Positions 1 through 64,000 of a stretch of DNA of 64,000 bases are shown here, one piece after another. The notes beneath the pieces were generated by a model that saw nothing but the letters and a program-made list of their open reading frames with translations, had not been told where the DNA came from and searched no databases. Made by a program: the position numbers and the translations under genes. This DNA comes from Gloeobacter violaceus PCC 7421 (GTDB taxonomy: Bacteria > Cyanobacteriota > Cyanobacteriia > Gloeobacterales > Gloeobacteraceae), in the NCBI RefSeq assembly GCF_000011385.1, contig NC_005125.1:62001-126000 (forward strand). The letters run 5' to 3'. How positions within the stretch are numbered: the stretch's first letter is position 1; every line of letters begins with the position of its first letter.

Positions 1-516
1 GACAACAATTACGACCGCCGCTCGGCAGGAGCGCGGCAATTCCAGGCCCCTGCCGCCGGCACCCGCTACACCCGCACCTTTGCGCTCGGCCGTCTTCCCG
101 GCCAGGATCTGCAACTGCGCATCGGCTCGCTCATCGGCATCGACACCGAAGAATCGATCGCCGCCGGTCAATCGAATCTACCGGCCGCCGGCCGTCGCGA
201 GCAGCGGGCGGGCGGGGTAAAAGTGCGCCTCAACGGCCGGATCATCGGCGAACTGCTCCTGGGCGGCGACGACATCGCCATTGCTCTGCCGCGGCAACTG
301 TTGCGCCCGGGCGCCAACGAGATCGCCCTCGAGGCGGCGCTCATCAACCGCAGCGGCGTAGTCATCGAACCCGACAGCTTCCTGGGCAAGATGCGCGGGC
401 TGGGCCTGGGAGACATGGCCCTATCCCCCGATTCGCTAGACTATGACGATATCGAGTTCACCCATCTGGTGATTGTTGATCCGAGCGGCAAGGCGCTGGA
501 GCGCCGGGAACCCTGA
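1..516 (+). CDS. C-terminal part of a protein paralogous to the next gene (5' end outside window)
   Basis: The reading frame is open from base 1 and stops with TGA at 514-516, so about 171 C-terminal residues are visible and the start lies upstream. The segment closely matches the C-terminal half of the next gene: both contain RIGSLIG, ES.AAGQS.LP, VRLNG/VYLNG and the terminal signature YDDIEF.HLV. The function is not recognised. The shared module looks like a beta-rich domain with a Gly-rich insert. By analogy with the complete neighbour it is probably exported, but the signal peptide would be outside the window. The two genes are tandem, 49 bp apart and on the same strand. Confidence 0.75.
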   Translation, partial: DNNYDRRSAGARQFQAPAAGTRYTRTFALGRLPGQDLQLRIGSLIGIDTEESIAAGQSNLPAAGRREQRAGGVKVRLNGRIIGELLLGGDDIAIALPRQLLRPGANEIALEAALINRSGVVIEPDSFLGKMRGLGLGDMALSPDSLDYDDIEFTHLVIVDPSGKALERREP

Positions 517-565
517 AAGCCCGACGCCACGTCCATTGCTGATAGACCCTAGGTTTATCACCCCC

Positions 566-1699
566 ATGATCCGCGTTCTGTGTTTGGTTGGTCTTGCCTT
601 GCTTGCAGCCGCTCCGGCCTGGGCCGAAAGTGGCGACGTCAACGGCGACGGCCGCGTCGATGCGGGCGACATCCGCCTCATCGACGAGTACCTGGAAGGC
701 TCGCTGCTGCTGCAGGACGAGCAGATCAAAGCCGCCGACGCCGACGGCGACGGCAAGATCACCGCCACCGATCGCGAGATGCTCGACAGGCGTCTTTCGG
801 GACTCGCGGTCGCTCCTGCTCCCGCCGGTCGCAGTGCGAGTGCGGCTAAAAACCAGAGGACTGCTCCCCCCGATACCTCGGGTGCGTCTATCGATCTCAA
901 TAGCGCCGACAGCGGCGTGGTGGTGGATAAGACCACCGGCAGGCCGCTTGCGGGTGTCGAAGTGTCGCTCCCGGACGAAGGGGTGACCGTGCGCACCGAT
1001 TCCCAGGGTCGCTTTCAACTGCCCAAATCGAGCGCCGGCAAGATTTTGACGGCCAAGGCCTCCAACTATGCTCCGACGGCGATGGCCTCGCGGGGCGGCG
1101 GCGGCTTTCAGCTCAAGCTCGAACGCTTGAGCCCTCGGCTGCAGGTGGTCGACGACGGCCTGGTGCACCTGGGCGACAACAGTTTCGGCCCCGGTTCGGC
1201 CAACTACGCCGAATTTCGCCAACCCGCCCAGGGCCGCAGTTACACCAAAACCTTCGCCCTCGATCGCCTCCCCCAGCGCGACATGATCCTGCGCATCGGC
1301 TCGCTGATCGGCCTCGACACCCCCGAATCGGTAGCAGCCGGCCAATCGCAGCTGCCCCTGTACGGTACCTCCAGCGACGGATTGCGCGTCTACCTCAACG
1401 GCAGCCTGATCAAACAGATCTTCGTCAACGGCGACAACCTCCCGGTCACCATTCCCCGCTGGCTTTTGGTACGCGGCAACAACGAACTGCGCCTGGAGAC
1501 CCATCCAGTGGGCGGCAACCGGGGTGGGGCGGTGATGAGCAGCCGGGGCTTCGGCGGCATGCTGGGCGGCCTGTTCGGTTTTGGGGGAAGCATGCGCTTT
1601 CCGGTGGACAGCACCCCCGATTACGACGACATCGAATTTGCCCACCTGGTGCTCGAAGATCCAAGCAGCAACGAACGCCCGTCGCGGGTGGAGTTTTAG
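566..1699 (+). CDS. Exported protein with dockerin/EF-hand-like and carboxypeptidase-regulatory-like domains
   Basis: 377 residues from ATG 566, chosen because it is followed at once by a typical signal peptide ending near APAWA; an upstream in-frame extension overlaps the previous gene and looks untranslated. Residues about 22-80 carry two calcium-loop motifs (DVNGDGRVDAGDI and DADGDGKITATD), the pattern of a type I dockerin or paired EF-hand. Residues about 110-185 (GVVVDKTTGRPLAGVEVSLP, then TDSQGRF) look like a carboxypeptidase-regulatory Ig-like fold. The C-terminal half is the module shared with the upstream paralogue. It is probably a secreted or surface Ca-binding adhesion or scaffold protein; that role is inferred. 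No cohesin partner is seen nearby. Confidence 0.8.
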   Translation: MIRVLCLVGLALLAAAPAWAESGDVNGDGRVDAGDIRLIDEYLEGSLLLQDEQIKAADADGDGKITATDREMLDRRLSGLAVAPAPAGRSASAAKNQRTAPPDTSGASIDLNSADSGVVVDKTTGRPLAGVEVSLPDEGVTVRTDSQGRFQLPKSSAGKILTAKASNYAPTAMASRGGGGFQLKLERLSPRLQVVDDGLVHLGDNSFGPGSANYAEFRQPAQGRSYTKTFALDRLPQRDMILRIGSLIGLDTPESVAAGQSQLPLYGTSSDGLRVYLNGSLIKQIFVNGDNLPVTIPRWLLVRGNNELRLETHPVGGNRGGAVMSSRGFGGMLGGLFGFGGSMRFPVDSTPDYDDIEFAHLVLEDPSSNERPSRVEF

Positions 1700-1706
1700 T
1701 GTCGGT

Positions 1707-1730
1707 CAGGTATTTCAAGCCTGATACCTG
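1707..1730. terminator. Possible weak hairpin between convergent genes
   Basis: CAGGTAT at 1707-1713 can pair with ATACCTG at 1724-1730 across a 10-nt loop, in the 40-bp gap between the dockerin-like gene and the convergent TrbI-like gene. There is no clear T-run on either side, so terminator function is only suggested. Confidence 0.25.
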
Positions 1731-1739
1731 GAACCTGCC

Positions 1740-2879
1740 TCAGTTATTGCCAATCGTCAAATCTTCAAGCAACTGCGGATTGGCAGTACCCGCCGGAATG
1801 GCAACAGTAGTGCGGGTTTGGGGCTGGGACATCGAACCGCCCAAAAATGAACCGAGCAAACCGCCCAACAGGCCACCCCACAGACCGCCCCACCTGCGGT
1901 CGACAGAACGGCCCAAAAGCGAGCCGCCCACCCCCCCGGCGACGCCGCCAATCATCATGCCGGTGCCCTGGTTGCCGCCGGAGCGGCTGGTTTGCGAAGG
2001 ATAGACCTGGGAGACCGCCCGGATCGTGTACTGGCGGTCGTTGACATAGAGTTCGCGCAGCGTCAGGCGCGCGCCGCTCGGGGTGGGTTCGACCGTACCG
2101 CGCACCTGGCTGCCGCCGGGGATCATCAGCTCGCCGTCGTCGCTGAGGATGTCCTGCAACACCACCGCCTGGATGGGCACAGGCGATTCGCCTTCGACCA
2201 CGACCTCGCGCTCCAGGAGCACCGGGATCGGGCTACCGGCGCGCAGTACGCTCACGCCGGTGCGAAAGGGCCGCTCGCTGTCGGAAGGTCCGCCGCCGGT
2301 GGCCGGGTCGGCCACCGCCTGGCCGGGGTAGAGCGGCTCACCCAAGACCGGCAGATTGCCCTTACCCGCGGGCGGATCGATCGGATCTCCCAGCACCGGG
2401 ATACCGCCCGGCTCCTCGGAGGTGGGTTTGGAAGCGGCGATGAGCTTGCCCGGTTTTTTGCCCGCCGGGACAGCGACCGAGGCGAGGCGGATTTTTTCGA
2501 GCATCTCGGGGTCACCCGAGCGCTGCAGTTGGGTGGCCGCACTCGGGGCGATCGAACCTTCGAGCGGCGTCGGGCTGCCCAGCAGATAGGCGCGCAAGGT
2601 GACGGTTTTGATGGCGGGGTCGGCGCCTTCGAGCAAACTCGCCAGTTGGATCAAGGCGAGCTTCAGTTCGTCGCGGTTAGGAAAAATTTGCTCAGATTGG
2701 ATGTTGAGCTTGGCCTTGTCGCGCTTGAGCGTAAATTGAGAGCCGACCAGACCCGAGCCGGACACGGTCTGCTCAAGCTGCTGCACCGACGCCGCGAGCA
2801 AAGGCACACCCTGGCAAGCCAACAGCACCATGCTCAACGCCACGGCAACACCGCCTCGCCGGATCTTGCTGACACCCAT
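1740..2879 (-). CDS. Exported VirB10/TrbI-like protein
   Basis: 379 residues from ATG at 2879; a TTG six codons upstream is an alternative start. The N-terminus is a signal peptide or signal anchor (VALSMVLLACQGVPLLAAS). The middle (about residues 90-200) is Pro/Gly-rich and low complexity. The C-terminal part shows the VirB10/TrbI pattern: IPVLLEREVV, a QAVVLQDILSDDG segment, IPGGSQVRGTV, then a Gly-rich stretch (MIGGVAGGVGGSLLGRS) as in the antenna region. VirB10 proteins bridge both membranes in type IV secretion. No other vir/tra gene lies nearby, so this is an orphan that may have been recruited to an envelope or pilus role. It converges with the preceding gene. Confidence 0.65.
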   Translation of the reverse strand: MGVSKIRRGGVAVALSMVLLACQGVPLLAASVQQLEQTVSGSGLVGSQFTLKRDKAKLNIQSEQIFPNRDELKLALIQLASLLEGADPAIKTVTLRAYLLGSPTPLEGSIAPSAATQLQRSGDPEMLEKIRLASVAVPAGKKPGKLIAASKPTSEEPGGIPVLGDPIDPPAGKGNLPVLGEPLYPGQAVADPATGGGPSDSERPFRTGVSVLRAGSPIPVLLEREVVVEGESPVPIQAVVLQDILSDDGELMIPGGSQVRGTVEPTPSGARLTLRELYVNDRQYTIRAVSQVYPSQTSRSGGNQGTGMMIGGVAGGVGGSLLGRSVDRRWGGLWGGLLGGLLGSFLGGSMSQPQTRTTVAIPAGTANPQLLEDLTIGNN

Positions 2880-2963
2880 CGCCCGCCCCGCCTGCAAATG
2901 GTTCGTAATTTTTATTGTAGACTCGCGCCCGCCGGGCGGGTTCCAGCGGGCGGACAGCGAGGC

Positions 2964-3668
2964 TCAGCGCACCGGGTCGCGCCCGAGGTGATTGCGGTTG
3001 ATTTGATCAGGCCGCAAGATGCCGTACTCCAGGGCGCGGCGCACACACAGCGTCCGGGTACGGCGCAGTTGGCCGTCCTCGACACCGGGCTCCGAAAGAA
3101 TCTTCGCCATCAGTGACTTGACATGGGAAGCGACCGTCGAAGGCGCCACCACCAGCTTCTGGGCAATCTCGCCGTTTTCGAGCCCCAGGGCCATATAGCG
3201 CAGCACGATGCGCTCGCGGGGCGTGAGCTTGGGCACATCGAGCTTGAGGGGGCGGCCGACGCCCTGGGCGGCCTGGCGGATCGCCTCGATGCGCTCCTGG
3301 GGTGTGGCGGTCTTGAGCAGATAGTCGTAGACCACCCGGGGCTTGCAGTCGACGAAAGGCTGGGCAGCCACCAGCCCGGAGCGATCCTGGTGACCGGTCA
3401 TGATGATGAGCCGGGTGGGCCAGCCGCCCGCCCGGATGGCCCGGCCGATCGCCAGTCCCCCCAGGTACTCCGCCGATTCACCGGCGGCACGGGGCAGTTC
3501 GAGGTCGACCAGGGCGACCTGGGGCTGGTGATCGCGGATCACAACGAGGGCTTCTGCAATCGTCTGGGCCTGGGCCACCAGGCGGATGTCGGGGCAATTG
3601 CCCAGATAGGCGGCTGCACCGAGCAGCACATCCGGGTGATCATCGACAACGACAACGCGGATGGACAT
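2964..3668 (-). CDS. NarL/FixJ-family response regulator
   Basis: 234 residues. The N-terminal receiver domain has the acidic pair D9-D10 and probable phosphoacceptor D55 (VALVDLEL). The C-terminal LuxR-type helix-turn-helix begins with LTPRERIVLRYMALGLENGEIAQKL and continues through the recognition helix (STVASHVKSLM). It should act as a DNA-binding transcription factor controlled by a histidine kinase. The receiver deviates somewhat (YDYLLKT around the conserved Lys). No kinase is adjacent, so its partner is unknown. It is on the same strand as the TrbI-like gene and starts 85 bp upstream of it, so the two may be co-transcribed. Confidence 0.85.
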   Translation of the reverse strand: MSIRVVVVDDHPDVLLGAAAYLGNCPDIRLVAQAQTIAEALVVIRDHQPQVALVDLELPRAAGESAEYLGGLAIGRAIRAGGWPTRLIIMTGHQDRSGLVAAQPFVDCKPRVVYDYLLKTATPQERIEAIRQAAQGVGRPLKLDVPKLTPRERIVLRYMALGLENGEIAQKLVVAPSTVASHVKSLMAKILSEPGVEDGQLRRTRTLCVRRALEYGILRPDQINRNHLGRDPVR

Positions 3669-3717
3669 CGTATCACCGAACGCAATTGTTTGCGCCTATG
3701 TTAGCAGGCGCACCATG

Positions 3718-4386
3718 TCATCCTACGCCTGGGGGATGCCCGGTACCGAAGGCCCTATCCCCAGCGTCGCCGAGACCCGGCACGATAAATCCGCGCTCGT
3801 CGAGCCGCTCGTCGATCATGGCGGTGTAAATGGCGAGGCTCGGGTAGCTTAGCCCCAAACGCTGCAACGCCGGGGGCGCACAGATCACCGAAATGATCCG
3901 CACCAGGGCCGGATCGGCGCCGCGCTCGACGAGCTTGGCGACGACGGCAGTGGCGGTGCCGCCGGTGGCAAGCATCGGTTCGAGTACCAGCACCCGCGTC
4001 TCGGGGGCGAAGCGGGGCGGCAAACGATCGAGGTAGCAGGCGGCTTCGAGGGTGCGCTCGTCGCGGGCGTAGCCCAGGTGGTAGACCGAGGCGGCCGGCA
4101 ACAGCGGCAGCACCCCGTCGAGCAACGCGAGCCCGGCGCGCAGCACCGGCACGATCGCCACCGGTACACTGCTGTCGACGATGCGGGCGGCGGTGATCAC
4201 GTCGAGGGGTGTTTTCACGCCGACTTCGAGCACCGGCAGCCAGTCGCGCACGCATTCGTAGGTGAGCCAGCGGCCCAAATCGGCCACTGCGGCGCGAAAG
4301 ACCGGGGTGGGCGTGGCCTCGCTGCGGCAGACGGCCAGCAGATTGGTCACGAACGGATGGGGTGGAACGTGGATTTTGAGGGCCAT
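3718..4386 (-). CDS. upp: Uracil phosphoribosyltransferase
   Basis: 222 residues, the usual length for the family. It converts uracil and PRPP to UMP in pyrimidine salvage. Diagnostic features are the PRPP-binding loop EPMLATGGTATAVV, VPVLRAGLALLDG near the middle, and the uracil-binding C-terminal segment GFIVPGLGDAGDRAFGT. The C-terminus continues a few residues past the usual GT end (GHPPGVG). It lies 9 bp downstream of a small conserved-looking gene on the same strand. Confidence 0.93.
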   Translation of the reverse strand: MALKIHVPPHPFVTNLLAVCRSEATPTPVFRAAVADLGRWLTYECVRDWLPVLEVGVKTPLDVITAARIVDSSVPVAIVPVLRAGLALLDGVLPLLPAASVYHLGYARDERTLEAACYLDRLPPRFAPETRVLVLEPMLATGGTATAVVAKLVERGADPALVRIISVICAPPALQRLGLSYPSLAIYTAMIDERLDERGFIVPGLGDAGDRAFGTGHPPGVG

Positions 4387-4395
4387 CGGTGATCT

Positions 4396-4710
4396 TCAGG
4401 CGACCGAGTCGCCCTGGGCTTCGCCGCTCAGTTGAGCGCGCAACAGCGCCAGCGAAGGAAAGGTGAAATGGTTTTCCTCGACGTACTGGGCGCTAAATAG
4501 GCCCTTAAAACCCCAAAAATATCGCTCCTGGATGCGCTCGGAGCGATGGACAACCACGATAGCCGGCGGTTGGATGCGGTTGGCTTCGATAAAGCGCCGG
4601 GCGGCGGTCACCGATTTTTCTTCGCAGCATTCGAGCCCGAACCGGGGAACTAGATCGAGAATCCGCTTGCCCTCCAGGCGGCGGGGATTCACGCGCTTGC
4701 GTCTGGCCAA
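4396..4710 (-). CDS. Hypothetical small protein upstream of upp
   Basis: 104 residues if translation begins at TTG 4710, which has AGGAG about 8 nt upstream on the coding strand; the frame stays open further upstream but no better start is seen. The product has a basic N-terminus (RRKRVNPRRLEGKRIL), then an alpha/beta-looking body (LDLVPRFGLE, PPAIVVVHRSERIQERYFWG). No domain recognised. Its stop is 9 bp before upp, so it probably shares the upp transcript. Confidence 0.6.
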   Translation of the reverse strand: MARRKRVNPRRLEGKRILDLVPRFGLECCEEKSVTAARRFIEANRIQPPAIVVVHRSERIQERYFWGFKGLFSAQYVEENHFTFPSLALLRAQLSGEAQGDSVA

Positions 4711-4795
4711 GCTTTGATCTCCTGAATGGGTAGACAGGTCGGGGAGGAAAGCAGGTATGAGTATAGCGGTTGAGGCCCGGCAAACAAAGCGGACT

Positions 4796-5233
4796 TTACA
4801 ATCCGAAAGTGAGCGGCCGGACCACATAAAACGTTCCCACCCCGGCGGCGGCGGCCACCAACAGGGTCAGCACCCAAAACAACCAGCCCGGTCCTTCCGG
4901 CAATGCGGACTTTTCTGCGGCGAACCGAGGGGCGGGGAAGCTTTCTTCCTCCTCGACAGGCTCGGTCCATTTGGTGAACATCAGGGGCCGGGTGGCCGGA
5001 GCGGCAACGGCGCGATGGGAAGCGGATTCGGCGACCACCGGCGCAGGGGGAAGCGGCGCTTCTGAAAGTTTCAGATTCAACCGGCGCACCTGCAGCTCGA
5101 GGGCCTGGTTTTGGCGTTCGAGACGCTCATTGCGGCTGACCAGTTCGTCGAGGGTCTGCTCGACTTCGTCGAGGCGGGCGCAGAGGCGGCGAAAAACAGC
5201 CACCGGGACAACGGAAGACTTTTTTCGAAACAT
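4796..5233 (-). CDS. Small coiled-coil protein with a C-terminal membrane anchor
   Basis: 145 residues. Residues about 15-60 form a coiled coil (LDEVEQTLDELVSRNERLE). A Pro/Ala-rich linker follows, then one hydrophobic segment near the C-terminus (GWLFWVLTLLVAAAAGVGTF), giving a tail-anchored topology with the coiled coil in the cytoplasm. No family recognised. It lies downstream of holA on the same strand, with a GC hairpin between them. Confidence 0.6.
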   Translation of the reverse strand: MFRKKSSVVPVAVFRRLCARLDEVEQTLDELVSRNERLERQNQALELQVRRLNLKLSEAPLPPAPVVAESASHRAVAAPATRPLMFTKWTEPVEEEESFPAPRFAAEKSALPEGPGWLFWVLTLLVAAAAGVGTFYVVRPLTFGL

Positions 5234-5296
5234 GGGGCAGAGGGATGGAACTGCGCCCTCATCATAATGGGGGAGCTGCCGCCGGGAGTTTCAATC

Positions 5297-5311
5297 CCCC
5301 CTGTTTGGGGG
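5297..5311 (-). terminator. Short GC hairpin after holA
   Basis: CCCCC at 5297-5301 and GGGGG at 5307-5311 pair across a 5-nt loop directly after the holA stop codon. The T-rich tail is poor, so it may be a weak terminator or attenuator before the coiled-coil gene. Confidence 0.35.
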
Positions 5312-6277
5312 CTAGCGCAGGGCATTCACGATGTGCAACACCGCCGATTCGAGGGCGGCGCGCTCGGGGCGACCGCTCTTGAGCGCCACCTCCAGTCCAA
5401 GCAAAATCGGCAGGACCCGTCCGAGGCGCTCCGCGGAGGTGCGCTCCACTTCTTTTTGCAAAAAATAGACCCGCCCCGGATTGGCGATCTCGGCGGCGGC
5501 GGCGATGGCCTGGGCATCGCGCTCGCCCGCTTCGATGAGAACCCGTACCCACAACCAGGTCCGAAACTGGTTGACCAGCACCGCCTGGATGCGCAGGGCC
5601 GGTTCGTTGCGCCGCAGCAGTTCGTCGAGTACGCGCAGGGCAGTGGCGGCTTCCCCGGCCAGCAAAGCGGCGGCCAATTGAAAACTGGTGTGGGCGGTAG
5701 TGGCCACCAGCGCACCCACCGCCTCGGCGTCGACGGAGCGGCCCTGGGCAAAAAGGGCGAGCTTCTCCAGTTCGTTGTCGAGGCGGCGCGTATCGTTGCC
5801 GACCGCCTCGGTAAGTAGTTGCAAAGCCGGGGCGCTCAGGGTGACTTTGCGCTCCTGGGCCATCTGCTGCACCTGGGCTTTGAGCTTCGCCTCCTGCCAG
5901 GGAGGGATGAGCGAAAATTCGCGCACCTCGCCCACTTTGGCCACGAGCTTGGTCGATTTGAGGCGTCCGTCGGGCTTGCCCTGCAAAGTAAACAGCAAAT
6001 GGCCGTTGGGATGGAGATGCGGCAAGGTGCGGGCCAGTTCGGCCAACTCGCCCTCGGGACAGTGGCTGAAGATTCTCGCTTCTTCGACCCACACGAGGCG
6101 CCCGCCGCCGCCAAACGGTGCACTTGCCGCCTGGTTGAGCGCATCGATGAGCGCCTCGCCCGCGTAGCGCCCGAAGTTGAACGCCTCCCAGGCCGGCTCG
6201 ACCGCAGCGGCACGCAGTTGCTCGACGGCCTGCCCGCGGCGGTAGGCGTCCTCTCCCCAATAGAGGTGCACCGGCAT
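5312..6277 (-). CDS. holA: DNA polymerase III subunit delta
   Basis: 321 residues. This is the delta subunit of the clamp loader, which opens the beta sliding clamp. The N-terminal AAA+-like domain starts MPVHLYWGEDAYRRGQAVEQL, matching the degenerate P-loop region of delta subunits (G.D.Y). The middle (LTEAVGNDTRRLDNELEKL) and the C-terminal collar helices (LLRRNEPALRIQAVLVNQFR, then LQKEVERTS) are typical. Its start is 5 bp from the end of the upstream S41 protease gene, so the two form an operon. Confidence 0.9.
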   Translation of the reverse strand: MPVHLYWGEDAYRRGQAVEQLRAAAVEPAWEAFNFGRYAGEALIDALNQAASAPFGGGGRLVWVEEARIFSHCPEGELAELARTLPHLHPNGHLLFTLQGKPDGRLKSTKLVAKVGEVREFSLIPPWQEAKLKAQVQQMAQERKVTLSAPALQLLTEAVGNDTRRLDNELEKLALFAQGRSVDAEAVGALVATTAHTSFQLAAALLAGEAATALRVLDELLRRNEPALRIQAVLVNQFRTWLWVRVLIEAGERDAQAIAAAAEIANPGRVYFLQKEVERTSAERLGRVLPILLGLEVALKSGRPERAALESAVLHIVNALR

Positions 6278-6282
6278 GGTGG

Positions 6283-7554
6283 TTACTGGCTAGAAGCCAG
6301 GGCGCGGGAGAGCGCCTTCGCCCCGGCCTGGTACTGGCTGTCGGCGTCGGTGGCCAACTGCTCCAGCGAGAAGCTCTTGGGCAGTTCCACTTTCACGTCG
6401 GGCTCGATGCCTTGTTTGTGGATGTCCCGCCGCGACGGGGTCTGGTAGCGGGCGATCGAAACGGCCAGACCCGAGCCGTCCTTAAGGGGGTGAATGGCCT
6501 GGATGAGCCCTTTGCCGAAGGATTTGGTGCCCACCAGTTGGGCGCGGCGGTTATCCTGCAGGGCGCCGGCCAGGATTTCGCTCGCCGAGGCACTACCGCC
6601 GTCGATGAGCACCACCAGAGGCCGGGCGGTGAGGGGAGCGCGTTGGGCGCGGGCCTGGTCGCGCTCGCCCTGGCGGTTGACGGTGTAGACGACGGTCTGA
6701 CCCGGCGTCAGCCAATAACGGGCGATTTCGACCCCCGCTTCCAATAGACCGCCGGGGTTGCTGCGCAGGTCGAGGATGTAGCCCGCCGCGTCCTGGGCTT
6801 CGAGCTTCTCGATCGCCTGGCGGACCTGTTGGGCGGCGTTGCCGTTGAACTGGGACAGGCGGATATAACCGATGGGTCGGCCGTCGAGGCGCTTCAGTTG
6901 GCTGGTGACCGGGTTGACCTGGATGGTCTCGCGGGTGAGGGTGACATCGAAGGTGCGCTCGCCGCGGCGCAAGCCGACATTCACCTGGGAGCCGATTTTG
7001 CCGCGCAGCCGGTCGGCCACGTCGTCGAGGGCCTGACCCTTGGTCGGTCGGCCGTCGATTTCGACGATCAAATCGCGGGCTTTGACACCGCCTCGAAAGG
7101 CGGGCGACCCTTCGACGGCGGCAATGACGACGGGTAGTTCGCTCTCGGTGTCGAGGGTAATCTGCAGACCCACCCCGGAGAGTTCACCGCTGGTGGTCGT
7201 CTGCAGGCTCTTGAACTGCTTGGGATTCAAAAAACGGGTGTACGGATCGTCGAGGGTCTTGAGCATCGAGGCAATTTGCTCGTAGACCTGCTCGCTGGTC
7301 TCGGCGGGCTTTTCGAGATAGGTCTGGCGCACACTCCACCAGTCCTGGCCGTTGAACTTGGGATCGACGTACTCATTGTTGATGTAAGTCCAGGTCTCGG
7401 TGAGAACCTCTTTGGGGGCGGGACCGGCGGTGCTGGAGAGCACCTCGGCCGAGCAACCGGCAAGCGCCGCGCTTGCCAGTGCCGCCGCCCAGACGGCGTG
7501 CCGCCGCAACCGGACGGGCCTTGCATCGTTCGGTTTGTCCAAGTTGGCCTCCAC
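6283..7554 (-). CDS. S41 carboxyl-terminal processing protease, predicted lipoprotein
   Basis: 423 residues. An N-terminal signal sequence ends in a lipobox (ALAGC), so the enzyme should be lipid-anchored on the periplasmic side. The order is helical N-region, PDZ domain (about residues 110-195, starting SGELSGVGLQI) and tail-specific protease domain. The catalytic serine is in GSASASEILAGALQ and the general-base lysine in GTKSFGKG. CtpA-type enzymes mature the C-terminus of photosystem II protein D1; other Ctps degrade envelope proteins. A second family member at 54079-55365 has a cleavable signal peptide instead of a lipobox, so which one processes D1 cannot be decided here. Confidence 0.9.
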   Translation of the reverse strand: MEANLDKPNDARPVRLRRHAVWAAALASAALAGCSAEVLSSTAGPAPKEVLTETWTYINNEYVDPKFNGQDWWSVRQTYLEKPAETSEQVYEQIASMLKTLDDPYTRFLNPKQFKSLQTTTSGELSGVGLQITLDTESELPVVIAAVEGSPAFRGGVKARDLIVEIDGRPTKGQALDDVADRLRGKIGSQVNVGLRRGERTFDVTLTRETIQVNPVTSQLKRLDGRPIGYIRLSQFNGNAAQQVRQAIEKLEAQDAAGYILDLRSNPGGLLEAGVEIARYWLTPGQTVVYTVNRQGERDQARAQRAPLTARPLVVLIDGGSASASEILAGALQDNRRAQLVGTKSFGKGLIQAIHPLKDGSGLAVSIARYQTPSRRDIHKQGIEPDVKVELPKSFSLEQLATDADSQYQAGAKALSRALASSQ

Positions 7555-7599
7555 TGGTACCCCTCAAACCATCTTAATGCGCAGGGGCCGGGGTGCCAG

Positions 7600-7980
7600 C
7601 TAGCCCGGCTGGAGGCTGCAGCGGCGTTGGGCGGCAAAGGCGCGCACCGCTTCGAGATGCTCGCCGATGCGGCGGCACAACTCGGGCGCTTCGGCAAATC
7701 CGCCGCTGCAGCACCCGCTTTCGAGGCGGCGGGCCAAAAACAAAATCGCGGGCGCGCCGACGCTGGCGCTAGCGCCACTCAACTGGTGGGCCTGCTGCTG
7801 CAGCGCCAGGCAATCGCCCCGCGCCACCGCCAGACAGGCCTGCTGCAGTCGCTCCTCAGCATCGCTGATAAACGTTTGCAGCAACTCGATCTCAAAGGCC
7901 GGATCGTCCTCGCAGAGCTTCTGCAGATGTTCAAGCTCGACGACACCGGTGAGCTTTTCTTGGGGCTGAAAGGACATCAT
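7600..7980 (-). CDS. Histidine phosphotransfer (Hpt) domain protein
   Basis: About 126 residues if started at ATG 7980; an ATG at 7989 and one at 8019 are in frame, and none has a strong ribosome-binding site. The product is a single all-helical Hpt domain with the phosphorylatable histidine in QQQAHQLSGASASVGA (H65 from this start). Such proteins relay phosphate between a hybrid kinase receiver and a response regulator. No kinase is adjacent; the hybrid kinase at 35911-38118 is a possible but unproven partner. Confidence 0.8.
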   Translation of the reverse strand: MMSFQPQEKLTGVVELEHLQKLCEDDPAFEIELLQTFISDAEERLQQACLAVARGDCLALQQQAHQLSGASASVGAPAILFLARRLESGCCSGGFAEAPELCRRIGEHLEAVRAFAAQRRCSLQPG

Positions 7981-8060
7981 CTTATGCATGTGCCTACAAG
8001 TGGATAGAAACGGGGCCAATCCCCATCGTTTTGGAAGCAGGCATTAAATATAGCGCTTTT

Positions 8061-9170
8061 TCAAGAAAGGGTGACCAGATTGTCGCGGTGCACGGCCGTG
8101 GGCGGTTGTCCTTCGATACCCAAAAGCGCGGCAATCTCATGGCTTTTGCGGCCGCGGATTTTTTCCAGTTCTTCGCTGGAATAATTCACGAGCCCCCGGG
8201 CAAATTCGAGGCCCTGCCCGTCGATGAGCCGCACCAGCGCTCCCGTCTCGAAGCGGCCTTCCACGCCCCTCACCCCGGCCGGCAGCAGCGATTTGCCCCC
8301 TTCGCGCACCGCCAGGACCGCCCCCTCGTCGAGGTGGAGCGCCCCGGCGGGCACCAGACCGTAGCCGATCCAGCGCTTGCGCAGCGACAGACGCCCCCCG
8401 GGCCGCGCCAGGGCAAATCGGGTGCCGATTGCTTCGCCCGCCAGGATGCGCTCGATATTTTGCGGGGTGTTTCCCTCGGTGATCACGGTGGCCACCCCGG
8501 CGCTCGCGGCGATGCGCGCCGCCTCCAGTTTGCTCGCCATGCCGCCGCTGCCCCAGAGGCTGCGCCCGCGGGCCGACTGCAGCAGTTCTTCAGAAATCTC
8601 GGTCACCTCGGACAAAAGCCGTGCCTGCGGATCGAGGCGCGGGTTGGCCGAGTAGAGCCCGGCCACGTCGGTGAGCAGCACCAGCCACTGCGCCTCGACC
8701 AGCCCCGCCACCAGCGCCGAGAGGGCGTCGTTGTCCCCGAAGCGCAACTCGTCGGTGGCCACCGTGTCGTTTTCGTTGACGATGGGCACCGTCCCGAGTC
8801 GCCACAATTCGCTCAACGTTTCGCGGGCGTTGAGGTAGCGGACGCGGTCCATCAAATCCTGGCGGGTGAGTAATACCTGGGCCACCGGTTGGCCGAGCGC
8901 TCCGAAGAGGCGATCGTACATGCTCATCAGCAGCCCCTGCCCGACGGCGGCGGCGGCCTGCTTGCCCGCCACGGTGGCGGGGCGCTCCTTGAGGCCGAGC
9001 CGTGCGCAGCCGACCCCCACCGCCCCACTGCTGACCAGGATGATCCGGTGGCCCGCGCGCCGCAGCCGCGTGAGCGTCTCGGCGAGCCCCCCAAGCGTCG
9101 CCAGGCGCAAATCCCCTGTGCTCGGGTCGCTCAGGCTCGATGTGCCGATTTTGACCACCAGCGCGACCAT
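8061..9170 (-). CDS. proB: Glutamate 5-kinase
   Basis: 369 residues. It phosphorylates L-glutamate in the first step of proline synthesis. The amino-acid-kinase domain begins VVKIGTSSL and contains [27 protein letters not shown] and [15 protein letters not shown]-terminal PUA domain occupies about residues 280-369. The full length agrees with two-domain ProB. It reads towards the Hpt gene; proA is not in the window. Confidence 0.95.
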
Positions 9171-9181
9171 GCCGCCTGCCT

Positions 9182-9517
9182 CTACACCGCCTGCAAAAAT
9201 ACTTGAATATCCTCGCGCAACTGGTTCAGGTCCACTTCGACCGACAGGCGCACCTGGCTGGTCTTGAGGGTGACCAGCACCCGGGCGGCAAAGGGCGAGG
9301 GCCAGAGGTTGGGGTTGCAGAAGACTTCCAGAAACACTTCACCGCTGTAGCGGTACTCGCTGGACGGCCGGGGGGTCTTTTTGCCGGTTTGGGCCGAGGC
9401 GGCGCGCAGGTGTTCAAGCAGCGTCTGCATCTCGGCATCCAGGGAGCGCACGGCGGCGGCGGGCAGCGCAACGGCGACGCTGCCGCCGGAAAAATTGAGG
9501 GTGAGACTCGGGATCAT
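9182..9517 (-). CDS. Conserved-looking hypothetical protein upstream of proB
   Basis: 111 residues from ATG 9517. The frame continues open upstream towards hemL, but the ATG at 9517 marks where the sequence starts to look protein-like ([19 protein letters not shown]). The C-terminal half has beta-strand character with a final helix ([20 protein letters not shown]). No signal peptide or membrane segment. It ends 12 bp before the proB start on the same strand and is divergent from hemL. Function unknown. Confidence 0.6.
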
Positions 9518-9623
9518 CGTCGCAATGGGGCGGGCGAGTGCATTGTACGCTTTGCCGGGGGCCGGGTGCGGTAGGTTAATCTGGTTGAGCAAAATCGTGT
9601 GTCTAGAGAGTAGCGGGAGAACG

Positions 9624-10922
9624 ATGGTCACCAGCGCTTTTCAAACTGCCCAGTCCCACCGGCTCTTCGCCGAGGCCCAGCAGCTGATGCCCGGCGGGGT
9701 CAACTCCCCCGTGCGCGCCTTCAAATCCGTGGGCTCCGAGCCTGTCTTCATCGAACGGGCCGAGGGCGCCTATCTGTGGGACGTCGACGGCAACCGCTAC
9801 ATCGAGTACATCAACACCTGGGGACCGTCGATCGTCGGACACTCCCACCCGGAGGTGATCTCGGCCCTGCGCGAAGCGTTGCCCAAAGGCACCAGCTACG
9901 GCGCGCCGACCCGCCTCGAAAACCAGATGGCCCGCACGGTGATCGACGCCATCCCCGCCGTCGAGATGGTGCGCTTCGTCAACTCCGGCACCGAAGCGAC
10001 GATGTCGGCTCTGCGCCTGGCGCGCGCCTTCACCGGCCGCGAGAAGATTATCAAGTTCGAAGGTTGTTACCACGGCCACGCCGACATGCTGCTGGTCCAG
10101 GCGGGATCGGGGGTGGCCACCCTCGGCTTGCCCGATTCGCCCGGCGTGCCCAAATCGACCACCGCCGCCACCCTCACCGCTCCCTACAACGACCTGGCCG
10201 CCGTCGAAGCGCTCTTTAAGCAGTACCCAAGCGACGTCGCAGGGCTCATTCTCGAACCGGTGGTGGGCAACGCCGGCTGCCTGGTGCCCGAAATCGGCTT
10301 TCTCGAAGGTCTGCGCGATCTCACCCATGCCCATGGGACAGTGCTGATTTTCGACGAGGTGATGACCGGCTTTCGGCTGTCCTACGGCGGCGCCCAGGCC
10401 CGCTATGGCATCGAACCGGATCTCACCTGCTTGGGCAAGATTATCGGCGGCGGACTGCCGGTGGGCGCCTACGCCGGTCGCCGCGAAATCATGCAGATGG
10501 TCGCCCCGGCCGGGCCGATGTACCAGGCCGGCACCCTGAGCGGCAACCCGCTCGCGATGACCGCCGGGATCAAGACCCTCGAGATTCTCCAGCGCCCCGG
10601 CACCTACGAGCGGCTCGAAGGACTCTCGGCGCGCCTTGCGGACGGTCTTTTGGCCGCTGCGCGCGAGGCGGGGCACGCCGCTACCGGTAACCGGGTGGGG
10701 GCGATGTTCACTTTGTTCTTCACCGAGGGGCCGGTGCGCAACTTCGCCGACGCCAAGCGCTCGGACTTACAAAAATTTGCCCGCTTCCACCGGGGCATGC
10801 TGGAGCGCGGCGTCTACCTGGCCCCCTCGCAGTTCGAAGCGGGGTTCATGTCCCTCGCCCACACCGAGGAGGACATCGACTACACCGTCGCCGCCGCCCG
10901 CACCGTCCTCGCTGCGCTCTAG
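9624..10922 (+). CDS. hemL: Glutamate-1-semialdehyde 2,1-aminomutase
   Basis: 432 residues from ATG 9624, preceded by a GGGAGA ribosome-binding site. It is a PLP enzyme making 5-aminolevulinate in the C5 route to heme, chlorophyll and bilins. The N-terminus ([20 protein letters not shown]) and the PLP lysine K272 in [15 protein letters not shown] are diagnostic, along with [17 protein letters not shown]. The length matches the family. It is divergent from the small gene ahead of proB and 54 bp before lspA. Confidence 0.97.
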
Positions 10923-10976
10923 CGCGTTTTGCGGTTAGGCTGATGGAGATTTTATGACCCGCAGGAGCGGCACCTC

Positions 10977-11498
10977 GTGAGCGCGAAAAATCCCTGGTTC
11001 TGGCTGGCGGCCATCTTGGCTATCGCCCTTGACCGGCTCACCAAGGTCTGGGTGGTCGCCCAGCTGGCGCCGGGGGAGAGCATCGCTCTGTGGCCGGGGG
11101 TCTTTCACCTGACGCTGGTCAAAAACAGCGGCGCCGCCTTCAGCCTGTTTGCCGGGGGCAGCGATTGGCTCAAGTGGATCTCGCTGTTGGTGAGCGTCGG
11201 TTTGTGCGTCTACGCGCTGGTCGGTCCGCACCTGGGCTCCTGGGAGCAGATGGGCTTCGGTCTGCTGTTGGGCGGGGCTGTCGGCAACGGCTTCGACCGC
11301 TTCGCCTTTGGCGAGGTCACCGATTTTCTGGACTTCAGGCTGATTCAGTTTCCGGTCTTCAACGGCGCCGACATCGCCATCAACCTGGGACTGGCCTGTC
11401 TGCTCATCGGCACGCTGCGTTCCGAAAGTCGCACCCCAGCCCCCGCGCGCCCGGCCTCCAAGCAGATCCGCGAACCCACCGACACCACCGGAGGGTAA
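10977..11498 (+). CDS. lspA: Lipoprotein signal peptidase (signal peptidase II)
   Basis: 173 residues from GTG 10977. This inner-membrane aspartic protease cleaves prolipoproteins ahead of the lipid-modified cysteine. Four hydrophobic segments are visible. The signature motifs are LVKNSGAAFSL, GNGFDRFAFGEVTDFLDF and FNGADIAINLGLA, with catalytic aspartates in the last two. The C-terminus is a short polar tail. The gene is 4 bp ahead of rluD, the usual bacterial lspA-rluD arrangement. Confidence 0.95.
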   Translation: MSAKNPWFWLAAILAIALDRLTKVWVVAQLAPGESIALWPGVFHLTLVKNSGAAFSLFAGGSDWLKWISLLVSVGLCVYALVGPHLGSWEQMGFGLLLGGAVGNGFDRFAFGEVTDFLDFRLIQFPVFNGADIAINLGLACLLIGTLRSESRTPAPARPASKQIREPTDTTGG

Positions 11499-11502
11499 AC
11501 CC

Positions 11503-12435
11503 GTGTCCGCCGCCGATGCGACCTGGCTGACGCTCACCGTGCAGCCGGACCAGTCGGCGATGCGCCTCGATCGCTGGCTGGCCGAGCAGGTGGCGGACCT
11601 TTCGCGCGCCCGCATCCAGGCGCTCATCGACCAGGGATTGGTACTGCTCAACAACCGGCCCTGCCGCCCCCGCGACCTGGTGCATTCCGGTGACGCGGTA
11701 GCCCTCACGATCCCCGCTCCCGAGCCGCTCGCCATCGAAGCGCGGCCCATCGCCCTCGATATCGTCTACGAGGACGAAGAACTCATCGTCATCGACAAGC
11801 CCAGGGGCCTGGTCGTTCACCCGGCCCCCGGCCACAGCGACGACACACTGGTCAACGCCCTGCTCGCCCACTGCCGGAACCTCTCCGGGATCAACGGCGT
11901 GCTGCGCCCCGGCATCGTCCACCGCCTGGACAAGGACACCACCGGCCTGCTGGTAGTCGCCAAGACCGACCGCGCCCATCAGCACCTGCAGACACAGATC
12001 CAGGCGAAGACCGCCCGGCGCGACTACTTGGCTATCATCGCCGGTGCCCCCGCCGAGACCACCGGTACGATCGACGCCCCCATCGGCCGCCACCCGGTCC
12101 ATCGCCAGAAGATGGCCGTACACCCCAAAGGCCGCCCGGCGCGCACCCACTGGCGCGTTTTGGAGCGTCTGGGCAACTTCACGCTGGTGGAATTCAGCCT
12201 GCAGACCGGCCGCACCCACCAGATCCGCGTCCACTGCCTGCACAAAGGCTGGCCGATCGCGGGCGATCCGCTCTACGGCTCGGTCAAAGTGCCGGCGACC
12301 CTGAACGGCCAGGCGCTGCACGCTTTTCGCCTGGGTTTCGAGCACCCGGTGACCGGCGAGCGGCTCACCTTCGAGTCCCCGATGCCCGCCGAGATGGTCA
12401 AACTGCTCGACGCGCTGCGCAGGCGCACGCCCTGA
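11503..12435 (+). CDS. rluD: RluA-family 23S rRNA pseudouridine synthase (RluD type)
   Basis: 310 residues from GTG 11503, with GGAGGG just upstream inside the lspA tail. An N-terminal S4 RNA-binding domain (MRLDRWLAEQVADLSRARIQ) is followed by the catalytic domain with the RluA motif GIVHRLDKDTTGLLVVAK, whose aspartate is the nucleophile, and then GRTHQIRVH. RluD makes pseudouridines in helix 69 of 23S rRNA. The exact target site is inferred from overall similarity. Confidence 0.88.
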   Translation: MSAADATWLTLTVQPDQSAMRLDRWLAEQVADLSRARIQALIDQGLVLLNNRPCRPRDLVHSGDAVALTIPAPEPLAIEARPIALDIVYEDEELIVIDKPRGLVVHPAPGHSDDTLVNALLAHCRNLSGINGVLRPGIVHRLDKDTTGLLVVAKTDRAHQHLQTQIQAKTARRDYLAIIAGAPAETTGTIDAPIGRHPVHRQKMAVHPKGRPARTHWRVLERLGNFTLVEFSLQTGRTHQIRVHCLHKGWPIAGDPLYGSVKVPATLNGQALHAFRLGFEHPVTGERLTFESPMPAEMVKLLDALRRRTP

Positions 12436-12439
12436 CAAT

Positions 12440-13273
12440 TCAACCGCCGAAGCGAGCGCGGATCAAAACGTCGGGCAGATAATGCGATTCCACTGCGAGC
12501 GTTTCACCGACTTTAAAAAAGATCGTCGCAAGACCCACACCGACAATCGACAGCCAGCCGCGCGGATTGGCCCGGCGGCCGGGGGCGCTCCAGTATTCCC
12601 GATGCGCCTCCAGGTGTTTGAGCATCGCATCGTTGAAGGCTTTGCCGTTGCGCTCCAGCAGGGCCACCAGCAGCTGCACCTCGCTGGTGCGCACCTGCAG
12701 CGCCTGGAGGTCAAACTGGGTTTCTTGCAGCGCTGAGCGCAGCGCCAACTGGGCCCGGCGCGCCTGCATCGGTTGGCGCAGGGAAAAGGCGCGCAGCGCA
12801 TCAATTGTCAGATACGCATACTCGGGAGCCACCGTGCTCGACTGGCGCAGCAGCTCGTTGGATATTTCAAGCAGCGTTTCAAGCTGGATATCCCGGCGAG
12901 CCGCCACCGCCAGACAAAAACCCTCGATCCAGTGGCGGGCTTGGGTGAAAGCGGTCGAACCGGTGGTGTACAGGCAGACATCGTTGCTCACCGTATACAG
13001 TTGTGCGTCCCGCTGCCCTGCAGGCGCCTGCGCCAGCCTCAAAGTGTCGGTCACCGCGAGCGCCGCCCGGTCGATCGCCTGAAACAGCTCGCGGTCGTTG
13101 TTGTCGAGTACCGCCAGGCAGCCCGCCAGCCCGAGAGCGGCGCCGTAGATCTGCTCCAGGCTGTTTTGCTTTTGACGTTGGAGCGTTTCGAGCGCAGCAG
13201 CGTACTGCTGTTTGTACTGCTCGTACAACGCCTGCAGGCTGTCCAGGTCGGCGGCGTGGTGAGGAAAATGCAT
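12440..13273 (-). CDS. Uncharacterised helical protein, possibly Imm49-like
   Basis: 277 residues from ATG 13273. The protein is mostly helical with many Ala/Gln/Leu residues and no signal peptide. A hydrophobic stretch near the C-terminus (WLSIVGVGLATIFFKVGET) could be a buried strand or helix. General layout resembles proteins annotated as immunity 49 family, but I could not verify this and no toxin partner is adjacent. It converges with rluD (4 bp apart) and is divergent from the secreted nuclease gene. Confidence 0.6.
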   Translation of the reverse strand: MHFPHHAADLDSLQALYEQYKQQYAAALETLQRQKQNSLEQIYGAALGLAGCLAVLDNNDRELFQAIDRAALAVTDTLRLAQAPAGQRDAQLYTVSNDVCLYTTGSTAFTQARHWIEGFCLAVAARRDIQLETLLEISNELLRQSSTVAPEYAYLTIDALRAFSLRQPMQARRAQLALRSALQETQFDLQALQVRTSEVQLLVALLERNGKAFNDAMLKHLEAHREYWSAPGRRANPRGWLSIVGVGLATIFFKVGETLAVESHYLPDVLIRARFGG

Positions 13274-13451
13274 ACAAACCAGCCTAAACGCCCAGGCAGC
13301 CCCTGGCAACTTGTTTCGATTTGCGCCCGTCGGCTTGCCCCTAGACGATTCTGATTAAGGGCGCAGTAGGAATGGGTAAAGATTGCGCCATTGACATCCC
13401 ATCGAATCCAACTTTATGGTCATGTAGACTTTTACAAGTGGTTTTTGCTCT

Positions 13452-14285
13452 ATGTTTCGCAACATTTTTTTGAAGCGCACGGGCATCGTCGGCGCAGTGC
13501 TCTCGGCACTGCTTTTGTTGGCCCCTAAAACTTCAAACGCCCAAACATCGAGTGTGCATCTCACCCTTGGTAATCCGAGCGGTGCCGTGACAAGTACCAG
13601 CTATTCGTATAACTATCTGCTGATTAAATCGCAGTATGCCCTTTCCTACAGCGATTACGACAAAATTCCCAACTGGGTGAGCTGGCAGCTCAACAGCAGC
13701 TGGTTGGGCAGTGCTTCGCGCCAGAACGATTTTCGGCCCGATTCGGCTTTGCCCAGCGGCTGGTACCGGGTGGCGAGCGACGATTACACCAACAGCGGCT
13801 ACGACCGGGGGCATATGACCCCTTCGGCCGACCGCACCAGTTCGACGCAGAACAACTCCGCCACTTTTTTGATGACCAACATCCTTCCGCAGGCGCCGGA
13901 CAACAACCAGGGACCATGGGCGGAGCTTGAAGAGTATTGCCGCGAACTGGTCAATCAGGGCAAGGAGCTTTATATCATCGCCGGAGGCGACGACAACGAC
14001 AACTACTTCCAGAGCAACTACTCCGGGCAGTACATCTCGGTCCCTTCCTACGTCTGGAAGGTGATCGTCGTGCTCGATTATCCAGGCCAAGGTGTGGGCG
14101 GTGTGAATACAAACACGCGGGTAATCGCAGTCGAGATGCCCAATGTGCAGGGAATTCGCGACGACGACTGGCGCTGGTATCGCGTGAGTGTCGATCACAT
14201 CGAGTACTACACCGGTTACAACTTGCTGTCGAACGTGTCGACGAGTATCCAGGATGTCATTGAAGCCCAGATAGACGCTGGATAG
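13452..14285 (+). CDS. Secreted DNA/RNA non-specific endonuclease (NucA type)
   Basis: 277 residues. A signal peptide (GIVGAVLSALLLLAPKTSNAQ) directs export. The beta-beta-alpha-metal nuclease core has the motif DRGHMTPSADR with general-base H121, followed by NILPQAPDNNQGPW with the Mg-ligand asparagine, and GKELYIIAGG. It should degrade extracellular or periplasmic DNA and RNA. No inhibitor gene such as nuiA is adjacent. A rho-independent terminator begins inside the last codons. Confidence 0.9.
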   Translation: MFRNIFLKRTGIVGAVLSALLLLAPKTSNAQTSSVHLTLGNPSGAVTSTSYSYNYLLIKSQYALSYSDYDKIPNWVSWQLNSSWLGSASRQNDFRPDSALPSGWYRVASDDYTNSGYDRGHMTPSADRTSSTQNNSATFLMTNILPQAPDNNQGPWAELEEYCRELVNQGKELYIIAGGDDNDNYFQSNYSGQYISVPSYVWKVIVVLDYPGQGVGGVNTNTRVIAVEMPNVQGIRDDDWRWYRVSVDHIEYYTGYNLLSNVSTSIQDVIEAQIDAG

Positions 14286-14304
14286 CTTTACTGAGCGTCT
14301 TTTT
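14274..14304 (+). terminator. Rho-independent terminator of the nuclease gene
   Basis: GACGCT at 14274-14279 pairs with AGCGTC at 14294-14299 and is followed by five Ts (14300-14304). The 5' arm lies inside the last codons of the nuclease gene. Confidence 0.7.
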
Positions 14305-14344
14305 ACACTCCATCCTCGAAAGTGTGCAAGGTGCAGCAGGTCTC

Positions 14345-14382
14345 GCTCGCCATCGAAAACTATCTGATTGATGATGGCGAGC
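14345..14382. repeat. 10-bp perfect inverted repeat left of the IS element
   Basis: GCTCGCCATC (14345-14354) and GATGGCGAGC (14373-14382) are exact inverse complements with an 18-nt spacer, between the nuclease terminator and the IS3 left end. It could be a hairpin or a remnant end of an older element. Confidence 0.4.
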
Positions 14383-14411
14383 ATGTTCACGAGGCGGTTC
14401 TCGCGACGGAC

Positions 14412-14436
14412 TGGACTGGACCCGTAATTTGAGACA
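14412..14436 (+). repeat. IS3-family left terminal inverted repeat
   Basis: Begins TGGACTGGACCC and ends in TGAGACA; it matches the inverse complement of 15689-15713 at about 21 of 25 positions by eye. Confidence 0.8.
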
Positions 14437-14473
14437 GAGAGTTAAGCTCCACTAAGCACAGGAGCAAAATTCC

Positions 14474-14791
14474 ATGTCCCTGCCCAGACGGCGCTTCTCT
14501 CGCGAGCTCAAACTTCACATCCTTGCCCAGATCGAAGCCGGCCAGACCATAGCCGCGGTTGCCCGCGAGCACCAAATCCATCCGACACTGATTACCCAAT
14601 GGCGCCAACAACTCGCCAAGTACGCGGAGGAGGCCTTCTCAGGCAATGGTCGTACCTATCACGAAGAGGCCCGGGTTGCTGAGTTGGAACGGATGGTTGG
14701 CCAGTTAACCATGGAGAACGTCCTTTTAAAAAAGGCCTTGACGCGTCTCGAGAGCAGAAGCCGACCGACGCGCCCGGATGGCAACAAATAA
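14474..14791 (+). CDS. IS3-family transposase OrfA
   Basis: 105 residues. An N-terminal helix-turn-helix (RRRFSRELKLHILAQIEAGQ, continuing into TIAAVAREHQIHPTLITQW) binds the element ends, and a leucine-zipper-like C-terminal part (VAELERMVGQLTMENVLLKK) mediates assembly. The stop TAA (14789-14791) overlaps the orfB ATG by one base. The slippery heptamer at 14728-14734 allows a -1 shift into the orfB frame to give the OrfAB transposase. Confidence 0.9.
   Translation: MSLPRRRFSRELKLHILAQIEAGQTIAAVAREHQIHPTLITQWRQQLAKYAEEAFSGNGRTYHEEARVAELERMVGQLTMENVLLKKALTRLESRSRPTRPDGNK
14728..14734 (+). other. Programmed -1 ribosomal frameshift site (A6G)
   Basis: AAAAAAG lies with codons AAA and AAG in the zero frame of orfA. 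After a -1 slip the new frame has no stop before the orfB ATG at 14791 and is continuous with orfB, so one OrfAB polypeptide can be made, as known for IS3-family elements. Confidence 0.75.
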
Positions 14792-15657
14792 TGCTGCAAC
14801 TGGTGGCGGAACAGTCGGATGCTCAAGGCGGGCTTTCCATTGCCCAAGCGTGTCGGACGTTGGGTTTGAGTCGAGCCGAATACTATCGGTGCAAAGGTGC
14901 TCTCCAGAAAAGCGACAGCGATATGGAGGTGCGCGTCCGGATTCAAGCCATTGCTCTAGAGTGGCCAAGTTACGGCTCTCGGCGCATCAGATTCGCATTG
15001 AAACGTCAGGGGTTGACTGTCAACCGCAAGCGGGTGCAACGATTGATGCGCGAGGATAACCTGCTGTGCTTGCGCAAGCAGAAGTTTGTAAAAACGACGG
15101 ATTCGGAGCATGGTTTGACCGTTTACCCGAACCTGTCTGCGGGCCTGCAGTTGAGCGGAATCGACCAGTTGTGGGTGGCGGATCTGACGTACATTCGTTT
15201 GTCAGGGGAGTTTGTGTACTTGGCGGTGATTCTGGATGCCTTCAGTCGCCGAGTGATTGGCTGGTCACTGGAAAGATTTCTGGATGCGGGGTTGGCAGTT
15301 CTGGCCTTGAGAATGGCGATTACCTCGCGCTCATTCGGGTCAGAATTGGTGCATCACTCGGACCGTGGTGTGCAGTATGCCTCGAAAGAGTACACAGCGA
15401 TTTTGAAAGACAGAGGAATTCAAATCAGTATGAGTCGTCGAGCAAATCCGTACGACAATGCGAAGGCAGAGAGTTTCATGAAGACCTTGAAGTATGAGGA
15501 AGTCTATATGTTTGAATACGAGAACATGACGGAGGCACGAAATCGGATAGGTGATTTTTTGGAGGAGGTGTACAATCAGAAAAGATTGCATTCATCCATC
15601 GGATATCTGCCTCCCACTGAGTTCGAGCAGCGGTTGACTATGCCAGACCCTGCTTAA
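14791..15657 (+). CDS. IS3-family transposase OrfB (DDE integrase core)
   Basis: 288 residues. A helical HTH_21-like region (LSIAQACRTLGLSRAEYY, then YGSRRI) precedes the rve/DDE catalytic core. Acidic residues are visible in VADLTYIRL (first D), HHSDRGVQY (second D) and NAKAESFMKTLK (E), followed by the conserved tail YNQKRLHSSIGYLPP. The three catalytic residues are present, so the enzyme is likely active when made as the OrfAB fusion. Confidence 0.93.
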   Translation: MLQLVAEQSDAQGGLSIAQACRTLGLSRAEYYRCKGALQKSDSDMEVRVRIQAIALEWPSYGSRRIRFALKRQGLTVNRKRVQRLMREDNLLCLRKQKFVKTTDSEHGLTVYPNLSAGLQLSGIDQLWVADLTYIRLSGEFVYLAVILDAFSRRVIGWSLERFLDAGLAVLALRMAITSRSFGSELVHHSDRGVQYASKEYTAILKDRGIQISMSRRANPYDNAKAESFMKTLKYEEVYMFEYENMTEARNRIGDFLEEVYNQKRLHSSIGYLPPTEFEQRLTMPDPA

Positions 15658-15688
15658 CTACCTGTCTTAGCCAAGGGATCCATTCCAT

Positions 15689-15713
15689 TGTCTCACGTTA
15701 GGGGTTCAGTCCA
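15689..15713 (-). repeat. IS3-family right terminal inverted repeat
   Basis: Read inward it begins TGGACTGAACCC and ends TGAGACA, mirroring 14412-14436. Confidence 0.8.
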
Positions 15714-15897
15714 GTTGCGCAAGCGGGGGATTATCGAAGCGATCAATGACCAGCTGAAGAACATATTGCAGATAGAGCACACCCGTCATCGCAGCGAAGT
15801 AAACTTTTTGGTCAACCTGGTGTGTGGATTGATTGCCTACTGCCACAAACCGCACAAGCCGTCGGTGGCCTCGGATGTCGACCAGCTCAATGCTTAA
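15714..15897 (+). pseudogene. C-terminal remnant of an IS982-family transposase
   Basis: The fragment reads [16 protein letters not shown], then [16 protein letters not shown], and ends before TAA at 15895-15897. This is the characteristic C-terminal end of IS982 transposases (IIE.INDQLKN, HTRHRS, LIAY). About the last 60 residues remain; the rest is absent and the break coincides with the right end of the IS3 element. A sequence just after the stop (ACCCGAACTCACGTTCAG) may be the old IS982 terminal repeat. No matching left half is seen on the other side of the IS3 element. Confidence 0.75.
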
Positions 15898-16091
15898 CCC
15901 GAACTCACGTTCAGTTAAGAGCTTGACGGACAAGACGGTATCTCCCCACGGATAAATTCGGGGGACTCCTTCCTGCTTCACTGGCCCGGTACTCCGGTGA
16001 CCTCCACAGGCTTCTTGACGGCGTGCCCCGCCGCTGCACTTCCGCCAGCAACACTAGCAACAGGCACCGGCGCATGTGGGAAGATGGCGCC

Positions 16092-16409
16092 ATGACTGCC
16101 GGACGCATGTGGGCTGCAGCGCTGTGGATGACCGCCTGGATGGCTGCGGCCGGTGGTGCTTTGGCTGCTCCTCCTTACGAATTTCCGCCCGCCGAGGAGA
16201 CGCCCGAGGAGGTGCTGCGCCTGGAGGAGCCGGGCTACGGCAATTCGGCGGTGAGCGGCGAGCGGCTGAGCCTGGGCGATTATGCCCGGTTGCAATCGGA
16301 ATTGCAGGAAGTGCAGAAGACCGAACCCAAGATCAGCCCGCAACTGCAGAACCTCATTTTTCTGCTGAAGATCCGCAAGTTCCTGCGCACCTTCGTTCCC
16401 TTTGTTTGA
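16092..16409 (+). CDS. Small exported hypothetical protein
   Basis: 105 residues from ATG 16092, preceded by GGAAG about 10 nt upstream. A signal peptide (AAALWMTAWMAAAGGALAA) is followed by a Pro/Glu-rich stretch (YEFPPAEETPEEV) and a helical C-terminal part (RLSLGDYARLQSELQEVQ, then LIFLLKIRKFLRTFVPFV). It looks like a conserved cyanobacterial envelope protein but I do not recognise a named family. It is 68 bp upstream of ycf4 on the same strand. Confidence 0.65.
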   Translation: MTAGRMWAAALWMTAWMAAAGGALAAPPYEFPPAEETPEEVLRLEEPGYGNSAVSGERLSLGDYARLQSELQEVQKTEPKISPQLQNLIFLLKIRKFLRTFVPFV

Positions 16410-16477
16410 GTTCCGGGCATCCGTCCGCAAGCGCATATAAGATCAAGAGTGTTTCAATCCTCGATGGAATCAGGCCC

Positions 16478-17044
16478 ATGGCCGCACCGGCAATTTATCA
16501 AACGGACAAGGTTTTGCGCTTCGAAGTGCCAGGTTCCCGCAGGCCCAGCACCTACTTTTTTGCCCTGGTGCTCACCCTGGGTGGATTGGGCTTTTTATTC
16601 GCGGGTCTGTCGCCCTTTGTCGAAACCAACCTGCTGCCCTTTAGCGACACGCGCGGCCTGACGCGCTTTCCGCAGGGGGTGACGATGATCTTCTACGGCG
16701 CGCTTGCCACCCTCTTTTCGCTCTACTACTGGCTGGTGCTCGCCCTCGATGTCGGCTCCGGCTACAACGAATTCGACAAACAAAACAAAAAAGTGACCCT
16801 CTTCCGGCGCGGCTTCCCCGGCAAGAACCGCATCATCGAGATTGTCCATCCGCTCGAAAATATTCTGGGCCTCAAGGTGCAGATCAAAGAAGGGCTCAAC
16901 CCGCGCCGCGCCTACTTTCTCAAACTCAAAGGGGCGCGGGATCTGCGCCTCTCGCCGGTCGGCCAGCCCCAACCGCTCGCGGCGGTCGAAGATCAAGTTT
17001 CGGCGATCGCCCGCTTCTTGAATATCGGCGTGGAAGGGATCTAG
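16478..17044 (+). CDS. ycf4: Photosystem I assembly protein Ycf4
   Basis: 188 residues from ATG 16478. Ycf4 is a membrane scaffold for assembly of the PSI reaction centre. Two transmembrane helices lie near residues 22-43 and 65-88 (YFFALVLTLGGLGFLFAGL and MIFYGALATLFSLYYWLVLA). The conserved soluble part includes GYNEFDKQNKKVTLFRRGFP and the end DQVSAIARFLNI. Length and motifs match cyanobacterial and plastid Ycf4. It is 3 bp ahead of the mannosidase start. Confidence 0.95.
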   Translation: MAAPAIYQTDKVLRFEVPGSRRPSTYFFALVLTLGGLGFLFAGLSPFVETNLLPFSDTRGLTRFPQGVTMIFYGALATLFSLYYWLVLALDVGSGYNEFDKQNKKVTLFRRGFPGKNRIIEIVHPLENILGLKVQIKEGLNPRRAYFLKLKGARDLRLSPVGQPQPLAAVEDQVSAIARFLNIGVEGI

Positions 17045-17047
17045 CCC

Positions 17048-20000
17048 TTGCACCGGTTCGCCCCCCTACTCGCTGCTGCCGCCTTCGCCCTGGCTGCCCC
17101 CGCTGTAGCCCTGGCCGCTCCCTTACCCGAAAGCCTGGTCAAACTACGCTCCGTCTCGCGCGTGCCGCTCATTGCAGGCTGGAAGTCGCACCAGGGAGAT
17201 CTGCCCGATGCCGCCTCGCCCGCCTTCGACGACAGCGCCTGGCCCGTGGCCAAACCCGACGCCAAAGGCAACATCGGCTGGCCGAAGGGCCGCCGGGTGC
17301 TCTGGCTCAGGCAGTGGGTGACAATTCCGCGCGACTGGCAGGGCTACGCGAGCGCCGGGACCCGGGTGCACCTCAACCTCATCTGGTGGGCCGAAAAAGC
17401 CGAAATCTATGTGGGCGGCCGCTTTGTGCAGGCGGGCGATCTCTACGACGCGGTCCAGCGGGTGCCTGTCACCGCTGCCGCCCGGCCGGGAGAGCGCGTT
17501 TTGATTGCCGTGAAGCTCACCAGTCCTGGCCACGACAGCGGTGCTCTCAGCCAGTCGCGCCTCGACATCGACGCCCCCGCCGGGCGCACCGATCCGGGTT
17601 TACTGGCCGACGAGTTGGAAGTGGTGGATAGCTATCTCAAGGAGATCGCCACCCCCACCGAACGCCGCCAGTGGCGTCCCGCCCTCGACCGGGCACTTGC
17701 CGCTCTCGACTGGCGCGCCCTTTCCCGGCGCGATCAAGCGCGCTTCGAAGCGTCGCTCACCCGTTCGCGTGAAAGGCTTGTCCCTACGGCCCAACTCACC
17801 CGAGCGCGCACGATTGCCTTACTCGGCCACTCCCACATCGACATGGCCTGGCTGTGGACGGTACCGGAGACCAAGGAGGTGATCGAACGCACCTTCCGCT
17901 CGGCCCTTGGGTTAATGGAGGACCATCCTCGCCTCGACTTTGCTCAGAGCACCGCCCAGTCCTACCAGTGGCTGGAGCGCGAAAGGCCGCAATTGTTTGA
18001 TGCAATTCGGCAGCGTGTAAACGACGGGCGCTGGGAACTGGTGGGGGGCATGTGGGTCGAACCGGACCTCAATTTGCCCGACGGCGAGTCATTGGTCAGG
18101 CAGGTGCTCTACGGCAAGCAGTACTTTCAAAGCCGCTTTGGCCGGGATATCCGCGTCGGCTGGAACCCCGATTCGTTTGGCTACACCTGGCAACTGCCCC
18201 AGATCTACAAAAAATCGGGGATCGATTATTTTCTGACCACCAAGCTCGACTGGAACGACACCACCAAATTTCCGCACCGGATCTTCTGGTGGCAAGGACC
18301 GGACGGCTCGAAGATCCTGACCTATTTCTCCAACCTCCTGGGAGCCCAGATCGAGGCGGTGCCGATGGCCGAAAAAGCTCGCGCCTACGAAAAAAACACC
18401 GGTCTTCCAAAATTGATGTGGATTTACGGGGTCGGGGATCACGGCGGCGGCCCGACCCGGGACATGCTCGATCAGGCCGAACGGCTCGCTTCCTCGCCCG
18501 TCTATCCGAAGATTGAAAAAACGACGGCCCTCGCCTACTTCGAGCAACTCGCGGCAGCCGACCCCAAGGCCCGCCGCTTCCCAACCTGGAATAGCGAGTT
18601 GTACCTGGAATTTCACCGCGGCACCTTCACCACCCACGCCGGCCAGAAGCAGAAAAATCGGCGTATGGAAGTGACACTGGCCGAGGCCGAAAAGTTTTCC
18701 GCTGCCAGTACGGTCCTCCAGAGCACCGCATATCCCGCCGCCGAACTGGAAGTAATCTGGAAAAAAGTGTTGTTCAACCAGTTCCACGACATCCTGCCGG
18801 GATCGGCCATCCCGGCGGTCTACGAGCAGGCCGACCGCGAATGGCGCGAAGCGCAAGCTGCGGGAGAAGATCTGCGCACCGGCGCACTGCGCGCCCTCGC
18901 AGCCCAGGCCGATACCCAGGGGGCGGGCCTACCCGTGGTCGTCTTCAACAGCCTCGCCACCCCCCGCGACGCCCCGGTGGCTTTGCCCGCACCGGGCAAC
19001 CTGCGCGGTGCCCGACTGGTGGCGGTCGATCGCACGGGCAAGGACGTGCCGGTCCAGGCGGCGGGCGATTGGCTCCATTTCTGGGCGGCGGGCGTGCCGG
19101 GGATCGGCCACAAAGTTTTCTGGCTGCGTCCGGCGGACGCACCGGCACCGGCGACGACCGGGTTGGAGAATGCCTATCTGCGCGTCGAAGTGGACCCGCG
19201 CACTGGGGATCTCGCGAGCATTTTCGACAAGCGCACCGGCCGGGAGACCTTGAACGGTCCCGGCAACCGGCTGCAGTTCTTTAAAGACGAGGGCCAGTAC
19301 TGGGACGCCTGGAACATCGATCCCGACTACGAAAAACATCCTCTCGAAGCGCCCACCCTAGTTTCACTCCAAACGGTTGAGCAAGGTCCGGTGCGCGCCG
19401 TGGTGCGCGTGGTGCGCCGCTTTCGCCAATCGACTTTCGAGCAGGATCTGATTTTGTACCGCGACGCACCCCATCTGGAGATCGCCAACCGCGTCGACTG
19501 GCAGGAGCGCCACGTCTTTGTCAAAGCCGCTTTTCCCCTGGCAGTGCGCTCCGAGCAGGCTACCTACGAAATTCCTTTTGCCACGATCGAGCGAAGCACG
19601 CTGCGCGACACGCCCGCCCGCAAAGCCCAGTGGGAGGTACCCGCTCTGCGCTGGGCCGATGTCGCAGATGCGCGCTCCGGGGTGAGCCTGATGAACGACA
19701 GCAAGTACGGCCACGACGCCCGCCGGACAGATACTGGTACGCTGCTCAGGCTGTCGCTGTTGCGCGGTCCGGAGTGGCCCGACCCGAAGGCGGATCTCGG
19801 GGAGCACAGCTTTCGCTACGCGCTCTACCCGCACCCGGGTGACTGGCGCGAGGCCGCCACTGTTCGGGCGGGGTTGGAGTTTAATACGCCTTTGCACGCG
19901 CTCCCGCAGACCATCCACCCCGGAACGCTGCCGGAGAGCTTTTTGCAGCTGGACAACCCGCAGGTGGTGGTGGCCGCCTGGAAACAAGTCGAGGACGGCA

Positions 20001-20194
20001 AGGGCTGGCTTCTCCGGCTCTATGAATCGCAGGGCCAACCGGCTGCTGCTCGCCTGCGCCTCGCCATCCCCGTGCGAAGCGTTGTCAAGACCGATTTGCT
20101 TGAAAGACCCATCGCAGCGCTTGCGGTGCAAGATGGGCAAGCTTCACTGCAGCTTGGTCCCTACGAAATCCAGACCGTTCGCGTGCAGTTTTAA
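17048..20194 (+). CDS. Exported GH38 alpha-mannosidase
   Basis: 1048 residues from TTG 17048, which begins a clear signal peptide (LLAAAAFALAAPAVALA). An N-terminal beta-sandwich lies ahead of the GH38 catalytic domain: IALLGHSHIDMAWLW carries the zinc-binding H-x-D, VGWNPDSFGYTWQLPQI carries the nucleophile Asp, then FNQFHDILPGSAI. A middle three-helix region and large beta-sandwich C-terminal domains (residues about 640-1048) follow. It should act outside the cytoplasm on alpha-mannosides; the linkage is not deducible. It follows ycf4 by 3 bp, so read-through is likely although the functions are unrelated. Confidence 0.92.
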   Translation: MHRFAPLLAAAAFALAAPAVALAAPLPESLVKLRSVSRVPLIAGWKSHQGDLPDAASPAFDDSAWPVAKPDAKGNIGWPKGRRVLWLRQWVTIPRDWQGYASAGTRVHLNLIWWAEKAEIYVGGRFVQAGDLYDAVQRVPVTAAARPGERVLIAVKLTSPGHDSGALSQSRLDIDAPAGRTDPGLLADELEVVDSYLKEIATPTERRQWRPALDRALAALDWRALSRRDQARFEASLTRSRERLVPTAQLTRARTIALLGHSHIDMAWLWTVPETKEVIERTFRSALGLMEDHPRLDFAQSTAQSYQWLERERPQLFDAIRQRVNDGRWELVGGMWVEPDLNLPDGESLVRQVLYGKQYFQSRFGRDIRVGWNPDSFGYTWQLPQIYKKSGIDYFLTTKLDWNDTTKFPHRIFWWQGPDGSKILTYFSNLLGAQIEAVPMAEKARAYEKNTGLPKLMWIYGVGDHGGGPTRDMLDQAERLASSPVYPKIEKTTALAYFEQLAAADPKARRFPTWNSELYLEFHRGTFTTHAGQKQKNRRMEVTLAEAEKFSAASTVLQSTAYPAAELEVIWKKVLFNQFHDILPGSAIPAVYEQADREWREAQAAGEDLRTGALRALAAQADTQGAGLPVVVFNSLATPRDAPVALPAPGNLRGARLVAVDRTGKDVPVQAAGDWLHFWAAGVPGIGHKVFWLRPADAPAPATTGLENAYLRVEVDPRTGDLASIFDKRTGRETLNGPGNRLQFFKDEGQYWDAWNIDPDYEKHPLEAPTLVSLQTVEQGPVRAVVRVVRRFRQSTFEQDLILYRDAPHLEIANRVDWQERHVFVKAAFPLAVRSEQATYEIPFATIERSTLRDTPARKAQWEVPALRWADVADARSGVSLMNDSKYGHDARRTDTGTLLRLSLLRGPEWPDPKADLGEHSFRYALYPHPGDWREAATVRAGLEFNTPLHALPQTIHPGTLPESFLQLDNPQVVVAAWKQVEDGKGWLLRLYESQGQPAAARLRLAIPVRSVVKTDLLERPIAALAVQDGQASLQLGPYEIQTVRVQF

Positions 20195-20255
20195 AGCTTG
20201 GCCGCTCACTGGGCTAGGATCAAGGCGATCTCAGACCGACGCGCGCGAGGGTGTC

Positions 20256-20849
20256 ATGCTCAAAAAAAGCGAGAACCAGTCGATAGCCCGCACGATCAAA
20301 AGCCAGGCTCAGATCTTGGGAGGGACGGTGGCGGCCTTCTGGAGTATCGAGATCGTCGATCAGGTGCTCTTCGCCGGGCGCTACCTCGACGTATTTGGCA
20401 TCCACCCGCGCGACCTCGATTCGCTGGTCAATATTTTCTTCGCACCCTTTCTGCACGTCGGCTTCGGGCACCTGATCGCCAATACCGTGCCCTTTCTGGT
20501 GCTGGGCTGGCTGATCATGGCCCGCAGCTTCAAAGATTTTTTCTGGGTGACACTCATCGTCACGCTAGTGAGCGGCCTGGGGGTCTGGCTGTTTGCCCCG
20601 ACCAACACGGTGCACCTGGGGGCGAGCGGCGTCGTCTTCGGCTATCTGGGCTATCTGCTGCTGCGCGGCTACTTCGAGCGCAGCTGGCAGTCGGTGCTCG
20701 TCGCCCTCGGGGTCGGCTTTTTGTTCGGCGGCGCGCTGTGGGGGGTATTGCCCCTGCAGGCGGGGGTCTCCTGGCAGGCCCACCTGTTCGGCTTTTTAGG
20801 CGGGGTGCTCGCCGCCCGCTGGCTCACCCCGCGCCGCCCGGCTTCGTAG
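20256..20849 (+). CDS. Rhomboid-family intramembrane serine protease
   Basis: 197 residues from ATG 20256. About six hydrophobic segments are seen. The catalytic serine is S124 in HLGASGVVFGYLGYLL and the catalytic histidine H176 in WQAHLFGFLGGVLAARW. The segment PFLHVGFGHLIANTVPFLVLG matches the conserved TM2 region. Both dyad residues are present, so it should be active. Substrate unknown. It is 62 bp after the mannosidase and converges with the glycosyltransferase gene. Confidence 0.9.
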   Translation: MLKKSENQSIARTIKSQAQILGGTVAAFWSIEIVDQVLFAGRYLDVFGIHPRDLDSLVNIFFAPFLHVGFGHLIANTVPFLVLGWLIMARSFKDFFWVTLIVTLVSGLGVWLFAPTNTVHLGASGVVFGYLGYLLLRGYFERSWQSVLVALGVGFLFGGALWGVLPLQAGVSWQAHLFGFLGGVLAARWLTPRRPAS

Positions 20850-20928
20850 CTTCAGATTTGTCTGGCCCAGCGCTTGGTGGTTGCCCGCAGACTCTCCGGC
20901 TGCACCGGCTTGCTTAAAAAATTGTCCG

Positions 20929-22077
20929 TCAATTTTTTAGCAGTCGGGCGGGGGTCCGCTCAAGCACTTCCGCATATAAGTTCTCAAGTGCCCAGATGTT
21001 CGAGGAGAGCGTATAGTGCTCGATGACGCGGGCGCGAGCCTTCTGACCCAACAGGGCGGTAAATTCCGGTTGCTCGCCGAGCATCGGCAGCAGCGTGCGC
21101 AACTCCGAGCGCACCCGCAGCGGGTTGACCAGCAGCCCCGCCCCACCGGCCAGCACCTCGCCGTCGGCACCGACGTCGGTAGCGAGACAGGCGGTACCAC
21201 AGGCCATCGCCTCAAGAAGCGACAGCGACAGTCCTTCGACCAGCGACGGGAGCACAAACACGTCCGCCCCCTGCAAAATCTCGATGCGGCGCTGCTCGGA
21301 GGCCAGGTAGCCAAGCCAGCGCACGCCCTCCTCGGTGCCGTAGAAGCTCTGGAGGTTGGCGCGCTGGGGACCGTCACCGATAATGGCGAGCCGGGCGCCC
21401 AGGGCGTGCATGCCCGCCTGCTTCCAGGCTTTTAGTAGTTGCTCGACGTTTTTCTCGACCGTGAGGCGGCCCATATAAACAAACAGCCGTCCGGCGCGCA
21501 GTTCGTCTTTGATGCGCGAGTAGCCGGGGCAGTAGCGAGCAGTGTCGACGCCGTTGGGGATGATCGCGATGCGCCGCCCCGGCACGCCCAGGCGGATGAG
21601 CAGATCCTTTTGCAATTGCGAGAAGATGATCACCCGGTCGTAGTTGGCCAGGGTCGAGGTGTACCACTGATACATCAGGTACTGGGTATTGGCGGCAAAG
21701 TTGCGCCGCCGCCGGTCAAAGGCCGGGTGGAAGGTGGCCACCAACGGCAGGCGCAACTCTTCGCAAATTTCGGGCAGGGCAAAATCGAGGGGCGAGAGGG
21801 TGAGGCTCGCGTGCACCAGGTCGGGCTTCAACTCGCGCAGCGAATCGACCAACACCTTGCGCGCCCGCAGGGACGGAATGGTGTATGCCTGGGACTTGTA
21901 AAGACATGGCAGGGTCACTTCCCCCAAATCCGCCCGCGGCGGCAGTATTTCTTCTTCCTGGACAAAATGCAGAAAACTGACCCGGTGTCCCAACTCCATC
22001 AGGGCGTTGGTCACTTCGCGACTGTAGGTAACGTTTCCGCAAAAAGGGGTCTTCTTACCCAGCCAGGCTATATGCAT
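20929..22077 (-). CDS. GT4-type glycosyltransferase
   Basis: 382 residues with two Rossmann-like halves (GT-B fold). The second half has the nucleotide-sugar signatures IPNGVDTARY, FVYMGRLTVEKNV and the E-x7-E motif in LPSLVEGLSLSLLEAMACG. The sugar acceptor is not known; lipid or polysaccharide glycosylation is likely. It is the last gene of a recO-MFS-GT run, starting 4 bp after the MFS stop. No membrane segment is present. Confidence 0.88.
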   Translation of the reverse strand: MHIAWLGKKTPFCGNVTYSREVTNALMELGHRVSFLHFVQEEEILPPRADLGEVTLPCLYKSQAYTIPSLRARKVLVDSLRELKPDLVHASLTLSPLDFALPEICEELRLPLVATFHPAFDRRRRNFAANTQYLMYQWYTSTLANYDRVIIFSQLQKDLLIRLGVPGRRIAIIPNGVDTARYCPGYSRIKDELRAGRLFVYMGRLTVEKNVEQLLKAWKQAGMHALGARLAIIGDGPQRANLQSFYGTEEGVRWLGYLASEQRRIEILQGADVFVLPSLVEGLSLSLLEAMACGTACLATDVGADGEVLAGGAGLLVNPLRVRSELRTLLPMLGEQPEFTALLGQKARARVIEHYTLSSNIWALENLYAEVLERTPARLLKN

Positions 22078-22081
22078 CGGA

Positions 22082-23326
22082 TCATTTCGAGAGGTCCCGG
22101 GAGAACCATTTGCTCACGAACCCTGCCAGCAGCACCACCAGACCTAGAGCCAGAATAACAGGACGCAGACCGAACAGGGCAGCGGCCCGCTCCGCGAGCA
22201 CCAGAGGCAGGCTGAGGGCGATATTGACCAGGTTGTTCTGCAGGCCGAAGACCTTGCCGCGCATCTGCTCGGGGGTCTGCTCCTGGATCAGGGTTTGCAT
22301 CGGCACCCCGATGCAGGCGCCCCCCAGACCCAACAACAAAGTGAGCGAGAGGGCCGACCAGACATTGCTCGCCCAGTACAGGCCAATCAATGCCGCTCCC
22401 ATCAAGATCGCCCCGACCAGGGCGAGGCTCGGGCGCGGTAGGCGGTTGCCGAACTTGCCCACCGCGATCGCTCCTGCCACCAGACCGCCGCTGGCCGAGG
22501 CGAGCAGGAAGCCGAATTGCTCCTGCTTGAGGCCGATGGCGGGGGCCAGGTTGATTGCCAGGATCGTGAGGGCGGCGATGACGCTGTAGAGCACAACCAG
22601 TTGCACAAAGGCAAAGCGCACACCGGCGTTCTGCTTGAGGTAGACGAATCCTTCGCGCAGGTCTTTGGCCAGATTCGGCTCGGGGCGGTGCTTGAGAGAT
22701 TCCTTCTCGCCGGTGTGCATAAACCCGATGAGCAGTGAAGCGATCACGTAGGCGCCGCCCACGATCCAGTGGCCGTCGTCCGCCCCGCCGATGAGGCTCA
22801 GCAGCGGCTCGCCGATGGCAAAACCGACCACCGCCGCCACCATCATCGTGGCGGTAAAGAGCGAATTGGCCGACAGTAACCCGCGCCGCTCGACAATCAG
22901 CGGGATCGCCGCCGTCTCCGCCGGCGCAAAAAATTGAGTGAGCGTCGAGACCAAGAAAGTGAGCGCCAGCCAGAAGGCGTACTGAACGGGTAAGAAGGGC
23001 ACCACCAGTACGAATAGACCACGCAGCAGATTGGAGACGATGAGCACCGTCTTTTTGGGCCAGCGATCGACGTAGACCCCGGCCACCGAACCGAACAAGA
23101 TGGCCGGGACGGAAGAAGCGATCATGATCCCCGAGGACAGTTGGGCGGTGAGCGCCTCGGTAAAGTGCACGGCGATCAGCGCGATCATATAGACCAGAAA
23201 AATCTTGTCGGCCAGTTGCGAGAAGACCTGTCCGCTCCACAAAAACAGGAAATTCCGGTTGCGCAGGACGTCGCGAAAACCGAGGGTTTTGTGCTGCTGT
23301 GAGGAATCCTGGGTCGTGGGTGCCAT
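22082..23326 (-). CDS. MFS transporter
   Basis: 414 residues with 10-12 hydrophobic segments. The loop between helices 2 and 3 reads FGSVAGVYVDRWPKKTVLIV, the MFS motif-A pattern (G...D......). The central loop (HTGEKESLKHRPEPNLAKDL) separates two six-helix halves. It resembles MFS_3/drug-efflux-like proteins; substrate unknown. It lies between recO and the glycosyltransferase with gaps of 17 and 4 bp. Confidence 0.9.
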   Translation of the reverse strand: MAPTTQDSSQQHKTLGFRDVLRNRNFLFLWSGQVFSQLADKIFLVYMIALIAVHFTEALTAQLSSGIMIASSVPAILFGSVAGVYVDRWPKKTVLIVSNLLRGLFVLVVPFLPVQYAFWLALTFLVSTLTQFFAPAETAAIPLIVERRGLLSANSLFTATMMVAAVVGFAIGEPLLSLIGGADDGHWIVGGAYVIASLLIGFMHTGEKESLKHRPEPNLAKDLREGFVYLKQNAGVRFAFVQLVVLYSVIAALTILAINLAPAIGLKQEQFGFLLASASGGLVAGAIAVGKFGNRLPRPSLALVGAILMGAALIGLYWASNVWSALSLTLLLGLGGACIGVPMQTLIQEQTPEQMRGKVFGLQNNLVNIALSLPLVLAERAAALFGLRPVILALGLVVLLAGFVSKWFSRDLSK

Positions 23327-23343
23327 AAAAACGCGCCGTCGGG

Positions 23344-24129
23344 TTATTGGGGCGAAGCAGCCGCCGGGACGGCGAGCGGCTCAAAACAGATCTCCAGCAG
23401 TGTCGCTGCCCGGAGCGGCCGGTCAAAGTGGAATTCGATATGGCGGCGCAACAGCCGCTCCAAACCGATCCACAGATAGTTCCAATCGAGGCTCGCGGGC
23501 GTCAGATCCGCATCGGCCAATAGCTGCAAGGCCGCCACCTGTTCGATATCGAGGCGAAAACCCACCCGCTCGTGGGACAGGCACTCGAGGGCCACGAGCC
23601 CACCCCCTTCGACGCTAAAACCGGCCGATTCGGCTGAAATCGGCCGGTGGCTCACGGTACAAAAATGCACTTCCGGCGCCACACCGCCCACGGCCAACAA
23701 CTGATACACCCCGTGCACCAGGCGGGCGGCGATCTGGTGGGAAGGGGTGGCGGCGAGCCGCTCCAGGTGGACCAACAGCAGATCGTAAAGGTCTTCTTGG
23801 GCCTGGCCCTCGGTGGCTTCCTGCAGCACCCCTTCGGCCAGGTACTGCGCCGCGGTGAGGCGGCCTAGATCCTGCAGCAGGCCCGGGAAAGTGCGCAAGC
23901 TCTCCGCCTGGGTGAGCTGGTCGAGGCTGCGGCCCCGGTACAGCTGCAGGTCGTTGACGACAAATTGCTCGGTGCGCCCGCCGATCCGGGCGTTGGCCTT
24001 GCGCGCTCCTCGGGCGACCGCCCGCACCAGGCCGTTCTCGCGCGTCAGAATCGTCATGAGCAAATCGCTTTCGCCAAGGGGCATGCGCCGCAGGTTGATG
24101 CCGGTGGCCCGGTAGGTTTTCCCAGACAA
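23344..24129 (-). CDS. recO: DNA repair protein RecO
   Basis: 261 residues. The N-terminal OB-fold begins [26 protein letters not shown], with the GE.D segment typical of RecO, followed by the helical domain. RecO loads RecA on SSB-coated DNA with RecR. The zinc-binding cysteines present in some RecO proteins are not evident here. First gene of a three-gene operon and divergent from rplC. Confidence 0.9.
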
Positions 24130-24200
24130 GAGCGTTTTTACCTATGGATGGGTAGCCGTCTTTCTAATGTACCGCCCCGCCGAGCGCTTGTTCGCTCCCC

Positions 24201-24230
24201 TGGACAGAACCGGAGCCCCCCTGGTATCAT
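24201..24230 (+). promoter_or_regulatory. Candidate sigma70-type promoter for the rplC operon
   Basis: TGGACA at 24201-24206 and TATCAT at 24225-24230 are separated by 18 bp and lie about 75 bp upstream of the rplC start, in the divergent gap with recO. Assigned by eye only. Confidence 0.4.
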
Positions 24231-24306
24231 AAGAGCTTGTGATTCAAACCCAGGGCAAGACAAAGCCCACGGTTTGGTCCCTAATTTCTGGTCAGGGAGA
24301 AAAGCG

Positions 24307-24954
24307 ATGTCACTGGGCATCCTGGGCCGCAAGCTCGGCATGACGCAAATTTTTGACGAAGAGGGTCGGGCGATACCGGTGACGGTGGTCGAGGCGGGGC
24401 CGTGCCCCGTCACCCAGGTCAAAAGCGAAGCCACCGACGGTTATACCGCTGTGCAGCTGGGTTTTGGTACGGCCCGCGAGAAGGTCTTGACCCGTCCGGA
24501 GGTCGGCCACTGCAAAAAGGCCGGTCTGGAGGCGCCGGTGCGCCATCTGCGCGAATTTCGGCTTCCCGACAGCTCCCAATACACTCCCGGCCAGCAGATT
24601 ACCGTCGATTTGTTTGCGGCGGGTCAACTGGTCGATGTCGTCGGCACCAGCATCGGCAAGGGCTTCGCAGGCGGCCAAAAGCGCCACCACTTCGGGCGCG
24701 GGCCGATGGCCCACGGTTCGAAGAACCATCGGGCACCCGGTTCGATCGGCGCGGGCACCACACCCGGGCGCGTTTTCCCCGGCAAGCGCATGCCCGGCCG
24801 CATGGGCAACGAGCGCGTCACCGTGCGCAAACTGACGGTGGTGCGGGTGATCCCCGAGCGCAACGTGATCTTGATTCAAGGTGGCCTGCCCGGCGTCGAG
24901 GGCGGCCTGCTGATGATCTCGCCCGCCAAGAGCGTCGGGCGCGCCAAGGGCTAG
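24307..24954 (+). CDS. rplC: 50S ribosomal protein L3
   Basis: 215 residues from ATG 24307, with a CAGGGAGAA ribosome-binding site. Signatures are [20 protein letters not shown] at the N-terminus and [20 protein letters not shown] in the central loop that reaches the peptidyl-transferase centre. The protein is full length. First gene of a three-gene ribosomal operon. Confidence 0.98.
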
Positions 24955-24986
24955 AGCCCCCAACACAATTTGTGTGAGCAAAGACA

Positions 24987-25628
24987 ATGGCAACTTGTTC
25001 GATAAAAGATTGGCAGGGCAATGCGACCGGCGAGGTCGATCTCGATTTGCCCGTCGCCTCCGCGGCCACCGCCTCCCACGTCGTCTATCTGGCCTTCAAG
25101 CGGCAGATGGTCAACTCCCGCCAGGGAACCGCCTCCACCCTCACCCGCGGCGAGGTGCGCGGCGGCGGCAGGAAGCCCTGGAAACAAAAAGGCACCGGTC
25201 GCGCCCGCGCGGGCTCGATCCGCTCGCCGCTGTGGCGCAAGGGAGGCGTTATTTTTGGCCCAAAGCCGCGCGACTTCGAGATCAAGATGAACCGCAAGGA
25301 GCGGCGGCTTGCCCTGCGCACGGCCCTGCAGAGCCGCGTGGAAGATTTGATTGTCGTTGACGAGTTCGAGGGGCAGCTTGCCGCCCCCAAGACCAGGGAA
25401 CTGGTGCAGGCGTTCGAGCGCTGGGGTGTCGATATGGCGAGCCAGTCGATCCTCCTGATCCTGCGCGAGCGACAGACCAACACCTATCTGTCGGCGCGCA
25501 ACCTCCCCAACGTCAAAGTGATCACCGCCGGCAACCTCAACGTGCGCGACTTGCTCGCCACCGACTGGATCGTGGTCACCGGTCCCGCCCTTGAACTCAT
25601 CAAAGAGACCTATGGAGCAGTGGCATGA
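24987..25628 (+). CDS. rplD: 50S ribosomal protein L4
   Basis: 213 residues. Motifs include [39 protein letters not shown] and the C-terminal Rossmann-like part ([20 protein letters not shown]). L4 lines the exit tunnel, and in some bacteria represses its own operon. The stop overlaps the start of rplW by 4 bp. Confidence 0.98.
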
Positions 25629-25927
25629 GTAGCGGAACCAAGCGCGCCCTGGCCGACATCATCCGTCGCCCCCTGATCACCGAGAAGGGCACCCGGTTGC
25701 TCGAAGAGAACAAGTACCTGTTCGAAGTCACCCCCGGTGCCAACAAAATCCAGATTGCCCAAGCGATCGAAGAGTTATTCAGCGTCAAGGTGACCAAGGT
25801 CAACACCTTCAACCCGCCGGCCCGCCAGCGCCGCGTGGGCAAGTACCTCGGCACACGCTCGAGCTACAAGCGCGCCATCGTCACCCTTCAAGAAGGCGAT
25901 TCGATCACGCTTTTCCCCGAAGTCTAA
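25625..25927 (+). CDS. rplW: 50S ribosomal protein L23
   Basis: 100 residues. It starts at ATG 25625 overlapping the rplD stop. Motifs include [16 protein letters not shown], then [18 protein letters not shown] and [18 protein letters not shown]23 sits at the tunnel exit and binds trigger factor and SRP. In most bacteria rplB follows; here a terminator follows instead. Confidence 0.97.
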
Positions 25928-25944
25928 ATCTGATTTGCCATTGA

Positions 25945-25976
25945 GCCGGGCTGACCTTTGGGTCAGTCCGGCTTTT
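25945..25976 (+). terminator. Strong rho-independent terminator after rplW
   Basis: GCCGGGCTGACC and GGTCAGTCCGGC form a near-perfect 12-bp stem with a TTTG loop (one G-T wobble pair), followed by TTTT. It lies 17 bp after the rplW stop and closes the rplC-rplD-rplW transcript. Confidence 0.88.
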
Positions 25977-26104
25977 GCTTGGCCACACGGCAGAGATGCG
26001 GCCCGCCGAGAAGCCCCCCAGCGACAGAGGGAAATGCCGGGTCGCTTTTTCTAGCATTGCCATGGACCTTCTCGATTTTTTAACAAACAGGAGCTATCTC
26101 AACT

Positions 26105-26680
26105 ATGAAAAAGACCCAGGCCCTTTTGCTGAGCCTGCCGCTGATCGTCGGTCTGGCGGCTTGCAGCACCCCGAACACGACCGCTGAGGGCGTCCGCCAG
26201 GATCAAACGGCCTCCGATCAGCGCGCCGAGACCCAACGGGAGAACGCGGGTGAAGCGACCGGTGAAGCCGCCAATCGCACCGGTCAGGCGATGGAAAACA
26301 CGGCGGACAACGCCGGCAAGCGCGCCGAGAATGCCATGCAGGATGGTGCCCAGACAGCCACCGGCGAGTCGGGGGCCGAGGCTAAGGACGACGCCGCGAG
26401 CGACACGCGCAAGCGCCAGCTCGAATCGGATATCCGGGCGCGCGAGCAGCGCAGCGATGCCACCGGCCAGGTGAGCGACGGTGACATCGAGAGCAAAGTG
26501 CGCAGCAAACTCGAAGCCAACATCCAGCAAGGCTCGATCGCCGTCACAGCCAAAGAGGGCAATGTCACTCTCAAAGGCCGCGTACCGGTCCAGTCCGATA
26601 TCGACAAGGCCATGAAACTTGCGAAGGAGATCAACGGCGTCAAGCAAGTGCAGTCCGAACTGACGGTGGGCAAAGGTTAG
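26105..26680 (+). CDS. BON-domain lipoprotein
   Basis: 191 residues. A signal sequence ends in a lipobox (LIVGLAAC), so the protein is lipid-anchored in the envelope. A long polar Ala/Glu/Arg/Thr-rich helical stretch follows (residues about 25-110), and a C-terminal BON domain covers about residues 115-190 (DIESKVRSKLEANIQ, then VTLKGRVPVQSDIDKAMKLA). BON domains bind phospholipid or outer-membrane surfaces and occur in stress proteins such as OsmY. The gene follows the ribosomal terminator and overlaps the next gene tail to tail by 4 bp. Confidence 0.85.
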   Translation: MKKTQALLLSLPLIVGLAACSTPNTTAEGVRQDQTASDQRAETQRENAGEATGEAANRTGQAMENTADNAGKRAENAMQDGAQTATGESGAEAKDDAASDTRKRQLESDIRAREQRSDATGQVSDGDIESKVRSKLEANIQQGSIAVTAKEGNVTLKGRVPVQSDIDKAMKLAKEINGVKQVQSELTVGKG

Positions 26681-27103
26681 CCCCGGCGGGCGGCGGCTTT
26701 GACCGCTCCGGCGATACGCGCCGCGACACCGGGGTTGGAGAAGTAACTGTCGTGGGCTGTGCCACCGTTGAGCAGGGCAAATTCTGTTTGCTCGAGAACC
26801 AGGTCAATAACGCTTCCAAACAGGTCGTTGCGGGTGGCGAGGACGTCCTCCACTTCCAGGTGGCGGCGTTCGCCGTCCACCAGGTCGAAGATAAGCGGAT
26901 CGAGCGGGTAGGCCACCGGGTCGCCCGGGTGAATATAATTCAGCCACGGCAAGCGCCCCCCCAGGTTGGCGAGCAACTTTTGCAACTGGGGGGCGACGTC
27001 GTGGGTGGCCACCCGCGCCCTTTGCTCCCAGCTCAGTTCGGCAACGCCGTGCTCTTTGTCCGTGCCGCTCACCACGAATATATAAAACGTAGTCCTTGGG
27101 CAT
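26677..27103 (-). pseudogene. Decayed alpha/beta-hydrolase-like gene
   Basis: A perfect ribosome-binding site (CCAGGAGAAG) precedes ATG 27103, which starts MPKDYVLYIRGERHGQ. That frame then runs into nonsense-like Arg-rich sequence, while a different frame from about 27085 down to 26677 carries plausible protein: WLNYIHPGDPVAYPLDPLIF, with a possible catalytic Asp, and NGGTAHDSYFSNPGV, with a possible catalytic His. The serine-nucleophile region of a hydrolase is missing. The simplest reading is a frameshift plus an internal deletion. An alternative is a real 170-residue protein read in the second frame from an unusual start. Confidence 0.5.
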
Positions 27104-27380
27104 TTGCTTCTCCTGGTCCGCCAAATAGGACGGATTTTCCCGATTCTCGCGCCGCCGCCACCGCGGTTCACGCCACAATGGGGCATGGCACTCAGGCTAC
27201 GGCGTTGATCGATCACCTTTACATCGAAAGCGAGCAGGCAAGGGCGATCTTGCGCCTGGCGGCCCGCGCGGCGCAGTTTGACGGTCTGTTTGCACAGTAG
27301 ATGCGAAGTTCCACCGGCCGATAGAAGCTTTCACCCGCAGCAGGCAGGAGACTGGGTAGGCCCTGATTCTGAACTGGACC

Positions 27381-27851
27381 ATGCTCAACCGTCTGCGCGA
27401 ACTGCGCTCTCGATACTTCGGCGAACTTGAAGAAGCTATCGAAGATGTCGATGCCCCCGCTAGCGGTGAGGCGTTGCTCACCGACACCGATGCGGTCGAG
27501 GCCGAGGCCGAGGAGGCCGCCGCCGCCGAGGGGCTCGACCCGGAGGTGCGTCAGGCGGTCACCGATCTCTATCGCCGCTGTCTGGCGCGCTACGAGTACG
27601 TCAAAGAAGCGAACGAGAAGTTTCTGGCCATGCTCGACGAAGGTCTGATGAGCGATCTTTCGGACAACGAGGAAGAACAAAAAATCCGCAAGTTTGCCGA
27701 GAGCCTTACCCTCGATCCGGTCGATCAGCCCATGGCCTTTGCCAACTACGAGGCTGAAGACATCGTTGACGAAGCCCAGGCGCTCACCGAAAAAGAAGCC
27801 GTCCTCTTCGGCGACGACACCAACCTGGACAACCGCTCCGAGAGAAGCTGA
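27381..27851 (+). CDS. Acidic hypothetical protein
   Basis: 156 residues, strongly acidic, with a Glu/Ala-rich stretch (VEAEAEEAAAAEGL) and helical character throughout. No signal peptide or known domain. The ATG lacks a clear ribosome-binding site, and the opposite strand is also open here, so the call is moderate. It converges with the GNAT gene (4 bp apart). Confidence 0.5.
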   Translation: MLNRLRELRSRYFGELEEAIEDVDAPASGEALLTDTDAVEAEAEEAAAAEGLDPEVRQAVTDLYRRCLARYEYVKEANEKFLAMLDEGLMSDLSDNEEEQKIRKFAESLTLDPVDQPMAFANYEAEDIVDEAQALTEKEAVLFGDDTNLDNRSERS

Positions 27852-27855
27852 GCTG

Positions 27856-28407
27856 TCAGCTCACTAAATCCGTGCGGATGAGCGAGTAGAGTACCGCATC
27901 GTGGATGTGGTCTCCCAAAGGCAACCGGCGGCGCAAAAGTCCCTCGCATCTGGCACCCACCTTCTGGGCCACCCGCCGGCTGGCGGTATTGGTGAGGGCG
28001 GCGATAATCTCCAGGCGCTCCAGATCCAGGTAATCGAAACCGAAGCGGGCCACCAGCAGGGCGGCGGTGCTTGCTGCTCCCCGGCGGGTACGCGAACTGC
28101 GCACCCAGTAGCCCAGGTTGGCCAGCCGGTAGGCGCGGCTGAGGTGGTTGAGTCCCACTCCCCCGACGATGTCGCCGCTGGTGCGCTCGTAGATGACAAA
28201 GTCGTAGGTGCGGTCGGACTTCCAGTCGTCCTCGCGCGTCAGCACCCAGGCGGCACTGTCCTCCCGGGAGTAACCCGCGTGGCACCAGGGCATCCAGGGG
28301 GCCAGATCCGCCATCGATTCGCGCACGGCCTGATAGATAGGCTCGATATCTTCGAAGCAGTAGCGGCGGATGGCAAAACTGGCCTCGGGGGGCGGTTCGG
28401 GAAGCAT
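27856..28407 (-). CDS. GNAT acetyltransferase, RimJ/RimL type
   Basis: 183 residues. The order is typical: an acceptor-binding N-terminal region (FAIRRYCFEDIEPIYQAV), a beta-hairpin (DIVGGVGLNHLSRAYRLANL), the GYWVRSSRTRRGAAS acetyl-CoA loop (a relaxed Q/R-x-x-G-x-G/A), and a C-terminal ALTNTASRRVAQKVGARCEG. It probably acetylates an N-terminus of a ribosomal or other protein, or a small molecule; substrate unknown. Confidence 0.85.
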   Translation of the reverse strand: MLPEPPPEASFAIRRYCFEDIEPIYQAVRESMADLAPWMPWCHAGYSREDSAAWVLTREDDWKSDRTYDFVIYERTSGDIVGGVGLNHLSRAYRLANLGYWVRSSRTRRGAASTAALLVARFGFDYLDLERLEIIAALTNTASRRVAQKVGARCEGLLRRRLPLGDHIHDAVLYSLIRTDLVS

Positions 28408-28487
28408 AGGCTTACCCTATCGCAACCGGCCGCCGCCGCCGAACGTAAAATTGAGGTAGGCGCTCTAAACCTTGTGAGATTCCCTCG

Positions 28488-28808
28488 ATGCTGAAATATT
28501 CTGCGCTCTCTCTGCCCCTGCTGGTGGGTTTGCTCGCTGCCCCGGTGCTGGCCCAGGGTGAACCGACGGTGGTCACCACTCCGCCCGCCGCCGTCACCCC
28601 CGATGGCCTCGGCGCCCTCGACGAGGCGGCCCCGCTGCCGCCGGGCGAATTCCTCGATGAACTGACCGTAACGGCCACCCGCCGTCCGGCCCGTATCCGC
28701 GATACAACGGTGAATACCTATATCCTGCGCAAGGAAGACTTCAAGGCGGTCGGCGCGGTCACCGTGCGCGACGCCCTTATCCTGGTGCCAGGGTTCTTCG
28801 GAAAATAA
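28488..28808 (+). pseudogene. N-terminal stub of a TonB-dependent receptor
   Basis: 106 residues: a signal peptide (LSLPLLVGLLAAPVLAQ), a Pro-rich segment, then the beginning of a TonB plug domain (LDELTVTATRRPARIRDTT, VRDALILVPGFFG) ending abruptly at TAA 28806-28808. Intact receptors continue for hundreds of residues with the rest of the plug and a 22-strand barrel. Here aminopeptidase P starts 12 bp later. The gene was probably truncated by a deletion that brought pepP close. A short periplasmic product could still be made. Confidence 0.7.
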
Positions 28809-28819
28809 GGAGCAAGGCG

Positions 28820-30208
28820 ATGACGGCATGGATGGAGCGTCCTTCGATGGCCGAGGCCCTTAAGGAGCGACGGCGGCGGCTTGCCGCCCTGGTGGAGAGA
28901 CCTGCCGTCCTCTGGTCCGGCCAGAGCATCGGGCGCAACTATCCGGCCAACACCTATCCGTTTCGGGCCAATAGCCACTTTCTGTACTTTGCCGGGGTGC
29001 CCCTGGAGGGTGCCGCAATCCGCCTGGATAGCGGCAAGCTGGAGCTGTTCCTCGACGAACCGGGTCCGGCCCACGCCCTGTGGCACGGCGAGGTACCCGG
29101 CCGGGAGGCGGTGGCCACCTTTGTCGGAGCCGACGCCGCCTATCCGCTTGCGGAACTGGGCGCGCGCGCAACCGGGGCGGCGACATTGCCGGCTACCGAC
29201 ACTACCACCCGCGCGGGTCAGACCCAACTATTGGAACGAACGCTCCCGGCCTCCCACGAACTGGACAGGGCCGACCGCGCCCTGGCTGAGGCGGTGATCG
29301 TCCTGCGCCTGTCCCACGACGAGGCGGCCCTGGGTGAACTGAGGCGGGCTGCCGCCGTGAGCGTCGTCGCTCACCAGGCGGGCATGCGGGTCACCCCCAA
29401 GGCCAAGTACGAGTCGGAGGTGCGCGCCGCCATGGAAGGGGTGATCATCGCCAACCGCATGGCCACCGCCTACGGCAGCATCGTCACCGTCCACGGCGAA
29501 GTGCTCCACAACGAGCAGTACCACCACACCCTCACCCCCGGCGATCTGCTCCTGGCCGACGTCGGTGCGGAGAGCGAACTGGGCTGGGCCTCCGACATCA
29601 CCCGCACTTGGCCCGTTTCGGGACGCTACTCACCTACCCAGCGGGCGATTTACGACATCGTGCTCGCCGCCCACGATGCCTGCATCGCCTCGATGAAACC
29701 GGGTGTAGAGTACCGCGATCTGCATCTACTCGCCTGCGCGGTAATGGCGGCGGGGCTGGTGGATCTGGGCATCCTGCGCGGCAAACCCGAAGACCTGGTC
29801 GAGCGCGACGTCCACGCCCTGTTCTTTCCCCACGGCATCGGCCATCTGCTGGGTCTCGATGTGCACGATATGGAAGATCTGGGGGATCTGGCGGGCTATG
29901 CCCCCGGCCGCGAGCGCTCCGAACGCTTCGGCCTCGGTTATCTGCGCCTCAACCGCCCCCTGGCCGCCGGTATGCTCGTCACGATTGAACCGGGCTTCTA
30001 CCAGGTGCCTGTCCTGTTTGGCGATCCGCTCAACCGCGAAAAGTACGCCGATGCGGTGAATTGGGAACGGCTCGGCCAATTTGCCGACGTGCGCGGCATC
30101 CGCATCGAGGACGATGTACTGGTCACCGAGACCGGTACTGAGGTGCTGACCGCCGCTTTGCCGACGCGGGCCGAGGCGATTGAAAGCCTGGTTCTGGCGG
30201 GCGCCTAA
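28820..30208 (+). CDS. pepP: Xaa-Pro aminopeptidase (M24B, aminopeptidase P)
   Basis: 462 residues from ATG 28820, with AAGGAG upstream. The N-terminal creatinase-like domain (FRANSHFLYFAGVPLEGAA) is followed by the pita-bread metallopeptidase domain. Metal ligands are visible: D in LLADVGAE, D in ASDITRTWPVSG, H in FFPHGIGHLLGLDVHD, E in VTIEPGFY and E in IRIEDDVLVTE. It removes N-terminal residues preceding proline, probably in the cytoplasm. Confidence 0.92.
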   Translation: MTAWMERPSMAEALKERRRRLAALVERPAVLWSGQSIGRNYPANTYPFRANSHFLYFAGVPLEGAAIRLDSGKLELFLDEPGPAHALWHGEVPGREAVATFVGADAAYPLAELGARATGAATLPATDTTTRAGQTQLLERTLPASHELDRADRALAEAVIVLRLSHDEAALGELRRAAAVSVVAHQAGMRVTPKAKYESEVRAAMEGVIIANRMATAYGSIVTVHGEVLHNEQYHHTLTPGDLLLADVGAESELGWASDITRTWPVSGRYSPTQRAIYDIVLAAHDACIASMKPGVEYRDLHLLACAVMAAGLVDLGILRGKPEDLVERDVHALFFPHGIGHLLGLDVHDMEDLGDLAGYAPGRERSERFGLGYLRLNRPLAAGMLVTIEPGFYQVPVLFGDPLNREKYADAVNWERLGQFADVRGIRIEDDVLVTETGTEVLTAALPTRAEAIESLVLAGA

Positions 30209-30612
30209 CGCCCGCCAATCGAGAGAGCGTATTGTGGACAGCCCCGCCGGCTAAGTGCAATCGGCTTTATCCTGCCGCTGAAGAAACCAGCAATTGGAAA
30301 CAGCCAATCACTTACCAACTTGTGGGAAGTCGTACCAACTGGAAATCATCCTGTAAAAGGCGGCAATTTCCCCTGGACTTGCAGGACCGATCCTGTTTGT
30401 TTCCAAGAGTAACAATTATCTATAGTTTGATTTCCCAATCGGCATATTTTTCAGGAAATAAGTATACAGGATAGATGGAAGCATCGGTGCACCCGTTCTG
30501 CCCTTAGCTCGGCACGGCAGACAGGGATCAATCGCAACAAAGTTTAGCACCTGAGTTTGAATGAATCCCTTTCGGCCTCTGTTGGAGCTTTTTTCTAACA
30601 GGAGATATGCCC
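30209..30612. other. Intergenic stretch of about 400 bp, AT-richer than its surroundings
   Basis: Between pepP and the caspase-like gene the base composition drops visibly in GC. I see no convincing coding sequence, tRNA or terminator. A short open frame at 30232-30474 lacks a ribosome-binding site and protein-like composition. The 3' end carries the ribosome-binding site (AGGAGA, 30600-30605) of the caspase-like gene. Confidence 0.6.
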
Positions 30613-32766
30613 ATGGCTGACATCAAAGCCCTGATCGTTGCAATCAACGACTACCCGGGTACGACCAACGATTTGCCCAGTTGTCTGGAGGATGCGAGAA
30701 AATTTATCGAAGTGCTGAAATCCCCATCCTACGGACTTCGCACTCAACAGTTGCGCACTCTGTACGACGCTGAAGCCACCATCAAAAATGTCACCGATGG
30801 CCTGGACTGGTTGTTGAGTGGCGTGAGCCGTTCCGCCAACGGCAAGCAGGACGCGCGCCGGATCTTGTATTTTAGCGGACACGGTTTTCGAACCGAACTG
30901 GAAGGCATTTTGCGCGAGTGCCTGTGCCTGCACGACGGCTTTTTCTTCGATCAGCAACTGAGCGCCAAAACCCAGGGATTGCCGCCCGGGATGCTCACAG
31001 TCATCCTGGACAGTTGTCATTCCGGCGGCATGGAGAAGCCATTTTTGCTGGTGGTGTCCACCGACGAGAGCGAAGAGCGCACCCGCAACAAGGTGTGGAT
31101 TCCGGAGGATCTTTCCAAAGAAATTGCCGTGGAGCTGGATCAAACCGTCAGCTTGCCCTTCAAGGCCTTCGGCGGTCCTGTCGAACCGCCCCTGGCCGCC
31201 TCGAAATCGGGCGCAATGCGGTTGATGGCCACGAGCGCCATTGCCCGGCAGAAGGCGGATGCGCCGCGGGTCAACGGCCTGGTGCTCAGCGCCTGCCGGG
31301 CGGAGCAGACCGCCGCTGCCAGCACGTCGCGCACCAACGGCATGTCCGCCTTCACCTACGGCATCGTCACCGCCCTGACCAAGGCGGGCCAGTCGCTGCC
31401 CTCCTACGACCGCTTATCCAACGCTCGGCTGTTGCAGGCGGTCGCCGCCGAACTGTCCAATCTCAACTTCAAACAGACCCCGGAGGTCAAAGAACCCGAC
31501 ACTCCCCAAGATCTCGGTTCTTACACCTTTATCACGCTGCAGCCGATGGGTTCGATCCCGCCGCCCCCGCCCGACGCACCTGCCACCGGCTCCAGCAACT
31601 GGCTGAACAGCTTGTGGGATATGCTCCGCGGCACGACCGGTAAATCCTTTACAGGAGAACAAGCCATGGTTTCTTCGATGAGCACCTGGACGATCGCCAA
31701 ATCGCAGACTGACAGAAACGCGGTCGAGGAAAAATTCTTCGGCTCGGTGCTGCGCGCCGCGGTGCGCCTTGCCCCGATGATTGCCAATGTCGTTAGCCAA
31801 CTGAACAAGGACTACCAGCCGGACGGTACCTCCCAGCAACAGGAAAAATTCCTGGGTGCCCTCATCGGCATCGGCAGCGGTGTGATTCCCTATATTCCGA
31901 GGATCATCCGGGCTTTGCGTAAGGATTTCGAGGTCGATGCGTCGCCGGAGGCCGATGAGAAATTCCTGGGTGCGGCGTTGCGCATGGCGTTGCATCTGGC
32001 ACCAACCGTTTCGCAGATCATCGAGGGTCTGCGCAAGGACTACCAGCCGGACGGCAGCGGCACACCCGAGGGCGAAGAGAAATTCATTGGAGCTGTTCTG
32101 CAGACAGCCCTGACGCTCTCTCCCACCCTTTCGAACCTGTTGGAAAGGCTGCGCCAGGATCTGCGCAAGGATTACGAACCGGCTGCCTCCGAAGAAGATG
32201 AGCAGAAATTCTTCGGTGCCGTCCTGCGGGCGGGCCTCCGACTGGCGCCGGCCATCGCCGGTATTGTCCAGGCTCTAGGCAAGGACTTCCAGATGGGAGA
32301 GTCCGAACAGGCCGACGAAAAGTTCTTCGGCTCGCTGCTGCGGGTGATCCGGCAGGTCGCTCCGGTAGTTGGTGAGATCGTCCAGGAACTGCGCAAGGAC
32401 TATCAGATCGACAAGGCTGTGGTTGATGAGGAGGTCGAGGAGAAATTCTTCGGCTCGGTGCTGCGCGCTGCGGTGCGCCTCGCCCCGATGATCGTCAATG
32501 TCGTTGGCCAACTGAACAAGGACTACCAGCCGGACGGTGCCTCCCAGCAACAGGAAAAATTCCTGGGTGCGCTTATCGCGGCGGTCACCACCATCGCCCC
32601 GGCGATCCCCGACATCATCCAGGCGTTCCGCAAAGACTTCGAAGCCGACGGCACGGCCGAAAAGCTCTTGAGCGAGCAGGTCTCCAACGGGCATGGACGC
32701 AAACTCCCGATCCCGGTGTCGCGCGTGTCCTCCCATGAGCTACCGGTGGGAGCAGGAATGAGCTGA
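30613..32766 (+). CDS. Caspase-like (peptidase C14/orthocaspase) protein with eight C-terminal helical repeats
   Basis: 717 residues from ATG 30613, chosen because AGGAGA is 7 nt upstream; the ATG at 30607 is too close. The p20-like caspase domain covers about residues 1-240, with the catalytic dyad H90 in LYFSGHGFR and C135 in ILDSCHSGGM. Metacaspases and orthocaspases cut after Arg or Lys. A Pro-rich linker (PPPPPDAP, about residue 318) leads to eight repeats (residues about 372-683) of the form EEKFFGxVLRxAxRLAPxI followed by a basic KD[YF]. There is no signal peptide. An internal ribosome-binding site and ATG (31666) sit just before the repeats. The neighbouring mazEF pair suggests a stress or defence setting; this is inference. 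Confidence 0.88.
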   Translation: MADIKALIVAINDYPGTTNDLPSCLEDARKFIEVLKSPSYGLRTQQLRTLYDAEATIKNVTDGLDWLLSGVSRSANGKQDARRILYFSGHGFRTELEGILRECLCLHDGFFFDQQLSAKTQGLPPGMLTVILDSCHSGGMEKPFLLVVSTDESEERTRNKVWIPEDLSKEIAVELDQTVSLPFKAFGGPVEPPLAASKSGAMRLMATSAIARQKADAPRVNGLVLSACRAEQTAAASTSRTNGMSAFTYGIVTALTKAGQSLPSYDRLSNARLLQAVAAELSNLNFKQTPEVKEPDTPQDLGSYTFITLQPMGSIPPPPPDAPATGSSNWLNSLWDMLRGTTGKSFTGEQAMVSSMSTWTIAKSQTDRNAVEEKFFGSVLRAAVRLAPMIANVVSQLNKDYQPDGTSQQQEKFLGALIGIGSGVIPYIPRIIRALRKDFEVDASPEADEKFLGAALRMALHLAPTVSQIIEGLRKDYQPDGSGTPEGEEKFIGAVLQTALTLSPTLSNLLERLRQDLRKDYEPAASEEDEQKFFGAVLRAGLRLAPAIAGIVQALGKDFQMGESEQADEKFFGSLLRVIRQVAPVVGEIVQELRKDYQIDKAVVDEEVEEKFFGSVLRAAVRLAPMIVNVVGQLNKDYQPDGASQQQEKFLGALIAAVTTIAPAIPDIIQAFRKDFEADGTAEKLLSEQVSNGHGRKLPIPVSRVSSHELPVGAGMS
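31653..31668 (+). promoter_or_regulatory. Internal ribosome-binding site and in-frame ATG before the repeat domain
   Basis: AGGAGA at 31653-31658, a 7-nt spacer, then ATGG at 31666, in frame with the caspase-like gene (residue 352). The gene's own start has the same arrangement, AGGAGA-N7-ATGG. This could start a separate repeat-only protein of 366 residues. Confidence 0.5.
31726..32661 (+). repeat. Eight in-frame coding repeats (38-42 codons each)
   Basis: Anchored on the Lys of EKF, the units begin near residues 374, 412, 450, 490, 532, 570, 611 and 649 (numbered from ATG 30613), giving spacings of 38, 38, 40, 42, 38, 41 and 38. Each has the acidic-EKF[FLI]G head, a hydrophobic or amphipathic helix of about 20 residues often with LAP in the middle, and a basic-acidic tail (RKDY, NKDY or RKDF). 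Units 1-2 and 7-8 are nearly identical at DNA level. Confidence 0.9.
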
Positions 32767-32787
32767 GGCGCCGATAGTGACAACTGG

Positions 32788-32820
32788 CGGCACCCACAAC
32801 CGTAAGGGCCGTGGGTGCCG
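32788..32820 (+). terminator. Hairpin after the caspase-like gene
   Basis: CGGCACCCAC (32788-32797) pairs with GTGGGTGCCG (32811-32820) around a 13-nt loop, 22 bp after the stop codon. The stem is strong but no T-run follows, so it is a terminator-like or mRNA-end structure. Confidence 0.5.
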
Positions 32821-32865
32821 CGTTCCAACAAAAGCCTGGGGAGCCCAGATAGGTCAGCCGAAGGA

Positions 32866-32883
32866 TATACTCTGGATATCCAG
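32866..32883 (+). promoter_or_regulatory. Candidate -10 box and palindromic operator of mazEF
   Basis: TATACT (32866-32871) resembles a -10 element and abuts a 12-bp perfect palindrome, CTGGATATCCAG (32872-32883), 23 bp upstream of the antitoxin start. MazE-type antitoxins bind palindromes in their own promoters, so this is a plausible autoregulatory site. Confidence 0.4.
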
Positions 32884-32906
32884 ACGACAATGCATGGGAG
32901 GAAAGT

Positions 32907-33146
32907 GTGAAGTCGCAAGTGGCCCGCTGGGGGAATTCCCTCGCTTTTCGCATTCCCAGGCAGATTGTGATCCAACTTGGTCTCAAGCCCCACACCACAC
33001 TCCTATGCAGTGTAGAAGCCGGGGCTCTGGTTGTTCGGCCTGTGCGGGAGGTCAAAGAGTACAGCCTTGAGGAGTTACTTGTCGGCCCGCTTGAAGTCGA
33101 AGACGAGGTCGATTGGGGCAAACCCGAAGGGAAAGAAGCTTGGTAG
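32907..33146 (+). CDS. mazE: MazE-type antitoxin (AbrB/SpoVT fold)
   Basis: 79 residues from GTG 32907 with GGAGGAAA just upstream. The N-terminus (VARWGNSLAFRIPRQIVIQL) is the swapped-hairpin AbrB/MazE DNA-binding motif. The acidic C-terminal tail (EDEVDWGKPEGKE) fits toxin binding. The toxin gene overlaps its 3' end. Confidence 0.88.
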   Translation: MKSQVARWGNSLAFRIPRQIVIQLGLKPHTTLLCSVEAGALVVRPVREVKEYSLEELLVGPLEVEDEVDWGKPEGKEAW

Positions 33147-33475
33147 AGTACGTTCCCCGGCGCGGCGAATTCATTTGGCTCAGTTTTGATCCACAAGCCG
33201 GGCATGAGCAGATAGGGGTTCGCCCAGCCCTGGTGGTCAGCCAGACTCTGTTTAATGAAAGGCTTGGCTTTGTCTTCGTTTGTCCTGTCAGCAACACGCA
33301 GCGCAAAAATCCGTTCTACGTACTTATCCCTGAAGGACAGGCAGTGACAGGGGTAATCATGGCCGATCAACTGCGCTCGCTTGATTACCGAGCCCGGCGG
33401 GCAGCCGCGATCAGTTTATGCTCTGAGGAACTGCTGATAGAGGTGCTGCGCAAAATTCAGCCGATTCTTTTTTGA
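33140..33475 (+). CDS. mazF: MazF-type endoribonuclease toxin
   Basis: 111 residues from TTG 33140, which overlaps the antitoxin stop and has AAGGGA upstream. Motifs include YVPRRGEFIWLSFDPQAGHE, RPALVVSQ, FVCPVSN and VIMADQLRSLDY, all typical of MazF/PemK ribonucleases that cut mRNA. Together with the upstream gene it forms a complete type II module. Confidence 0.9.
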   Translation: MVEYVPRRGEFIWLSFDPQAGHEQIGVRPALVVSQTLFNERLGFVFVCPVSNTQRKNPFYVLIPEGQAVTGVIMADQLRSLDYRARRAAAISLCSEELLIEVLRKIQPILF

Positions 33476-33574
33476 TTACCCTGCTGGCCTTCGAGGGCGC
33501 GGATCATGGGCGATTTCAGACGAGTCTTTGCTGCCATTGTCGCATTGGCTCGGGCGCACGATGCGACTGCACCG

Positions 33575-33616
33575 GGTAGGCAATCTCGATGCCCGATCGG
33601 TCCGGCATTGCCTACC
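33575..33616. terminator. Inverted repeat between mazF and the convergent gene
   Basis: GGTAGGCAAT (33575-33584) and ATTGCCTACC (33607-33616) are exact inverse complements separated by 22 nt, overlapping the stop codon of the minus-strand gene. Possibly a two-way terminator; no T-run. The rest of the 33476-33611 gap shows nothing else. Confidence 0.35.
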
Positions 33617-34085
33617 GTAGCTGGCGAATGAGCGTGTTGAGTTGTTCGCCGTAAAGCTGGTACTTGTCGATCTGGCTTTTGTAGATAAGCAGGTCCGACT
33701 CGTAGCGGGTCTTTTTGAACTCTGCACCGTTGAGGCGGCGGGTCTCGATGTGTTCGAGCACCCGGCCCATGGTCTGTACGGCGAAGCGCAGCGACTCGAC
33801 GTAATTGGCAAAGACTTTGAACAGACCCAACAGCGGCGCTTTTTCGGGAATCTCCTCCGGCAGTTCGCCCGCTGCGCCCTGGAGATCTTTGATTTGTTTG
33901 CTCACCGCCAAGAGCCGCTCGATGAGCGGTTGTACCAGCGGTTTGAGGGGGCTCACGTCGTTCCAGCCAAACGTGTTCTTCCACGAAAACATCCGGTCGT
34001 CGATGGCCAGATAGGCGTCGAGCACCTCGGCCGCCTCCGCCACCAGTTCTCCTGCCGCCTGTTTGAACCGGTCCACATCGCTCAT
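33612..34085 (-). CDS. Hypothetical helical protein
   Basis: 157 residues, mostly helical and Leu/Glu/Lys-rich, without membrane segments or signal peptide. Recognisable stretches such as LAIDDRMFSWKNTFGWNDV and RRLNGAEFKKTRYESDLLIY give no family assignment. It is divergent from the ABC-F gene, with 87 bp between the starts. Confidence 0.6.
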   Translation of the reverse strand: MSDVDRFKQAAGELVAEAAEVLDAYLAIDDRMFSWKNTFGWNDVSPLKPLVQPLIERLLAVSKQIKDLQGAAGELPEEIPEKAPLLGLFKVFANYVESLRFAVQTMGRVLEHIETRRLNGAEFKKTRYESDLLIYKSQIDKYQLYGEQLNTLIRQLR

Positions 34086-34172
34086 GCTTTATTGTGGCGC
34101 GGGTTTGGACGGCTACCCGGAATGATGTTGCAGATCCGTTACACTGTGTAGGTGTAGTGAGGGCAAGCCGCC

Positions 34173-35906
34173 GTGCTCAGGCTCGAATCGGTCAGCAAGA
34201 TTTATCCGACCGGAGAAGTGCTCCGCGACTGTACGTGGGAGGTGCTCCCGGGCGAGCGCATCGGGCTGGTGGGCGCCAACGGTGCGGGCAAGTCGACCCA
34301 AATCAAGATGCTCCTGGGACACGAGGAGCCGACCAGCGGCCAGGTGGTCCGCCCGAGCCACGTCAAAATTGCCTACCTGGCCCAAGAATTCATGGTCACC
34401 CCGGGCCGCACCGTGCGCGAAGAGTTGCTCTCGGTCTTCGAGGAAGCCCAGGCCGTGCAGCATGAACTCAACGAAGCGAATCTGGCCCTGGCGGACGCCG
34501 GCGGCGCGTCGGAGGCGGAACTCACCCGGTTGCTCAAAAAAATCGACCGCCTGCAGTCCCACTTCGAGGCTCTCGACGGCTACCTTCTGGTGAGCAAAGT
34601 CGAAAAATTGCTGCCCGAATTGGGTTTCAACGACGTCGACGGCGATCGGGCCGTGGAGACGTTTAGCGGCGGCTGGCAGATGCGCATCGGTCTTGGCAAA
34701 CTGCTGCTCACTGCACCGGACGTGCTGTTGCTCGACGAACCGACCAACCACCTCGACCTTGAGACCATCGAGTGGCTCGAAGGCTACCTCAAAGATCTCA
34801 ACCGGGCAATGGTGATTGTCTCCCACGACCGGCGCTTTCTCGATCGGATCGTCACCAAGATCGTCGAAGTCGAACGGGGGATGGCGAGCACCTACAGCGG
34901 CAACTACAGCTTCTACCAGACGGCCAAATCCGAGCGCGCCGACGCGCAGCTCTCGGCCTACGAGCGCCAGCAGCGCGAATTGGGCCGACAGCAGGCCTTC
35001 GTCGACCGATTTCGCGCCTCGGCCACCCGCAGCACCCAGGCCAAAAGCCGCGAGAAGCAGCTCGAGAAAATCGAGCGCATCGAGGCACCGGTGGGTACTG
35101 AGCGGACGCTGCGCTTTCGCTTCGCCCCGGCCCCCGCAAGCGGCAAGCAGGTGATGCTCGTGCGCGATCTGTCGCTGGAATATGGCGACAAAATTTTGTT
35201 TTTGGGAGCGAATCTGGAGATCCTCAAGGGCGAGCGCATCGCCCTCTTGGGTCCCAACGGTGCCGGCAAATCGACGCTGCTCAGGTTGTTCATCGGTGAA
35301 GAGCAGCCCACCACCGGCAAAATCGAGTTCGGCCACAACGTACTTGCGGGCTACTACGCCCAGCACCAGGCCGAGACCCTCGACATGGGCAAAATCGTTC
35401 TCGAAACGCTGCACGGCGAAGCGCCGCAACTCACCAACGAAGAAGTGCGCACGATGCTCGGGCGGTTTCTCTTTAGCGGCGACACGGTCTTTAAGAAAGT
35501 TTCCGCCCTCTCCGGGGGCGAAAAATCGCGCCTCGCCCTGGCCCGGTTGCTGCTGCGCCCCAGTAACTTTCTGCTGCTCGACGAACCGACCAACCACCTC
35601 GATATTCCGAGCAAAGAAATTCTTGAAGAGGCTCTGCGCGAATACACCGGCTCAGCGGTGATCGTCTCCCACGACCGCTACTTCATCCAGCGCGTCGCCA
35701 CCAAAATCGTCGAAATCCGCGAAGGCGAACTGGTGGCTTACGAGGGCGACTACGACTACTATCTCGACAAAAAAGCCGAAGAGACCGAGCGCCAGGCTCT
35801 CGAAGCGAAATTGGCGCGCGAGCAGGCCAAAGAAAAAGAAAAGCGGGCCAAAGAAAAAGAAAAGCAAAAGCAGAAAGCCGCCCAGGCTAAAGCGACTAAG
35901 CCATAG
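34173..35906 (+). CDS. ABC-F family ATPase
   Basis: 577 residues from GTG 34173. Two ABC domains are present: Walker A VGANGAGKST and LGPNGAGKST, signatures FSGGW and LSGGEKSRLALARLLL, and Walker B LLLDEPTNHLD twice. The inter-domain linker is the charged helical hairpin of ABC-F proteins (YERQQRELGRQQAFVDRFRA). A lysine/glutamate-rich C-terminal tail (KEKEKRAKEKEKQKQKAAQ) follows. ABC-F proteins act on the ribosome or in stress tolerance rather than in transport; which subfamily is unclear (Uup- or YdiF-like). Confidence 0.93.
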   Translation: MLRLESVSKIYPTGEVLRDCTWEVLPGERIGLVGANGAGKSTQIKMLLGHEEPTSGQVVRPSHVKIAYLAQEFMVTPGRTVREELLSVFEEAQAVQHELNEANLALADAGGASEAELTRLLKKIDRLQSHFEALDGYLLVSKVEKLLPELGFNDVDGDRAVETFSGGWQMRIGLGKLLLTAPDVLLLDEPTNHLDLETIEWLEGYLKDLNRAMVIVSHDRRFLDRIVTKIVEVERGMASTYSGNYSFYQTAKSERADAQLSAYERQQRELGRQQAFVDRFRASATRSTQAKSREKQLEKIERIEAPVGTERTLRFRFAPAPASGKQVMLVRDLSLEYGDKILFLGANLEILKGERIALLGPNGAGKSTLLRLFIGEEQPTTGKIEFGHNVLAGYYAQHQAETLDMGKIVLETLHGEAPQLTNEEVRTMLGRFLFSGDTVFKKVSALSGGEKSRLALARLLLRPSNFLLLDEPTNHLDIPSKEILEEALREYTGSAVIVSHDRYFIQRVATKIVEIREGELVAYEGDYDYYLDKKAEETERQALEAKLAREQAKEKEKRAKEKEKQKQKAAQAKATKP

Positions 35907-35910
35907 GGCT

Positions 35911-38118
35911 TCAGATCGCGGCCTGACAGCTCAAATTGGCCACCGCCGCCACCAACTCGCTCGGTTCGACCGGTTTGCTCAGATGGGTCTGAAAACCGGC
36001 CAAAAGCGCCCGGCGGCGGTCCTCGACGCGGGCGTAGGCGGTCAGGGCCACCGCGGGGATGCGCCCGCCGCACTCGGCTTCGAGCAGGCGCAATTGGCGC
36101 AGCAGGGCGTAGCCGTCCTCACCCGGCATGGCGATGTCACTGACCAGGACCGCCGGCTTCGATCGGCGTACCTCAGCCAGGGCTTCCGCGGCCGAGCCCG
36201 CCGTGGCCACCTGCGCACCGCACAGTTCCAGGGTGGTGCGCACCAGTTCGCGCGCCTGCGGTTCGTCGTCCACCACCAGCACCCGCAGGCCGTCGAGCCG
36301 CCCGCAGCAGGCGGTGGGAGATTCGCGCGTCCAGTCGCCGGGGGAGTGGTCGCCCGCGAGCAATGTCCGTGCTCCGTCAAAGGGCAGCCGCACCGTAAAA
36401 GTCGCCCCCTGCCCTTCGCCGGGGCTCGCGGCCGAGACGGTGCCGCTGTGCAGTTCGACCAGTTGGCGGACGATGGCAAGACCCAGACCCAGACCGCCGT
36501 GGGAGCGGGTGCTGGAGCTGTCCGCCTGGCGGAAGCGCTCGAAGACGTGGGGCAACAGATGGGGGGCGATGCCCAGGCCGCTGTCGCTGACGGCGACCTC
36601 GGCGGCGGTACCGCGCCGGGACAGCCGCACCCGCACCCGGCCGCCGTTGGGAGTGAATTTGACCGCGTTGGCAAGCAAGTTCCAGACCACCTGCTGCAGA
36701 CGGGTGGCATCGCCCATCAAAAGCGGCACCCCCGGTTCGATCTCGGTGTCAACTTCGATGGCCCTTGCCTGGGCGGCCGGGCGGACGGTGCCGATGGCCG
36801 CCTCGATCACCCCGGCCAGATCCACCGCGGCCGCCTCGATGCGCAGCTTGCCGGCCACGATCCGCGAGATATCGAGCAGATCTTCGATGAGCTGGTTCTG
36901 GGCGAGGGCGTTGCGCTCGATCACCTCCAGGGCGTGGGCGGCGCGCACCGCGCCCAGATCCACCTGGCGCAGCAGCTTGGTCCATCCCAAAATTGCCGTC
37001 AGCGGTGAGCGCAGTTCGTGGCTGAGGGTGGCCAGAAACTCGTCTTTGAGGCGGTTGGCCTCCTCGGCGTCCACCTTAGCGGCTTGCTCCGCTTCGAATA
37101 GCCGCGTATTCTCGATTGCCACCGAGGCCAGTTGCGCCAGTTGCACGGCGATGGCCTCGTCCTCCTCGCTAAAATCGCCCTCGTGCTTGTCCGACAGCTG
37201 AATGAGGCCGATATTGCGCCCGTCGCGCCCCACCAGCGGGGCGGCGAGCCAGCCGCGCAGCGCCGGTCGGTCGGTGGCCCCGAAGGCGAGCAGCCGGCCC
37301 TGCGGATGGCCCTCCAGTTGGGATTGGGTCAGACGTGCAGGCCGGTTGGTCCGGCACACATCGGCGGCGATCCCGACGCCGCCCAGGCGCGCTTCGCCGT
37401 GGTGCCAGTAGCGATACTTGTCCGACAGGTACACCGTATGCACCGCCCGCGCCCAGTCGCGCTCGGGCGTCAGGCTGGTGAGGGCCATATGGGCACCAAT
37501 CAGGGCTGCGGCCTGCTCGGTGATCCCCTGCAGCACCTGCTGAATCGACAGAGCCGAATTGATGGCAAGCGACGCCTCGGCCAGCTTCTGCAGGCGGGTG
37601 GTATGCCGCTTCGCCTGCAGAAGTCGCAACTCGCGCTGCTGCTCGGCCACCTTGCGATCGTGAATGTCGGTGACGGTGCCCACCCACGAGCACAACCGGC
37701 CCCCGGCATTCAGCAGCGGCACGCCCCTGGCGACCATGTGGCGATACTCGCCGTCACGCCGCCGCAGCCGGTATTCGACTTCCACCGGGCGCTTGTTTGC
37801 GTTGGCCTGCCGCCAGATTTCGGCGGTGGAAGCGCGGTCTTCGGGATGGAGCATCTCGACCCAACCCCAGCCCTGGTACTGCTCGGGGGACTGGCCGGTG
37901 AATTCTTCCCAGGAAGGCACCTCCTCGACAATCGCCCCATCGCTCCCCGCGGTCCAGACGATGGCGGAGGTGACGGTGATCAGCGAGCGGTAGCGCTCCT
38001 CACTTTCAAGCAGGGCCGGCGCTTTGAGCCGACCTTCGCCCAGCAAAGCCTCCAGCCGGGCATTGTGTTCGCGTAGTGCCGCAATTTCGGCGAGCAGATT
38101 TTCCGGGGAGCAGGCCAT
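35911..38118 (-). CDS. Hybrid histidine kinase (PAS-GAF-HisKA-HATPase-REC)
   Basis: 735 residues from ATG 38118 (GGAGGGG upstream); an open extension upstream looks untranslated. Domains in order: short coiled coil, PAS with PAC motif (about residues 35-155; RYSLITVTSA-like start, LCSWVGTVTDIHDRK end), GAF (about 170-325), HisKA with H367 in FLATLSHELRSPLTAILGW, HATPase with N/G boxes (NLLANAVKFTPNGG, DSGLGIAP, GGLGLGLAIV), and a receiver with D661 in VLVSDIAMPGEDG. It is predicted cytoplasmic, with no transmembrane helix. Input ligand unknown. The Hpt protein at 7600-7980 may serve its relay, but that is speculation. Confidence 0.9.
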   Translation of the reverse strand: MACSPENLLAEIAALREHNARLEALLGEGRLKAPALLESEERYRSLITVTSAIVWTAGSDGAIVEEVPSWEEFTGQSPEQYQGWGWVEMLHPEDRASTAEIWRQANANKRPVEVEYRLRRRDGEYRHMVARGVPLLNAGGRLCSWVGTVTDIHDRKVAEQQRELRLLQAKRHTTRLQKLAEASLAINSALSIQQVLQGITEQAAALIGAHMALTSLTPERDWARAVHTVYLSDKYRYWHHGEARLGGVGIAADVCRTNRPARLTQSQLEGHPQGRLLAFGATDRPALRGWLAAPLVGRDGRNIGLIQLSDKHEGDFSEEDEAIAVQLAQLASVAIENTRLFEAEQAAKVDAEEANRLKDEFLATLSHELRSPLTAILGWTKLLRQVDLGAVRAAHALEVIERNALAQNQLIEDLLDISRIVAGKLRIEAAAVDLAGVIEAAIGTVRPAAQARAIEVDTEIEPGVPLLMGDATRLQQVVWNLLANAVKFTPNGGRVRVRLSRRGTAAEVAVSDSGLGIAPHLLPHVFERFRQADSSSTRSHGGLGLGLAIVRQLVELHSGTVSAASPGEGQGATFTVRLPFDGARTLLAGDHSPGDWTRESPTACCGRLDGLRVLVVDDEPQARELVRTTLELCGAQVATAGSAAEALAEVRRSKPAVLVSDIAMPGEDGYALLRQLRLLEAECGGRIPAVALTAYARVEDRRRALLAGFQTHLSKPVEPSELVAAVANLSCQAAI

Positions 38119-38299
38119 TACCAACCCCTCCGAGGCCGCGGGGTCGGCAGGGTCGGCAGCAGAAACCTCTGTCGGCCAGGTTGAGTGTATTGGTCGTTCC
38201 AATGGAAGGGCACGGTCGGCACTGCAAACAAGGCACATCCAACATACATGGCGCCGCCTTTCTTGCACGAGATCCTGTCAGCCCCCCCTGACCTCCGGC

Positions 38300-39538
38300 T
38301 TACTTGATTGTGACCACAAACGAATAGGCCAATTCCTGATCGCTGTCGAGGGGCCGCGCCATCAAGATCACAGGCACCGACTGCCCCGTACTGCCGCTCA
38401 GATTCAGCTCAATGGCCCCCTTACCCTTGTCGATCAGTTCGCGCCACTTGGGGCTGTTGGTGGCGGCGGGGTAGGTCTCGGTGCTGCCGATGCGGGCGCG
38501 CAGGGTACCGGGGTCGATGCCGCTCATCGAGAGTGTCACCCGCAAGGTCTGGCCGCTTGCCACAGTAGAAGCCGCCGGAATGGCCACCAGGGTCGCGGGC
38601 TTCGGATAAGGGATGAGATAGCCTGAAAGCCAATTCACCTCGCGCAGATCGAGCGCCTGCAGACCGATCGGATTGCCGTAGACGCCGGGCGCAGTGTAGG
38701 TTCCTTTGGTGGTCATCCCCTGGACGGTGAGTTTCTGGGCCGAGGCAGGATCGCCATTTTGCAGGTACAGCAGCGAACTTTGATAGAGGCTGTTCTCGGG
38801 CAAAAAGAAGCCAATCTGGCGGGCACCGAGGGCTGAACCCAGCAGGTTGCCCTTGAGATAGCCGTTGGTATCGATCGCCGGCTCGTAGCGCTGATTATCG
38901 ATATAGACAAAGTACTTGCCAAAAAACGTCGCGACCGACGGGTAGATCACCAACCCATTAAATGCGGAAGGCACCAGTTGCACCGATTGGGCGGCCCCGG
39001 CGGTTGGTGGTTCGAGGCTGTAGTAACTCAGGCGCACCGTGCGCAGGGTCACTTTGCTCGCGTTCTCGTTGTTGCCGAAAAAGTAGGCAAAGACCGACAG
39101 CGACATCGACGTTTGGCTGTCGTCGATATTCGCCGTTACCGAAGCAAGGGTATAGGTCCGTTCGTCTTTCTGGTTGCCGCCGCCATTGACCTGACAGTCG
39201 GTGTTGTCGGTACTGCCCGCCATGTTATTGGGCACCCCGGTCAGACCGCTGTAGGTGTAGTTGAGCAGCATCTCCAGCTTGACGCAACTGTTGGCGATGC
39301 CCATCTGCGCTTCGGCAGTTGCGGTCACAAAGTCCGGAGGCATCGGCAAACCGGTCAGATCCACCGGCCCAAGTTTCAGAACACCGTTGTCGCCAATAGG
39401 CCCGAGGTTGTTCAACTCCTGGATGCCGATCAGGTAGCCGGTGCGCTGGGTAGGAGCCGCCCCCAGGCGATTGACCAGCACGAACATGGCGCTGAGCAGT
39501 ACGCCGATCGTCAACAGCAATTGCACAAATTTTTTCAT
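38300..39538 (-). CDS. Membrane-anchored or exported hypothetical protein paired with a pilin-like gene
   Basis: 412 residues from ATG 39538. One N-terminal hydrophobic segment (VQLLLTIGVLLSAMFVLV) acts as anchor or signal; the rest is Ser/Thr/Asn/Gly-rich and beta-like with no cytoplasmic features. Two Cys residues (NSCVKLEML, NTDCQVNGGG) could form a disulfide. Its ATG overlaps the stop of the upstream pilin-like gene (ATGA type), so they are co-translated and it is probably a pilus or surface component. No family recognised. Confidence 0.7.
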   Translation of the reverse strand: MKKFVQLLLTIGVLLSAMFVLVNRLGAAPTQRTGYLIGIQELNNLGPIGDNGVLKLGPVDLTGLPMPPDFVTATAEAQMGIANSCVKLEMLLNYTYSGLTGVPNNMAGSTDNTDCQVNGGGNQKDERTYTLASVTANIDDSQTSMSLSVFAYFFGNNENASKVTLRTVRLSYYSLEPPTAGAAQSVQLVPSAFNGLVIYPSVATFFGKYFVYIDNQRYEPAIDTNGYLKGNLLGSALGARQIGFFLPENSLYQSSLLYLQNGDPASAQKLTVQGMTTKGTYTAPGVYGNPIGLQALDLREVNWLSGYLIPYPKPATLVAIPAASTVASGQTLRVTLSMSGIDPGTLRARIGSTETYPAATNSPKWRELIDKGKGAIELNLSGSTGQSVPVILMARPLDSDQELAYSFVVTIK

Positions 39539-39984
39539 GGCACGATGCTCAAGGTGCATTCGGTGAGACGGTCCGTCGGCTCGCAACCGGTGCCGGTGAG
39601 CCGCACCCGCCCGGGGACCTGGCCAAAGGGAATACTCGAAGGCACATACGTCTGCAGGCGTTGGTAAGCGATGCCGTCCGGCAGTGTGCGGCGGGCGCCG
39701 TCCGGGAGGGTGGTCGATCCCGGCGGCGTGTAGAGGACCAACCAGCGATCGCTATCTTCCGCCACGGCCAGATCGGGCAGACTGCCGTGGGCGCGCGCGT
39801 ACTGGCGCATCGCCTGGGCAATGAGGGGCACCGAGGCGCCCAGGAGCCGCCGCTGCGCTTCACCCCGCCAGTACAGTCCCACCGTCACCGCCGCCAGACC
39901 CAAGGCCGCCCCGACAGCGAGGGCAAGCACCATCTCGACCAACGAAAAACCACGCAGCGGGCGGGTGAAGAGCATACAGTCCAT
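39535..39984 (-). CDS. Type IV pilin-like protein with prepilin cleavage motif
   Basis: 149 residues. The N-terminus has RGFSLVEMVLALAVGAALG, the class III leader (cleaved after Gly, next Phe methylated by PilD) and the hydrophobic helix with Glu at mature position 5. The globular part ends with a Cys pair (GCEPTDRLTECTL) like the D-loop of pilins. It probably acts as a minor pilin or type II-like pseudopilin. It is the first gene of a two-gene unit. Confidence 0.82.
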   Translation of the reverse strand: MDCMLFTRPLRGFSLVEMVLALAVGAALGLAAVTVGLYWRGEAQRRLLGASVPLIAQAMRQYARAHGSLPDLAVAEDSDRWLVLYTPPGSTTLPDGARRTLPDGIAYQRLQTYVPSSIPFGQVPGRVRLTGTGCEPTDRLTECTLSIVP

Positions 39985-40032
39985 CTCCGGCTGGCAGCAA
40001 CGCGCCCCAGTTTAAATCTATTTGTGGGAAAT

Positions 40033-40941
40033 TTACAAGTCGGAGGACTCCGATTCTTCCATCAGGATGCCCGCCTGCTGGGTTTTGCAGACGAACAGTT
40101 CCAGTCCGGGTTCACCCGCAAGGACGGCACAAACAGCCTCGGCGTGGGCGCGGTCCCTTGCAAGGCCAAACACCGCCGGGCCGGAGCCAGACATCATTGC
40201 CCCCAGTGCCCCGGCGCTCACCAAGTGTTCGCGCAGCGCGCTCACCTGCGGGTAGGCGGGCAGCACGGCGCGCTCCAGGTCGTTGTGCAACAGTGGTGCG
40301 ATGCGGGCAACCTCCTGGCTGGCCACCGCCGAGAGCAGAGCACTGGTGCGGGCGCGCGGCGCGGTACCCTCGCTCAGATACTCGCGCCGGTAGGTCTGGT
40401 AGGCCCAGGCGGTGGATACCTGCAAATCGGCGAGTTTGGCCAGCACTAAGTAGACCCCCTTCAGGGCCGGCAGAGGCGAGAGCACTTCACCCCGGCCCAT
40501 AGCAAGGGCGGTGCCGCCTGTCACACAAAAGGGAATATCCGAGCCGATTTGAGCACCCAGAGACTGCAGCTGTCTCTGGGTCAAGCCGAGATCCCAAAGC
40601 ACGTTGAGCCCCGCCAGCACTGCGGCGGCGTCGGTGGAGCCGCCCGCCAGACCGCTCGCTACCGGGATGCGCTTCTCGATGACAATCTCGACTCCTTCGT
40701 CGATGCCGGTGTGCTTCTGAAGCACTTCGACCGCTCTTACCGCCAGATTGGTACGGTCGTTGGGCACCAATGGATGGGAGCAACTCACCCTGGTCGTGGG
40801 CGCGGCGCGCAGGGTGACGGTGTCGGCCAGATCAACGCTCTGCAGCACCATCACCAATTCGTGGAAGTTGTCGGGGCGTACCCCGAGTATCTCGAGGTAG
40901 AGATTGATCTTGGCGGCGGCCCGCAGGCGAACAGTCTTCAT
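40033..40941 (-). CDS. ispE: 4-diphosphocytidyl-2-C-methyl-D-erythritol kinase
   Basis: 302 residues. It phosphorylates CDP-ME in the MEP isoprenoid pathway. GHMP-kinase signatures are visible: [21 protein letters not shown] at the N-terminus, the ATP loop [17 protein letters not shown], and the C-terminal [13 protein letters not shown]. The gene overlaps the upstream pdxJ by 4 bp, so the two are translationally coupled. Confidence 0.96.
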
Positions 40942-41657
40942 CCAGCTATCATCGCCTGCTTCATTTCGCGCACCGCCCGCTCGAGACCCACCAGCACCGC
41001 CCGGGCAATAATCGAGTGTCCGATATTGAGTTCTTCCATACCCGACAAGCGCGCCACCGGTGCGACATTCCAGTACGTCAGGCCATGACCGGCATTGACC
41101 CGCAGACCCAGAGCCTGGGCTTCATCGCAGGCGGCGGCAAGCTGCGCCAGTTCGCTGCGCTGGGCCTGCTCGCCCCTGGCCTCGGCGTAGCGTCCGGTGT
41201 GCAGTTCGACAAACTTGGCTCCGGTGCGGGCCGAAGCTTGCAGTTGAGCGGCATCCGGATCGACGAACAAACTCACCGGAATGCCTGCGCATTGCAACTG
41301 CTCGACCGCCAGACCCACCGATGCAATCTGACCGCCCACATCGAGGCCGCCCTCGGTGGTCACCTCCTCGCGCCGTTCGGGTACCAGCGTCACGTAGTCC
41401 GGCCGCACGTCCAGAGCAAAGTCCACCATCGCCCGGGTGGCGGCCATCTCCAGGTTGAGGTGTGTGCGTACCGTGCGCCGCAGAATCTCGACATCGCGAT
41501 CTTGAATATGGCGGCGATCTTCGCGCAGATGGACGGTAATTCCGTCAGCACCCGCCAGTTCCACCAGTACCGCCGCCGCCGCCGGATCAGGCTCGACGGT
41601 GCGGCGCGCCTGACGGATCGTAGCGACGTGATCGATGTTGACCCCGAGGGTAGGCAC
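40938..41657 (-). CDS. pdxJ: Pyridoxine 5'-phosphate synthase
   Basis: 239 residues. It joins 1-deoxyxylulose 5-phosphate and 3-amino-2-oxopropyl phosphate to make pyridoxine 5'-phosphate. Motifs: [16 protein letters not shown] at the N-terminus, [37 protein letters not shown], and [12 protein letters not shown]. The length is typical. First gene of the pdxJ-ispE pair; both enzymes lie near DXP metabolism, which may explain the coupling. Confidence 0.97.
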
Positions 41658-41787
41658 GCTGTTCTCCTGGACAACTGCTCCAGTTTATCGCTCGACCTGG
41701 GCAAACCCGCACCAGGCATTTGTGCCTAAGTAGTTATTCTCATCGGCGCGGTGTACCCTGGGTAGCAGGGCGAGATCTTTACAAAAT

Positions 41788-42183
41788 GTGATCGACTTTT
41801 TTCTTTACAAATTCGGACTGTCACCGGCGGTGGCTGCAGGCATCAGCCTCTGGTCGCTGGCGCTTTACTTGTGTTTTTCCCGCTTCAACGGCCGTCTGGT
41901 GGACGTGCTGTGCGGATGGCTCAACGACGCCGATCGAGCCATCTACACCGCCCAGACGCTCGAGCGCCGTCCGAAAGGTTGGGAGGAGCGCAACCAGCTT
42001 TTCGCCTCGATCTTGAGCATATTGCCTTCGCTGATCCTGGCGGTGGTCGTGTTCATCGTTCTGCGCCATACTCTGGGAGGGAGTTGGGCGCTGGCCGGCG
42101 GTTTGATGGTGTCCATCGGTGCCGGAGTCTACCAGTTGGGTATCAAAGACGCCGAAAATTCCCGTCCGGGCGGCCGTCCTTGA
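41788..42183 (+). CDS. Small membrane protein of unknown function
   Basis: 131 residues from GTG 41788. Three hydrophobic segments are seen: AVAAGISLWSLALYLCFS, ILSILPSLILAVVVFIVL and LGGSWALAGGLMVSIGAGVY. A loop of about 45 residues separates the first two. No motif recognised. It is divergent from pdxJ. Confidence 0.65.
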   Translation: MIDFFLYKFGLSPAVAAGISLWSLALYLCFSRFNGRLVDVLCGWLNDADRAIYTAQTLERRPKGWEERNQLFASILSILPSLILAVVVFIVLRHTLGGSWALAGGLMVSIGAGVYQLGIKDAENSRPGGRP

Positions 42184-42306
42184 GACATAGCTGTATCGCG
42201 TTGTCCCCTGTCAAAAGGGGCACCCACGAGTTCAATCCTCTGGCGGACGCTCCCGCAGTCCGGGGTTTCTAGAATAAGAGCATCACTCCAGTGGAGTTCA
42301 AAGGAC

Positions 42307-42567
42307 ATGGGGATCTTGAGCTTTATTTTGTTTTTGGTCGTAGCCGGCATCTGTGCTGTCATTGCCGAGGCGATCGTACCTGGACGCATCCCGGGGGGCT
42401 TTCTGGTCGCCGCTGTTTTCGGCGTCATTGGTGCCTGGGTGGGTGCGGCTCTGTTTGGCAACTTCGGTCCTGCCCTGGCGAATGTGTCTTTGATCCCGAC
42501 CATCCTCGGCTCGGCGATCTTGGTATTCATTGTCGCGCTCGTTTCCGGTTATGCCGTTCGCCGCTAA
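42307..42567 (+). CDS. GlsB/YeaQ/YmgE-family small membrane protein
   Basis: 86 residues from ATG 42307, with AAAGGA upstream. Three predicted helices; Gly-rich pattern GICAVIAEAIVPGRIPGGFL and VFGVIGAWVGAALFGNFGP, typical of transglycosylase-associated or stress-induced YeaQ proteins. The product's role is poorly known. A strong terminator follows. Confidence 0.85.
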   Translation: MGILSFILFLVVAGICAVIAEAIVPGRIPGGFLVAAVFGVIGAWVGAALFGNFGPALANVSLIPTILGSAILVFIVALVSGYAVRR

Positions 42568-42591
42568 GCGCATCGCAAATTCATACGATCG

Positions 42592-42629
42592 AGGCGGGCC
42601 ACAGTAAAACCGTGGCCCGCCTGATTTTG
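42592..42629 (+). terminator. Rho-independent terminator
   Basis: AGGCGGGCCAC (42592-42602) pairs perfectly with GTGGCCCGCCT (42612-42622) around a 9-nt loop, followed by GATTTTG. It lies between the YeaQ-like gene and the convergent GNAT gene. Confidence 0.8.
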
Positions 42630-42644
42630 TAGCTGCGGTTGCTG

Positions 42645-43133
42645 TCAGCCCACTTCGTCTGAGCGCATCAGCAGCATCGTCGTCGAAGCGTTGCGTTGGA
42701 AGCCCAGTTTTTCGTAAAAGCCTTGCTGAAAGGTCGTCATCAGATAGACGCGCTCGACATCGCGTATTGCCGGTTCATCCAAAAGCGCCTCAATCAGGCG
42801 GCGTCCGAGACCCAGTTTTTGGTAGTCCGGATGTACCACCACATCCCAGATTGTGGCTCGAAAGGCACCATCGCTGGTAGCGCGGGCAAAACCGACCAAT
42901 CGGCTTTCGGCATAAGCGGCGACCACCGGCTTGCTGCAGGCAAGCATACACTCGATCCTACCGATTTGCCGGTTGCGCGCCCAGAAGGCACCAGTATCAA
43001 AAAGCTGCTGCAGTTGCATAGGTTCGACACTTGCAGCGTCGAATGACAGAGTAATAGCGGGTGCGGCGGTTTGGCTCACGGACGGGCAACTCGATAGACA
43101 CTTTAACCACCGTAACATTTTCAAGCGCGCCAT
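42645..43133 (-). CDS. GNAT acetyltransferase
   Basis: 162 residues; the first about 25 may be untranslated because no clear ribosome-binding site marks the ATG 43133. The core has the acetyl-CoA signature VVVHPDYQKLGLGRRLIEAL (Q-x-x-G-x-G as QKLGLG) and the C-terminal QQGFYEKLGFQRN. This resembles the GNAT family conserved in cyanobacteria and plastids. Substrate unknown. Confidence 0.85.
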   Translation of the reverse strand: MARLKMLRWLKCLSSCPSVSQTAAPAITLSFDAASVEPMQLQQLFDTGAFWARNRQIGRIECMLACSKPVVAAYAESRLVGFARATSDGAFRATIWDVVVHPDYQKLGLGRRLIEALLDEPAIRDVERVYLMTTFQQGFYEKLGFQRNASTTMLLMRSDEVG

Positions 43134-43181
43134 TTCGCCATCAGCTTCTAAGATAAAAAAATCGCAGTAGAGGGCAGGCGC

Positions 43182-43448
43182 GTGGCAAGCGGCCGATTAC
43201 CCCAAACCGAGATCAACCTGCGCGTCAGTGCCCGCTCCCTGTCTGGAGGCTGGCTGGAAGGTGACGCCGAGGGTGGCCAGTACGTCTGGACATTTCGCTG
43301 GCATTTCCTGAGTGGAGGCCAGCTTGAAATTCATCCATCCCTGGGCCGGGCCTTGATCAAAGAACCCCTGCAGCGGTTTCTCGAAAAGAATGATTTTCGA
43401 CTGGAGACTGGGGAGACCTACGCCTTCACGGTCAAGGCAAGGATTTGA
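43182..43448 (+). CDS. DUF3146-like small protein
   Basis: 88 residues from GTG 43182. It resembles the short cyanobacterial DUF3146 family: LPQTEINLRVSARS at the start, YVWTFRWHF in the middle, and SLGRALIKEPLQRFLEK with TGETYAFTVKARI at the end. Function unknown. The identification is from memory of the family pattern. Confidence 0.7.
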   Translation: MASGRLPQTEINLRVSARSLSGGWLEGDAEGGQYVWTFRWHFLSGGQLEIHPSLGRALIKEPLQRFLEKNDFRLETGETYAFTVKARI

Positions 43449-43450
43449 CC

Positions 43451-43485
43451 CCCCCGGCCCCCCCTTCCCAAGGGGGGGCCGGGGG
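43451..43485. terminator. Perfect 16-bp GC hairpin between convergent genes
   Basis: CCCCCGGCCCCCCCTT (43451-43466) pairs perfectly with AAGGGGGGGCCGGGGG (43470-43485) around a CCC loop. It lies 2 bp after the DUF3146-like stop and 5 bp after the uppS stop, so it may stop transcription from both sides although there is no T-run. Confidence 0.65.
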
Positions 43486-43490
43486 AGATC

Positions 43491-44240
43491 TCACACCTTA
43501 CCAAAGCGACGCTGGCGACCTTGGTAGGATTGCAGCGCAGCGTGGAAGGCCGCTCGGTCAAAGTCGGGCCATAACACGTCGGCTACATAAATTTCGGTAT
43601 AGGCCATCTGCCAGAGCAAATAGTTGCTCAGGCGCTGCTCGCCGCTGGTGCGGATCAGTAAGTCGGGATCGCTAAGCTCGCGGGTGTAGAGGTGCTGGGC
43701 AAAAAGCTTCTCGTCGATCTGCTCGGGCAGGAGACGGCCTGACCGTACCTGCTCGGCCAGTTCGCGGCAGGCATTGACGATCTCTTGCCGGCCACCGTAG
43801 TTGGTGGCGACGGTGAACTCGACCGCCGTGTTCGCCTCTGTGGCCGCCATCGCTCCCTCGATGGCACTCTGCAGAGCTCCGGGCAGATGGGCGAGTGCCC
43901 CGACGAAGCGAATGCGCACCCCCTCATCCACCATCTCCGAAAGCTCGTGGTTGAGCACTTTCTCAAAAAGGGCCATCAAAAATTCGACCTCGTATTGCGG
44001 CCGCTTCCAGTTCTCCGTCGAGAAGGCATAGACCGTGAGAGCACCGATGCCCCAGTCTTTGCAACAGCGCAACAGCTCTTTGAGGGCACTCACCCCAGCC
44101 TGATGGCCCATCACTCGGGGAAGGTTGCGCTTTGACGCCCAGCGGCCGTTGCCGTCCATGATGGCGGCGACATGGCGCGGCAGGCGATTGGGATCAAGAT
44201 CGGAGGGCAGGCTGCGCAGGAGCGTATGCGGGGTGGTCAT
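43491..44240 (-). CDS. uppS: Isoprenyl transferase (undecaprenyl diphosphate synthase type)
   Basis: 249 residues. The cis-prenyltransferase motif IMDGNGRWA with the catalytic Asp, then [23 protein letters not shown] and [19 protein letters not shown] are all present. It makes the long-chain polyprenyl diphosphate carrier for peptidoglycan and other envelope polymers. It follows cdaA by 4 bp in an operon headed by lysA. Confidence 0.96.
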
Positions 44241-44244
44241 CGAT

Positions 44245-45126
44245 TTAGTCGCTGTTGCCCGATTGGCTGGAGGAGGCGGGGAAGAGCTTGCGCGTCCAGT
44301 CGCTCAGCGCCGGAATGGTAAACACCGAGGGAGGCTGGTCGCGCCGGTAGCGGCGGTTGAGCGCTTCGGCCAGCTGCTCGACGGTGAGCGGCCTCTGCAA
44401 TTTGCCGCGCTCGGCGAGGGAGATCGAACCGGTCTCTTCGGAGACGACGATGCACAGGGCGTCGGTTTGCTCGGTGATGCCCATCGCTGCGCGGTGGCGG
44501 GTGCCCAACTGCCGCGCCGGGATCTGGGTGGACATCGGCAAAATAACGCTCGCCGATTGAATGCGCCAGTCGCGAACGAGCACCGCGCCGTCGTGCAGCC
44601 GCGTCTTTGGATAAAAGATGGTCAACAGCAAGCTCTTGGAAAGAACCGCATCCATCGTATCGCCCGGATCTTGCAAGAGCCGGTCGTCGATGGGACTCTG
44701 CTCGATCACTATGAGGGCACCAATGCGCTCCTCAGACAGATCTTGGACGGCGTCAAGCAACTCGTCGAGGGCTTCTTTCTCGAAGTCCGGCACCCGATCG
44801 GGCTTGAGCAATGTGAAGATCTCGCCCCGGCCCAACTGCTCAAGAAAACGGCGCAACTCCGGCTGGAAGATGACAGGCACTGCCACCGCCACCCCGATCA
44901 AGATCTTATCGAGGATGAAATTGAGGGTGGTCAATCCAAGCAAGTTGCTCAGAAAAAAGGCGCCCGAGAGGATCAAAAAACCCCGGATGAGCCAGACCGT
45001 GCGGGTCTGGCGGATCAACTGAAAGGCCAGGTAGAGCAGCAGGCCCACCGCAGCCCAATCGAGAATCGAAATGATGAGCGGTCGCAGAGCCAGTTCGCCT
45101 GACAGTTGTTCCAGGGGGCCGTTCAT
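44245..45126 (-). CDS. cdaA: Diadenylate cyclase (CdaA type)
   Basis: 293 residues. Three N-terminal membrane helices (about residues 14-80) precede a DisA_N domain with the catalytic motifs [11 protein letters not shown] (DGA) and [15 protein letters not shown] (RHR). It makes cyclic di-AMP from two ATP, a regulator of osmolyte and potassium balance. The usual DGA and RHR residues are intact. It overlaps lysA by 4 bp and precedes uppS. Confidence 0.95.
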
Positions 45127-46457
45127 GTCTGCAGTCGTTCCGGTAGACAGTCGCAGCGCAACAGGTCGTCCGGGCTCTCACGCTTGACGATGAGGGTCGC
45201 CTCGCCGTCACTGACAAGCACCGCCGCTGGACGAGGGATACGGTTGTAGTTTGAAGCCATACTGCAATTGTACGCACCGGTGCTAAAGACGACCAGGCAA
45301 TCTCCCCTCTCGAGTGGAGGCAGCTCAACATCGCGCAGCAGCACGTCCCCAGACTCGCAGTGCTTGCCGGCCACGGTCACCTTCTCACGGCGTCCATCGT
45401 GCATCTTGTTGGCGACAACGGCCGTGTAGAGCGCTTTATAGGTGATGGGCCGGGGATTGTCAGACATGCCGCCATCTACGGAGAAATATTTACGTATGCT
45501 GGGTATGGTCTTGGTGGAACCGACGGTGTAAGCCGTGGCGCAGGCGGGGCCTACCAGCGAGCGGCCCGGTTCGCACAACAATTTTGGCAGGGGTAAATTG
45601 TAGGTATTGCAGGTGCGCGTCACTGCCTGGCAGATCGTGCCTACCCACTCGTCGATGGCGGGCGGGTCGTCGTCGTCGGTGTAGCGGATCCCCAGGCCGC
45701 CCCCCACGTTCAGTTCATTGAAATCCGACAGGCCAAGGGCCAGTGCCTTGGGGTACCACTCCAAAAGCAGTTGGGCGGCATCGCCGTGGGGAGCAAGCTC
45801 GAAGCTTTGCGAGCCGATATGGGCGTGCAGACCGACGGCTCTGAGGCTGGGAATGCGCGCCAGGTAGGCGAGTACTGCGGCGAGTTCGGACGGATCGAAG
45901 CCGAATTTGCTGTCGAGGTGGCCGGTGCGGATGTATTCGTGGGTGTGGATGTCGATGCCGGGGGCGACGCGCACCATCACCCGTACCGGACACTCGGCAG
46001 AGATAGCACTCAAAATCTCGAGATCGAGCCAGTTGTCGGCCACCACCGTTGCACCGACTTCTGCGGCGAGGAGAATCTCCGCTTCGGATTTGTTGTTGCC
46101 GTGCAGGTACACCAGTTCGCCGGGTACCCCCGCCCGCAAGGCCGTGTGGACTTCGCCCGCCGAGACCGCGTCAATGCCTAAGCCGCAGCGATGGACGATG
46201 GCGCAGATCGCCAGGTTGCTCCAGGCCTTCGAGGCGTAGAGCACCCGAAAATCCCCGGCGTAGTGGCGCTTGAACGCTTCGACGTACTGGGTACAGGCAG
46301 CGCGCAGTGTCGCCTCGTCGAGAATATACAGGGGTGTGCCGAAGCGCTGCGCCAGATCGACCACATCGCAGCCGCCGATCATGAGGTGCCCTCGAGCGTC
46401 GGTGCGGGTCTCAAGCGGTGCGATCATCTGGTTCGGCGAAGGGATGTCGGCGGGCAT
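45123..46457 (-). CDS. lysA: Diaminopimelate decarboxylase
   Basis: 444 residues. This PLP enzyme makes lysine from meso-DAP. Motifs: PLYILDEATLRAACTQYV, VLYASKAWSNLAICAI with the PLP lysine, GLGIDAVSAGEV, HGNNKSEAEI, HAHIGSQSFEL, NVGGGLGIRY and CEPGRSLVG. Head of the lysA-cdaA-uppS operon, a link known in other cyanobacteria. Confidence 0.97.
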   Translation of the reverse strand: MPADIPSPNQMIAPLETRTDARGHLMIGGCDVVDLAQRFGTPLYILDEATLRAACTQYVEAFKRHYAGDFRVLYASKAWSNLAICAIVHRCGLGIDAVSAGEVHTALRAGVPGELVYLHGNNKSEAEILLAAEVGATVVADNWLDLEILSAISAECPVRVMVRVAPGIDIHTHEYIRTGHLDSKFGFDPSELAAVLAYLARIPSLRAVGLHAHIGSQSFELAPHGDAAQLLLEWYPKALALGLSDFNELNVGGGLGIRYTDDDDPPAIDEWVGTICQAVTRTCNTYNLPLPKLLCEPGRSLVGPACATAYTVGSTKTIPSIRKYFSVDGGMSDNPRPITYKALYTAVVANKMHDGRREKVTVAGKHCESGDVLLRDVELPPLERGDCLVVFSTGAYNCSMASNYNRIPRPAAVLVSDGEATLIVKRESPDDLLRCDCLPERLQT

Positions 46458-46568
46458 GGAGGACGGCGGCGATAGTTTCTAATAGTTTACCTGTAAGCTT
46501 CGTCCGTCCGCGCCTGCCTTTCGTCCAAAGTCTACGGAGATCGCGCAGGCGTTGGGGGATAATCGACG

Positions 46569-47516
46569 TTGCCCGCAACCGATAATCCCATGCCGACACA
46601 CCGAGAGCGGTTGGCGGGGGGTCTGGTGGGTCTGCTGGTGGGGGATGCCCTCGGGGTGCCCTACGAGTTCAACCCATCCACCAACCTGCCCCCCATCGGC
46701 CTGATCAACTTCGAGCCGCCCCCCGGCTACACCCCCACCCACGCGGTCCCGCCCGGTACCTGGTCTGACGACGGGGCGCAGGCGCTGTGTCTGCTCGCCT
46801 CGCTGCTCGACTGCGGACGGCTCGATGCCGAGGATGTTGGCCGTCGGCTGCTGGCCTGGCACGACGAAGGTTATCTGGCCGTCGATGGCTGCGTCTTCGA
46901 TGTCGGCGTCCAGACGGGCGAGGCGCTCGCGGCCCTCAAGGCCGGCACTCCCGCTCTGCGGGCCGGGGCGGCGGATGAGCGAGCCAACGGCAATGGTTCA
47001 CTGATGCGGGTGTTGCCCTTGGCGCTATGGCACCGCGGCGGGGACGCACAACTGGCCCGCGATGCGGCCTTGCAGTCGCAAATTACCCATGGCCACGCCC
47101 GTGCGCAGTTGTGCTGCGCGCTCTATTGCCTGTGGGCACGGCGCATCCTCGAGGGGGCAGCCCAGCCGTGGGCTGCCGCTACGGCAACGGTAAGGACACT
47201 CTATGCCGCCGAACCGATGGCCCTGCGCGAACTGGACGCGGAGATTCGTCCTGAAGCGCCGCCCAGGGGCCGGGGGGGAGCCTACGTCGTCGACTGTCTG
47301 CACTCGGTGCGCTGGGCAGTGGAGGCGGGGCAAACCTACGAGCAGGTGGTGAAGCTTGCCGTCTCGCTGGGCAACGACACCGACACCACCGCCTGTCTGG
47401 CAGGTGGGATCGCCGGACTCCAGCAAGGTATCGAGGCGATCCCTGAGCGCTGGATGCGGCACCTGCGCGGCAGTGAACTGTACAAGCCTTTGCTGGAGCG
47501 ACTTCTAGCACAGTAA
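46569..47516 (+). CDS. ADP-ribosylglycohydrolase family protein (DraG-like)
   Basis: 315 residues from TTG 46569; an ATG at 46590 (MPTHRERLAGG) is an alternative start. The fold signature is visible: LAGGLVGLLVGDALGVPYEF at the N-terminus, TWSDDGAQALCLL (metal ligands), NGNGSLMRVLPLAL and SLGNDTDTTACLAGGIAG (metal-binding D-x-D). It should remove ADP-ribose from proteins or other acceptors. The last 204 bp are repeated in diverged form at 49462-49665, beyond an AT-rich island. Confidence 0.9.
   Translation: MPATDNPMPTHRERLAGGLVGLLVGDALGVPYEFNPSTNLPPIGLINFEPPPGYTPTHAVPPGTWSDDGAQALCLLASLLDCGRLDAEDVGRRLLAWHDEGYLAVDGCVFDVGVQTGEALAALKAGTPALRAGAADERANGNGSLMRVLPLALWHRGGDAQLARDAALQSQITHGHARAQLCCALYCLWARRILEGAAQPWAAATATVRTLYAAEPMALRELDAEIRPEAPPRGRGGAYVVDCLHSVRWAVEAGQTYEQVVKLAVSLGNDTDTTACLAGGIAGLQQGIEAIPERWMRHLRGSELYKPLLERLLAQ
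47313..47516 (+). repeat. 204-bp segment duplicated at 49462-49665 (copy 1)
   Basis: The 3' end of the DraG-like gene, from TGGGCAGTGGAGG to the stop codon, aligns without gaps to 49462-49665 with about 30 differences by hand count (roughly 85% identity). The two copies bracket an AT-rich segment of about 1.9 kb. Confidence 0.85.
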
Positions 47517-47701
47517 CAGTTGCTTTGAGCTTTCTCCCAGATTCTGCAATGCGCCCTATTGAATATGACTGCTAGACGGCTAGGCTTCTCTTTACAGAAA
47601 TGCAACCTGAGCCTTTGCCTGCTAGAGTATGCTTACTGGCAAAAAGCCTCTGCTATGTATAGAATTTGCTTAGCTCGAGTGCATTTTCAGGAGTCGATGA
47701 G

Positions 47702-48904
47702 GTGAACGAAAGGATTGACCAGATTCAGAGTGATGCCACATTGGTGTTCGAGCGCTACGCAAATTACATAAAACATGTCCAGAATGAGTTTTCATCCTTA
47801 GATGAACGCTTGCGCGAATTGAGGTTACATTCGAAGCACTCCTGGCGAGAAAAGATTGAGCAGATTCCTCAAATCTTTCTCTATGCTGTTGACTACGTGA
47901 GCGCCCAGCTCGAACGAGAACCTCTGCAGCGTCTATTGCTCGTCACTCTTAAGCAAATTGCCAAAGGATTGACAGGGCAACTTCCTAGACACGGCGAGCA
48001 AATACGTTATCTCTACAATGACATCAAAACTTTCGTTCAAGAAAATGAGCCTAAGCAGCCTTGGTATTCAAAGTACAAAGGCTACCTTTTTATAGCTGCA
48101 ATATGTGTAACTTTTTACTGGATTTTGCCAGTAGCTCAACGAAAAGAGGTCATTGATTTGGTTCTTGGTTATCAAGACTCTTGGAAGAGTTTTCTTGAGG
48201 GGCTTGGGAGATCGGAACAAATCCACATCACTATGATAGAGTTCGCTTTCGCAGCTTCTCTTTGGTCGCTGATGTTGATTGCGCCATACTTATTATTTCG
48301 TGTCAGTGTAGAGCGCAAGAGACGTACTGTTGTTCGTTTTGCTCAAGAGCTTCCGACGAACTGGAATCCAAGTTCTTTGTACATATTTTACCGCCAGAAA
48401 CCTATGCAACTGCGATTTTCGGAATCAAAGCCCACAGATGTCGAATTGGCTCAGGCTAGGCTTTGGAGAAATTTAGAAGTCAAGCCAGAAGTACGACGTG
48501 AGCATATCACAGAATTTCGGGCAAACCTGATACCTCCGATAGTCATGTTGTTTATCATCCTAGTGATTGAAGCATTTGCGCTCAGGCTCGTAGTGATTCG
48601 ACCGCAAATCTTCGGTTCCATTTGGTTAGCTTTCCTGCTCGGTCTATTGTGTATTGGTTTGCTGCTATGGGAGGTAAAGATAGCGCTAAAGACTCAGAAG
48701 GAATGGCAAACTGTGTTCGAGGCTGAGACTTTTTGGCTTGAGGAAGGACTAGACAGCCAAGTCGAGCTGGACGAGAAACAGATTTCTGAAATTGATTCCA
48801 ATATCGAAGAAGCTTCCATGGAGATTATTGACGGATTACCAGTTGTTCACACGCGAGTGGACACAGATTTGGTCGATGCAATCCGAAGCATGCGAGAAGA
48901 GTGA
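47702..48904 (+). CDS. Novel four-helix membrane protein in an AT-rich island
   Basis: 400 residues from GTG 47702, chosen because AGGAG is 8 nt upstream. A cytoplasmic helical N-terminal region (about residues 1-125, coiled-coil-like: VNERIDQIQSDATLVFERYA) precedes four hydrophobic segments (GYLFIAAICVTFYWILPVA; FAASLWSLMLIAPYLLF; PPIVMLFIILVIEAFALRLV; IWLAFLLGLLCIGLLLW) and an acidic C-terminal tail. No family recognised. Codon use and base composition are visibly AT-richer than in the neighbours. Its stop overlaps the start of the PIN gene (GTGA), so the pair was one translational unit. Confidence 0.75.
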   Translation: MNERIDQIQSDATLVFERYANYIKHVQNEFSSLDERLRELRLHSKHSWREKIEQIPQIFLYAVDYVSAQLEREPLQRLLLVTLKQIAKGLTGQLPRHGEQIRYLYNDIKTFVQENEPKQPWYSKYKGYLFIAAICVTFYWILPVAQRKEVIDLVLGYQDSWKSFLEGLGRSEQIHITMIEFAFAASLWSLMLIAPYLLFRVSVERKRRTVVRFAQELPTNWNPSSLYIFYRQKPMQLRFSESKPTDVELAQARLWRNLEVKPEVRREHITEFRANLIPPIVMLFIILVIEAFALRLVVIRPQIFGSIWLAFLLGLLCIGLLLWEVKIALKTQKEWQTVFEAETFWLEEGLDSQVELDEKQISEIDSNIEEASMEIIDGLPVVHTRVDTDLVDAIRSMREE

Positions 48905-49332
48905 GATTACTTTTCGACACAAACACCCTTATTGCAAGCTCTGTTCCAGGCCATCCCGATAGGGAGAGGTGCCTTCCCCTATTGCAAGAAGTTATCTCTA
49001 GCGTTGCCGAGGGCTATATTTCCACTCATTCACTCAGTGAATATTATCGGTATATGACCGGGAAAGCATAGCCGCAGTTAAGTCCTAGAAATACAGAAAA
49101 GGCTATCCGCCAACTATTGGTTAACTTCACTGCTGTTAACCTTGACGAAGGTGATTATCTCGCTATCTTTGCTCGAATGAGCATCCAGTCTCTTCATGGC
49201 GCAATCGTCTATGACGCGATTATAGCTCAGGCCGCACTAAAGGCAAAAGTTGACTATATTGTTACTCTAAACACGTATGATTTTCAGCGTCTAGGATCTG
49301 ATATAGCCTCACTTGTTTTTGTTTTTCAATAG
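48901..49332 (+). pseudogene. PIN-domain toxin gene interrupted by one in-frame TAG
   Basis: Starting at GTG 48901 the frame reads RLLFDTNTLIASSVPGHPDR and STHSLSEYYRYMTGKA, stops at TAG 49069-49071, and then continues in the same frame to TAG 49330-49332 (PQLSPRNTEKAI, VYDAIIAQAALKAKVDYIVT, NTYDFQRLG). Both halves match one PIN ribonuclease: D in LFDTN, E in LSEYY and D in YDAIIA are the acidic active-site residues. So a 143-codon gene carries a single nonsense codon at position 57. Sequencing error or recent inactivation cannot be told apart here. Confidence 0.8.
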
Positions 49333-49461
49333 GAGTAACGACCGAGATACCAACCGGTGTAGTTCGTTCATTGGAAGTGGCGGCGGCAATCGGCCAAGCC
49401 ATCTTGTGTACGAGGTTCGACAAATTCGAGGCTGCAGAAAATCGCTATGGTGAACTGGCAC

Positions 49462-49665
49462 TGGGCGGTGGAGGCGGGGGGAGCCTATGAGCAGGTGGTG
49501 AAGCTTGCCGTCTCGCTAGGTAACGACACCGACACCACCGCCTGTCTGGCGGGTGGGATCGCCGGGCTCCAGCAAGGTATCGAGGCGATCCCCGAGCGCT
49601 GGCAGGCGCGTTTGCGCGGCGGAGCGCTCTACAGGCCTTTGCTGGAACGGCTGCTGGCTGGGTAA
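49462..49665 (+). pseudogene. Truncated second copy of the DraG-like gene 3' end
   Basis: The frame continues to TAA 49663-49665 and encodes the last about 67 residues of a DraG-like protein (AYEQVVKLAVSLGNDTDTTA, then ERWQARLRGGALYRPLLERL), about 85% identical at DNA level to 47313-47516. Homology begins sharply at 49462; the preceding 129 bp (49333-49461) match neither copy. An ATG at 49447 could start a short product. It is a remnant of a tandem paralogue or a by-product of island insertion. Confidence 0.8.
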
Positions 49666-49794
49666 GGATCTTTTTTGCTGCCACGGCGATCCGCTCCAGG
49701 GTAACGCGCGTACTTTCTAGTGAAGGTGGTCCGGTTCGGGGTCGGCTCGTTTGCGACCGTTTTCGCTTTGCCGATTTTTAGATGTCGATTGCGG

Positions 49795-49825
49795 CGCCGC
49801 GCCCCCTGGAAGGCGCGGCGTTTTT
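49795..49825 (+). terminator. Strong rho-independent terminator
   Basis: CGCCGCGCC (49795-49803) pairs with GGCGCGGCG (49812-49820), loop CCCTGGAA, followed by TTTTT. It points along the plus strand, ending transcription from the DraG remnant and island. Nothing else was seen in 49666-49794. Confidence 0.88.
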
Positions 49826-49837
49826 CTGTTTGCGGTC

Positions 49838-50395
49838 TTAGCCGATGTAGCGGGTCTCGACGAAGTGGCTGTGGCGGCCGGCCAGATCGGAGAGCGTGCG
49901 CGCCCCGGCAATTTCGAGGTTGCGGGGAATCGAGGTGGTGAGGTGGCGCTGGGCGAGGGCTCCAAGGCCGGTGGCCAGTTGGGAGGCTGCCACCACTGCG
50001 GTGCCGAGGGCCACCAGTTGCGGCAGGGGACGGCGCGGCAAGAACAAACTCGCTCCTAAACCGACCCCGGCGGTAATCAGCATTCCCACCGAGAGGTTGG
50101 TGCCGCAGCGCGGGTGGATAGCCAGGTTCTCTTCACCCCGGTTGATGCGCTCCAGGGCGCGGTGGGCGGCGCGCAGCAGCGCTCCGGTGTCGACCGGGCC
50201 ATAGATAAAAAAGCCCCGATCGGTCGAAAAACCGCTCAATTTGAGATCGGGATCCTGTTCGGAGAGCACCCAGATGGTGGCGTGCTCGAGGGCATGCACC
50301 TGACGGATGCGCTCGAAGAGATCCTGCAGCGCGCTGAGGGGCGAATCGTCCCGCTCGATGGTCACCGGCCGGGGTAGATCGTTGGCGTGGGTCAT
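49838..50395 (-). CDS. DUF6391-like conserved membrane-associated protein
   Basis: 185 residues. The N-terminal part has the pattern RIRQVHALEHATIWVLSE and GFSTDRGFFIYGPVDTGALL. A central IHPRCGTNLSVGML is followed by two hydrophobic segments (LITAGVGLGASLFL and LVALGTAVVAASQLATGLGA). The HALEHAT and HP.CGTN motifs recall a conserved cyanobacterial family (DUF6391, from memory); His and Cys residues could bind metal. Function unknown. It ends 13 bp from the strong terminator on the other strand and lies 18 bp downstream of the SDR gene. Confidence 0.72.
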   Translation of the reverse strand: MTHANDLPRPVTIERDDSPLSALQDLFERIRQVHALEHATIWVLSEQDPDLKLSGFSTDRGFFIYGPVDTGALLRAAHRALERINRGEENLAIHPRCGTNLSVGMLITAGVGLGASLFLPRRPLPQLVALGTAVVAASQLATGLGALAQRHLTTSIPRNLEIAGARTLSDLAGRHSHFVETRYIG

Positions 50396-50413
50396 GCGCT
50401 GAACCTCCGGGCA

Positions 50414-51133
50414 CTAGAGAAACTGGTGACTGTCGGGCTGGATGACGATTTCGTTGGGAACACCGGGGGAGGGGAGGGCGAGGGCAAAGGCGACAGCCTC
50501 GGCAGCGGTCTCGGCACTCAACATTTTGTCGCGCTGAACGCGCATGCCGGCGTTGTCCCAGAAGGGTGTGTTCACCCCACCCAGGTAGAGCAGCGTGAAT
50601 TTGACGCCCGCGCGCTTGAGATCGAGGGCCATCGACTTGGTGAGGCCGACGACGGCGTACTTGGAGGCGCAGTAGGCGGCGGCCGTCGCCATCGGGTGCT
50701 GGCCGAGGATGCCCGGAATGTTGAAAATGTGGCCCCCCCCCGACTGTTGGCTCATCAGGGGCACCGCCGCCTGGCAACTCAAGAAGGTGCCTTTGAGGTT
50801 GACGGCCATCTGCCGGTCGAGATCTGCTTCGCTCAGGTTCTGAATGGGCTTGAGGATGCCAAGGCCGGCGGCGTTGAGCACAACGTCGAGCTGACCGAAG
50901 GTAGCGGCCACCTTGGTGTAGAGATTATCCACCTGCTCTTTGACGGTGACGTCGGTGGCCATGGCCAGGGTCTGGGGACTGCCGGCCGCTTCGCACTCGG
51001 CTGCCAGAGCGTCGAGCGAAGCCTGAGTACGCCCCGCCAGTGCCAGCGAAGCCCCCTGAGCAGCCATCCGGCGCGCTACCGCCGAACCGATCCCGCCGCT
51101 TGCACCCGTAATCAAAACCACCTTGCCCTGCAT
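50414..51133 (-). CDS. SDR-family oxidoreductase
   Basis: 239 residues from ATG 51133 (GAGGTAGG upstream; an earlier in-frame ATG is less likely). The Rossmann motif is VVLITGASGGIGSAVARR and the NAG motif VLNAAGLGI. The active-site serine lies near FNIPGILGQHP, where the canonical Ser is not obvious, and the catalytic Tyr-x-x-x-Lys is AAYCASKYAVVGLTKS. Cofactor NAD(P); substrate unknown. Confidence 0.88.
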   Translation of the reverse strand: MQGKVVLITGASGGIGSAVARRMAAQGASLALAGRTQASLDALAAECEAAGSPQTLAMATDVTVKEQVDNLYTKVAATFGQLDVVLNAAGLGILKPIQNLSEADLDRQMAVNLKGTFLSCQAAVPLMSQQSGGGHIFNIPGILGQHPMATAAAYCASKYAVVGLTKSMALDLKRAGVKFTLLYLGGVNTPFWDNAGMRVQRDKMLSAETAAEAVAFALALPSPGVPNEIVIQPDSHQFL

Positions 51134-51267
51134 GCCTACCTCGCGCGTACTCCCTCCCATCTTGGTGCGGGATCTGCCCGGCGTCCACCGCCAGATCCGC
51201 CCAGGGGAAGGAGCATAAACCCAGGGGCAGTGCTTAAGATCGTCTTAGCGATGGATAGATTGCAGCG

Positions 51268-52104
51268 ATGACTCAGCAACAACCGGCGGCGAGGACACCG
51301 AATACTCCTCTGGGCGACAGCCTGCGCAACTTGGTGCAGGAACGCCTTCAGAGTGCAAGCCGCATAGTCGAAGGTCAGATCGGCCCACAGGTAGTGACCT
51401 GGGTGGCGGCTGCGCGTTCGCGGTTGGGCGATTCGCTGCAGGCGGTGCGTACCAGCGACTGGATGCAGCAGATTGGCCGCACGATCGGCGCCAACTGGAT
51501 CTTGCAACTGCTCGATCAGGTCAACGTCCAGAAAGTGCGCGAGACAGTAACGACACTCCAGATCGAACACCCCGGCGAGTCGCCGCCCGAACTGGCCCAG
51601 CGGCTTATCCAACGCAAGGCGGTGTTCGCGGGTGGAGTGGGTGTGGCAAGCGGCCTGCTGCCCCCGGGTATCAACCTGCCGATGGTGGCGGCGGACGTGG
51701 TGGCTACGGTGATGCTCGAAATCGAACTGATCTACGAGATTGCCTGCCTCTATGGACTGGATCTGGGTGATCCCGACCGCAAAGGCGAAGCGGTCCTGGT
51801 ACTGGCCCTGGGTTCCGGCGTCGATCGCCTGGCCGGGGCAGGCACCCAGGCGCTCAAGCAGGCGGTGGGTCAGCAGATGGCCAGGATAGGCACCGAGCAA
51901 CTGGCCCGCCTTGTGGGTAAGCAGATGGCGGAGCGACTCCTGCTTAAAGGCGTGCCGTTGTTCGTAGGGGCGCTGGTGGGCGCGGGGGTCAATGCAACGG
52001 CCCTGATGCTCATCGGCAACACGGCGAGTAAGTTCTACACCTTGCAAATTTCGGTTGAGCCGGTTGCCGATACTGCGACGCCAAAGAGTCTTCCTGCCGC
52101 TTGA
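51268..52104 (+). CDS. EcsC-like protein
   Basis: 278 residues. The N-terminal 90 residues are helical. The part from about residue 110 matches the EcsC family layout: AVFAGGVGVASGLLPPGINLP, a LEIELIYEIACLYGLDLGDP segment, then GVPLFVGALVGAGVNATALM at the end. EcsC-family function is poorly defined. It converges with the cyanophycinase (3 bp between). Confidence 0.75.
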   Translation: MTQQQPAARTPNTPLGDSLRNLVQERLQSASRIVEGQIGPQVVTWVAAARSRLGDSLQAVRTSDWMQQIGRTIGANWILQLLDQVNVQKVRETVTTLQIEHPGESPPELAQRLIQRKAVFAGGVGVASGLLPPGINLPMVAADVVATVMLEIELIYEIACLYGLDLGDPDRKGEAVLVLALGSGVDRLAGAGTQALKQAVGQQMARIGTEQLARLVGKQMAERLLLKGVPLFVGALVGAGVNATALMLIGNTASKFYTLQISVEPVADTATPKSLPAA

Positions 52105-52107
52105 AAC

Positions 52108-53565
52108 TTATTGTTGCAAGGTATGGGTGCGGGTGTTGTAGCGGGTACCCCAGATGCCGGTCTGGCCCAGGATATGCACGCGTAGATTAACCAAAGCGGC
52201 GGCGCGCAGCGAGCCGTTCCCAGAGTCCGTGGGCGCGGCGTAGGGTGAGAGGCCCCTCGCTTCAATCTTTTTACCGTCCAGCACGATGGCTGCCGCCTCC
52301 GACCCGCCGGTACCGGCCCCGAACGCGATCGCATCAGGGCTGCTCTGGGTCCGAGAAAGCTTGGCGCCTACCGACAACAAGATGCCGGTGTAGTGCGGAT
52401 AGTCGTAGAGGGCTCTGAGCGCCGTTTCCTGAATAGCGCCGCGGTTGTCCGGGTTCTGGGCGTCGTTGAGGCCAAGGGAATTAAAAATGTAGGTGCTTGC
52501 GGTCGTAGGGACAAGGCCGTAACTCTGGGGAAAATAAGTGGGCTTGAGGGCATAGAGGCGCTCGTTGCCCTTTTTGCTGCCCTGGATGGTAAGCGCACCG
52601 CGGTTGGCGGCGCTGTCGCCCGCGTAGCTCACCGTCACGACCCCCGCCGGCTGCGCGGCAACTGCGCGCCCGCTCAGGTTAAAGCTCCAGCCCTCGGTGA
52701 GCACGTCCGCCCGCACGTTGGTCATGTAGAGAGGCGCCCCGCCGGGTCTATGGGTGACGGTTTCGGGTGTTGCCTGCAAAAACGAGACTGAGCCCTGACC
52801 GATCACCTCGGCGCGATCGCCGCGGATGACAAGCCCGGTCAGATCCCCCAGGCCGATGCCCAAAAGCCCTGTCGTCAGACCAAAATCCTCGTTTACTTTC
52901 GCCATGACGCCCAGCAAACGGGCGAGGCGTCCCCGATCGTTAAAATGCGAATCGATCACGGTATTGGCGACAAAACCCAAAAAGTCGGCGTGGATGCCGC
53001 TGCCGCCGTCCGCGTCGTCGAGATAGCGCGTCTGGGCGTTGGTGAGTACGTCCTGAGAAATCAAATCTTTTTCCCCCGCCAGAGCGTACTGCGACTGGCT
53101 CATCGCCCCGGCGCTGGTGCCCCCCACGCCGCCCCCCAGCGTCTGGACCACATAGCGGATGTGATCCTCCAGGCGGGTGTCGTTCCAGTTGTCGTAGTAC
53201 TTACCCTGATCGCCGCCTTTGATGAAGATGGCGTCCACATCGCGCACCCGGTCCACCGCCGCCGGGTCATTGGCCTGGGTGCGGGTAGCCACCAGGACAT
53301 TAAAGGCATCGTCCGCCCCCAACCACTCGAAGTACTCGGGAATAAATTCGCTCTGGGAGGAGTCGGCGATCACCGCAACGGTGACGCGGCCGTCGCCGTT
53401 GACATCGCCCGCTTCGATCAAGGTCGGATAGAGCCGGTAGGACCAACTGGCGGTATCACCAATGTCGCCCTCGGAGCCGCCTCCAGCCACCATCACCACT
53501 CCCTGGGCGTAACAGGGCGCAGCCAGCAGCATCAGCGCCGGCACCAGGTTCAAGAACTTGCGCAT
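52108..53565 (-). CDS. Exported S51-family peptidase, likely cyanophycinase
   Basis: 485 residues from ATG 53565, chosen for the GAGGAAG ribosome-binding site. A signal peptide (LNLVPALMLLAAPCYAQ) predicts export. The S51 core has the nucleophile serine in GGGVGGTSAGAMSQSQ, FIKGGDQGKYY and the histidine in VIDSHFNDRGRLARL. Cyanophycinases cut cyanophycin into beta-Asp-Arg dipeptides; the exported form would act outside the cytoplasm. A DVNGDGRV calcium-loop-like segment sits near residue 48. A C-terminal extension (about residues 290-485) is beta-rich with no known domain. Confidence 0.85.
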   Translation of the reverse strand: MRKFLNLVPALMLLAAPCYAQGVVMVAGGGSEGDIGDTASWSYRLYPTLIEAGDVNGDGRVTVAVIADSSQSEFIPEYFEWLGADDAFNVLVATRTQANDPAAVDRVRDVDAIFIKGGDQGKYYDNWNDTRLEDHIRYVVQTLGGGVGGTSAGAMSQSQYALAGEKDLISQDVLTNAQTRYLDDADGGSGIHADFLGFVANTVIDSHFNDRGRLARLLGVMAKVNEDFGLTTGLLGIGLGDLTGLVIRGDRAEVIGQGSVSFLQATPETVTHRPGGAPLYMTNVRADVLTEGWSFNLSGRAVAAQPAGVVTVSYAGDSAANRGALTIQGSKKGNERLYALKPTYFPQSYGLVPTTASTYIFNSLGLNDAQNPDNRGAIQETALRALYDYPHYTGILLSVGAKLSRTQSSPDAIAFGAGTGGSEAAAIVLDGKKIEARGLSPYAAPTDSGNGSLRAAALVNLRVHILGQTGIWGTRYNTRTHTLQQ

Positions 53566-53629
53566 GGGACACTTCCTCAAGACCGTAGGAAGTATCGCAC
53601 AAGCTTACCTGCAAAAGTGCTTAAGAAAA

Positions 53630-53974
53630 TCAAGTGGGCGGGTCGTCCTCGTCCTCGATCTGAATGGGCCGGGGCTCGTTGCCGGTCGGTTTTTTAGCCG
53701 CCGGATCCTCGTAGCGTTCGATAACGACCTTGGCGCGGGAGACGACCGCCGCGACACCCGCGACACCCGCAAGCAAGGGGGCAAAGAACAACAAACCCGC
53801 CCCGGCGGCCACGCCAATGTTGAGGGGGATTTCCAGCAACGTTTTGCCCTGAGGATCTTGAATCAAGATCCGGCGAACGTTGCCTTCCTGGATCGCTTCT
53901 TTGACTTTGTCTACGAGTTGGTTGCCAAGGACGTAGGCTTCCTCGGTGAAATTACGGTTGTGTGCCATGGCCAT
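53630..53974 (-). CDS. DUF4342-like small protein
   Basis: 114 residues. ELVDKVK-type segment (NQLVDKVKEAIQEGNVRRIL), IQDPQGKTLLEIPLNIGV and a hydrophobic stretch (LLFFAPLLAGVAGVAAVV) match the DUF4342 pattern; an acidic tail follows (EDEDDPP). Function unknown, likely membrane-associated. Confidence 0.8.
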   Translation of the reverse strand: MAMAHNRNFTEEAYVLGNQLVDKVKEAIQEGNVRRILIQDPQGKTLLEIPLNIGVAAGAGLLFFAPLLAGVAGVAAVVSRAKVVIERYEDPAAKKPTGNEPRPIQIEDEDDPPT

Positions 53975-54078
53975 CGCGCTCGTCTGGTGTTGTTTCTATT
54001 GTCCCATTCCCTTCCGGGGATCTTTGAGGAAAACCGTCCCGGCCCACGGTTGCGGACCGGGACGCTCGAAACAGCGAG

Positions 54079-55365
54079 TTACTTGCGGGCGTTGGTGGCC
54101 GGCTTGGTCTCGATGAGCTTGGCCAGCACCGTCACAGCGCGCTGGTACTGGATGTCGGCGCCGGTGGCAGGCTCGATGGGAGCCTTGCGCGCCTCCTCCG
54201 GAAAGGCCACGACCACATCGGGCTGGATGCCCTTTTTGTGGATGTCGTTGCCGGAGGGGGTCAGGTAGTGGGCGATGGTGACGTTTACCCCGGAACCGTC
54301 GGAGAGGGCGTTCACCTGCTGGATGACCCCTTTGCCGAAGGTCTTCATGCCCACCAGGGTGCCGCGCCGGTTGTCCTGGATGGCGCCGGCGAGAATCTCG
54401 CTGGCCGAGGCCGAACCTTGATCGACCAGCACCACCAGGGGCAGGTTGGTCACCGGATGGCGGTCGGCGGTCAGTTGATCCTGGGTGCCGGCGCGATCGA
54501 CCGTCGAGACGATCGTGCCTTGATCGAGCACCAGGCTGGCCACGCGGGTGGCGGCATCGAGCAGGCCACCGGGGTTGCCGCGCAGGTCGAGTACCCAGCC
54601 TTGCACCCCTGCTTCGCTCAGCTTGGCAAAGGCCCGCTGCATCTCGTTGGGAGCCTTTTCAGAAAATTCCGCAAGGCGGATGTAGCCTACTTTGCGGCCA
54701 TTTTCTTCTTTGAGGGAGCTGGTGACCACCTTCAGCTCGATCGGAGCACGGGTGATCGTAAAACTCATCTTCTGCCCCGAGCGCAGCACCGACAGCGTCA
54801 CCTGGGTGCCGCGATCGCCGCGGATCATCCGGGAGACCTCACCGATTTCGAGCTTGGCGGTCGCTTTGCCGTCGACGGCGAGCAACTCGTCTTTGGCCTG
54901 GATGCCCGAGCGGCTGGCGGGGCTATCTTCGAGGGTTTTGACCACCACCGGCAGTTTGCTCGCCTGGGAGACCCCCAGTTGGATGCCGACCCCCACCAGC
55001 TCGCCGCTGGTCTGATCGCGCAACGCCTGAAATTCGCGCGGGTCGAGAAAGCGGGTGTACGGATCGCCCAGCACCTTCAAGGAATTGCGAATCGCCTCGT
55101 AGGCTTCTTCTTTGCTTTTGTAGTCGCGGCCCAGCAACTGCTCGCGCGCCGCTATCCAGTTTTGTTTGTTGAAGGTCGGATCGACAAACTCGCGGTCCAC
55201 CGTCTGCCAGACTTCATCGACGATCGCCTTGGGTGAATCTTCGAGCCTGGCTTCGTACTCGGCGCGCAGCTTGACGGGCTGCTTGGGGGCGGCCGTCACC
55301 GCGGCGGAGCCGACGAGGCTGAGGATGACCGTGAGCAGGACACTCTTTCGAAAGAAATCTTGCAT
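54079..55365 (-). CDS. S41 carboxyl-terminal processing protease (second copy)
   Basis: 428 residues from ATG 55365; an in-frame ATG at 55380 is also possible. The N-terminus is a cleavable signal peptide (FFRKSVLLTVILSLVGSAAVTAA) with no lipobox. A PDZ domain (SGELVGVGIQLGVSQ) precedes the protease domain with the catalytic Ser in GSASASEILAGAIQ and Lys in GMKTFGKG. It is a clear paralogue of the lipoprotein at 6283-7554 and is a candidate D1 C-terminal processing protease. Confidence 0.92.
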   Translation of the reverse strand: MQDFFRKSVLLTVILSLVGSAAVTAAPKQPVKLRAEYEARLEDSPKAIVDEVWQTVDREFVDPTFNKQNWIAAREQLLGRDYKSKEEAYEAIRNSLKVLGDPYTRFLDPREFQALRDQTSGELVGVGIQLGVSQASKLPVVVKTLEDSPASRSGIQAKDELLAVDGKATAKLEIGEVSRMIRGDRGTQVTLSVLRSGQKMSFTITRAPIELKVVTSSLKEENGRKVGYIRLAEFSEKAPNEMQRAFAKLSEAGVQGWVLDLRGNPGGLLDAATRVASLVLDQGTIVSTVDRAGTQDQLTADRHPVTNLPLVVLVDQGSASASEILAGAIQDNRRGTLVGMKTFGKGVIQQVNALSDGSGVNVTIAHYLTPSGNDIHKKGIQPDVVVAFPEEARKAPIEPATGADIQYQRAVTVLAKLIETKPATNARK

Positions 55366-55548
55366 AGTGTTTTCGATCATTGCGCTGTGCTGGTAGTGAT
55401 GGTCTGGACTGCAAGACGCCACGGGTGGCCCCGAAGTGCCCGCACCAATTAGGGCCAGTCTATCTGCTCAGACCGAAACCGGGGCGGGCGGACCGAAAAG
55501 AGCCTGCTATCTTAGTTGAAGCATTCGTAACAATGCGCGGGCAAGGCG

Positions 55549-55830
55549 ATGGACTGGAAACTGGTGGGCGTCACTTTTGGGGCCATTTTCCTGGCGGAGT
55601 TGGGGGATAAGACGCAGCTCGCCACATTTTTGATGACCGCCAAGTCGGGCTCGCCCTGGGCGGTGTTCTTGGGCTCTTCGCTGGCGCTGGTATTGGCGAG
55701 CCTGTTGGGGGTGCTGGCGGGCGCGTGGCTGAGCAAGCTTATTCCTCCCACCTACTTGCAATTGGGCGCAGCGGCGGGATTTGTAATCATCGGCTGCTTG
55801 ATGTTCTACCAGGTCTGGCGCGGCGGCTAG
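55549..55830 (+). CDS. Half-size GDT1/TMEM165 (UPF0016) cation transporter
   Basis: 93 residues with three hydrophobic helices. The diagnostic ELGDKTQ motif is in TFGAIFLAELGDKTQLATFL. The family moves Mn2+ or Ca2+. Full-length members have two such halves; here only one half is encoded and no partner half is adjacent, so it would have to dimerise or pair with a gene elsewhere. Confidence 0.85.
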   Translation: MDWKLVGVTFGAIFLAELGDKTQLATFLMTAKSGSPWAVFLGSSLALVLASLLGVLAGAWLSKLIPPTYLQLGAAAGFVIIGCLMFYQVWRGG

Positions 55831-55921
55831 GGCAGGGCAACCAAAAATTTGGTCCAGGGCCGGCCCCACATCTGGGGTGGCTGGGAGATAATAAACAAAA
55901 TCATCCGCCGAGCCGATACTT

Positions 55922-56935
55922 ATGTCTTTGCACGCCGAACTTCATCGTCACCTGGGCGGGTCGGTGGTCCCCCGGATCCTCTGGCGCTACCTGGTGCGCC
56001 AGGATCACCCGCTCGCCGAGCAGTATCCCGAATACAAAGATTTCGAAGCCTTTTTTACCCGCCCCCGCCGCAGCCTCGAAGAATACCTCGAACTGCACAC
56101 CCTCGTCGAGCACGTCCAGACGCTCGATGCCCTGCCTTATTTTGTCATGCGCCTCATCCGGGGCGCTTATATTTTCGAGAATCTTGCCTACCTCGAAATC
56201 CGCTACACGCCCTACCTGCGCACCGACCGCAACTTGGCCGAGGATCAGCGTATCGCCCAGATGGCCGAGGTGGTGCGCGCGATCGGCGATGCCGCCCGCT
56301 CTCCCGAGTACCCGATCGTCACCAGCCAGATCCTCTGCATGCACAGCCGCCTCAGCGATAAGGTCAACCGGGCGATCGTGGATCTGGCCGCCTCGATGCC
56401 CGAATATATCTGCGGTATCGACGTGGCCGGAGGCGACAGCCACTATGCAGCCCGGCTCGAGACGTTTGCAGATCTCTACAAATACGCCCTTGCCATGGGC
56501 ATCAAGACCACCGCCCATCTATACGAGACCAAAGACGGCATCTACCCGCAGCTCTTGCCCTACGTCTGCCGCATCGGCCACGGCATTCAAATTCCGCTGC
56601 TGCACCCGGAGCTTCTGCCGCAACTGGCAGCCCGCCGCCAGTGTCTGGAAATTTGCCCGACCACCTATATCAAGACCGGTACCCTGAGCGACATTGGCCA
56701 GCTGCGTCCCGTCTTCGAGCGCTGCTTTGAAGCGGGCGTCGACATCGCCATCTGCACCGACAACGCCGGTCTGCACGATGTGCGGCTGCCCTTCGAGTAC
56801 GAAAATCTGCTCACCAACGACGTCATCGACTTCAAGCAGCTCAAAGCCTGCCAGGAGGCGAGCTTCCGCCACGCCTTCGCCTGGCCCCACGCCAAGCCGC
56901 CTGCGGCGATGCTCACCACCCAGACCGTCGGCTGA
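55922..56935 (+). CDS. Adenosine/AMP deaminase superfamily protein with altered motifs
   Basis: 337 residues, a TIM-barrel amidohydrolase of the adenosine-deaminase type. Motif 1 is ELHRHLGGS (H8-R-H10, usually H-x-H-L-D/G). The proton-shuttle motif is H199-L-Y-E202 rather than H-A-G-E. RIGHG (H220) and a TD-type ligand D280 in CTDNAGLHD (usually TDDP) follow. The metal-binding set is retained, so it is probably an active deaminase-like hydrolase; the altered loops suggest a substrate other than adenosine. The gene starts 91 bp after the GDT1 half. Confidence 0.8.
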   Translation: MSLHAELHRHLGGSVVPRILWRYLVRQDHPLAEQYPEYKDFEAFFTRPRRSLEEYLELHTLVEHVQTLDALPYFVMRLIRGAYIFENLAYLEIRYTPYLRTDRNLAEDQRIAQMAEVVRAIGDAARSPEYPIVTSQILCMHSRLSDKVNRAIVDLAASMPEYICGIDVAGGDSHYAARLETFADLYKYALAMGIKTTAHLYETKDGIYPQLLPYVCRIGHGIQIPLLHPELLPQLAARRQCLEICPTTYIKTGTLSDIGQLRPVFERCFEAGVDIAICTDNAGLHDVRLPFEYENLLTNDVIDFKQLKACQEASFRHAFAWPHAKPPAAMLTTQTVG

Positions 56936-57015
56936 GCCTGCGGCCCCAAGCATCTTTCTGTAGTCCTGACACTATATGTAGTGTTAGACTACTTCCGGTC
57001 GCGGCCCGGGGTCCC

Positions 57016-57891
57016 ATGCGCGTTCAAGCCGTCCACAAGCAGCCTTTTCATGCCATTCCCTACCGTGCCGTCGCCCCGAGCGGTGAGGTGCGAAGCCGCT
57101 GGTTCGGATTGTCCCACGCGACGGTGGACCGGCTGCCCGAGGGGTGCGACGCGGTATTTGCCTGCTCGGATTTGCAGGGGATCTTCGAGCGGGCGGGCGA
57201 AGAGGCGCCCCGTTTGCTCGGGGAGGCAGTAGCGGCGGAGTTGGCGAAACTCGCGGGCGGCGGTTATTTACCCGGGGCCGCTCGGGTAGGGGTGCTGCTG
57301 TGCGGCGATTTGTTCGTGCGTCCCCAACTCGACCGGCGCGGCGGCATCGGCGATGTGCGCCCGGTGTGGCGGGCTTTTGCGCGGCACTTTCGCTGGGTGG
57401 CGGGGGTGGCGGGCAACCACGACGACTTTGGCACCGCCAAGGAGCGCGCCGCTTTTTTGTCCGAACCCGGCATCCATTTGCTCGACGGCGAGGTGGTCGA
57501 CCTGGGCGGTCTGCGGGTGGCGGGCCTCGGGGGGATCATCGGCGATCCGGTCAAGCCCCAGCGCCGCAAGGAAAAAGATTTTGTGCGCGCGCTCAAAAAG
57601 CTCGTCGGTGCCCGGCCGGACGTGATGCTGCTGCACCAGGGTCCGGACGCGCCTGAGTTCAAATTAAGCGGCCATCGGGCCGTGCGCGAGGTACTCGGCC
57701 GCGCTCCCGTCCCCCTGGTGATGAGCGGCCACACGCACTGGAAAGAACCGCTCGCCACCAATTTCCGCGGCTCGCAGCTGCTCAATCTCGAAGGGCGGGG
57801 CCTGCTGCTGCAGCGCGGGGTGCCCAGCTTGCCTGCAGGACTCAAGTTGCAGTTTTCGGGAGCGCACTGGCATCTGGCCGCGGAGCTGTGA
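57016..57891 (+). CDS. Calcineurin-like metallophosphoesterase
   Basis: 291 residues. The metal-binding blocks are GDLF (residue about 98), GNHDD (about 135) and GHTHW (about 240), with the first-block SDLQG near residue 51. Cytoplasmic; substrate unknown. Its last 50 bp overlap tail to tail with the CobW-type gene. Confidence 0.85.
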   Translation: MRVQAVHKQPFHAIPYRAVAPSGEVRSRWFGLSHATVDRLPEGCDAVFACSDLQGIFERAGEEAPRLLGEAVAAELAKLAGGGYLPGAARVGVLLCGDLFVRPQLDRRGGIGDVRPVWRAFARHFRWVAGVAGNHDDFGTAKERAAFLSEPGIHLLDGEVVDLGGLRVAGLGGIIGDPVKPQRRKEKDFVRALKKLVGARPDVMLLHQGPDAPEFKLSGHRAVREVLGRAPVPLVMSGHTHWKEPLATNFRGSQLLNLEGRGLLLQRGVPSLPAGLKLQFSGAHWHLAAEL

Positions 57892-58897
57892 GAGCGCCCT
57901 CGGCCAGTGCCCGCCCGATCGTTTCCGCCTCCAGATCTTTGCCGATGATCACCAGATCGGTGCGGCGGGTTTCATCTTTGCCCCAGGGACGGTCGAAGTA
58001 GCGCTCGAAGCGGTGACCTACCCCCTGGATCACCAGGCGCAGGGGTTTACCGGCGGCATGGACAAAGCCCTTGACCCGGTAGATTTCGTCGGAGCGCACC
58101 AGCCGCTGCAGTGCGGCCACCAGCCGGTCGGGATCTTGCGGTCCTTCCAGCCGCACGCTGAGCGCCCGGATGTCTTCGTCGTGGTCGTGTTCTGCTTCGC
58201 TGTCGTGGTGGCTGGGGCGCTTGGCGATCTGCTCTTCGACCGCCTGACCCAGACCCAATAAAGTGCGCGGGTCCACCCGGCTGTGGCTTGCGGCGATGAG
58301 CTTGACCGAATCCGGCAGCAAAGCGCGCAGGTGCGCTTCGACGGCCGGTTGATCCGCCGGTGCCACCTGATCGCTCTTGTTGAGCAGAACCAGGTCAGCG
58401 CAGGCCAGTTGATCTTCGAACAGCTCAACAAGTTCTTCCTCCGTTGCGCCGTGGCCGGGGGCGTCGCTCGTGCGCTCGAACAGGCCGCCCCGCGCGACGG
58501 AAGCGGCATCCACAATCGTCACCACCCCATCAACCGTCGCGCCATTGCGAATTTCGGGCCAGCGAAACGCCTGCACCAGCGGTTTCGGAAGCGCCAAGCC
58601 GGAAGTTTCGACCAAAATGTGGTCGATCTCATCGCGGCGGGCGATCAGCCTCTGCATCGTGGGTAAAAATTCTTCCTGCACCGTGCAGCACAAGCAGCCG
58701 TTGGTCAATTCGATGATGTCCTCCTCACCGCAGCCGCCGCAGGCTTTGACCAGTTCGCCGTCGATGCCCAGTTCGCCGAACTCGTTGACCAGCACGGCGA
58801 TGCGCAGCCCCTGATTGTGGGTGAGGATGTGGCGGATAAGGGTCGTTTTGCCGCTTCCCAAAAAGCCGGTGATCACCGTGACGGGTACTTTCTGCAT
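57842..58897 (-). CDS. CobW/G3E-family GTPase, metallochaperone type
   Basis: 351 residues. The P-loop is TGFLGSGKTTLIRHIL, the Switch region has ELTNGCLCCTVQEEF (the C-x-C-C metal site), then VETSGLALPKP and LLNKSDQV (NKxD). A His/Asp/Glu-rich insert (HHDSEAEHDHDED) may bind Co or Zn, and a C-terminal CobW_C domain follows. The ACGGCGEED segment resembles CobW proper, so cobalt delivery for cobalamin is a good guess, but zinc chaperone is possible. Confidence 0.88.
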   Translation of the reverse strand: MQKVPVTVITGFLGSGKTTLIRHILTHNQGLRIAVLVNEFGELGIDGELVKACGGCGEEDIIELTNGCLCCTVQEEFLPTMQRLIARRDEIDHILVETSGLALPKPLVQAFRWPEIRNGATVDGVVTIVDAASVARGGLFERTSDAPGHGATEEELVELFEDQLACADLVLLNKSDQVAPADQPAVEAHLRALLPDSVKLIAASHSRVDPRTLLGLGQAVEEQIAKRPSHHDSEAEHDHDEDIRALSVRLEGPQDPDRLVAALQRLVRSDEIYRVKGFVHAAGKPLRLVIQGVGHRFERYFDRPWGKDETRRTDLVIIGKDLEAETIGRALAEGALTAPRPDASALPKTAT

Positions 58898-59047
58898 GAC
58901 AGGTTGTGTAATTGAGCTTCGTTATCGTACACCGACTGCCCTGGATGGGTAAGCCGTAGCCCGGCTGCCTGATATCGCTCCCGGGACGCAGGTCGATCCA
59001 AAGCTGGAGATACTAGTCTGTAGACGTTTCGGCGTAGGTTGGCAGCC

Positions 59048-59533
59048 ATGCATCGGATCCTTGCTTTGTTGATTGGCGGTTACGGAGGCGCTTCACCTCT
59101 GGCGGATGTGGGCTTGTTGGTATTGCGGGTGTTTGCTGGGCTCACGATGGCGGTCCATGGCCTCGGCAAGGTGCCGCCCAACGAAGGGCTGGTGGAGACG
59201 GTGGCGAGCCTGGGCTTCCCGGCGCCGGTCTTTTTTGCCTGGTCGGCGGGCCTTGCCGAACTGGTGGGGGGCATTCTTCTGGCAGTTGGCCTTTTGACCC
59301 GGCCGGCGGCGGCGGCGGTTCTCTTTACGATGCTGGTGGCAGGCTTCATCCTGCACGGCTCCCAGCCTTTTGCTGAAAAAGAACTGGCCCTGTTGTACGC
59401 TGCGGTGTCGTTCGCCTTTTTGTTGGTGGGAGCGGGACGGTATAGCCTCGACGGGTTGATTGGCGGGCGGTTGCTGGGCAGCGGTGCGGGGGGGCGGCCT
59501 CTCGGCCGCGACCGCGCCCCTTCACCCCGTTAG
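59048..59533 (+). CDS. DoxX-family membrane protein
   Basis: 161 residues from ATG 59048. Four hydrophobic helices in DoxX order: LVLRVFAGLTMAVHGLGK, FFAWSAGLAELVGGILLAVG, AAAVLFTMLVAGFILHG and ELALLYAAVSFAFLLVGAG, ending in RYSLDGLIG. The function is related to quinol or thiosulfate metabolism in some species, otherwise unknown. The stop codon lies inside a 16-bp direct repeat. Confidence 0.85.
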   Translation: MHRILALLIGGYGGASPLADVGLLVLRVFAGLTMAVHGLGKVPPNEGLVETVASLGFPAPVFFAWSAGLAELVGGILLAVGLLTRPAAAAVLFTMLVAGFILHGSQPFAEKELALLYAAVSFAFLLVGAGRYSLDGLIGGRLLGSGAGGRPLGRDRAPSPR

Positions 59534-59534
59534 C
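59519..59534 (+). repeat. 16-bp direct repeat, left copy
   Basis: CCTTCACCCCGTTAGC, at the end of the DoxX gene (covering its stop codon). The identical sequence occurs at 60267-60282 and the two bracket the toxin-antitoxin pair. Confidence 0.9.
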
Positions 59535-59669
59535 TTAGGAGCAAGCCGGGTTAGCGAATAGGCTGTTGCGCCCGGAACGTCATTTCTGGGGCGTGTTCGC
59601 AAGAAAAAAACGTTGCATGACAGTTTGTTCAGAAATATGGTTAAGGAACCAAGAAGGGTTGAAACCGAC

Positions 59670-59867
59670 ATGCAATGCGAAGAGAAAGATCTATTTGACA
59701 AAATTCGCAGCCTGCCGCCGGAGAAACTCGCGGAAGTTGCGGATTTCGTCGATTTTCTTTATCAACGCGAACAGGCGCGCCTGACACAAGCGAGCAGTGC
59801 GCTGTCGGAAGATTCCTTCCGTCGGATTTGGGACAATACCGAAGATGCCGTCTACGATACCCTATGA
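59670..59867 (+). CDS. Small antitoxin-like protein
   Basis: 65 residues from ATG 59670; ATGs at 59613 and 59637 are alternatives. The pattern LFDKIRSLPPEKLAEVADFVDFL resembles short DUF2281-type antitoxins. It overlaps the start of the toxin gene by 23 bp, which is typical for type II pairs. Confidence 0.7.
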   Translation: MQCEEKDLFDKIRSLPPEKLAEVADFVDFLYQREQARLTQASSALSEDSFRRIWDNTEDAVYDTL

Positions 59868-60192
59868 TTTTGGAGATATCATTCTGGTTGCATTCCCGTT
59901 CAGCGATCTCAAAACCAAGAAGAAACGTCCTGCTGTTGTTGTGAGTTCTTCTTTCTATCAGACTCGTTATCCTGACGTTATTTTGATGGCTGTCACCAGC
60001 CAGATCCAAACACCACAGTATCCGGGTGAAGTTTTAATAGCTGATTGGCAAGCAGCAGGTCTGCTCAAAGCATCTGTTACAAAGCCCGTTTTGGCAACCG
60101 TGGAAACGGAACTGATCATTAGAAAACTAGGGCAATTAGCCTCAGCAGATCAAGAAGCAGTACGAGCAACGTTGCTGATTATCTTTGGATAA
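59845..60192 (+). CDS. MazF/PemK-type toxin
   Basis: 115 residues from ATG 59845, in the 3' end of the antitoxin gene. Motifs include YDFGDIILVAFPFSDLKTKKK-like start, RPAVVVSSS and LMAVTSQIQ, with a KPVLATVETELI core, typical of PemK/MazF ribonucleases. It is distinct from the mazF at 33140. Confidence 0.85.
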   Translation: MPSTIPYDFGDIILVAFPFSDLKTKKKRPAVVVSSSFYQTRYPDVILMAVTSQIQTPQYPGEVLIADWQAAGLLKASVTKPVLATVETELIIRKLGQLASADQEAVRATLLIIFG

Positions 60193-60266
60193 ATAGCAGT
60201 GATTAGACCAGGACATGTCAACCGCACATAGGCTGAACATAAATCTATACCGTGCGCTGCATCACT

Positions 60267-60282
60267 CCTTCACCCCGTTAGC
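60267..60282 (+). repeat. 16-bp direct repeat, right copy
   Basis: CCTTCACCCCGTTAGC, identical to 59519-59534, three bases before the 3' end of menG. Between the copies lies about 730 bp holding only the toxin-antitoxin pair; the 60193-60266 remainder is AT-richer and non-coding. Confidence 0.9.
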
Positions 60283-60285
60283 GGC

Positions 60286-60966
60286 TTATTGCGCCACCAG
60301 CACCCCAACCGTTCCACCGATCAACGGATAGTGGCTCGCTTGGCTAAATCCGGCTTGCTGGGCCAGCCGCACCTGCTCGTCTCCTGTAGGAAAGCGCTCC
60401 AGGCTCGGGGCGATGTAGGCGTACTCGGCCTCCAGGCCTTGGGCGCGGCCGAGTGCCGTGACCCAGCCTTCAAGATACCAGCGCTGAAAAGCCCGCCACC
60501 CGGCGTCGGCCGGGGCGTGCAAATCGAGAATCACCGCTCGGCCGCCGGGTTTGAGCACCCGACGCAGCTGTGCGAAGCAGGCGGGAATATCGACGACGTT
60601 GCGCAGTCCGAAACCCTGAGTCACCGCGTCGAAGCTGTCGTCGGCAAAAGGCAAATCCAGGGCGTCCGCTTCGAGCCAACGCACCCGCCCTTCGCGATCG
60701 CGGCGGCGGGCCTGGGCCAGCTGGGCGGCGGCAAAATCGACCCCCCAGACCGTACCGGCGACCCCCACCCGCCGGGCGAGCAAAAAAGCCAGATCGCCGG
60801 TGCCGCAGCACAGATCGAGCACCGTATCCCCCGGCTTGCAATCGGTCCAACGGATGGCCATCTTCTTCCAGACCCGGTGCAAACCGAAGCTCATCCGGTC
60901 ATTGATCTGGTCATAGACCGGCGCAATGGCGTTGAAGATGCCCTGGATCTCCTGGCTACCCTGCAT
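60286..60966 (-). CDS. menG: Demethylphylloquinone/demethylmenaquinone methyltransferase
   Basis: 226 residues from ATG 60966. The SAM-binding motif is VLDLCCGTGDLAFLL, with the UbiE signatures IFNAIAPVYDQINDRMSFGL and AVTQGFGLRNVVDIPACFAQ, and RVLKPGGRAVIL. It adds the last methyl group of phylloquinone or menaquinone, needed for photosystem I. The ATG overlaps the mobA stop by one base. Confidence 0.93.
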   Translation of the reverse strand: MQGSQEIQGIFNAIAPVYDQINDRMSFGLHRVWKKMAIRWTDCKPGDTVLDLCCGTGDLAFLLARRVGVAGTVWGVDFAAAQLAQARRRDREGRVRWLEADALDLPFADDSFDAVTQGFGLRNVVDIPACFAQLRRVLKPGGRAVILDLHAPADAGWRAFQRWYLEGWVTALGRAQGLEAEYAYIAPSLERFPTGDEQVRLAQQAGFSQASHYPLIGGTVGVLVAQ

Positions 60967-61652
60967 CAAAACACTGCCCGCTCCCCTTCTTCGGACAGAT
61001 CCTCCGGCGTATTGCAATTGCGCAGCATGTCCCTGTCCGCCGCCAGGGCAAAAATCTCGATGCGCTCCAGCCAACCCTGGAACGAGCGGCCCCCCTCCGC
61101 CAGATACTGCATCGCCGAAGAAAAACAGCGCCGCCGGTAGAAACCGCACAGAGGCTCCCAGCCCTTAGCTGAGGGCACCAGGGCCGCCAGGGCGCTATCC
61201 GGAGCGCCCCCGAGCGCGCGCGCCCAGCGGCCAATCACCCCGGCTTCGAGGTCGGGCAGGTCGCAGGCGAGCACCAACACCCATTCGCTCTGGATGTGGG
61301 GCAACGCCTGCAAAAAGGCGGCAAAGGGGCCTTCGCTGTAGCGCTCCTCGATCCAGATGCACCCGGGCAACAGTTCGCGGTAGCGCTCGGGCCAGGGGGT
61401 GACGGCCCAGGACGGCGCGCCCGCCCCGAGGCCGCCGCGTGCCGCTTCCCAGACGCGCCTGAGCATCGGCTTGCCGCCAATCTCGACGAGGGCCTTGTCG
61501 CGGCCCATGCGCGAACTGTGGCCACCGGCCAGGATGAGCACGCCGAGCGCGCCGACAGCGGTGGAAGGAGAAGAATGCTGGGGATCCAATGGCGTAGCCT
61601 CGGGTACCAGGCTTACGATAGCCTGGAAAGCGGCCGGACGTGCCCGTTGCAT
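60966..61652 (-). CDS. mobA: Molybdenum cofactor guanylyltransferase
   Basis: 228 residues from ATG 61652; the frame is open further upstream but the family start is near LGVLILAGGHSSRMGRDKAL, so the true start may be downstream of this ATG. Motifs: GGHSSRMG-x-DKA GTP-binding loop and LACDLPDLEAGV (Mg-binding). It attaches GMP to molybdopterin. Upstream of and 1-bp overlapping menG; divergent from the prolyl oligopeptidase. Confidence 0.88.
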   Translation of the reverse strand: MQRARPAAFQAIVSLVPEATPLDPQHSSPSTAVGALGVLILAGGHSSRMGRDKALVEIGGKPMLRRVWEAARGGLGAGAPSWAVTPWPERYRELLPGCIWIEERYSEGPFAAFLQALPHIQSEWVLVLACDLPDLEAGVIGRWARALGGAPDSALAALVPSAKGWEPLCGFYRRRCFSSAMQYLAEGGRSFQGWLERIEIFALAADRDMLRNCNTPEDLSEEGERAVF

Positions 61653-61720
61653 GAAGTTGTGCAACCAAAAAACTTCGGGATCGATGTTCTCTGGCCGATA
61701 TCGCTGGTAAGCCGGATGCC

Positions 61721-63856
61721 ATGCTTTCAAGAAGAACGGTTCCGGTCCTGGCGGCCTTTGCGGGCCTGGGGCCGTCACGGGTCTTTGCTGCACTCACTGC
61801 ATCTCCTGGACAATCACCAATGAAACCACCCATTGCCGAAGTGATCCCCAAAAGCCGGACCCTCCACGGTGAAACCCTGGTGGACGACTACTTCTGGCTG
61901 CGCGAGAAGGATAACCCAATTGTCATTACTTACCTGGAGGCGGAAAACCGCTACACCGAGGCGGTTATGCAACCGACTGAGCAGTTGCAGCAGACGCTTT
62001 ATGCCGAAATGCTCGCCCGCATCAAGCAAACCGACCTGACGGCACCGGAACTGTGGGGAGGATACTACTACTACCGGCGTACCGAAGAAGGCAAGCAATA
62101 CCCGATTCTCTGCCGCAAACCGGGTAGCCTCGAAGCGGCCGAAGCGATCCTGCTCGATCAGAACGAACTGGCCAGGGACAAGAGCTACTTTCGCATCGGT
62201 ACGTACCAGATGAGCCCCGACCAGCACTTCATCGCCTACAGCGTCACTACCACCGGTGCGGAAGTCTACACGATCTTTATCAAAGACCTCAAAACCGGCG
62301 AAACGCTGGCCGAACAACTGACCAACGCGAGCGGCTACGGCTTCGACTGGGCCGGCGACAACAAGACGCTTTTCTATACCGTCCAGGACGCCGCCAACCG
62401 CCCCTACCGCATCTGTCGCCACACCCTGGGCACTGAGCCTAAAACCGATCCGGTCGCCCTCGAAGAAAAAGACGAGTTGTTCATTTTGAGTCTGGAAAAG
62501 ACCCGCAGCGATGCTTACTTGCTCGCCACATCCGTCAGCAAACAGACCTCCGAAGTCTCCTACCTGCGAGCCGACGATCCGACCGGCCGCTTTATAACCT
62601 TTGCACCGCGCCGGACAGGGGTACTCTACTCGGTGGATCATCGCGGCGACCGCTTCTACATCCTCACCGACGAGAACGCCAAAAACGGCAAGCTGTTGCA
62701 GGCGCCGGTGGCCGATCCCGCCCACGCCAACTGGCAGGAACGACTACCCCACAGAAGCGACGTCAAACTCGACGGCATCGACCTGTTCAAGGGGTACATG
62801 GTAGTCTACGAGCGCGAGAACGCCCTCAAGCGCATGCGCGTCTACGACTTCGCGGCCCAGGCGTTCCAGCCGGTCGCCTTTGACGAGCCGGTCTACACGT
62901 TCTTCCCGGCGCGCAACCCCGAGTTCGACACCGAGCAGTTGCGCTTCACCTACACTTCGCTAGTCACCCCGTCCTCGGTCTACGACTACGACCTGCGCCG
63001 CCGCACCCGCGAACTTAAAAAGCAGGAGACCGTCTACGGCTACGACCCGGCGCTCTATACCAGCGAGCGGCAGTGGGCCGTGGCCCCGGACGGTGAGCGC
63101 GTGCCGATCTCGCTGGTCTACAAAAAGGGCCGGGCCAAAGACGGCACCCAACCGCTGCTGCTCTACGGCTACGGCGCCTACGGGATCAGCATGGACCCGG
63201 GCTTTTCGAGCGGCCGGCTGAGCCTGCTCGAGCGCGGCTTCGCCTTTGCGATTGCCCACATCCGGGGGGGCGGAGAGATGGGCCGCGCCTGGTACGACGA
63301 CGGCAAGTTGCTCAAAAAGAAAAACACCTTCTCCGATTTTATTGCCTGCGCCGAGTCAGTAATTTCAGAAAAGTACACTACTGCCGAAAAGCTGGCCATT
63401 TACGGTGGCAGCGCCGGGGGATTATTGATGGGGGCGGTTGTCAACCTGCGGCCGGAACTGTTCAAATCGGCGATCGCCAAGGTGCCCTTCGTCGATGTGG
63501 TGAACACTATGCTCGACCCGAGCCTGCCCCTAACCGTGGGCGAGTACGAAGAGTGGGGCAATCCGAACGAACTCGAATACTTCCGCTACATCCGCTCCTA
63601 CTCGCCCTACGACAATATCGAGGCGAAGGCTTACCCCAACTTGCTGCTTACCACCGGCATCAACGACTCCCAGGTACCCTACTGGGAACCCGCCAAGTGG
63701 GCAGCCAAACTGCGCAAGCGCAAAACCGACAACAACGTGTTGTTGCTCAAGACCAACATGGGCGTTGGCCACGGCGGTTCCTCGGGCCGCTACGACGCCC
63801 TCAAAGAAGTCGCCTTTGATTATGCGTATTTGCTGATGACGCTGGGGGTGGATTGA
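61721..63856 (+). CDS. Oligopeptidase B / prolyl oligopeptidase-family peptidase, exported
   Basis: 711 residues from ATG 61721. The N-terminus is signal-like with twin arginines (SRRTVPVLAAFAGL). A beta-propeller domain (residues about 110-420) precedes the alpha/beta hydrolase domain with the catalytic triad Ser in YGGSAGGLLMGAVV, Asp in GINDSQVPYWEP and His in GVGHGGSSGRYDAL. The S9A pattern and acidic substrate-pocket region favour oligopeptidase B. It should cleave short peptides after basic residues. Ends 144 bp from the window edge; that edge holds no feature I can support. Confidence 0.92.
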   Translation: MLSRRTVPVLAAFAGLGPSRVFAALTASPGQSPMKPPIAEVIPKSRTLHGETLVDDYFWLREKDNPIVITYLEAENRYTEAVMQPTEQLQQTLYAEMLARIKQTDLTAPELWGGYYYYRRTEEGKQYPILCRKPGSLEAAEAILLDQNELARDKSYFRIGTYQMSPDQHFIAYSVTTTGAEVYTIFIKDLKTGETLAEQLTNASGYGFDWAGDNKTLFYTVQDAANRPYRICRHTLGTEPKTDPVALEEKDELFILSLEKTRSDAYLLATSVSKQTSEVSYLRADDPTGRFITFAPRRTGVLYSVDHRGDRFYILTDENAKNGKLLQAPVADPAHANWQERLPHRSDVKLDGIDLFKGYMVVYERENALKRMRVYDFAAQAFQPVAFDEPVYTFFPARNPEFDTEQLRFTYTSLVTPSSVYDYDLRRRTRELKKQETVYGYDPALYTSERQWAVAPDGERVPISLVYKKGRAKDGTQPLLLYGYGAYGISMDPGFSSGRLSLLERGFAFAIAHIRGGGEMGRAWYDDGKLLKKKNTFSDFIACAESVISEKYTTAEKLAIYGGSAGGLLMGAVVNLRPELFKSAIAKVPFVDVVNTMLDPSLPLTVGEYEEWGNPNELEYFRYIRSYSPYDNIEAKAYPNLLLTTGINDSQVPYWEPAKWAAKLRKRKTDNNVLLLKTNMGVGHGGSSGRYDALKEVAFDYAYLLMTLGVD

Positions 63857-64000
63857 AGAGAAGACATTTGCAGCCCAACGACCAGCGAACCGCTTCGCCG
63901 CAGTCGACACGCGTCGTGCACGCACTGGAAGAATAAGCCCATCCCACCCGCCAAGTCTCGCACCCCACCGTGCCCTGAAGTCCGGGGGGTGTCGGGGGGC

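Follow-up and report, generated by a model that had tools for sequence, protein, structure and literature searches.

A metacaspase-like protease of Gloeobacter violaceus with eight predicted amphipathic helical repeats, and plasmid-borne relatives with a repeat gene next door

The window analysed here is a 64,000-nucleotide stretch (positions 62001-126000) of the one-contig genome of Gloeobacter violaceus PCC 7421, which comprises 4,659,019 bases. On its forward strand lies a gene for a caspase-fold protease with eight C-terminal helical repeats (30613..32766), encoding 717 aa, or 719 aa if translation begins at an in-frame ATG at 30607; in what follows, the residue numbers H90 and C135 count from ATG 30613, while the Pfam span 7-296 counts in the 719-aa form. 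The p20-like catalytic domain (aa 5-145, 30625..31047), delimited by Pfam and alignment and modelled by AlphaFold with pLDDT mostly 70-95, includes the codons of H90 (30880-30882) and C135 (31015-31017). It is followed by a linker predicted to be disordered (aa 141-218, 31033..31266, pLDDT ~35) and by a p10-like region (aa 220-296, 31270..31500) that contains NGLVLSAC...SAFTYG and QTPEVKEP and is common to the rhizobial and Paraburkholderia relatives described below. A poorly conserved Pro-rich linker (aa 313-369, 31549..31719) then leads to the eight tandem helical units (31732..32664)—whose KF[FLI]G motifs stand at aa 374, 412, 450, 490, 532, 570, 611 and 649—and to a C-terminal tail (32665..32763) largely without predicted structure in the AlphaFold model. 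Further along the same strand, 140 bp past the protease stop, is a MazE-like antitoxin gene (32907..33146), overlapped by a MazF-like toxin gene whose start codon is uncertain (33113..33475). Three further caspase genes are found in the same genome, each within a frame of ~1700 residues.

The protease belongs to peptidase family C14, with a p20 domain of caspase fold and a His-Cys dyad: its match to Peptidase_C14 (PF00656), which has E=1.3e-25 and 90.9 bits against a cut-off of 21.4, spans residues 7-296 in the 719-aa numbering. H90 lies in FSGHG and C135 in DSCHSG, both are conserved across all aligned relatives, and the catalytic pair named in the first-pass annotation is thus correct when residues are counted from 30613. 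The same annotation called the domain an orthocaspase, for which there is a better label. Because the p10-like region aligns to AtMC4 and AtMC9, weakly by sequence and also by fold, the enzyme is not of the p20-only type, and on the strength of its sequence and its model it is better named metacaspase-like. The closest solved chains by sequence are AtMC4 and AtMC9, with a p20 match plus a weaker p10 match (6w8s, E=2.3e-9), and a Foldseek search with the predicted model puts AtMC9 first (9n3d, E=9.8e-14, 331 columns). D133, two residues ahead of the catalytic Cys and conserved among relatives, occupies a position that we assign to the acidic S1 pocket of metacaspases, and since it fits such a pocket the protease is predicted to cut after Lys or Arg. 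Lys or Arg at P1 is the rule among all characterised non-animal members, and AtMC9 is calcium-independent (PMC5756287). Klemencic et al. (2019) term prokaryotic proteins with p20 and p10 metacaspases, type II being those in which p20 precedes p10 across a linker of >66 residues (PMC6426788); the Gloeobacter protein has this order, and its p20-p10 linker of ~75 residues, predicted by AlphaFold to be disordered, is beyond that limit. Only 10 bacterial metacaspases with a linker of >66 residues were counted in that study, which left them unanalysed (PMC6426788). Likeness to the plant type II metacaspases AtMC4 and AtMC9 extends from sequence and fold to domain order and dyad, but the plant enzymes are without C-terminal helix repeats, and the Gloeobacter enzyme is bacterial and, like the rhizobial enzymes, has Ala in place of the Asp in the p10 S-A-D-A motif, a site inspected for the acidic calcium-binding residues of type II p10 domains.

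The eight units that follow the Pro-rich linker are 38-42 residues long, as originally described, with start-to-start spacings of 38, 38, 40, 42, 38, 41 and 38, and both translation and leave-one-out profiles bear them out. Chance is far from explaining the repeats: matched with a profile built on its seven companions, every unit obtains 40-77 bits, and the best of 2000 shuffles obtains no more than 11. K, F, G, a central P and K-D stand unchanged in each unit, but unit 5 opens with QKFFG and not with the EKF[FLI]G ascribed to every unit. Each unit consists of one helix of ~25-30 residues ended by K-D-[Y/F]-[Q/E], just before which unit 4 bears a 4-residue insertion. Units 1-2 recur as units 7-8 in a direct repeat of 146 nt (31722..31867 and 32433..32578, forward strand) with 94% identity. 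A profile search with the repeat unit, a check proposed in the first-pass annotation, gave no credible match in Pfam, NCBIfam, PADLOC or PDB; Ppx_C (E 0.007) and PqqD (E 0.07) were considered and set aside as weak matches under their cut-offs. The claim that no family with this protease-repeat architecture had been described likewise held in these four libraries, as it did in the literature searched, which lay mostly outside subscription journals. Nor did repeats appear outside the protease gene in the organism's own genome, in 291 other cyanobacterial genomes sampled or in viral contigs; in plasmids there was nothing significant (best E 0.2).

Structure prediction, also proposed at the outset, models the units as single helices. 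The full-length AlphaFold model, which is of low confidence, shows roughly one long helix in each unit, loops joining the helices, and no sign of ordered packing of the repeats on the protease, and a two-unit piece (pLDDT 71) likewise gives individual helices. Packing of the repeats into a solenoid is unsupported by the two-unit model (pTM 0.39, from a shallow alignment). A helix lipid-binding discriminant exceeds 0.68 in 8/8 units, compared with 26% of background segments taken from other ORFs of the same window, and unit hydropathy is mostly under the usual transmembrane level; the units therefore look interfacial and amphipathic rather than membrane-spanning, so that the amphipathic character proposed for them is supported by both the discriminant and the AlphaFold predictions. 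The companion proposal was that every unit boundary carries a Lys or Arg; there is one invariant K-D per unit (eight in the repeats and none elsewhere in the protein). As an argument for cleavage it is weak alone, because Arg and Lys also occur within the helices, where cutting would destroy them.

Among cyanobacteria, the full architecture turned up in no more than three genomes, all of the Gloeobacter group: that of the window, G003 (L014) and G001 (L024). The full-length homologue in L014 is 92% identical and has eight units as well, whereas L024, from a metagenome-assembled genome, has two in a reading frame that is open. These two units are a unit 1/unit 7 chimera, consistent with recombination between the direct-repeat copies described above; assembly collapse may be the cause instead, even though no identical stretch shared by these copies in the window exceeds 32 bp. 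A belt of eight units is thus not required, as one relative keeps only two. A close homologue of the protease is missing from a fourth genome, G002; an empty-site comparison yielded no insertion site, as the flanking genes lie apart in both G002 and G004. Compared with L014, the repeats of the window have a dN/dS of 0.16 (0.18 in the helices, 0.11 in the spacers), below the 0.225 of the protease, and the Pro-rich linker has 0.45; repeats and spacers alike are therefore maintained by purifying selection.

Conservation of the spacers like the helices would fit a role in spacing or binding, and hence an explanation in which the array is a regulatory or scaffolding tail that clusters the protease and anchors it to the membrane or a partner, controlling its activation by proximity, and is itself uncut, some other protein being the target. 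In line with such a tail, cyanobacterial caspase homologues with an active dyad mostly bear C-terminal accessory domains, such as WD40, AAA_16, FGE-sulfatase or pentapeptide repeats (PMC8283722), and the two-unit allele of L024 still leaves an open gene. An invariant K-D in every unit, however, has no obvious scaffolding role, and a tail acting in cis has no need of an array on a separate polypeptide, which is the arrangement in rhizobia and Paraburkholderia. On balance we consider a scaffolding tail somewhat doubtful.

That separate arrangement emerged from a tblastn search of plasmids, alongside which cyanobacterial genomes and viral contigs were surveyed. Plasmids of Sinorhizobium, Bradyrhizobium and Paraburkholderia (L025, L026, L027, L040, L055) carry caspases that belong to the subfamily of the Gloeobacter enzyme and have its p10-like part too, with 32-38% identity to it over ~300 aa, and plasmid and Gloeobacter caspases share one side of a branch supported at 91/83, which is not a starred branch. 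These are the closest full-domain relatives found, and in all three genera they are stand-alone enzymes with a helical-repeat gene 40-82 bp downstream, the rhizobial one beginning 40 bp past the caspase stop. The downstream genes are uncharacterised, and their translation reveals tandem helical repeats. The rhizobial unit, exactly 54 residues long, consists of EQKLFG plus a helix ended by K-[D/G]-Q-Q and is present in 5, 8, 11 or 16 copies, of which neighbours share up to 100% DNA identity; in the Paraburkholderia protein the helices are ended by K-[D/G]-x-Q. We regard the partnership of protease and repeats as real and well supported by these sequences, fused in Gloeobacter and in an adjacent gene in other bacteria.

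Whether the repeat units themselves share ancestry is a separate matter. Profiles of the Gloeobacter and rhizobial units compared with hhalign give a probability of 42%, which is not significant. The Gloeobacter profile scores 8.7 bits on the Paraburkholderia repeat protein (reached by 0/2000 shuffles) and 6.2 bits on that of Sinorhizobium (1/2000), with no match on that of Bradyrhizobium, and the reverse HMM search was not significant. What Gloeobacter, rhizobia and Paraburkholderia have in common is the helix end K-[D/G]-x-[Q/E], of which the Paraburkholderia protein has 3 examples, compared with 0/20000 shuffles and 1/382 background segments, with a pattern that was not fully blind, having been derived from the Gloeobacter and rhizobial units when the Paraburkholderia sequence was already known. 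Common descent of the units is likely on this sequence evidence, although, since their homology is not significant by profile comparison, the pairing of protease and array could be convergent. The plasmid pairs thus resemble the Gloeobacter protein in caspase subfamily and in the way their helices end, and differ from it in having two genes instead of one, in the 54-residue unit of rhizobia and in a unit homology that is statistically unproven.

Fast copy-number change in the rhizobial arrays bears on two further explanations. According to the first, the system is a self-processing polyprotein whose protease cuts its own helices (in rhizobia, those of its neighbour) at one K-[D/G] per unit and frees many short lytic or membrane-binding peptides, the dose being set by copy number; we think this explanation quite unlikely. 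According to the second, the repeats serve the protease as a decoy substrate with many sites, or as an autoinhibitor, occupying the active site until a signal arrives. One candidate basic site per unit, together with rapid change in copy number, would tune the dose of such an inhibitor, yet a decoy has no use for hydrophobic, amphipathic helices, and the absence of ordered packing on the protease in the low-confidence model also argues against it, making a decoy very unlikely.

The mazEF pair, reported from the start as lying directly downstream, is indeed there (32907-33475), and its genes are clear relatives of their families that score below the NCBIfam equivalog cut-offs (MazF 93.9 bits against 120, MazE 45.2 against 113). 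It adjoins the protease in 3/3 Gloeobacter-group genomes that have the protease, including L014 and L024, and G002 is without a close mazF homologue, as it is without a close homologue of the protease. A precedent exists in MaOC1, an orthocaspase of Microcystis that cuts the ParD-like antitoxin encoded next to it, whereupon growth stops (PMC7935541). Because MaOC1 cleaves the antitoxin of its neighbouring pair, MazE is a reasonable candidate substrate, and the first-pass annotation may have underrated the relevance of the mazEF pair. Both systems have a cyanobacterial caspase homologue followed directly by a type II toxin-antitoxin pair (PMC7935541). They differ in that MaOC1, described as lacking p10, has no extra C-terminal domain and a ParDE-like pair, while the Gloeobacter protease has p10-like and repeat regions and a MazEF-like pair. 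Flanking direct repeats of the kind seen around the MaOC1 module were not found, the only ones detected being inside the protease gene, and there was no convincing promoter or terminator between this gene and mazEF.

These observations could mean that the protease is the trigger of a toxin-antitoxin system, cleaving MazE to free MazF, with the repeats merely localising or regulating it. Recurrent adjacency and joint absence of close homologues from G002 speak for such a trigger, as does MaOC1. Nevertheless, with a gap of 140 bp mazEF could be a unit of its own, the rhizobial and Paraburkholderia relatives have no annotated toxin-antitoxin pair next to them, and in L024 the protease gene is still open even though mazF is split between two frames (L024:2026-2384), either as a broken gene or through assembly error. 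We therefore judge a protease-triggered toxin-antitoxin system unlikely as the main explanation.

The reading that we prefer, and hold tentatively at a little short of an even chance, is that the metacaspase-like protease and a membrane-acting helix array form one module, perhaps for controlled cell death, whether by release of the helices or by binding of an intact array. A scaffolding tail and MazE cleavage as the main output run it close and are compatible with it, so the confidences attached to them are not meant to sum to one. Sequence establishes the protease fold and dyad, the helix units, the recurrent pairing, purifying selection on the repeats and the conserved mazEF neighbour, while activation, cleavage sites, membrane action and a cell-death output are our inference. 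A stress signal would activate the protease, possibly via self-processing in the disordered p20-p10 linker, and the helix array would be the effector at the cell membrane, either once cleavage at the conserved K-[D/G] of the helix ends has detached it or split it up, or intact, as a multivalent membrane binder; in Gloeobacter, MazE would be a plausible second substrate whose cleavage would lead to growth arrest. Against this reading speak the profile comparison of Gloeobacter and rhizobial units, the relative with only two units, a hydropathy mostly under the transmembrane level and the Arg residues within the helices, which a protease with a loose preference for basic P1 residues would cut as well. 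A parallel to this module is found in the bacterial gasdermins, whose activation depends on a caspase-like protease encoded next to them (PMC9079055). There, as here, a protease gene lies beside a presumed membrane-acting partner, but no gasdermin match was obtained for the Gloeobacter protein or for the rhizobial and Paraburkholderia repeat proteins, and the partner would be tandem single helices for which pore formation is hypothetical.

Caspase homologues with additional C-terminal domains are an already known kind of protein, while no description seems to exist of the repeat family, of its fused and two-gene forms or of its fast change in copy number. Bacterial caspase homologues are numerous and few have a known substrate or effector; one protease subfamily that goes with helix arrays, both fused and in two genes, names a concrete candidate partner. 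In addition, the rhizobial arrays of 5 to 16 nearly identical units are natural copy-number variants for dose comparison. If the helices are released as membrane peptides, a cyanobacterial lineage that is among the earliest to branch would have a simple, peptide-based equivalent of gasdermin-type death, and if the module is a self-processing polyprotein, it would be a caspase-linked route to cell death distinct from gasdermins.

Several minor observations were made along the way. In the window, a short ORF at 28488-28808 resembles the beginning of a TonB-dependent receptor plug (VTATRRPARIRDT...RDALILVPGFFGK) and is apparently truncated. Peptidoglycan hydrolases lie downstream of the caspase-repeat pair at L026:6618-7160 and L025:7089-7880 (GH108 in Sinorhizobium, a PF11860 muramidase in Paraburkholderia) and are absent in Bradyrhizobium and Gloeobacter, a hint of a lysis-type cassette. 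Such hydrolases accompany several phage caspases as well as two of the plasmid relatives, but none was noticed by the Gloeobacter gene, and we treat a cassette of this kind as a lead only. Ten viral (IMG/VR) contigs carry caspase-like genes (L029-L038), and 4/10 have an endolysin or holin match nearby, a sample too small to exceed chance: in L029 an endolysin overlaps the caspase gene, L035 has a holin, and L034 and L038 have an endolysin. On a Kovacikia minuta plasmid, one ORF (L039:1931-4915) fuses an N-acetylmuramoyl-L-alanine amidase domain to a caspase (Pfam Amidase_2, Peptidase_C14). Finally, a gene near the caspase pair on the Sinorhizobium plasmid (L026:7477-8888) has a weak match to F-box and, after it, numerous helical repeats rich in leucine, and its product looks like a candidate eukaryote-directed effector.

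Follow-up and report, generated by a model that had tools for sequence, protein, structure and literature searches.

A MazF/DUF2281-type module between the convergent ends of DoxX and menG in Gloeobacter violaceus, bracketed by a repeated DoxX tail

The closest known system to the locus described here is the insertion with long target duplication of restriction-modification genes, reportedly described by Nobusato et al. 2000 (Gene 259:99) and Furuta et al. 2010. According to PMC3874152 (also PMC3031569 and PMC1643837), the target duplications that accompany the insertion of restriction-modification systems are long and variable, on the scale of 100 bp. A second process, known from competent bacteria, is homology-assisted illegitimate integration (PMC2884548); homology-facilitated illegitimate recombination also appears in the abstract of PMC3240628. 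The question of how toxin-antitoxin modules that lack a recombinase gene pass from one chromosome to another is open. Integrative elements that enter at gene 3' ends (attL/attR) leave a restored gene end and a displaced tail. Among the literature matches listed, mostly titles and the beginnings of abstracts, no report of tail-bracketed toxin-antitoxin modules in Gloeobacter or other cyanobacteria was found.

A toxin-antitoxin pair between two copies of the DoxX tail

The window analyzed here is a stretch of 64,000 nucleotides from the Gloeobacter violaceus genome. An earlier note on this DNA had described a MazF-type pair lying between exact 16-bp direct repeats. Both copies of the repeat, CCTTCACCCCGTTAGC, were recovered at 59519-59534 and 60267-60282, and the DNA between them does hold such a pair. 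The features of the locus are as follows.

59039..59533, plus strand: DoxX-family gene, the left neighbor, whose 3' end forms the repeat (PF07681, E 5.4e-22)
59519..59534, plus strand: copy 1 of the exact repeat, the PSPR-stop of DoxX and one further base
59670..59867, plus strand: antitoxin-like ORF, DUF2281/VapB-like (PF10047, E 1.2e-5; NF050009, E 2.2e-4, below the cut-off)
59845..60192, plus strand: PemK/MazF-family toxin gene (PF02452, E 3.5e-16; aligned with eight cyanobacterial homologues)
60267..60282, plus strand: copy 2 of the exact repeat, separated from the stop codon of menG by 3 bases
60286..60966, minus strand: menG/ubiE-type methyltransferase gene, the convergent right neighbor (PF01209, E 1.3e-52)

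The DoxX stop codon (TAG, 59531-59533) lies inside copy 1, as the earlier note had it. The same note placed copy 2 directly against the menG stop, which is nearly the case; copy 2 ends 3 bases short of it (TTA at 60286-60288, minus strand). The DNA between the copies was correctly called AT-richer, with a GC content of 46.9% versus 61.9% for the window. The possibility that the 16-mer is a common genome repeat was ruled out, with only two copies in the 4,659,019 bases of the genome and no third even when one mismatch is allowed. A search of 30 genomes returned matches with one mismatch in three distant genomes, about the same as for a reversed control pattern, and these matches were taken as chance.

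A chance repeat next to an ordinary insertion is, in our estimate, very improbable. Similar pairs do exist in the genome: 464 kb contained 73 exact pairs of at least 16 bp within 1 kb, the majority of which, judged by inspection, lie in repetitive coding DNA. Against chance stand the position of the pair, which coincides with the DoxX stop codon on one side and lies 3 bases from that of menG on the other, the absence of the 16-mer from the rest of the genome, and an interior that is the most AT-rich among the pairs listed (at least 15 bp), barring one tandem pair without an interior. An exact direct repeat of at least 16 bp within 1 kb occurred in none of 60 dinucleotide-shuffled windows (local shuffle), and the parallel cases presented below also speak against coincidence.

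The pair occupies most of the insert; further ORFs, of at most 122 aa, overlap it in other frames. The antitoxin-like ORF, for which a longer alternative start exists at 59613, comes first, and the toxin start at 59845 and the antitoxin end at 59867 create a 23-base overlap. Toxin family and overlapping two-ORF order are those of PemK/MazF type II toxin-antitoxin modules (PF02452), from which the pair differs in its antitoxin, a match to PF10047 (DUF2281) of 26.2 bits, just under the Pfam cut-off of 26.5. The toxin scores 59.8 bits against PF02452 (cut-off 23.1) and falls far below the cut-off of the NCBIfam MazF equivalog (26 bits versus 120). MazF homologues with an E value of 1e-10 or better occur in 134 of 388 genomes of the class, with identities of about 49-58% for the closest among the matches listed. 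An antitoxin match directly precedes the toxin in 25 of 29 homologue loci (tblastn, E up to 1; some of these matches are short or weak). No further copy of the module was found in the Gloeobacter violaceus genome. Neither PADLOC nor a search of solved structures gave a match for the pair or the toxin, and searches of plasmids and phages returned 17 and 2 records, respectively, every one below 60% identity. Judged from its sequence, the toxin-antitoxin pair itself is ordinary, with nothing unusual about it.

Pfam profiles revealed no transposase or integrase in the insert, most of which is filled by the pair, and no inverted pair was found at both insert ends. An insertion sequence or transposon was rejected, there being neither a transposase nor terminal inverted repeats at the insert. 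Integron cassettes carry the core GTTRRRY at both ends; the insert ends GTTAGCT and GTTAGCG break this motif, and an integron gene cassette was rejected as well.

Site-specific integration into the DoxX 3' end would make the 16-mer the att core of an integrase, and the module either a remnant or a unit mobilized in trans. The gene-tail repeats and restored gene ends do resemble the attL/attR of elements residing at gene 3' ends. However, the insert contains no integrase, the three matches to PF00589 (tyrosine recombinase) in the genome all lie more than 350 kb from it, and each of the parallel cases uses a different gene tail, so that several integrases would be needed. We regard this route as improbable.

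The DoxX-menG junction in related genomes

The 30 genomes searched include six of the family, that of Gloeobacter violaceus itself (G000) and five relatives (G001-G005). Two genomes of the same genus, G001 and G003, keep DoxX. In both, homology on the left side stops at 59527, inside copy 1, and on the right side resumes at 60293/60294; the insert, the whole of copy 2, and a portion of copy 1 thus have no counterpart there.

59528..60292, no strand: DNA without counterpart at the junction in G001 and G003, delimited by the homology limits

The earlier note had suggested looking for relatives in which DoxX and menG are adjacent and share a single 16-mer. None was found: even with one mismatch allowed, the 16-mer matches none of the five relatives in the family, and these genomes therefore offer no empty site at DoxX-menG.

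The DoxX-menG gap of G003 (locus L036, 2317-5150) is about 2.8 kb long and combines IS-like stretches, which are repeated many times across genomes of the genus, with a PIN-domain gene and an AF2212-like antitoxin gene. The multi-copy stretches, in which two ORFs have no Pfam match, are read as insertion-sequence debris. Given the PIN/AF2212-like pair, the junction took toxin-antitoxin-type genes at least twice in the genus. Both contigs of G001 terminate inside the gap. About 120 bases 3' of DoxX are common to G001 and G003 (84% over 146 bases including the gene end) and are missing from G000.

The C-terminal end of menG reads ...VLVAQ-stop in G000 and G005, ...VLVAG-stop in G002, and ...LILSF-stop in G004; the last menG codons are altered in both G001 and G003. 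From these sequences the menG side of the G000 junction appears ancestral, and the DoxX side cannot be polarized. DoxX ends in PSPR-stop in G000, G001, and G003 alike. Over the last 15 bases G000 differs from G001 and G003 at five positions, the amino acids being unchanged, and G001 and G003 do not differ from one another (0/15). The comparison of this tail with the rest of the gene gives 5/15 versus 37/480 differences to G001 (p = 0.006) and 5/15 versus 48/480 to G003 (p = 0.015). The idea that the module flanks contain a decayed end of menG or intergenic DNA in common was also considered and rejected: none of eight local alignments was clearly above shuffles, and the best of them (right versus left flank) was equaled by 46 of 300 shuffles.

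Parallel inserts behind gene tails

A tail-anchored scan of G000, over 864 kb, looked for genes whose 3' end recurs 0.25-4 kb downstream. Such a repeat was found for 4 of 732 genes: DoxX, an SSF symporter gene, a zf-UBP gene, and a whole-gene paralogue (the match of L107 and L173), the last of which was left out of the tail-duplication cases. The gaps of all four matches are AT-rich (GC 0.47-0.52). Three internal anchor positions in genes of at least 700 nt, used as a control, gave seven matches, all with gaps of normal GC content. A gapped scan added the 201-bp tail of an ADP-ribosylglycohydrolase gene in the window and a 177-bp accA tail in G005. The further tail-bracketed inserts number five: one in the window, two in an 800-kb sample of G000, and two in G005. 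The window and the G005 stretch are selected regions, and the two cases in the 800 kb of G000 are the yield of unselected sequence.

The repeats of the parallel cases are 42, 80, 170, 177, and 201 bp long, and that of DoxX 16 bp. Five of the six inserts carry toxin or toxin-antitoxin-like genes, one of them by a weak match alone. All six lie at convergent gene ends, versus a background of 326/716 (crude gene calls; p about 0.01), a modest bias that was sought after the fact. Since the repeats of the parallel inserts differ (42-201 bp) and each is the 3' end of the adjacent gene, the 16-mer is better read as a duplicated DoxX gene tail beyond an insert than as a recognition site. The earlier note had taken the repeats for target or recombination sites left by acquisition. 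Acquisition is supported by an insert that is lineage-specific relative to G001 and G003 and by a repeat unique in the genome; a general target sequence is not.

In two cases a sister genome has the empty site, with one tail: G003 for the ADP-ribosylglycohydrolase gene and G001 for the zf-UBP gene. The ADP-ribosylglycohydrolase case occupies 46569-49665 of the window.

46569..47516, plus strand: ADP-ribosylglycohydrolase gene with a foreign-looking 3' end (PF03747, E 2.6e-68; comparison with G003)
47517..49457, no strand: AT-rich insert (GC 0.446) containing an ORF of 412 aa and a disrupted PIN-type ORF
49458..49665, plus strand: displaced tail of the ADP-ribosylglycohydrolase gene, native at its end (3/78 differences to the single tail of G003)

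The tail repeat measures 201 bp, is 86% identical, and spans a 1.95-kb gap at 44.6% GC. The insert is common to G000 and G001; G003 has no insert and a single tail. The 412-aa ORF (47666-48904) matches nothing in Pfam or NCBIfam. The PIN-type ORF (48901-49332) is interrupted by an in-frame TAG, and neither piece in the window has a Pfam match; its intact homologue in G001 matches PF13470 (E 2.6e-9). Compared with G003, the gene-attached copy has 24 differences in the last 78 nt and 41 in the 870 nt before (Fisher p = 8e-12), and the displaced copy 3/78 at its end and 14/129 before (p = 0.115). Judging from these differences, the insert seems to have brought a foreign gene end with it, and the native end seems to have been displaced to its other side. 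For the reciprocal half of the exchange there is a trend only (p = 0.115), and fast evolution of the gene's end could also have produced its foreign look.

The zf-UBP insert, whose cargo is two small ORFs without a Pfam match, is missing from G001, where one tail is followed by the same downstream gene; G003 likewise has one tail, with different DNA behind it. The two tail copies differ at 4/76 positions and show 3-4 differences of 76 to each relative, which is uninformative on the donor tail. These figures bear on a further explanation, a target-site duplication in which a transposase or the fill-in of a staggered break doubled a single 16-bp stretch when the module entered. Two identical 16-mers flanking the insert are what it would produce, and tails differing by only 4/76 are compatible with identity at birth. 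We nevertheless consider it unlikely, since the insert has no transposase and no inverted pair at both ends, repeats of 16 to 201 bp speak against a transposase with a fixed stagger, and the foreign tail end of the ADP-ribosylglycohydrolase case is not expected from simple duplication.

In the SSF symporter case (L122, 12107-13491), a 170-bp, 85% identical tail repeat lies beyond a PARP-like ORF that is below the cut-off. A clean empty site is lacking, the first 69 bases of the gap being common with G003 and the first 107 with G001. The two copies differ at one of the last 61 bases, far less often than over the remainder, which would fit a later homogenization of the tail end.

In G005, a homologous MazF module is flanked by a 42-bp, 95% identical repeat that comprises the last 13 codons and the stop of a glycosyltransferase gene, and the stop of the convergent neighbor lies 4 bases past the displaced copy. 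The toxin frame of this pair is interrupted by a stop, and the insert is scarcely AT-richer than its surroundings (GC 0.52 versus 0.54). The accA tail repeat (177 bp, 82%) encloses a gap of 45.8% GC with an RHH and PIN pair as cargo. The accA case (L078, 1674-2865) is located on the same 9-kb stretch of G005 as the MazF-flanking glycosyltransferase.

Head duplications in G000 numbered 14, a count not strictly comparable with that for tails, as the start criterion was looser; 11 of them score 14-16, two of the other three lie in the L107 array, and one lies in L109 with a gap GC of 0.59. In the relatives, one head match in G003 has normal GC, and one in G001 is a gene tail on the opposite strand. 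The tail scan of 20 other cyanobacterial toxin-antitoxin loci gave 19 matches, 18 from a regular repeat array in L139 that is CRISPR-like by eye and one with a score of 14. The 16 pairs with AT-rich gaps from the gapped scan include the reported cases; seven lie in L107, two weak ones in L111, and one in L121, for which no gene tail was found. L107 (174-9284) and L173 (11831-17138) contain arrays of repeated regions with differing ends and paralogous 282-aa ORFs. These arrays presumably resemble polymorphic toxin systems.

Among the homologous MazF modules, an exact flanking repeat of at least 16 bp was present in 3 of 29 loci, one of them an interspersed repeat. Longer stretches were taken for 20 of the 29 loci, the remainder being mostly on short contigs. 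Flanking repeats with a score of at least 16 were found in 6 of 22 loci (the window, L078, and 20 others) versus 1.6% of 6,928 overlapping control windows. L139 (seemingly the leader of a neighboring module), L149 (repeat units), and L152 (an interspersed repeat) were set aside by inspection alone. At L147 (9712-10465), in a different cyanobacterium, a 49-bp repeat (92% identical) that ends just past a stop codon flanks a homologous MazF pair; the adjoining pair is one we assume to be HicBA-like from its appearance.

Origin of the repeated tail and comparison with described systems

The reading we prefer, with a probability of roughly 0.6, is that a MazF/DUF2281-type module was inserted at the convergent ends of DoxX and menG, with the DoxX tail repeated on both sides, as one of a series of such events in the Gloeobacteraceae. 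The acquired module would have entered at the nearly touching 3' ends of the two genes, leaving the last 16 DoxX bases (four codons, the stop, and one base) on either side. Both genes remain whole, since DoxX is completed by copy 1 and copy 2 falls outside menG. Across the series, DNA that is usually AT-rich and often toxin-bearing would enter behind a gene, and the gene's tail would recur on the far side. The underlying step would be recombination between the resident gene tail and incoming DNA with its own version of that 3' end, either as a single crossover with a circle or as a homology-anchored integration whose other end was joined illegitimately. The donor tail in the ADP-ribosylglycohydrolase case favors homology-anchored uptake. 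Selection would retain only products that leave both genes whole; a tail-duplicating insertion between near-touching convergent ends spares both, and this is perhaps why the repeats end at stop codons. In favor of this reading count the uniqueness of the repeat in the genome, its end one base past the DoxX stop, homology limits in two relatives that fall within about 10 bases of the repeats, and the silent recoding of the last DoxX bases. That the DoxX insert shares its origin with the parallel cases is our inference, as is the recombination step itself.

Several findings count against this reading. No relative searched has an empty site at DoxX-menG. The repeat is the shortest of the series, and 16 bp is short for homologous recombination, under the homology usually needed. 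In addition, copy 2 is unlike the DoxX end of G001 and G003, which is contrary to a native displaced tail unless those lineages changed. Most of the homologous modules elsewhere have no flanking repeat, the symporter case lacks a clean empty site, and the MazF insert of G005 hardly stands out in GC content. The mechanism proposed for DoxX itself, with a short and identical repeat, is tentative.

A more general scheme is put forward tentatively, and we hold it to be doubtful. In the Gloeobacteraceae, small cargo units without an integrase, mostly toxin-antitoxin modules, might travel together with a copy of the 3' end of a host gene and use a single crossover at that tail for entry, with a preference for convergent junctions; the host would then receive the donor tail, with its native tail on the far side, and the 16-mer at DoxX would represent the shortest case observed. 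Inserts flanked by a duplicated gene tail provide a simple signature for finding such acquisitions in other genomes, and comparable scars (repeat length, empty sites, donor or native tail) would let homology-anchored uptake be tested against duplication by a cut.

As in the long target duplications of restriction-modification genes, a selfish module with no known mobile element appears to be accompanied by direct duplications of variable length that are seen by comparing related genomes. In contrast to that system, the cargo here consists of toxin-antitoxin, PIN, and other genes, the host is a cyanobacterium, the duplication affects a gene tail at a convergent junction, and one of the cases has a foreign gene-attached end. 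At 16 bp, the repeat at DoxX is also far shorter than the approximately 100 bp quoted for restriction-modification systems. The single-copy empty site by which a long target duplication is recognized is lacking at DoxX-menG and present for two of the parallel cases. The inserts differ from the attL/attR integrative elements in that no integrase was found and the target gene is another one every time. Homology-facilitated illegitimate recombination is an experimentally described process, whereas the Gloeobacteraceae cases are known from their products alone. One homologous end combined with an illegitimate join would give a donor-type gene end and a displaced native tail.
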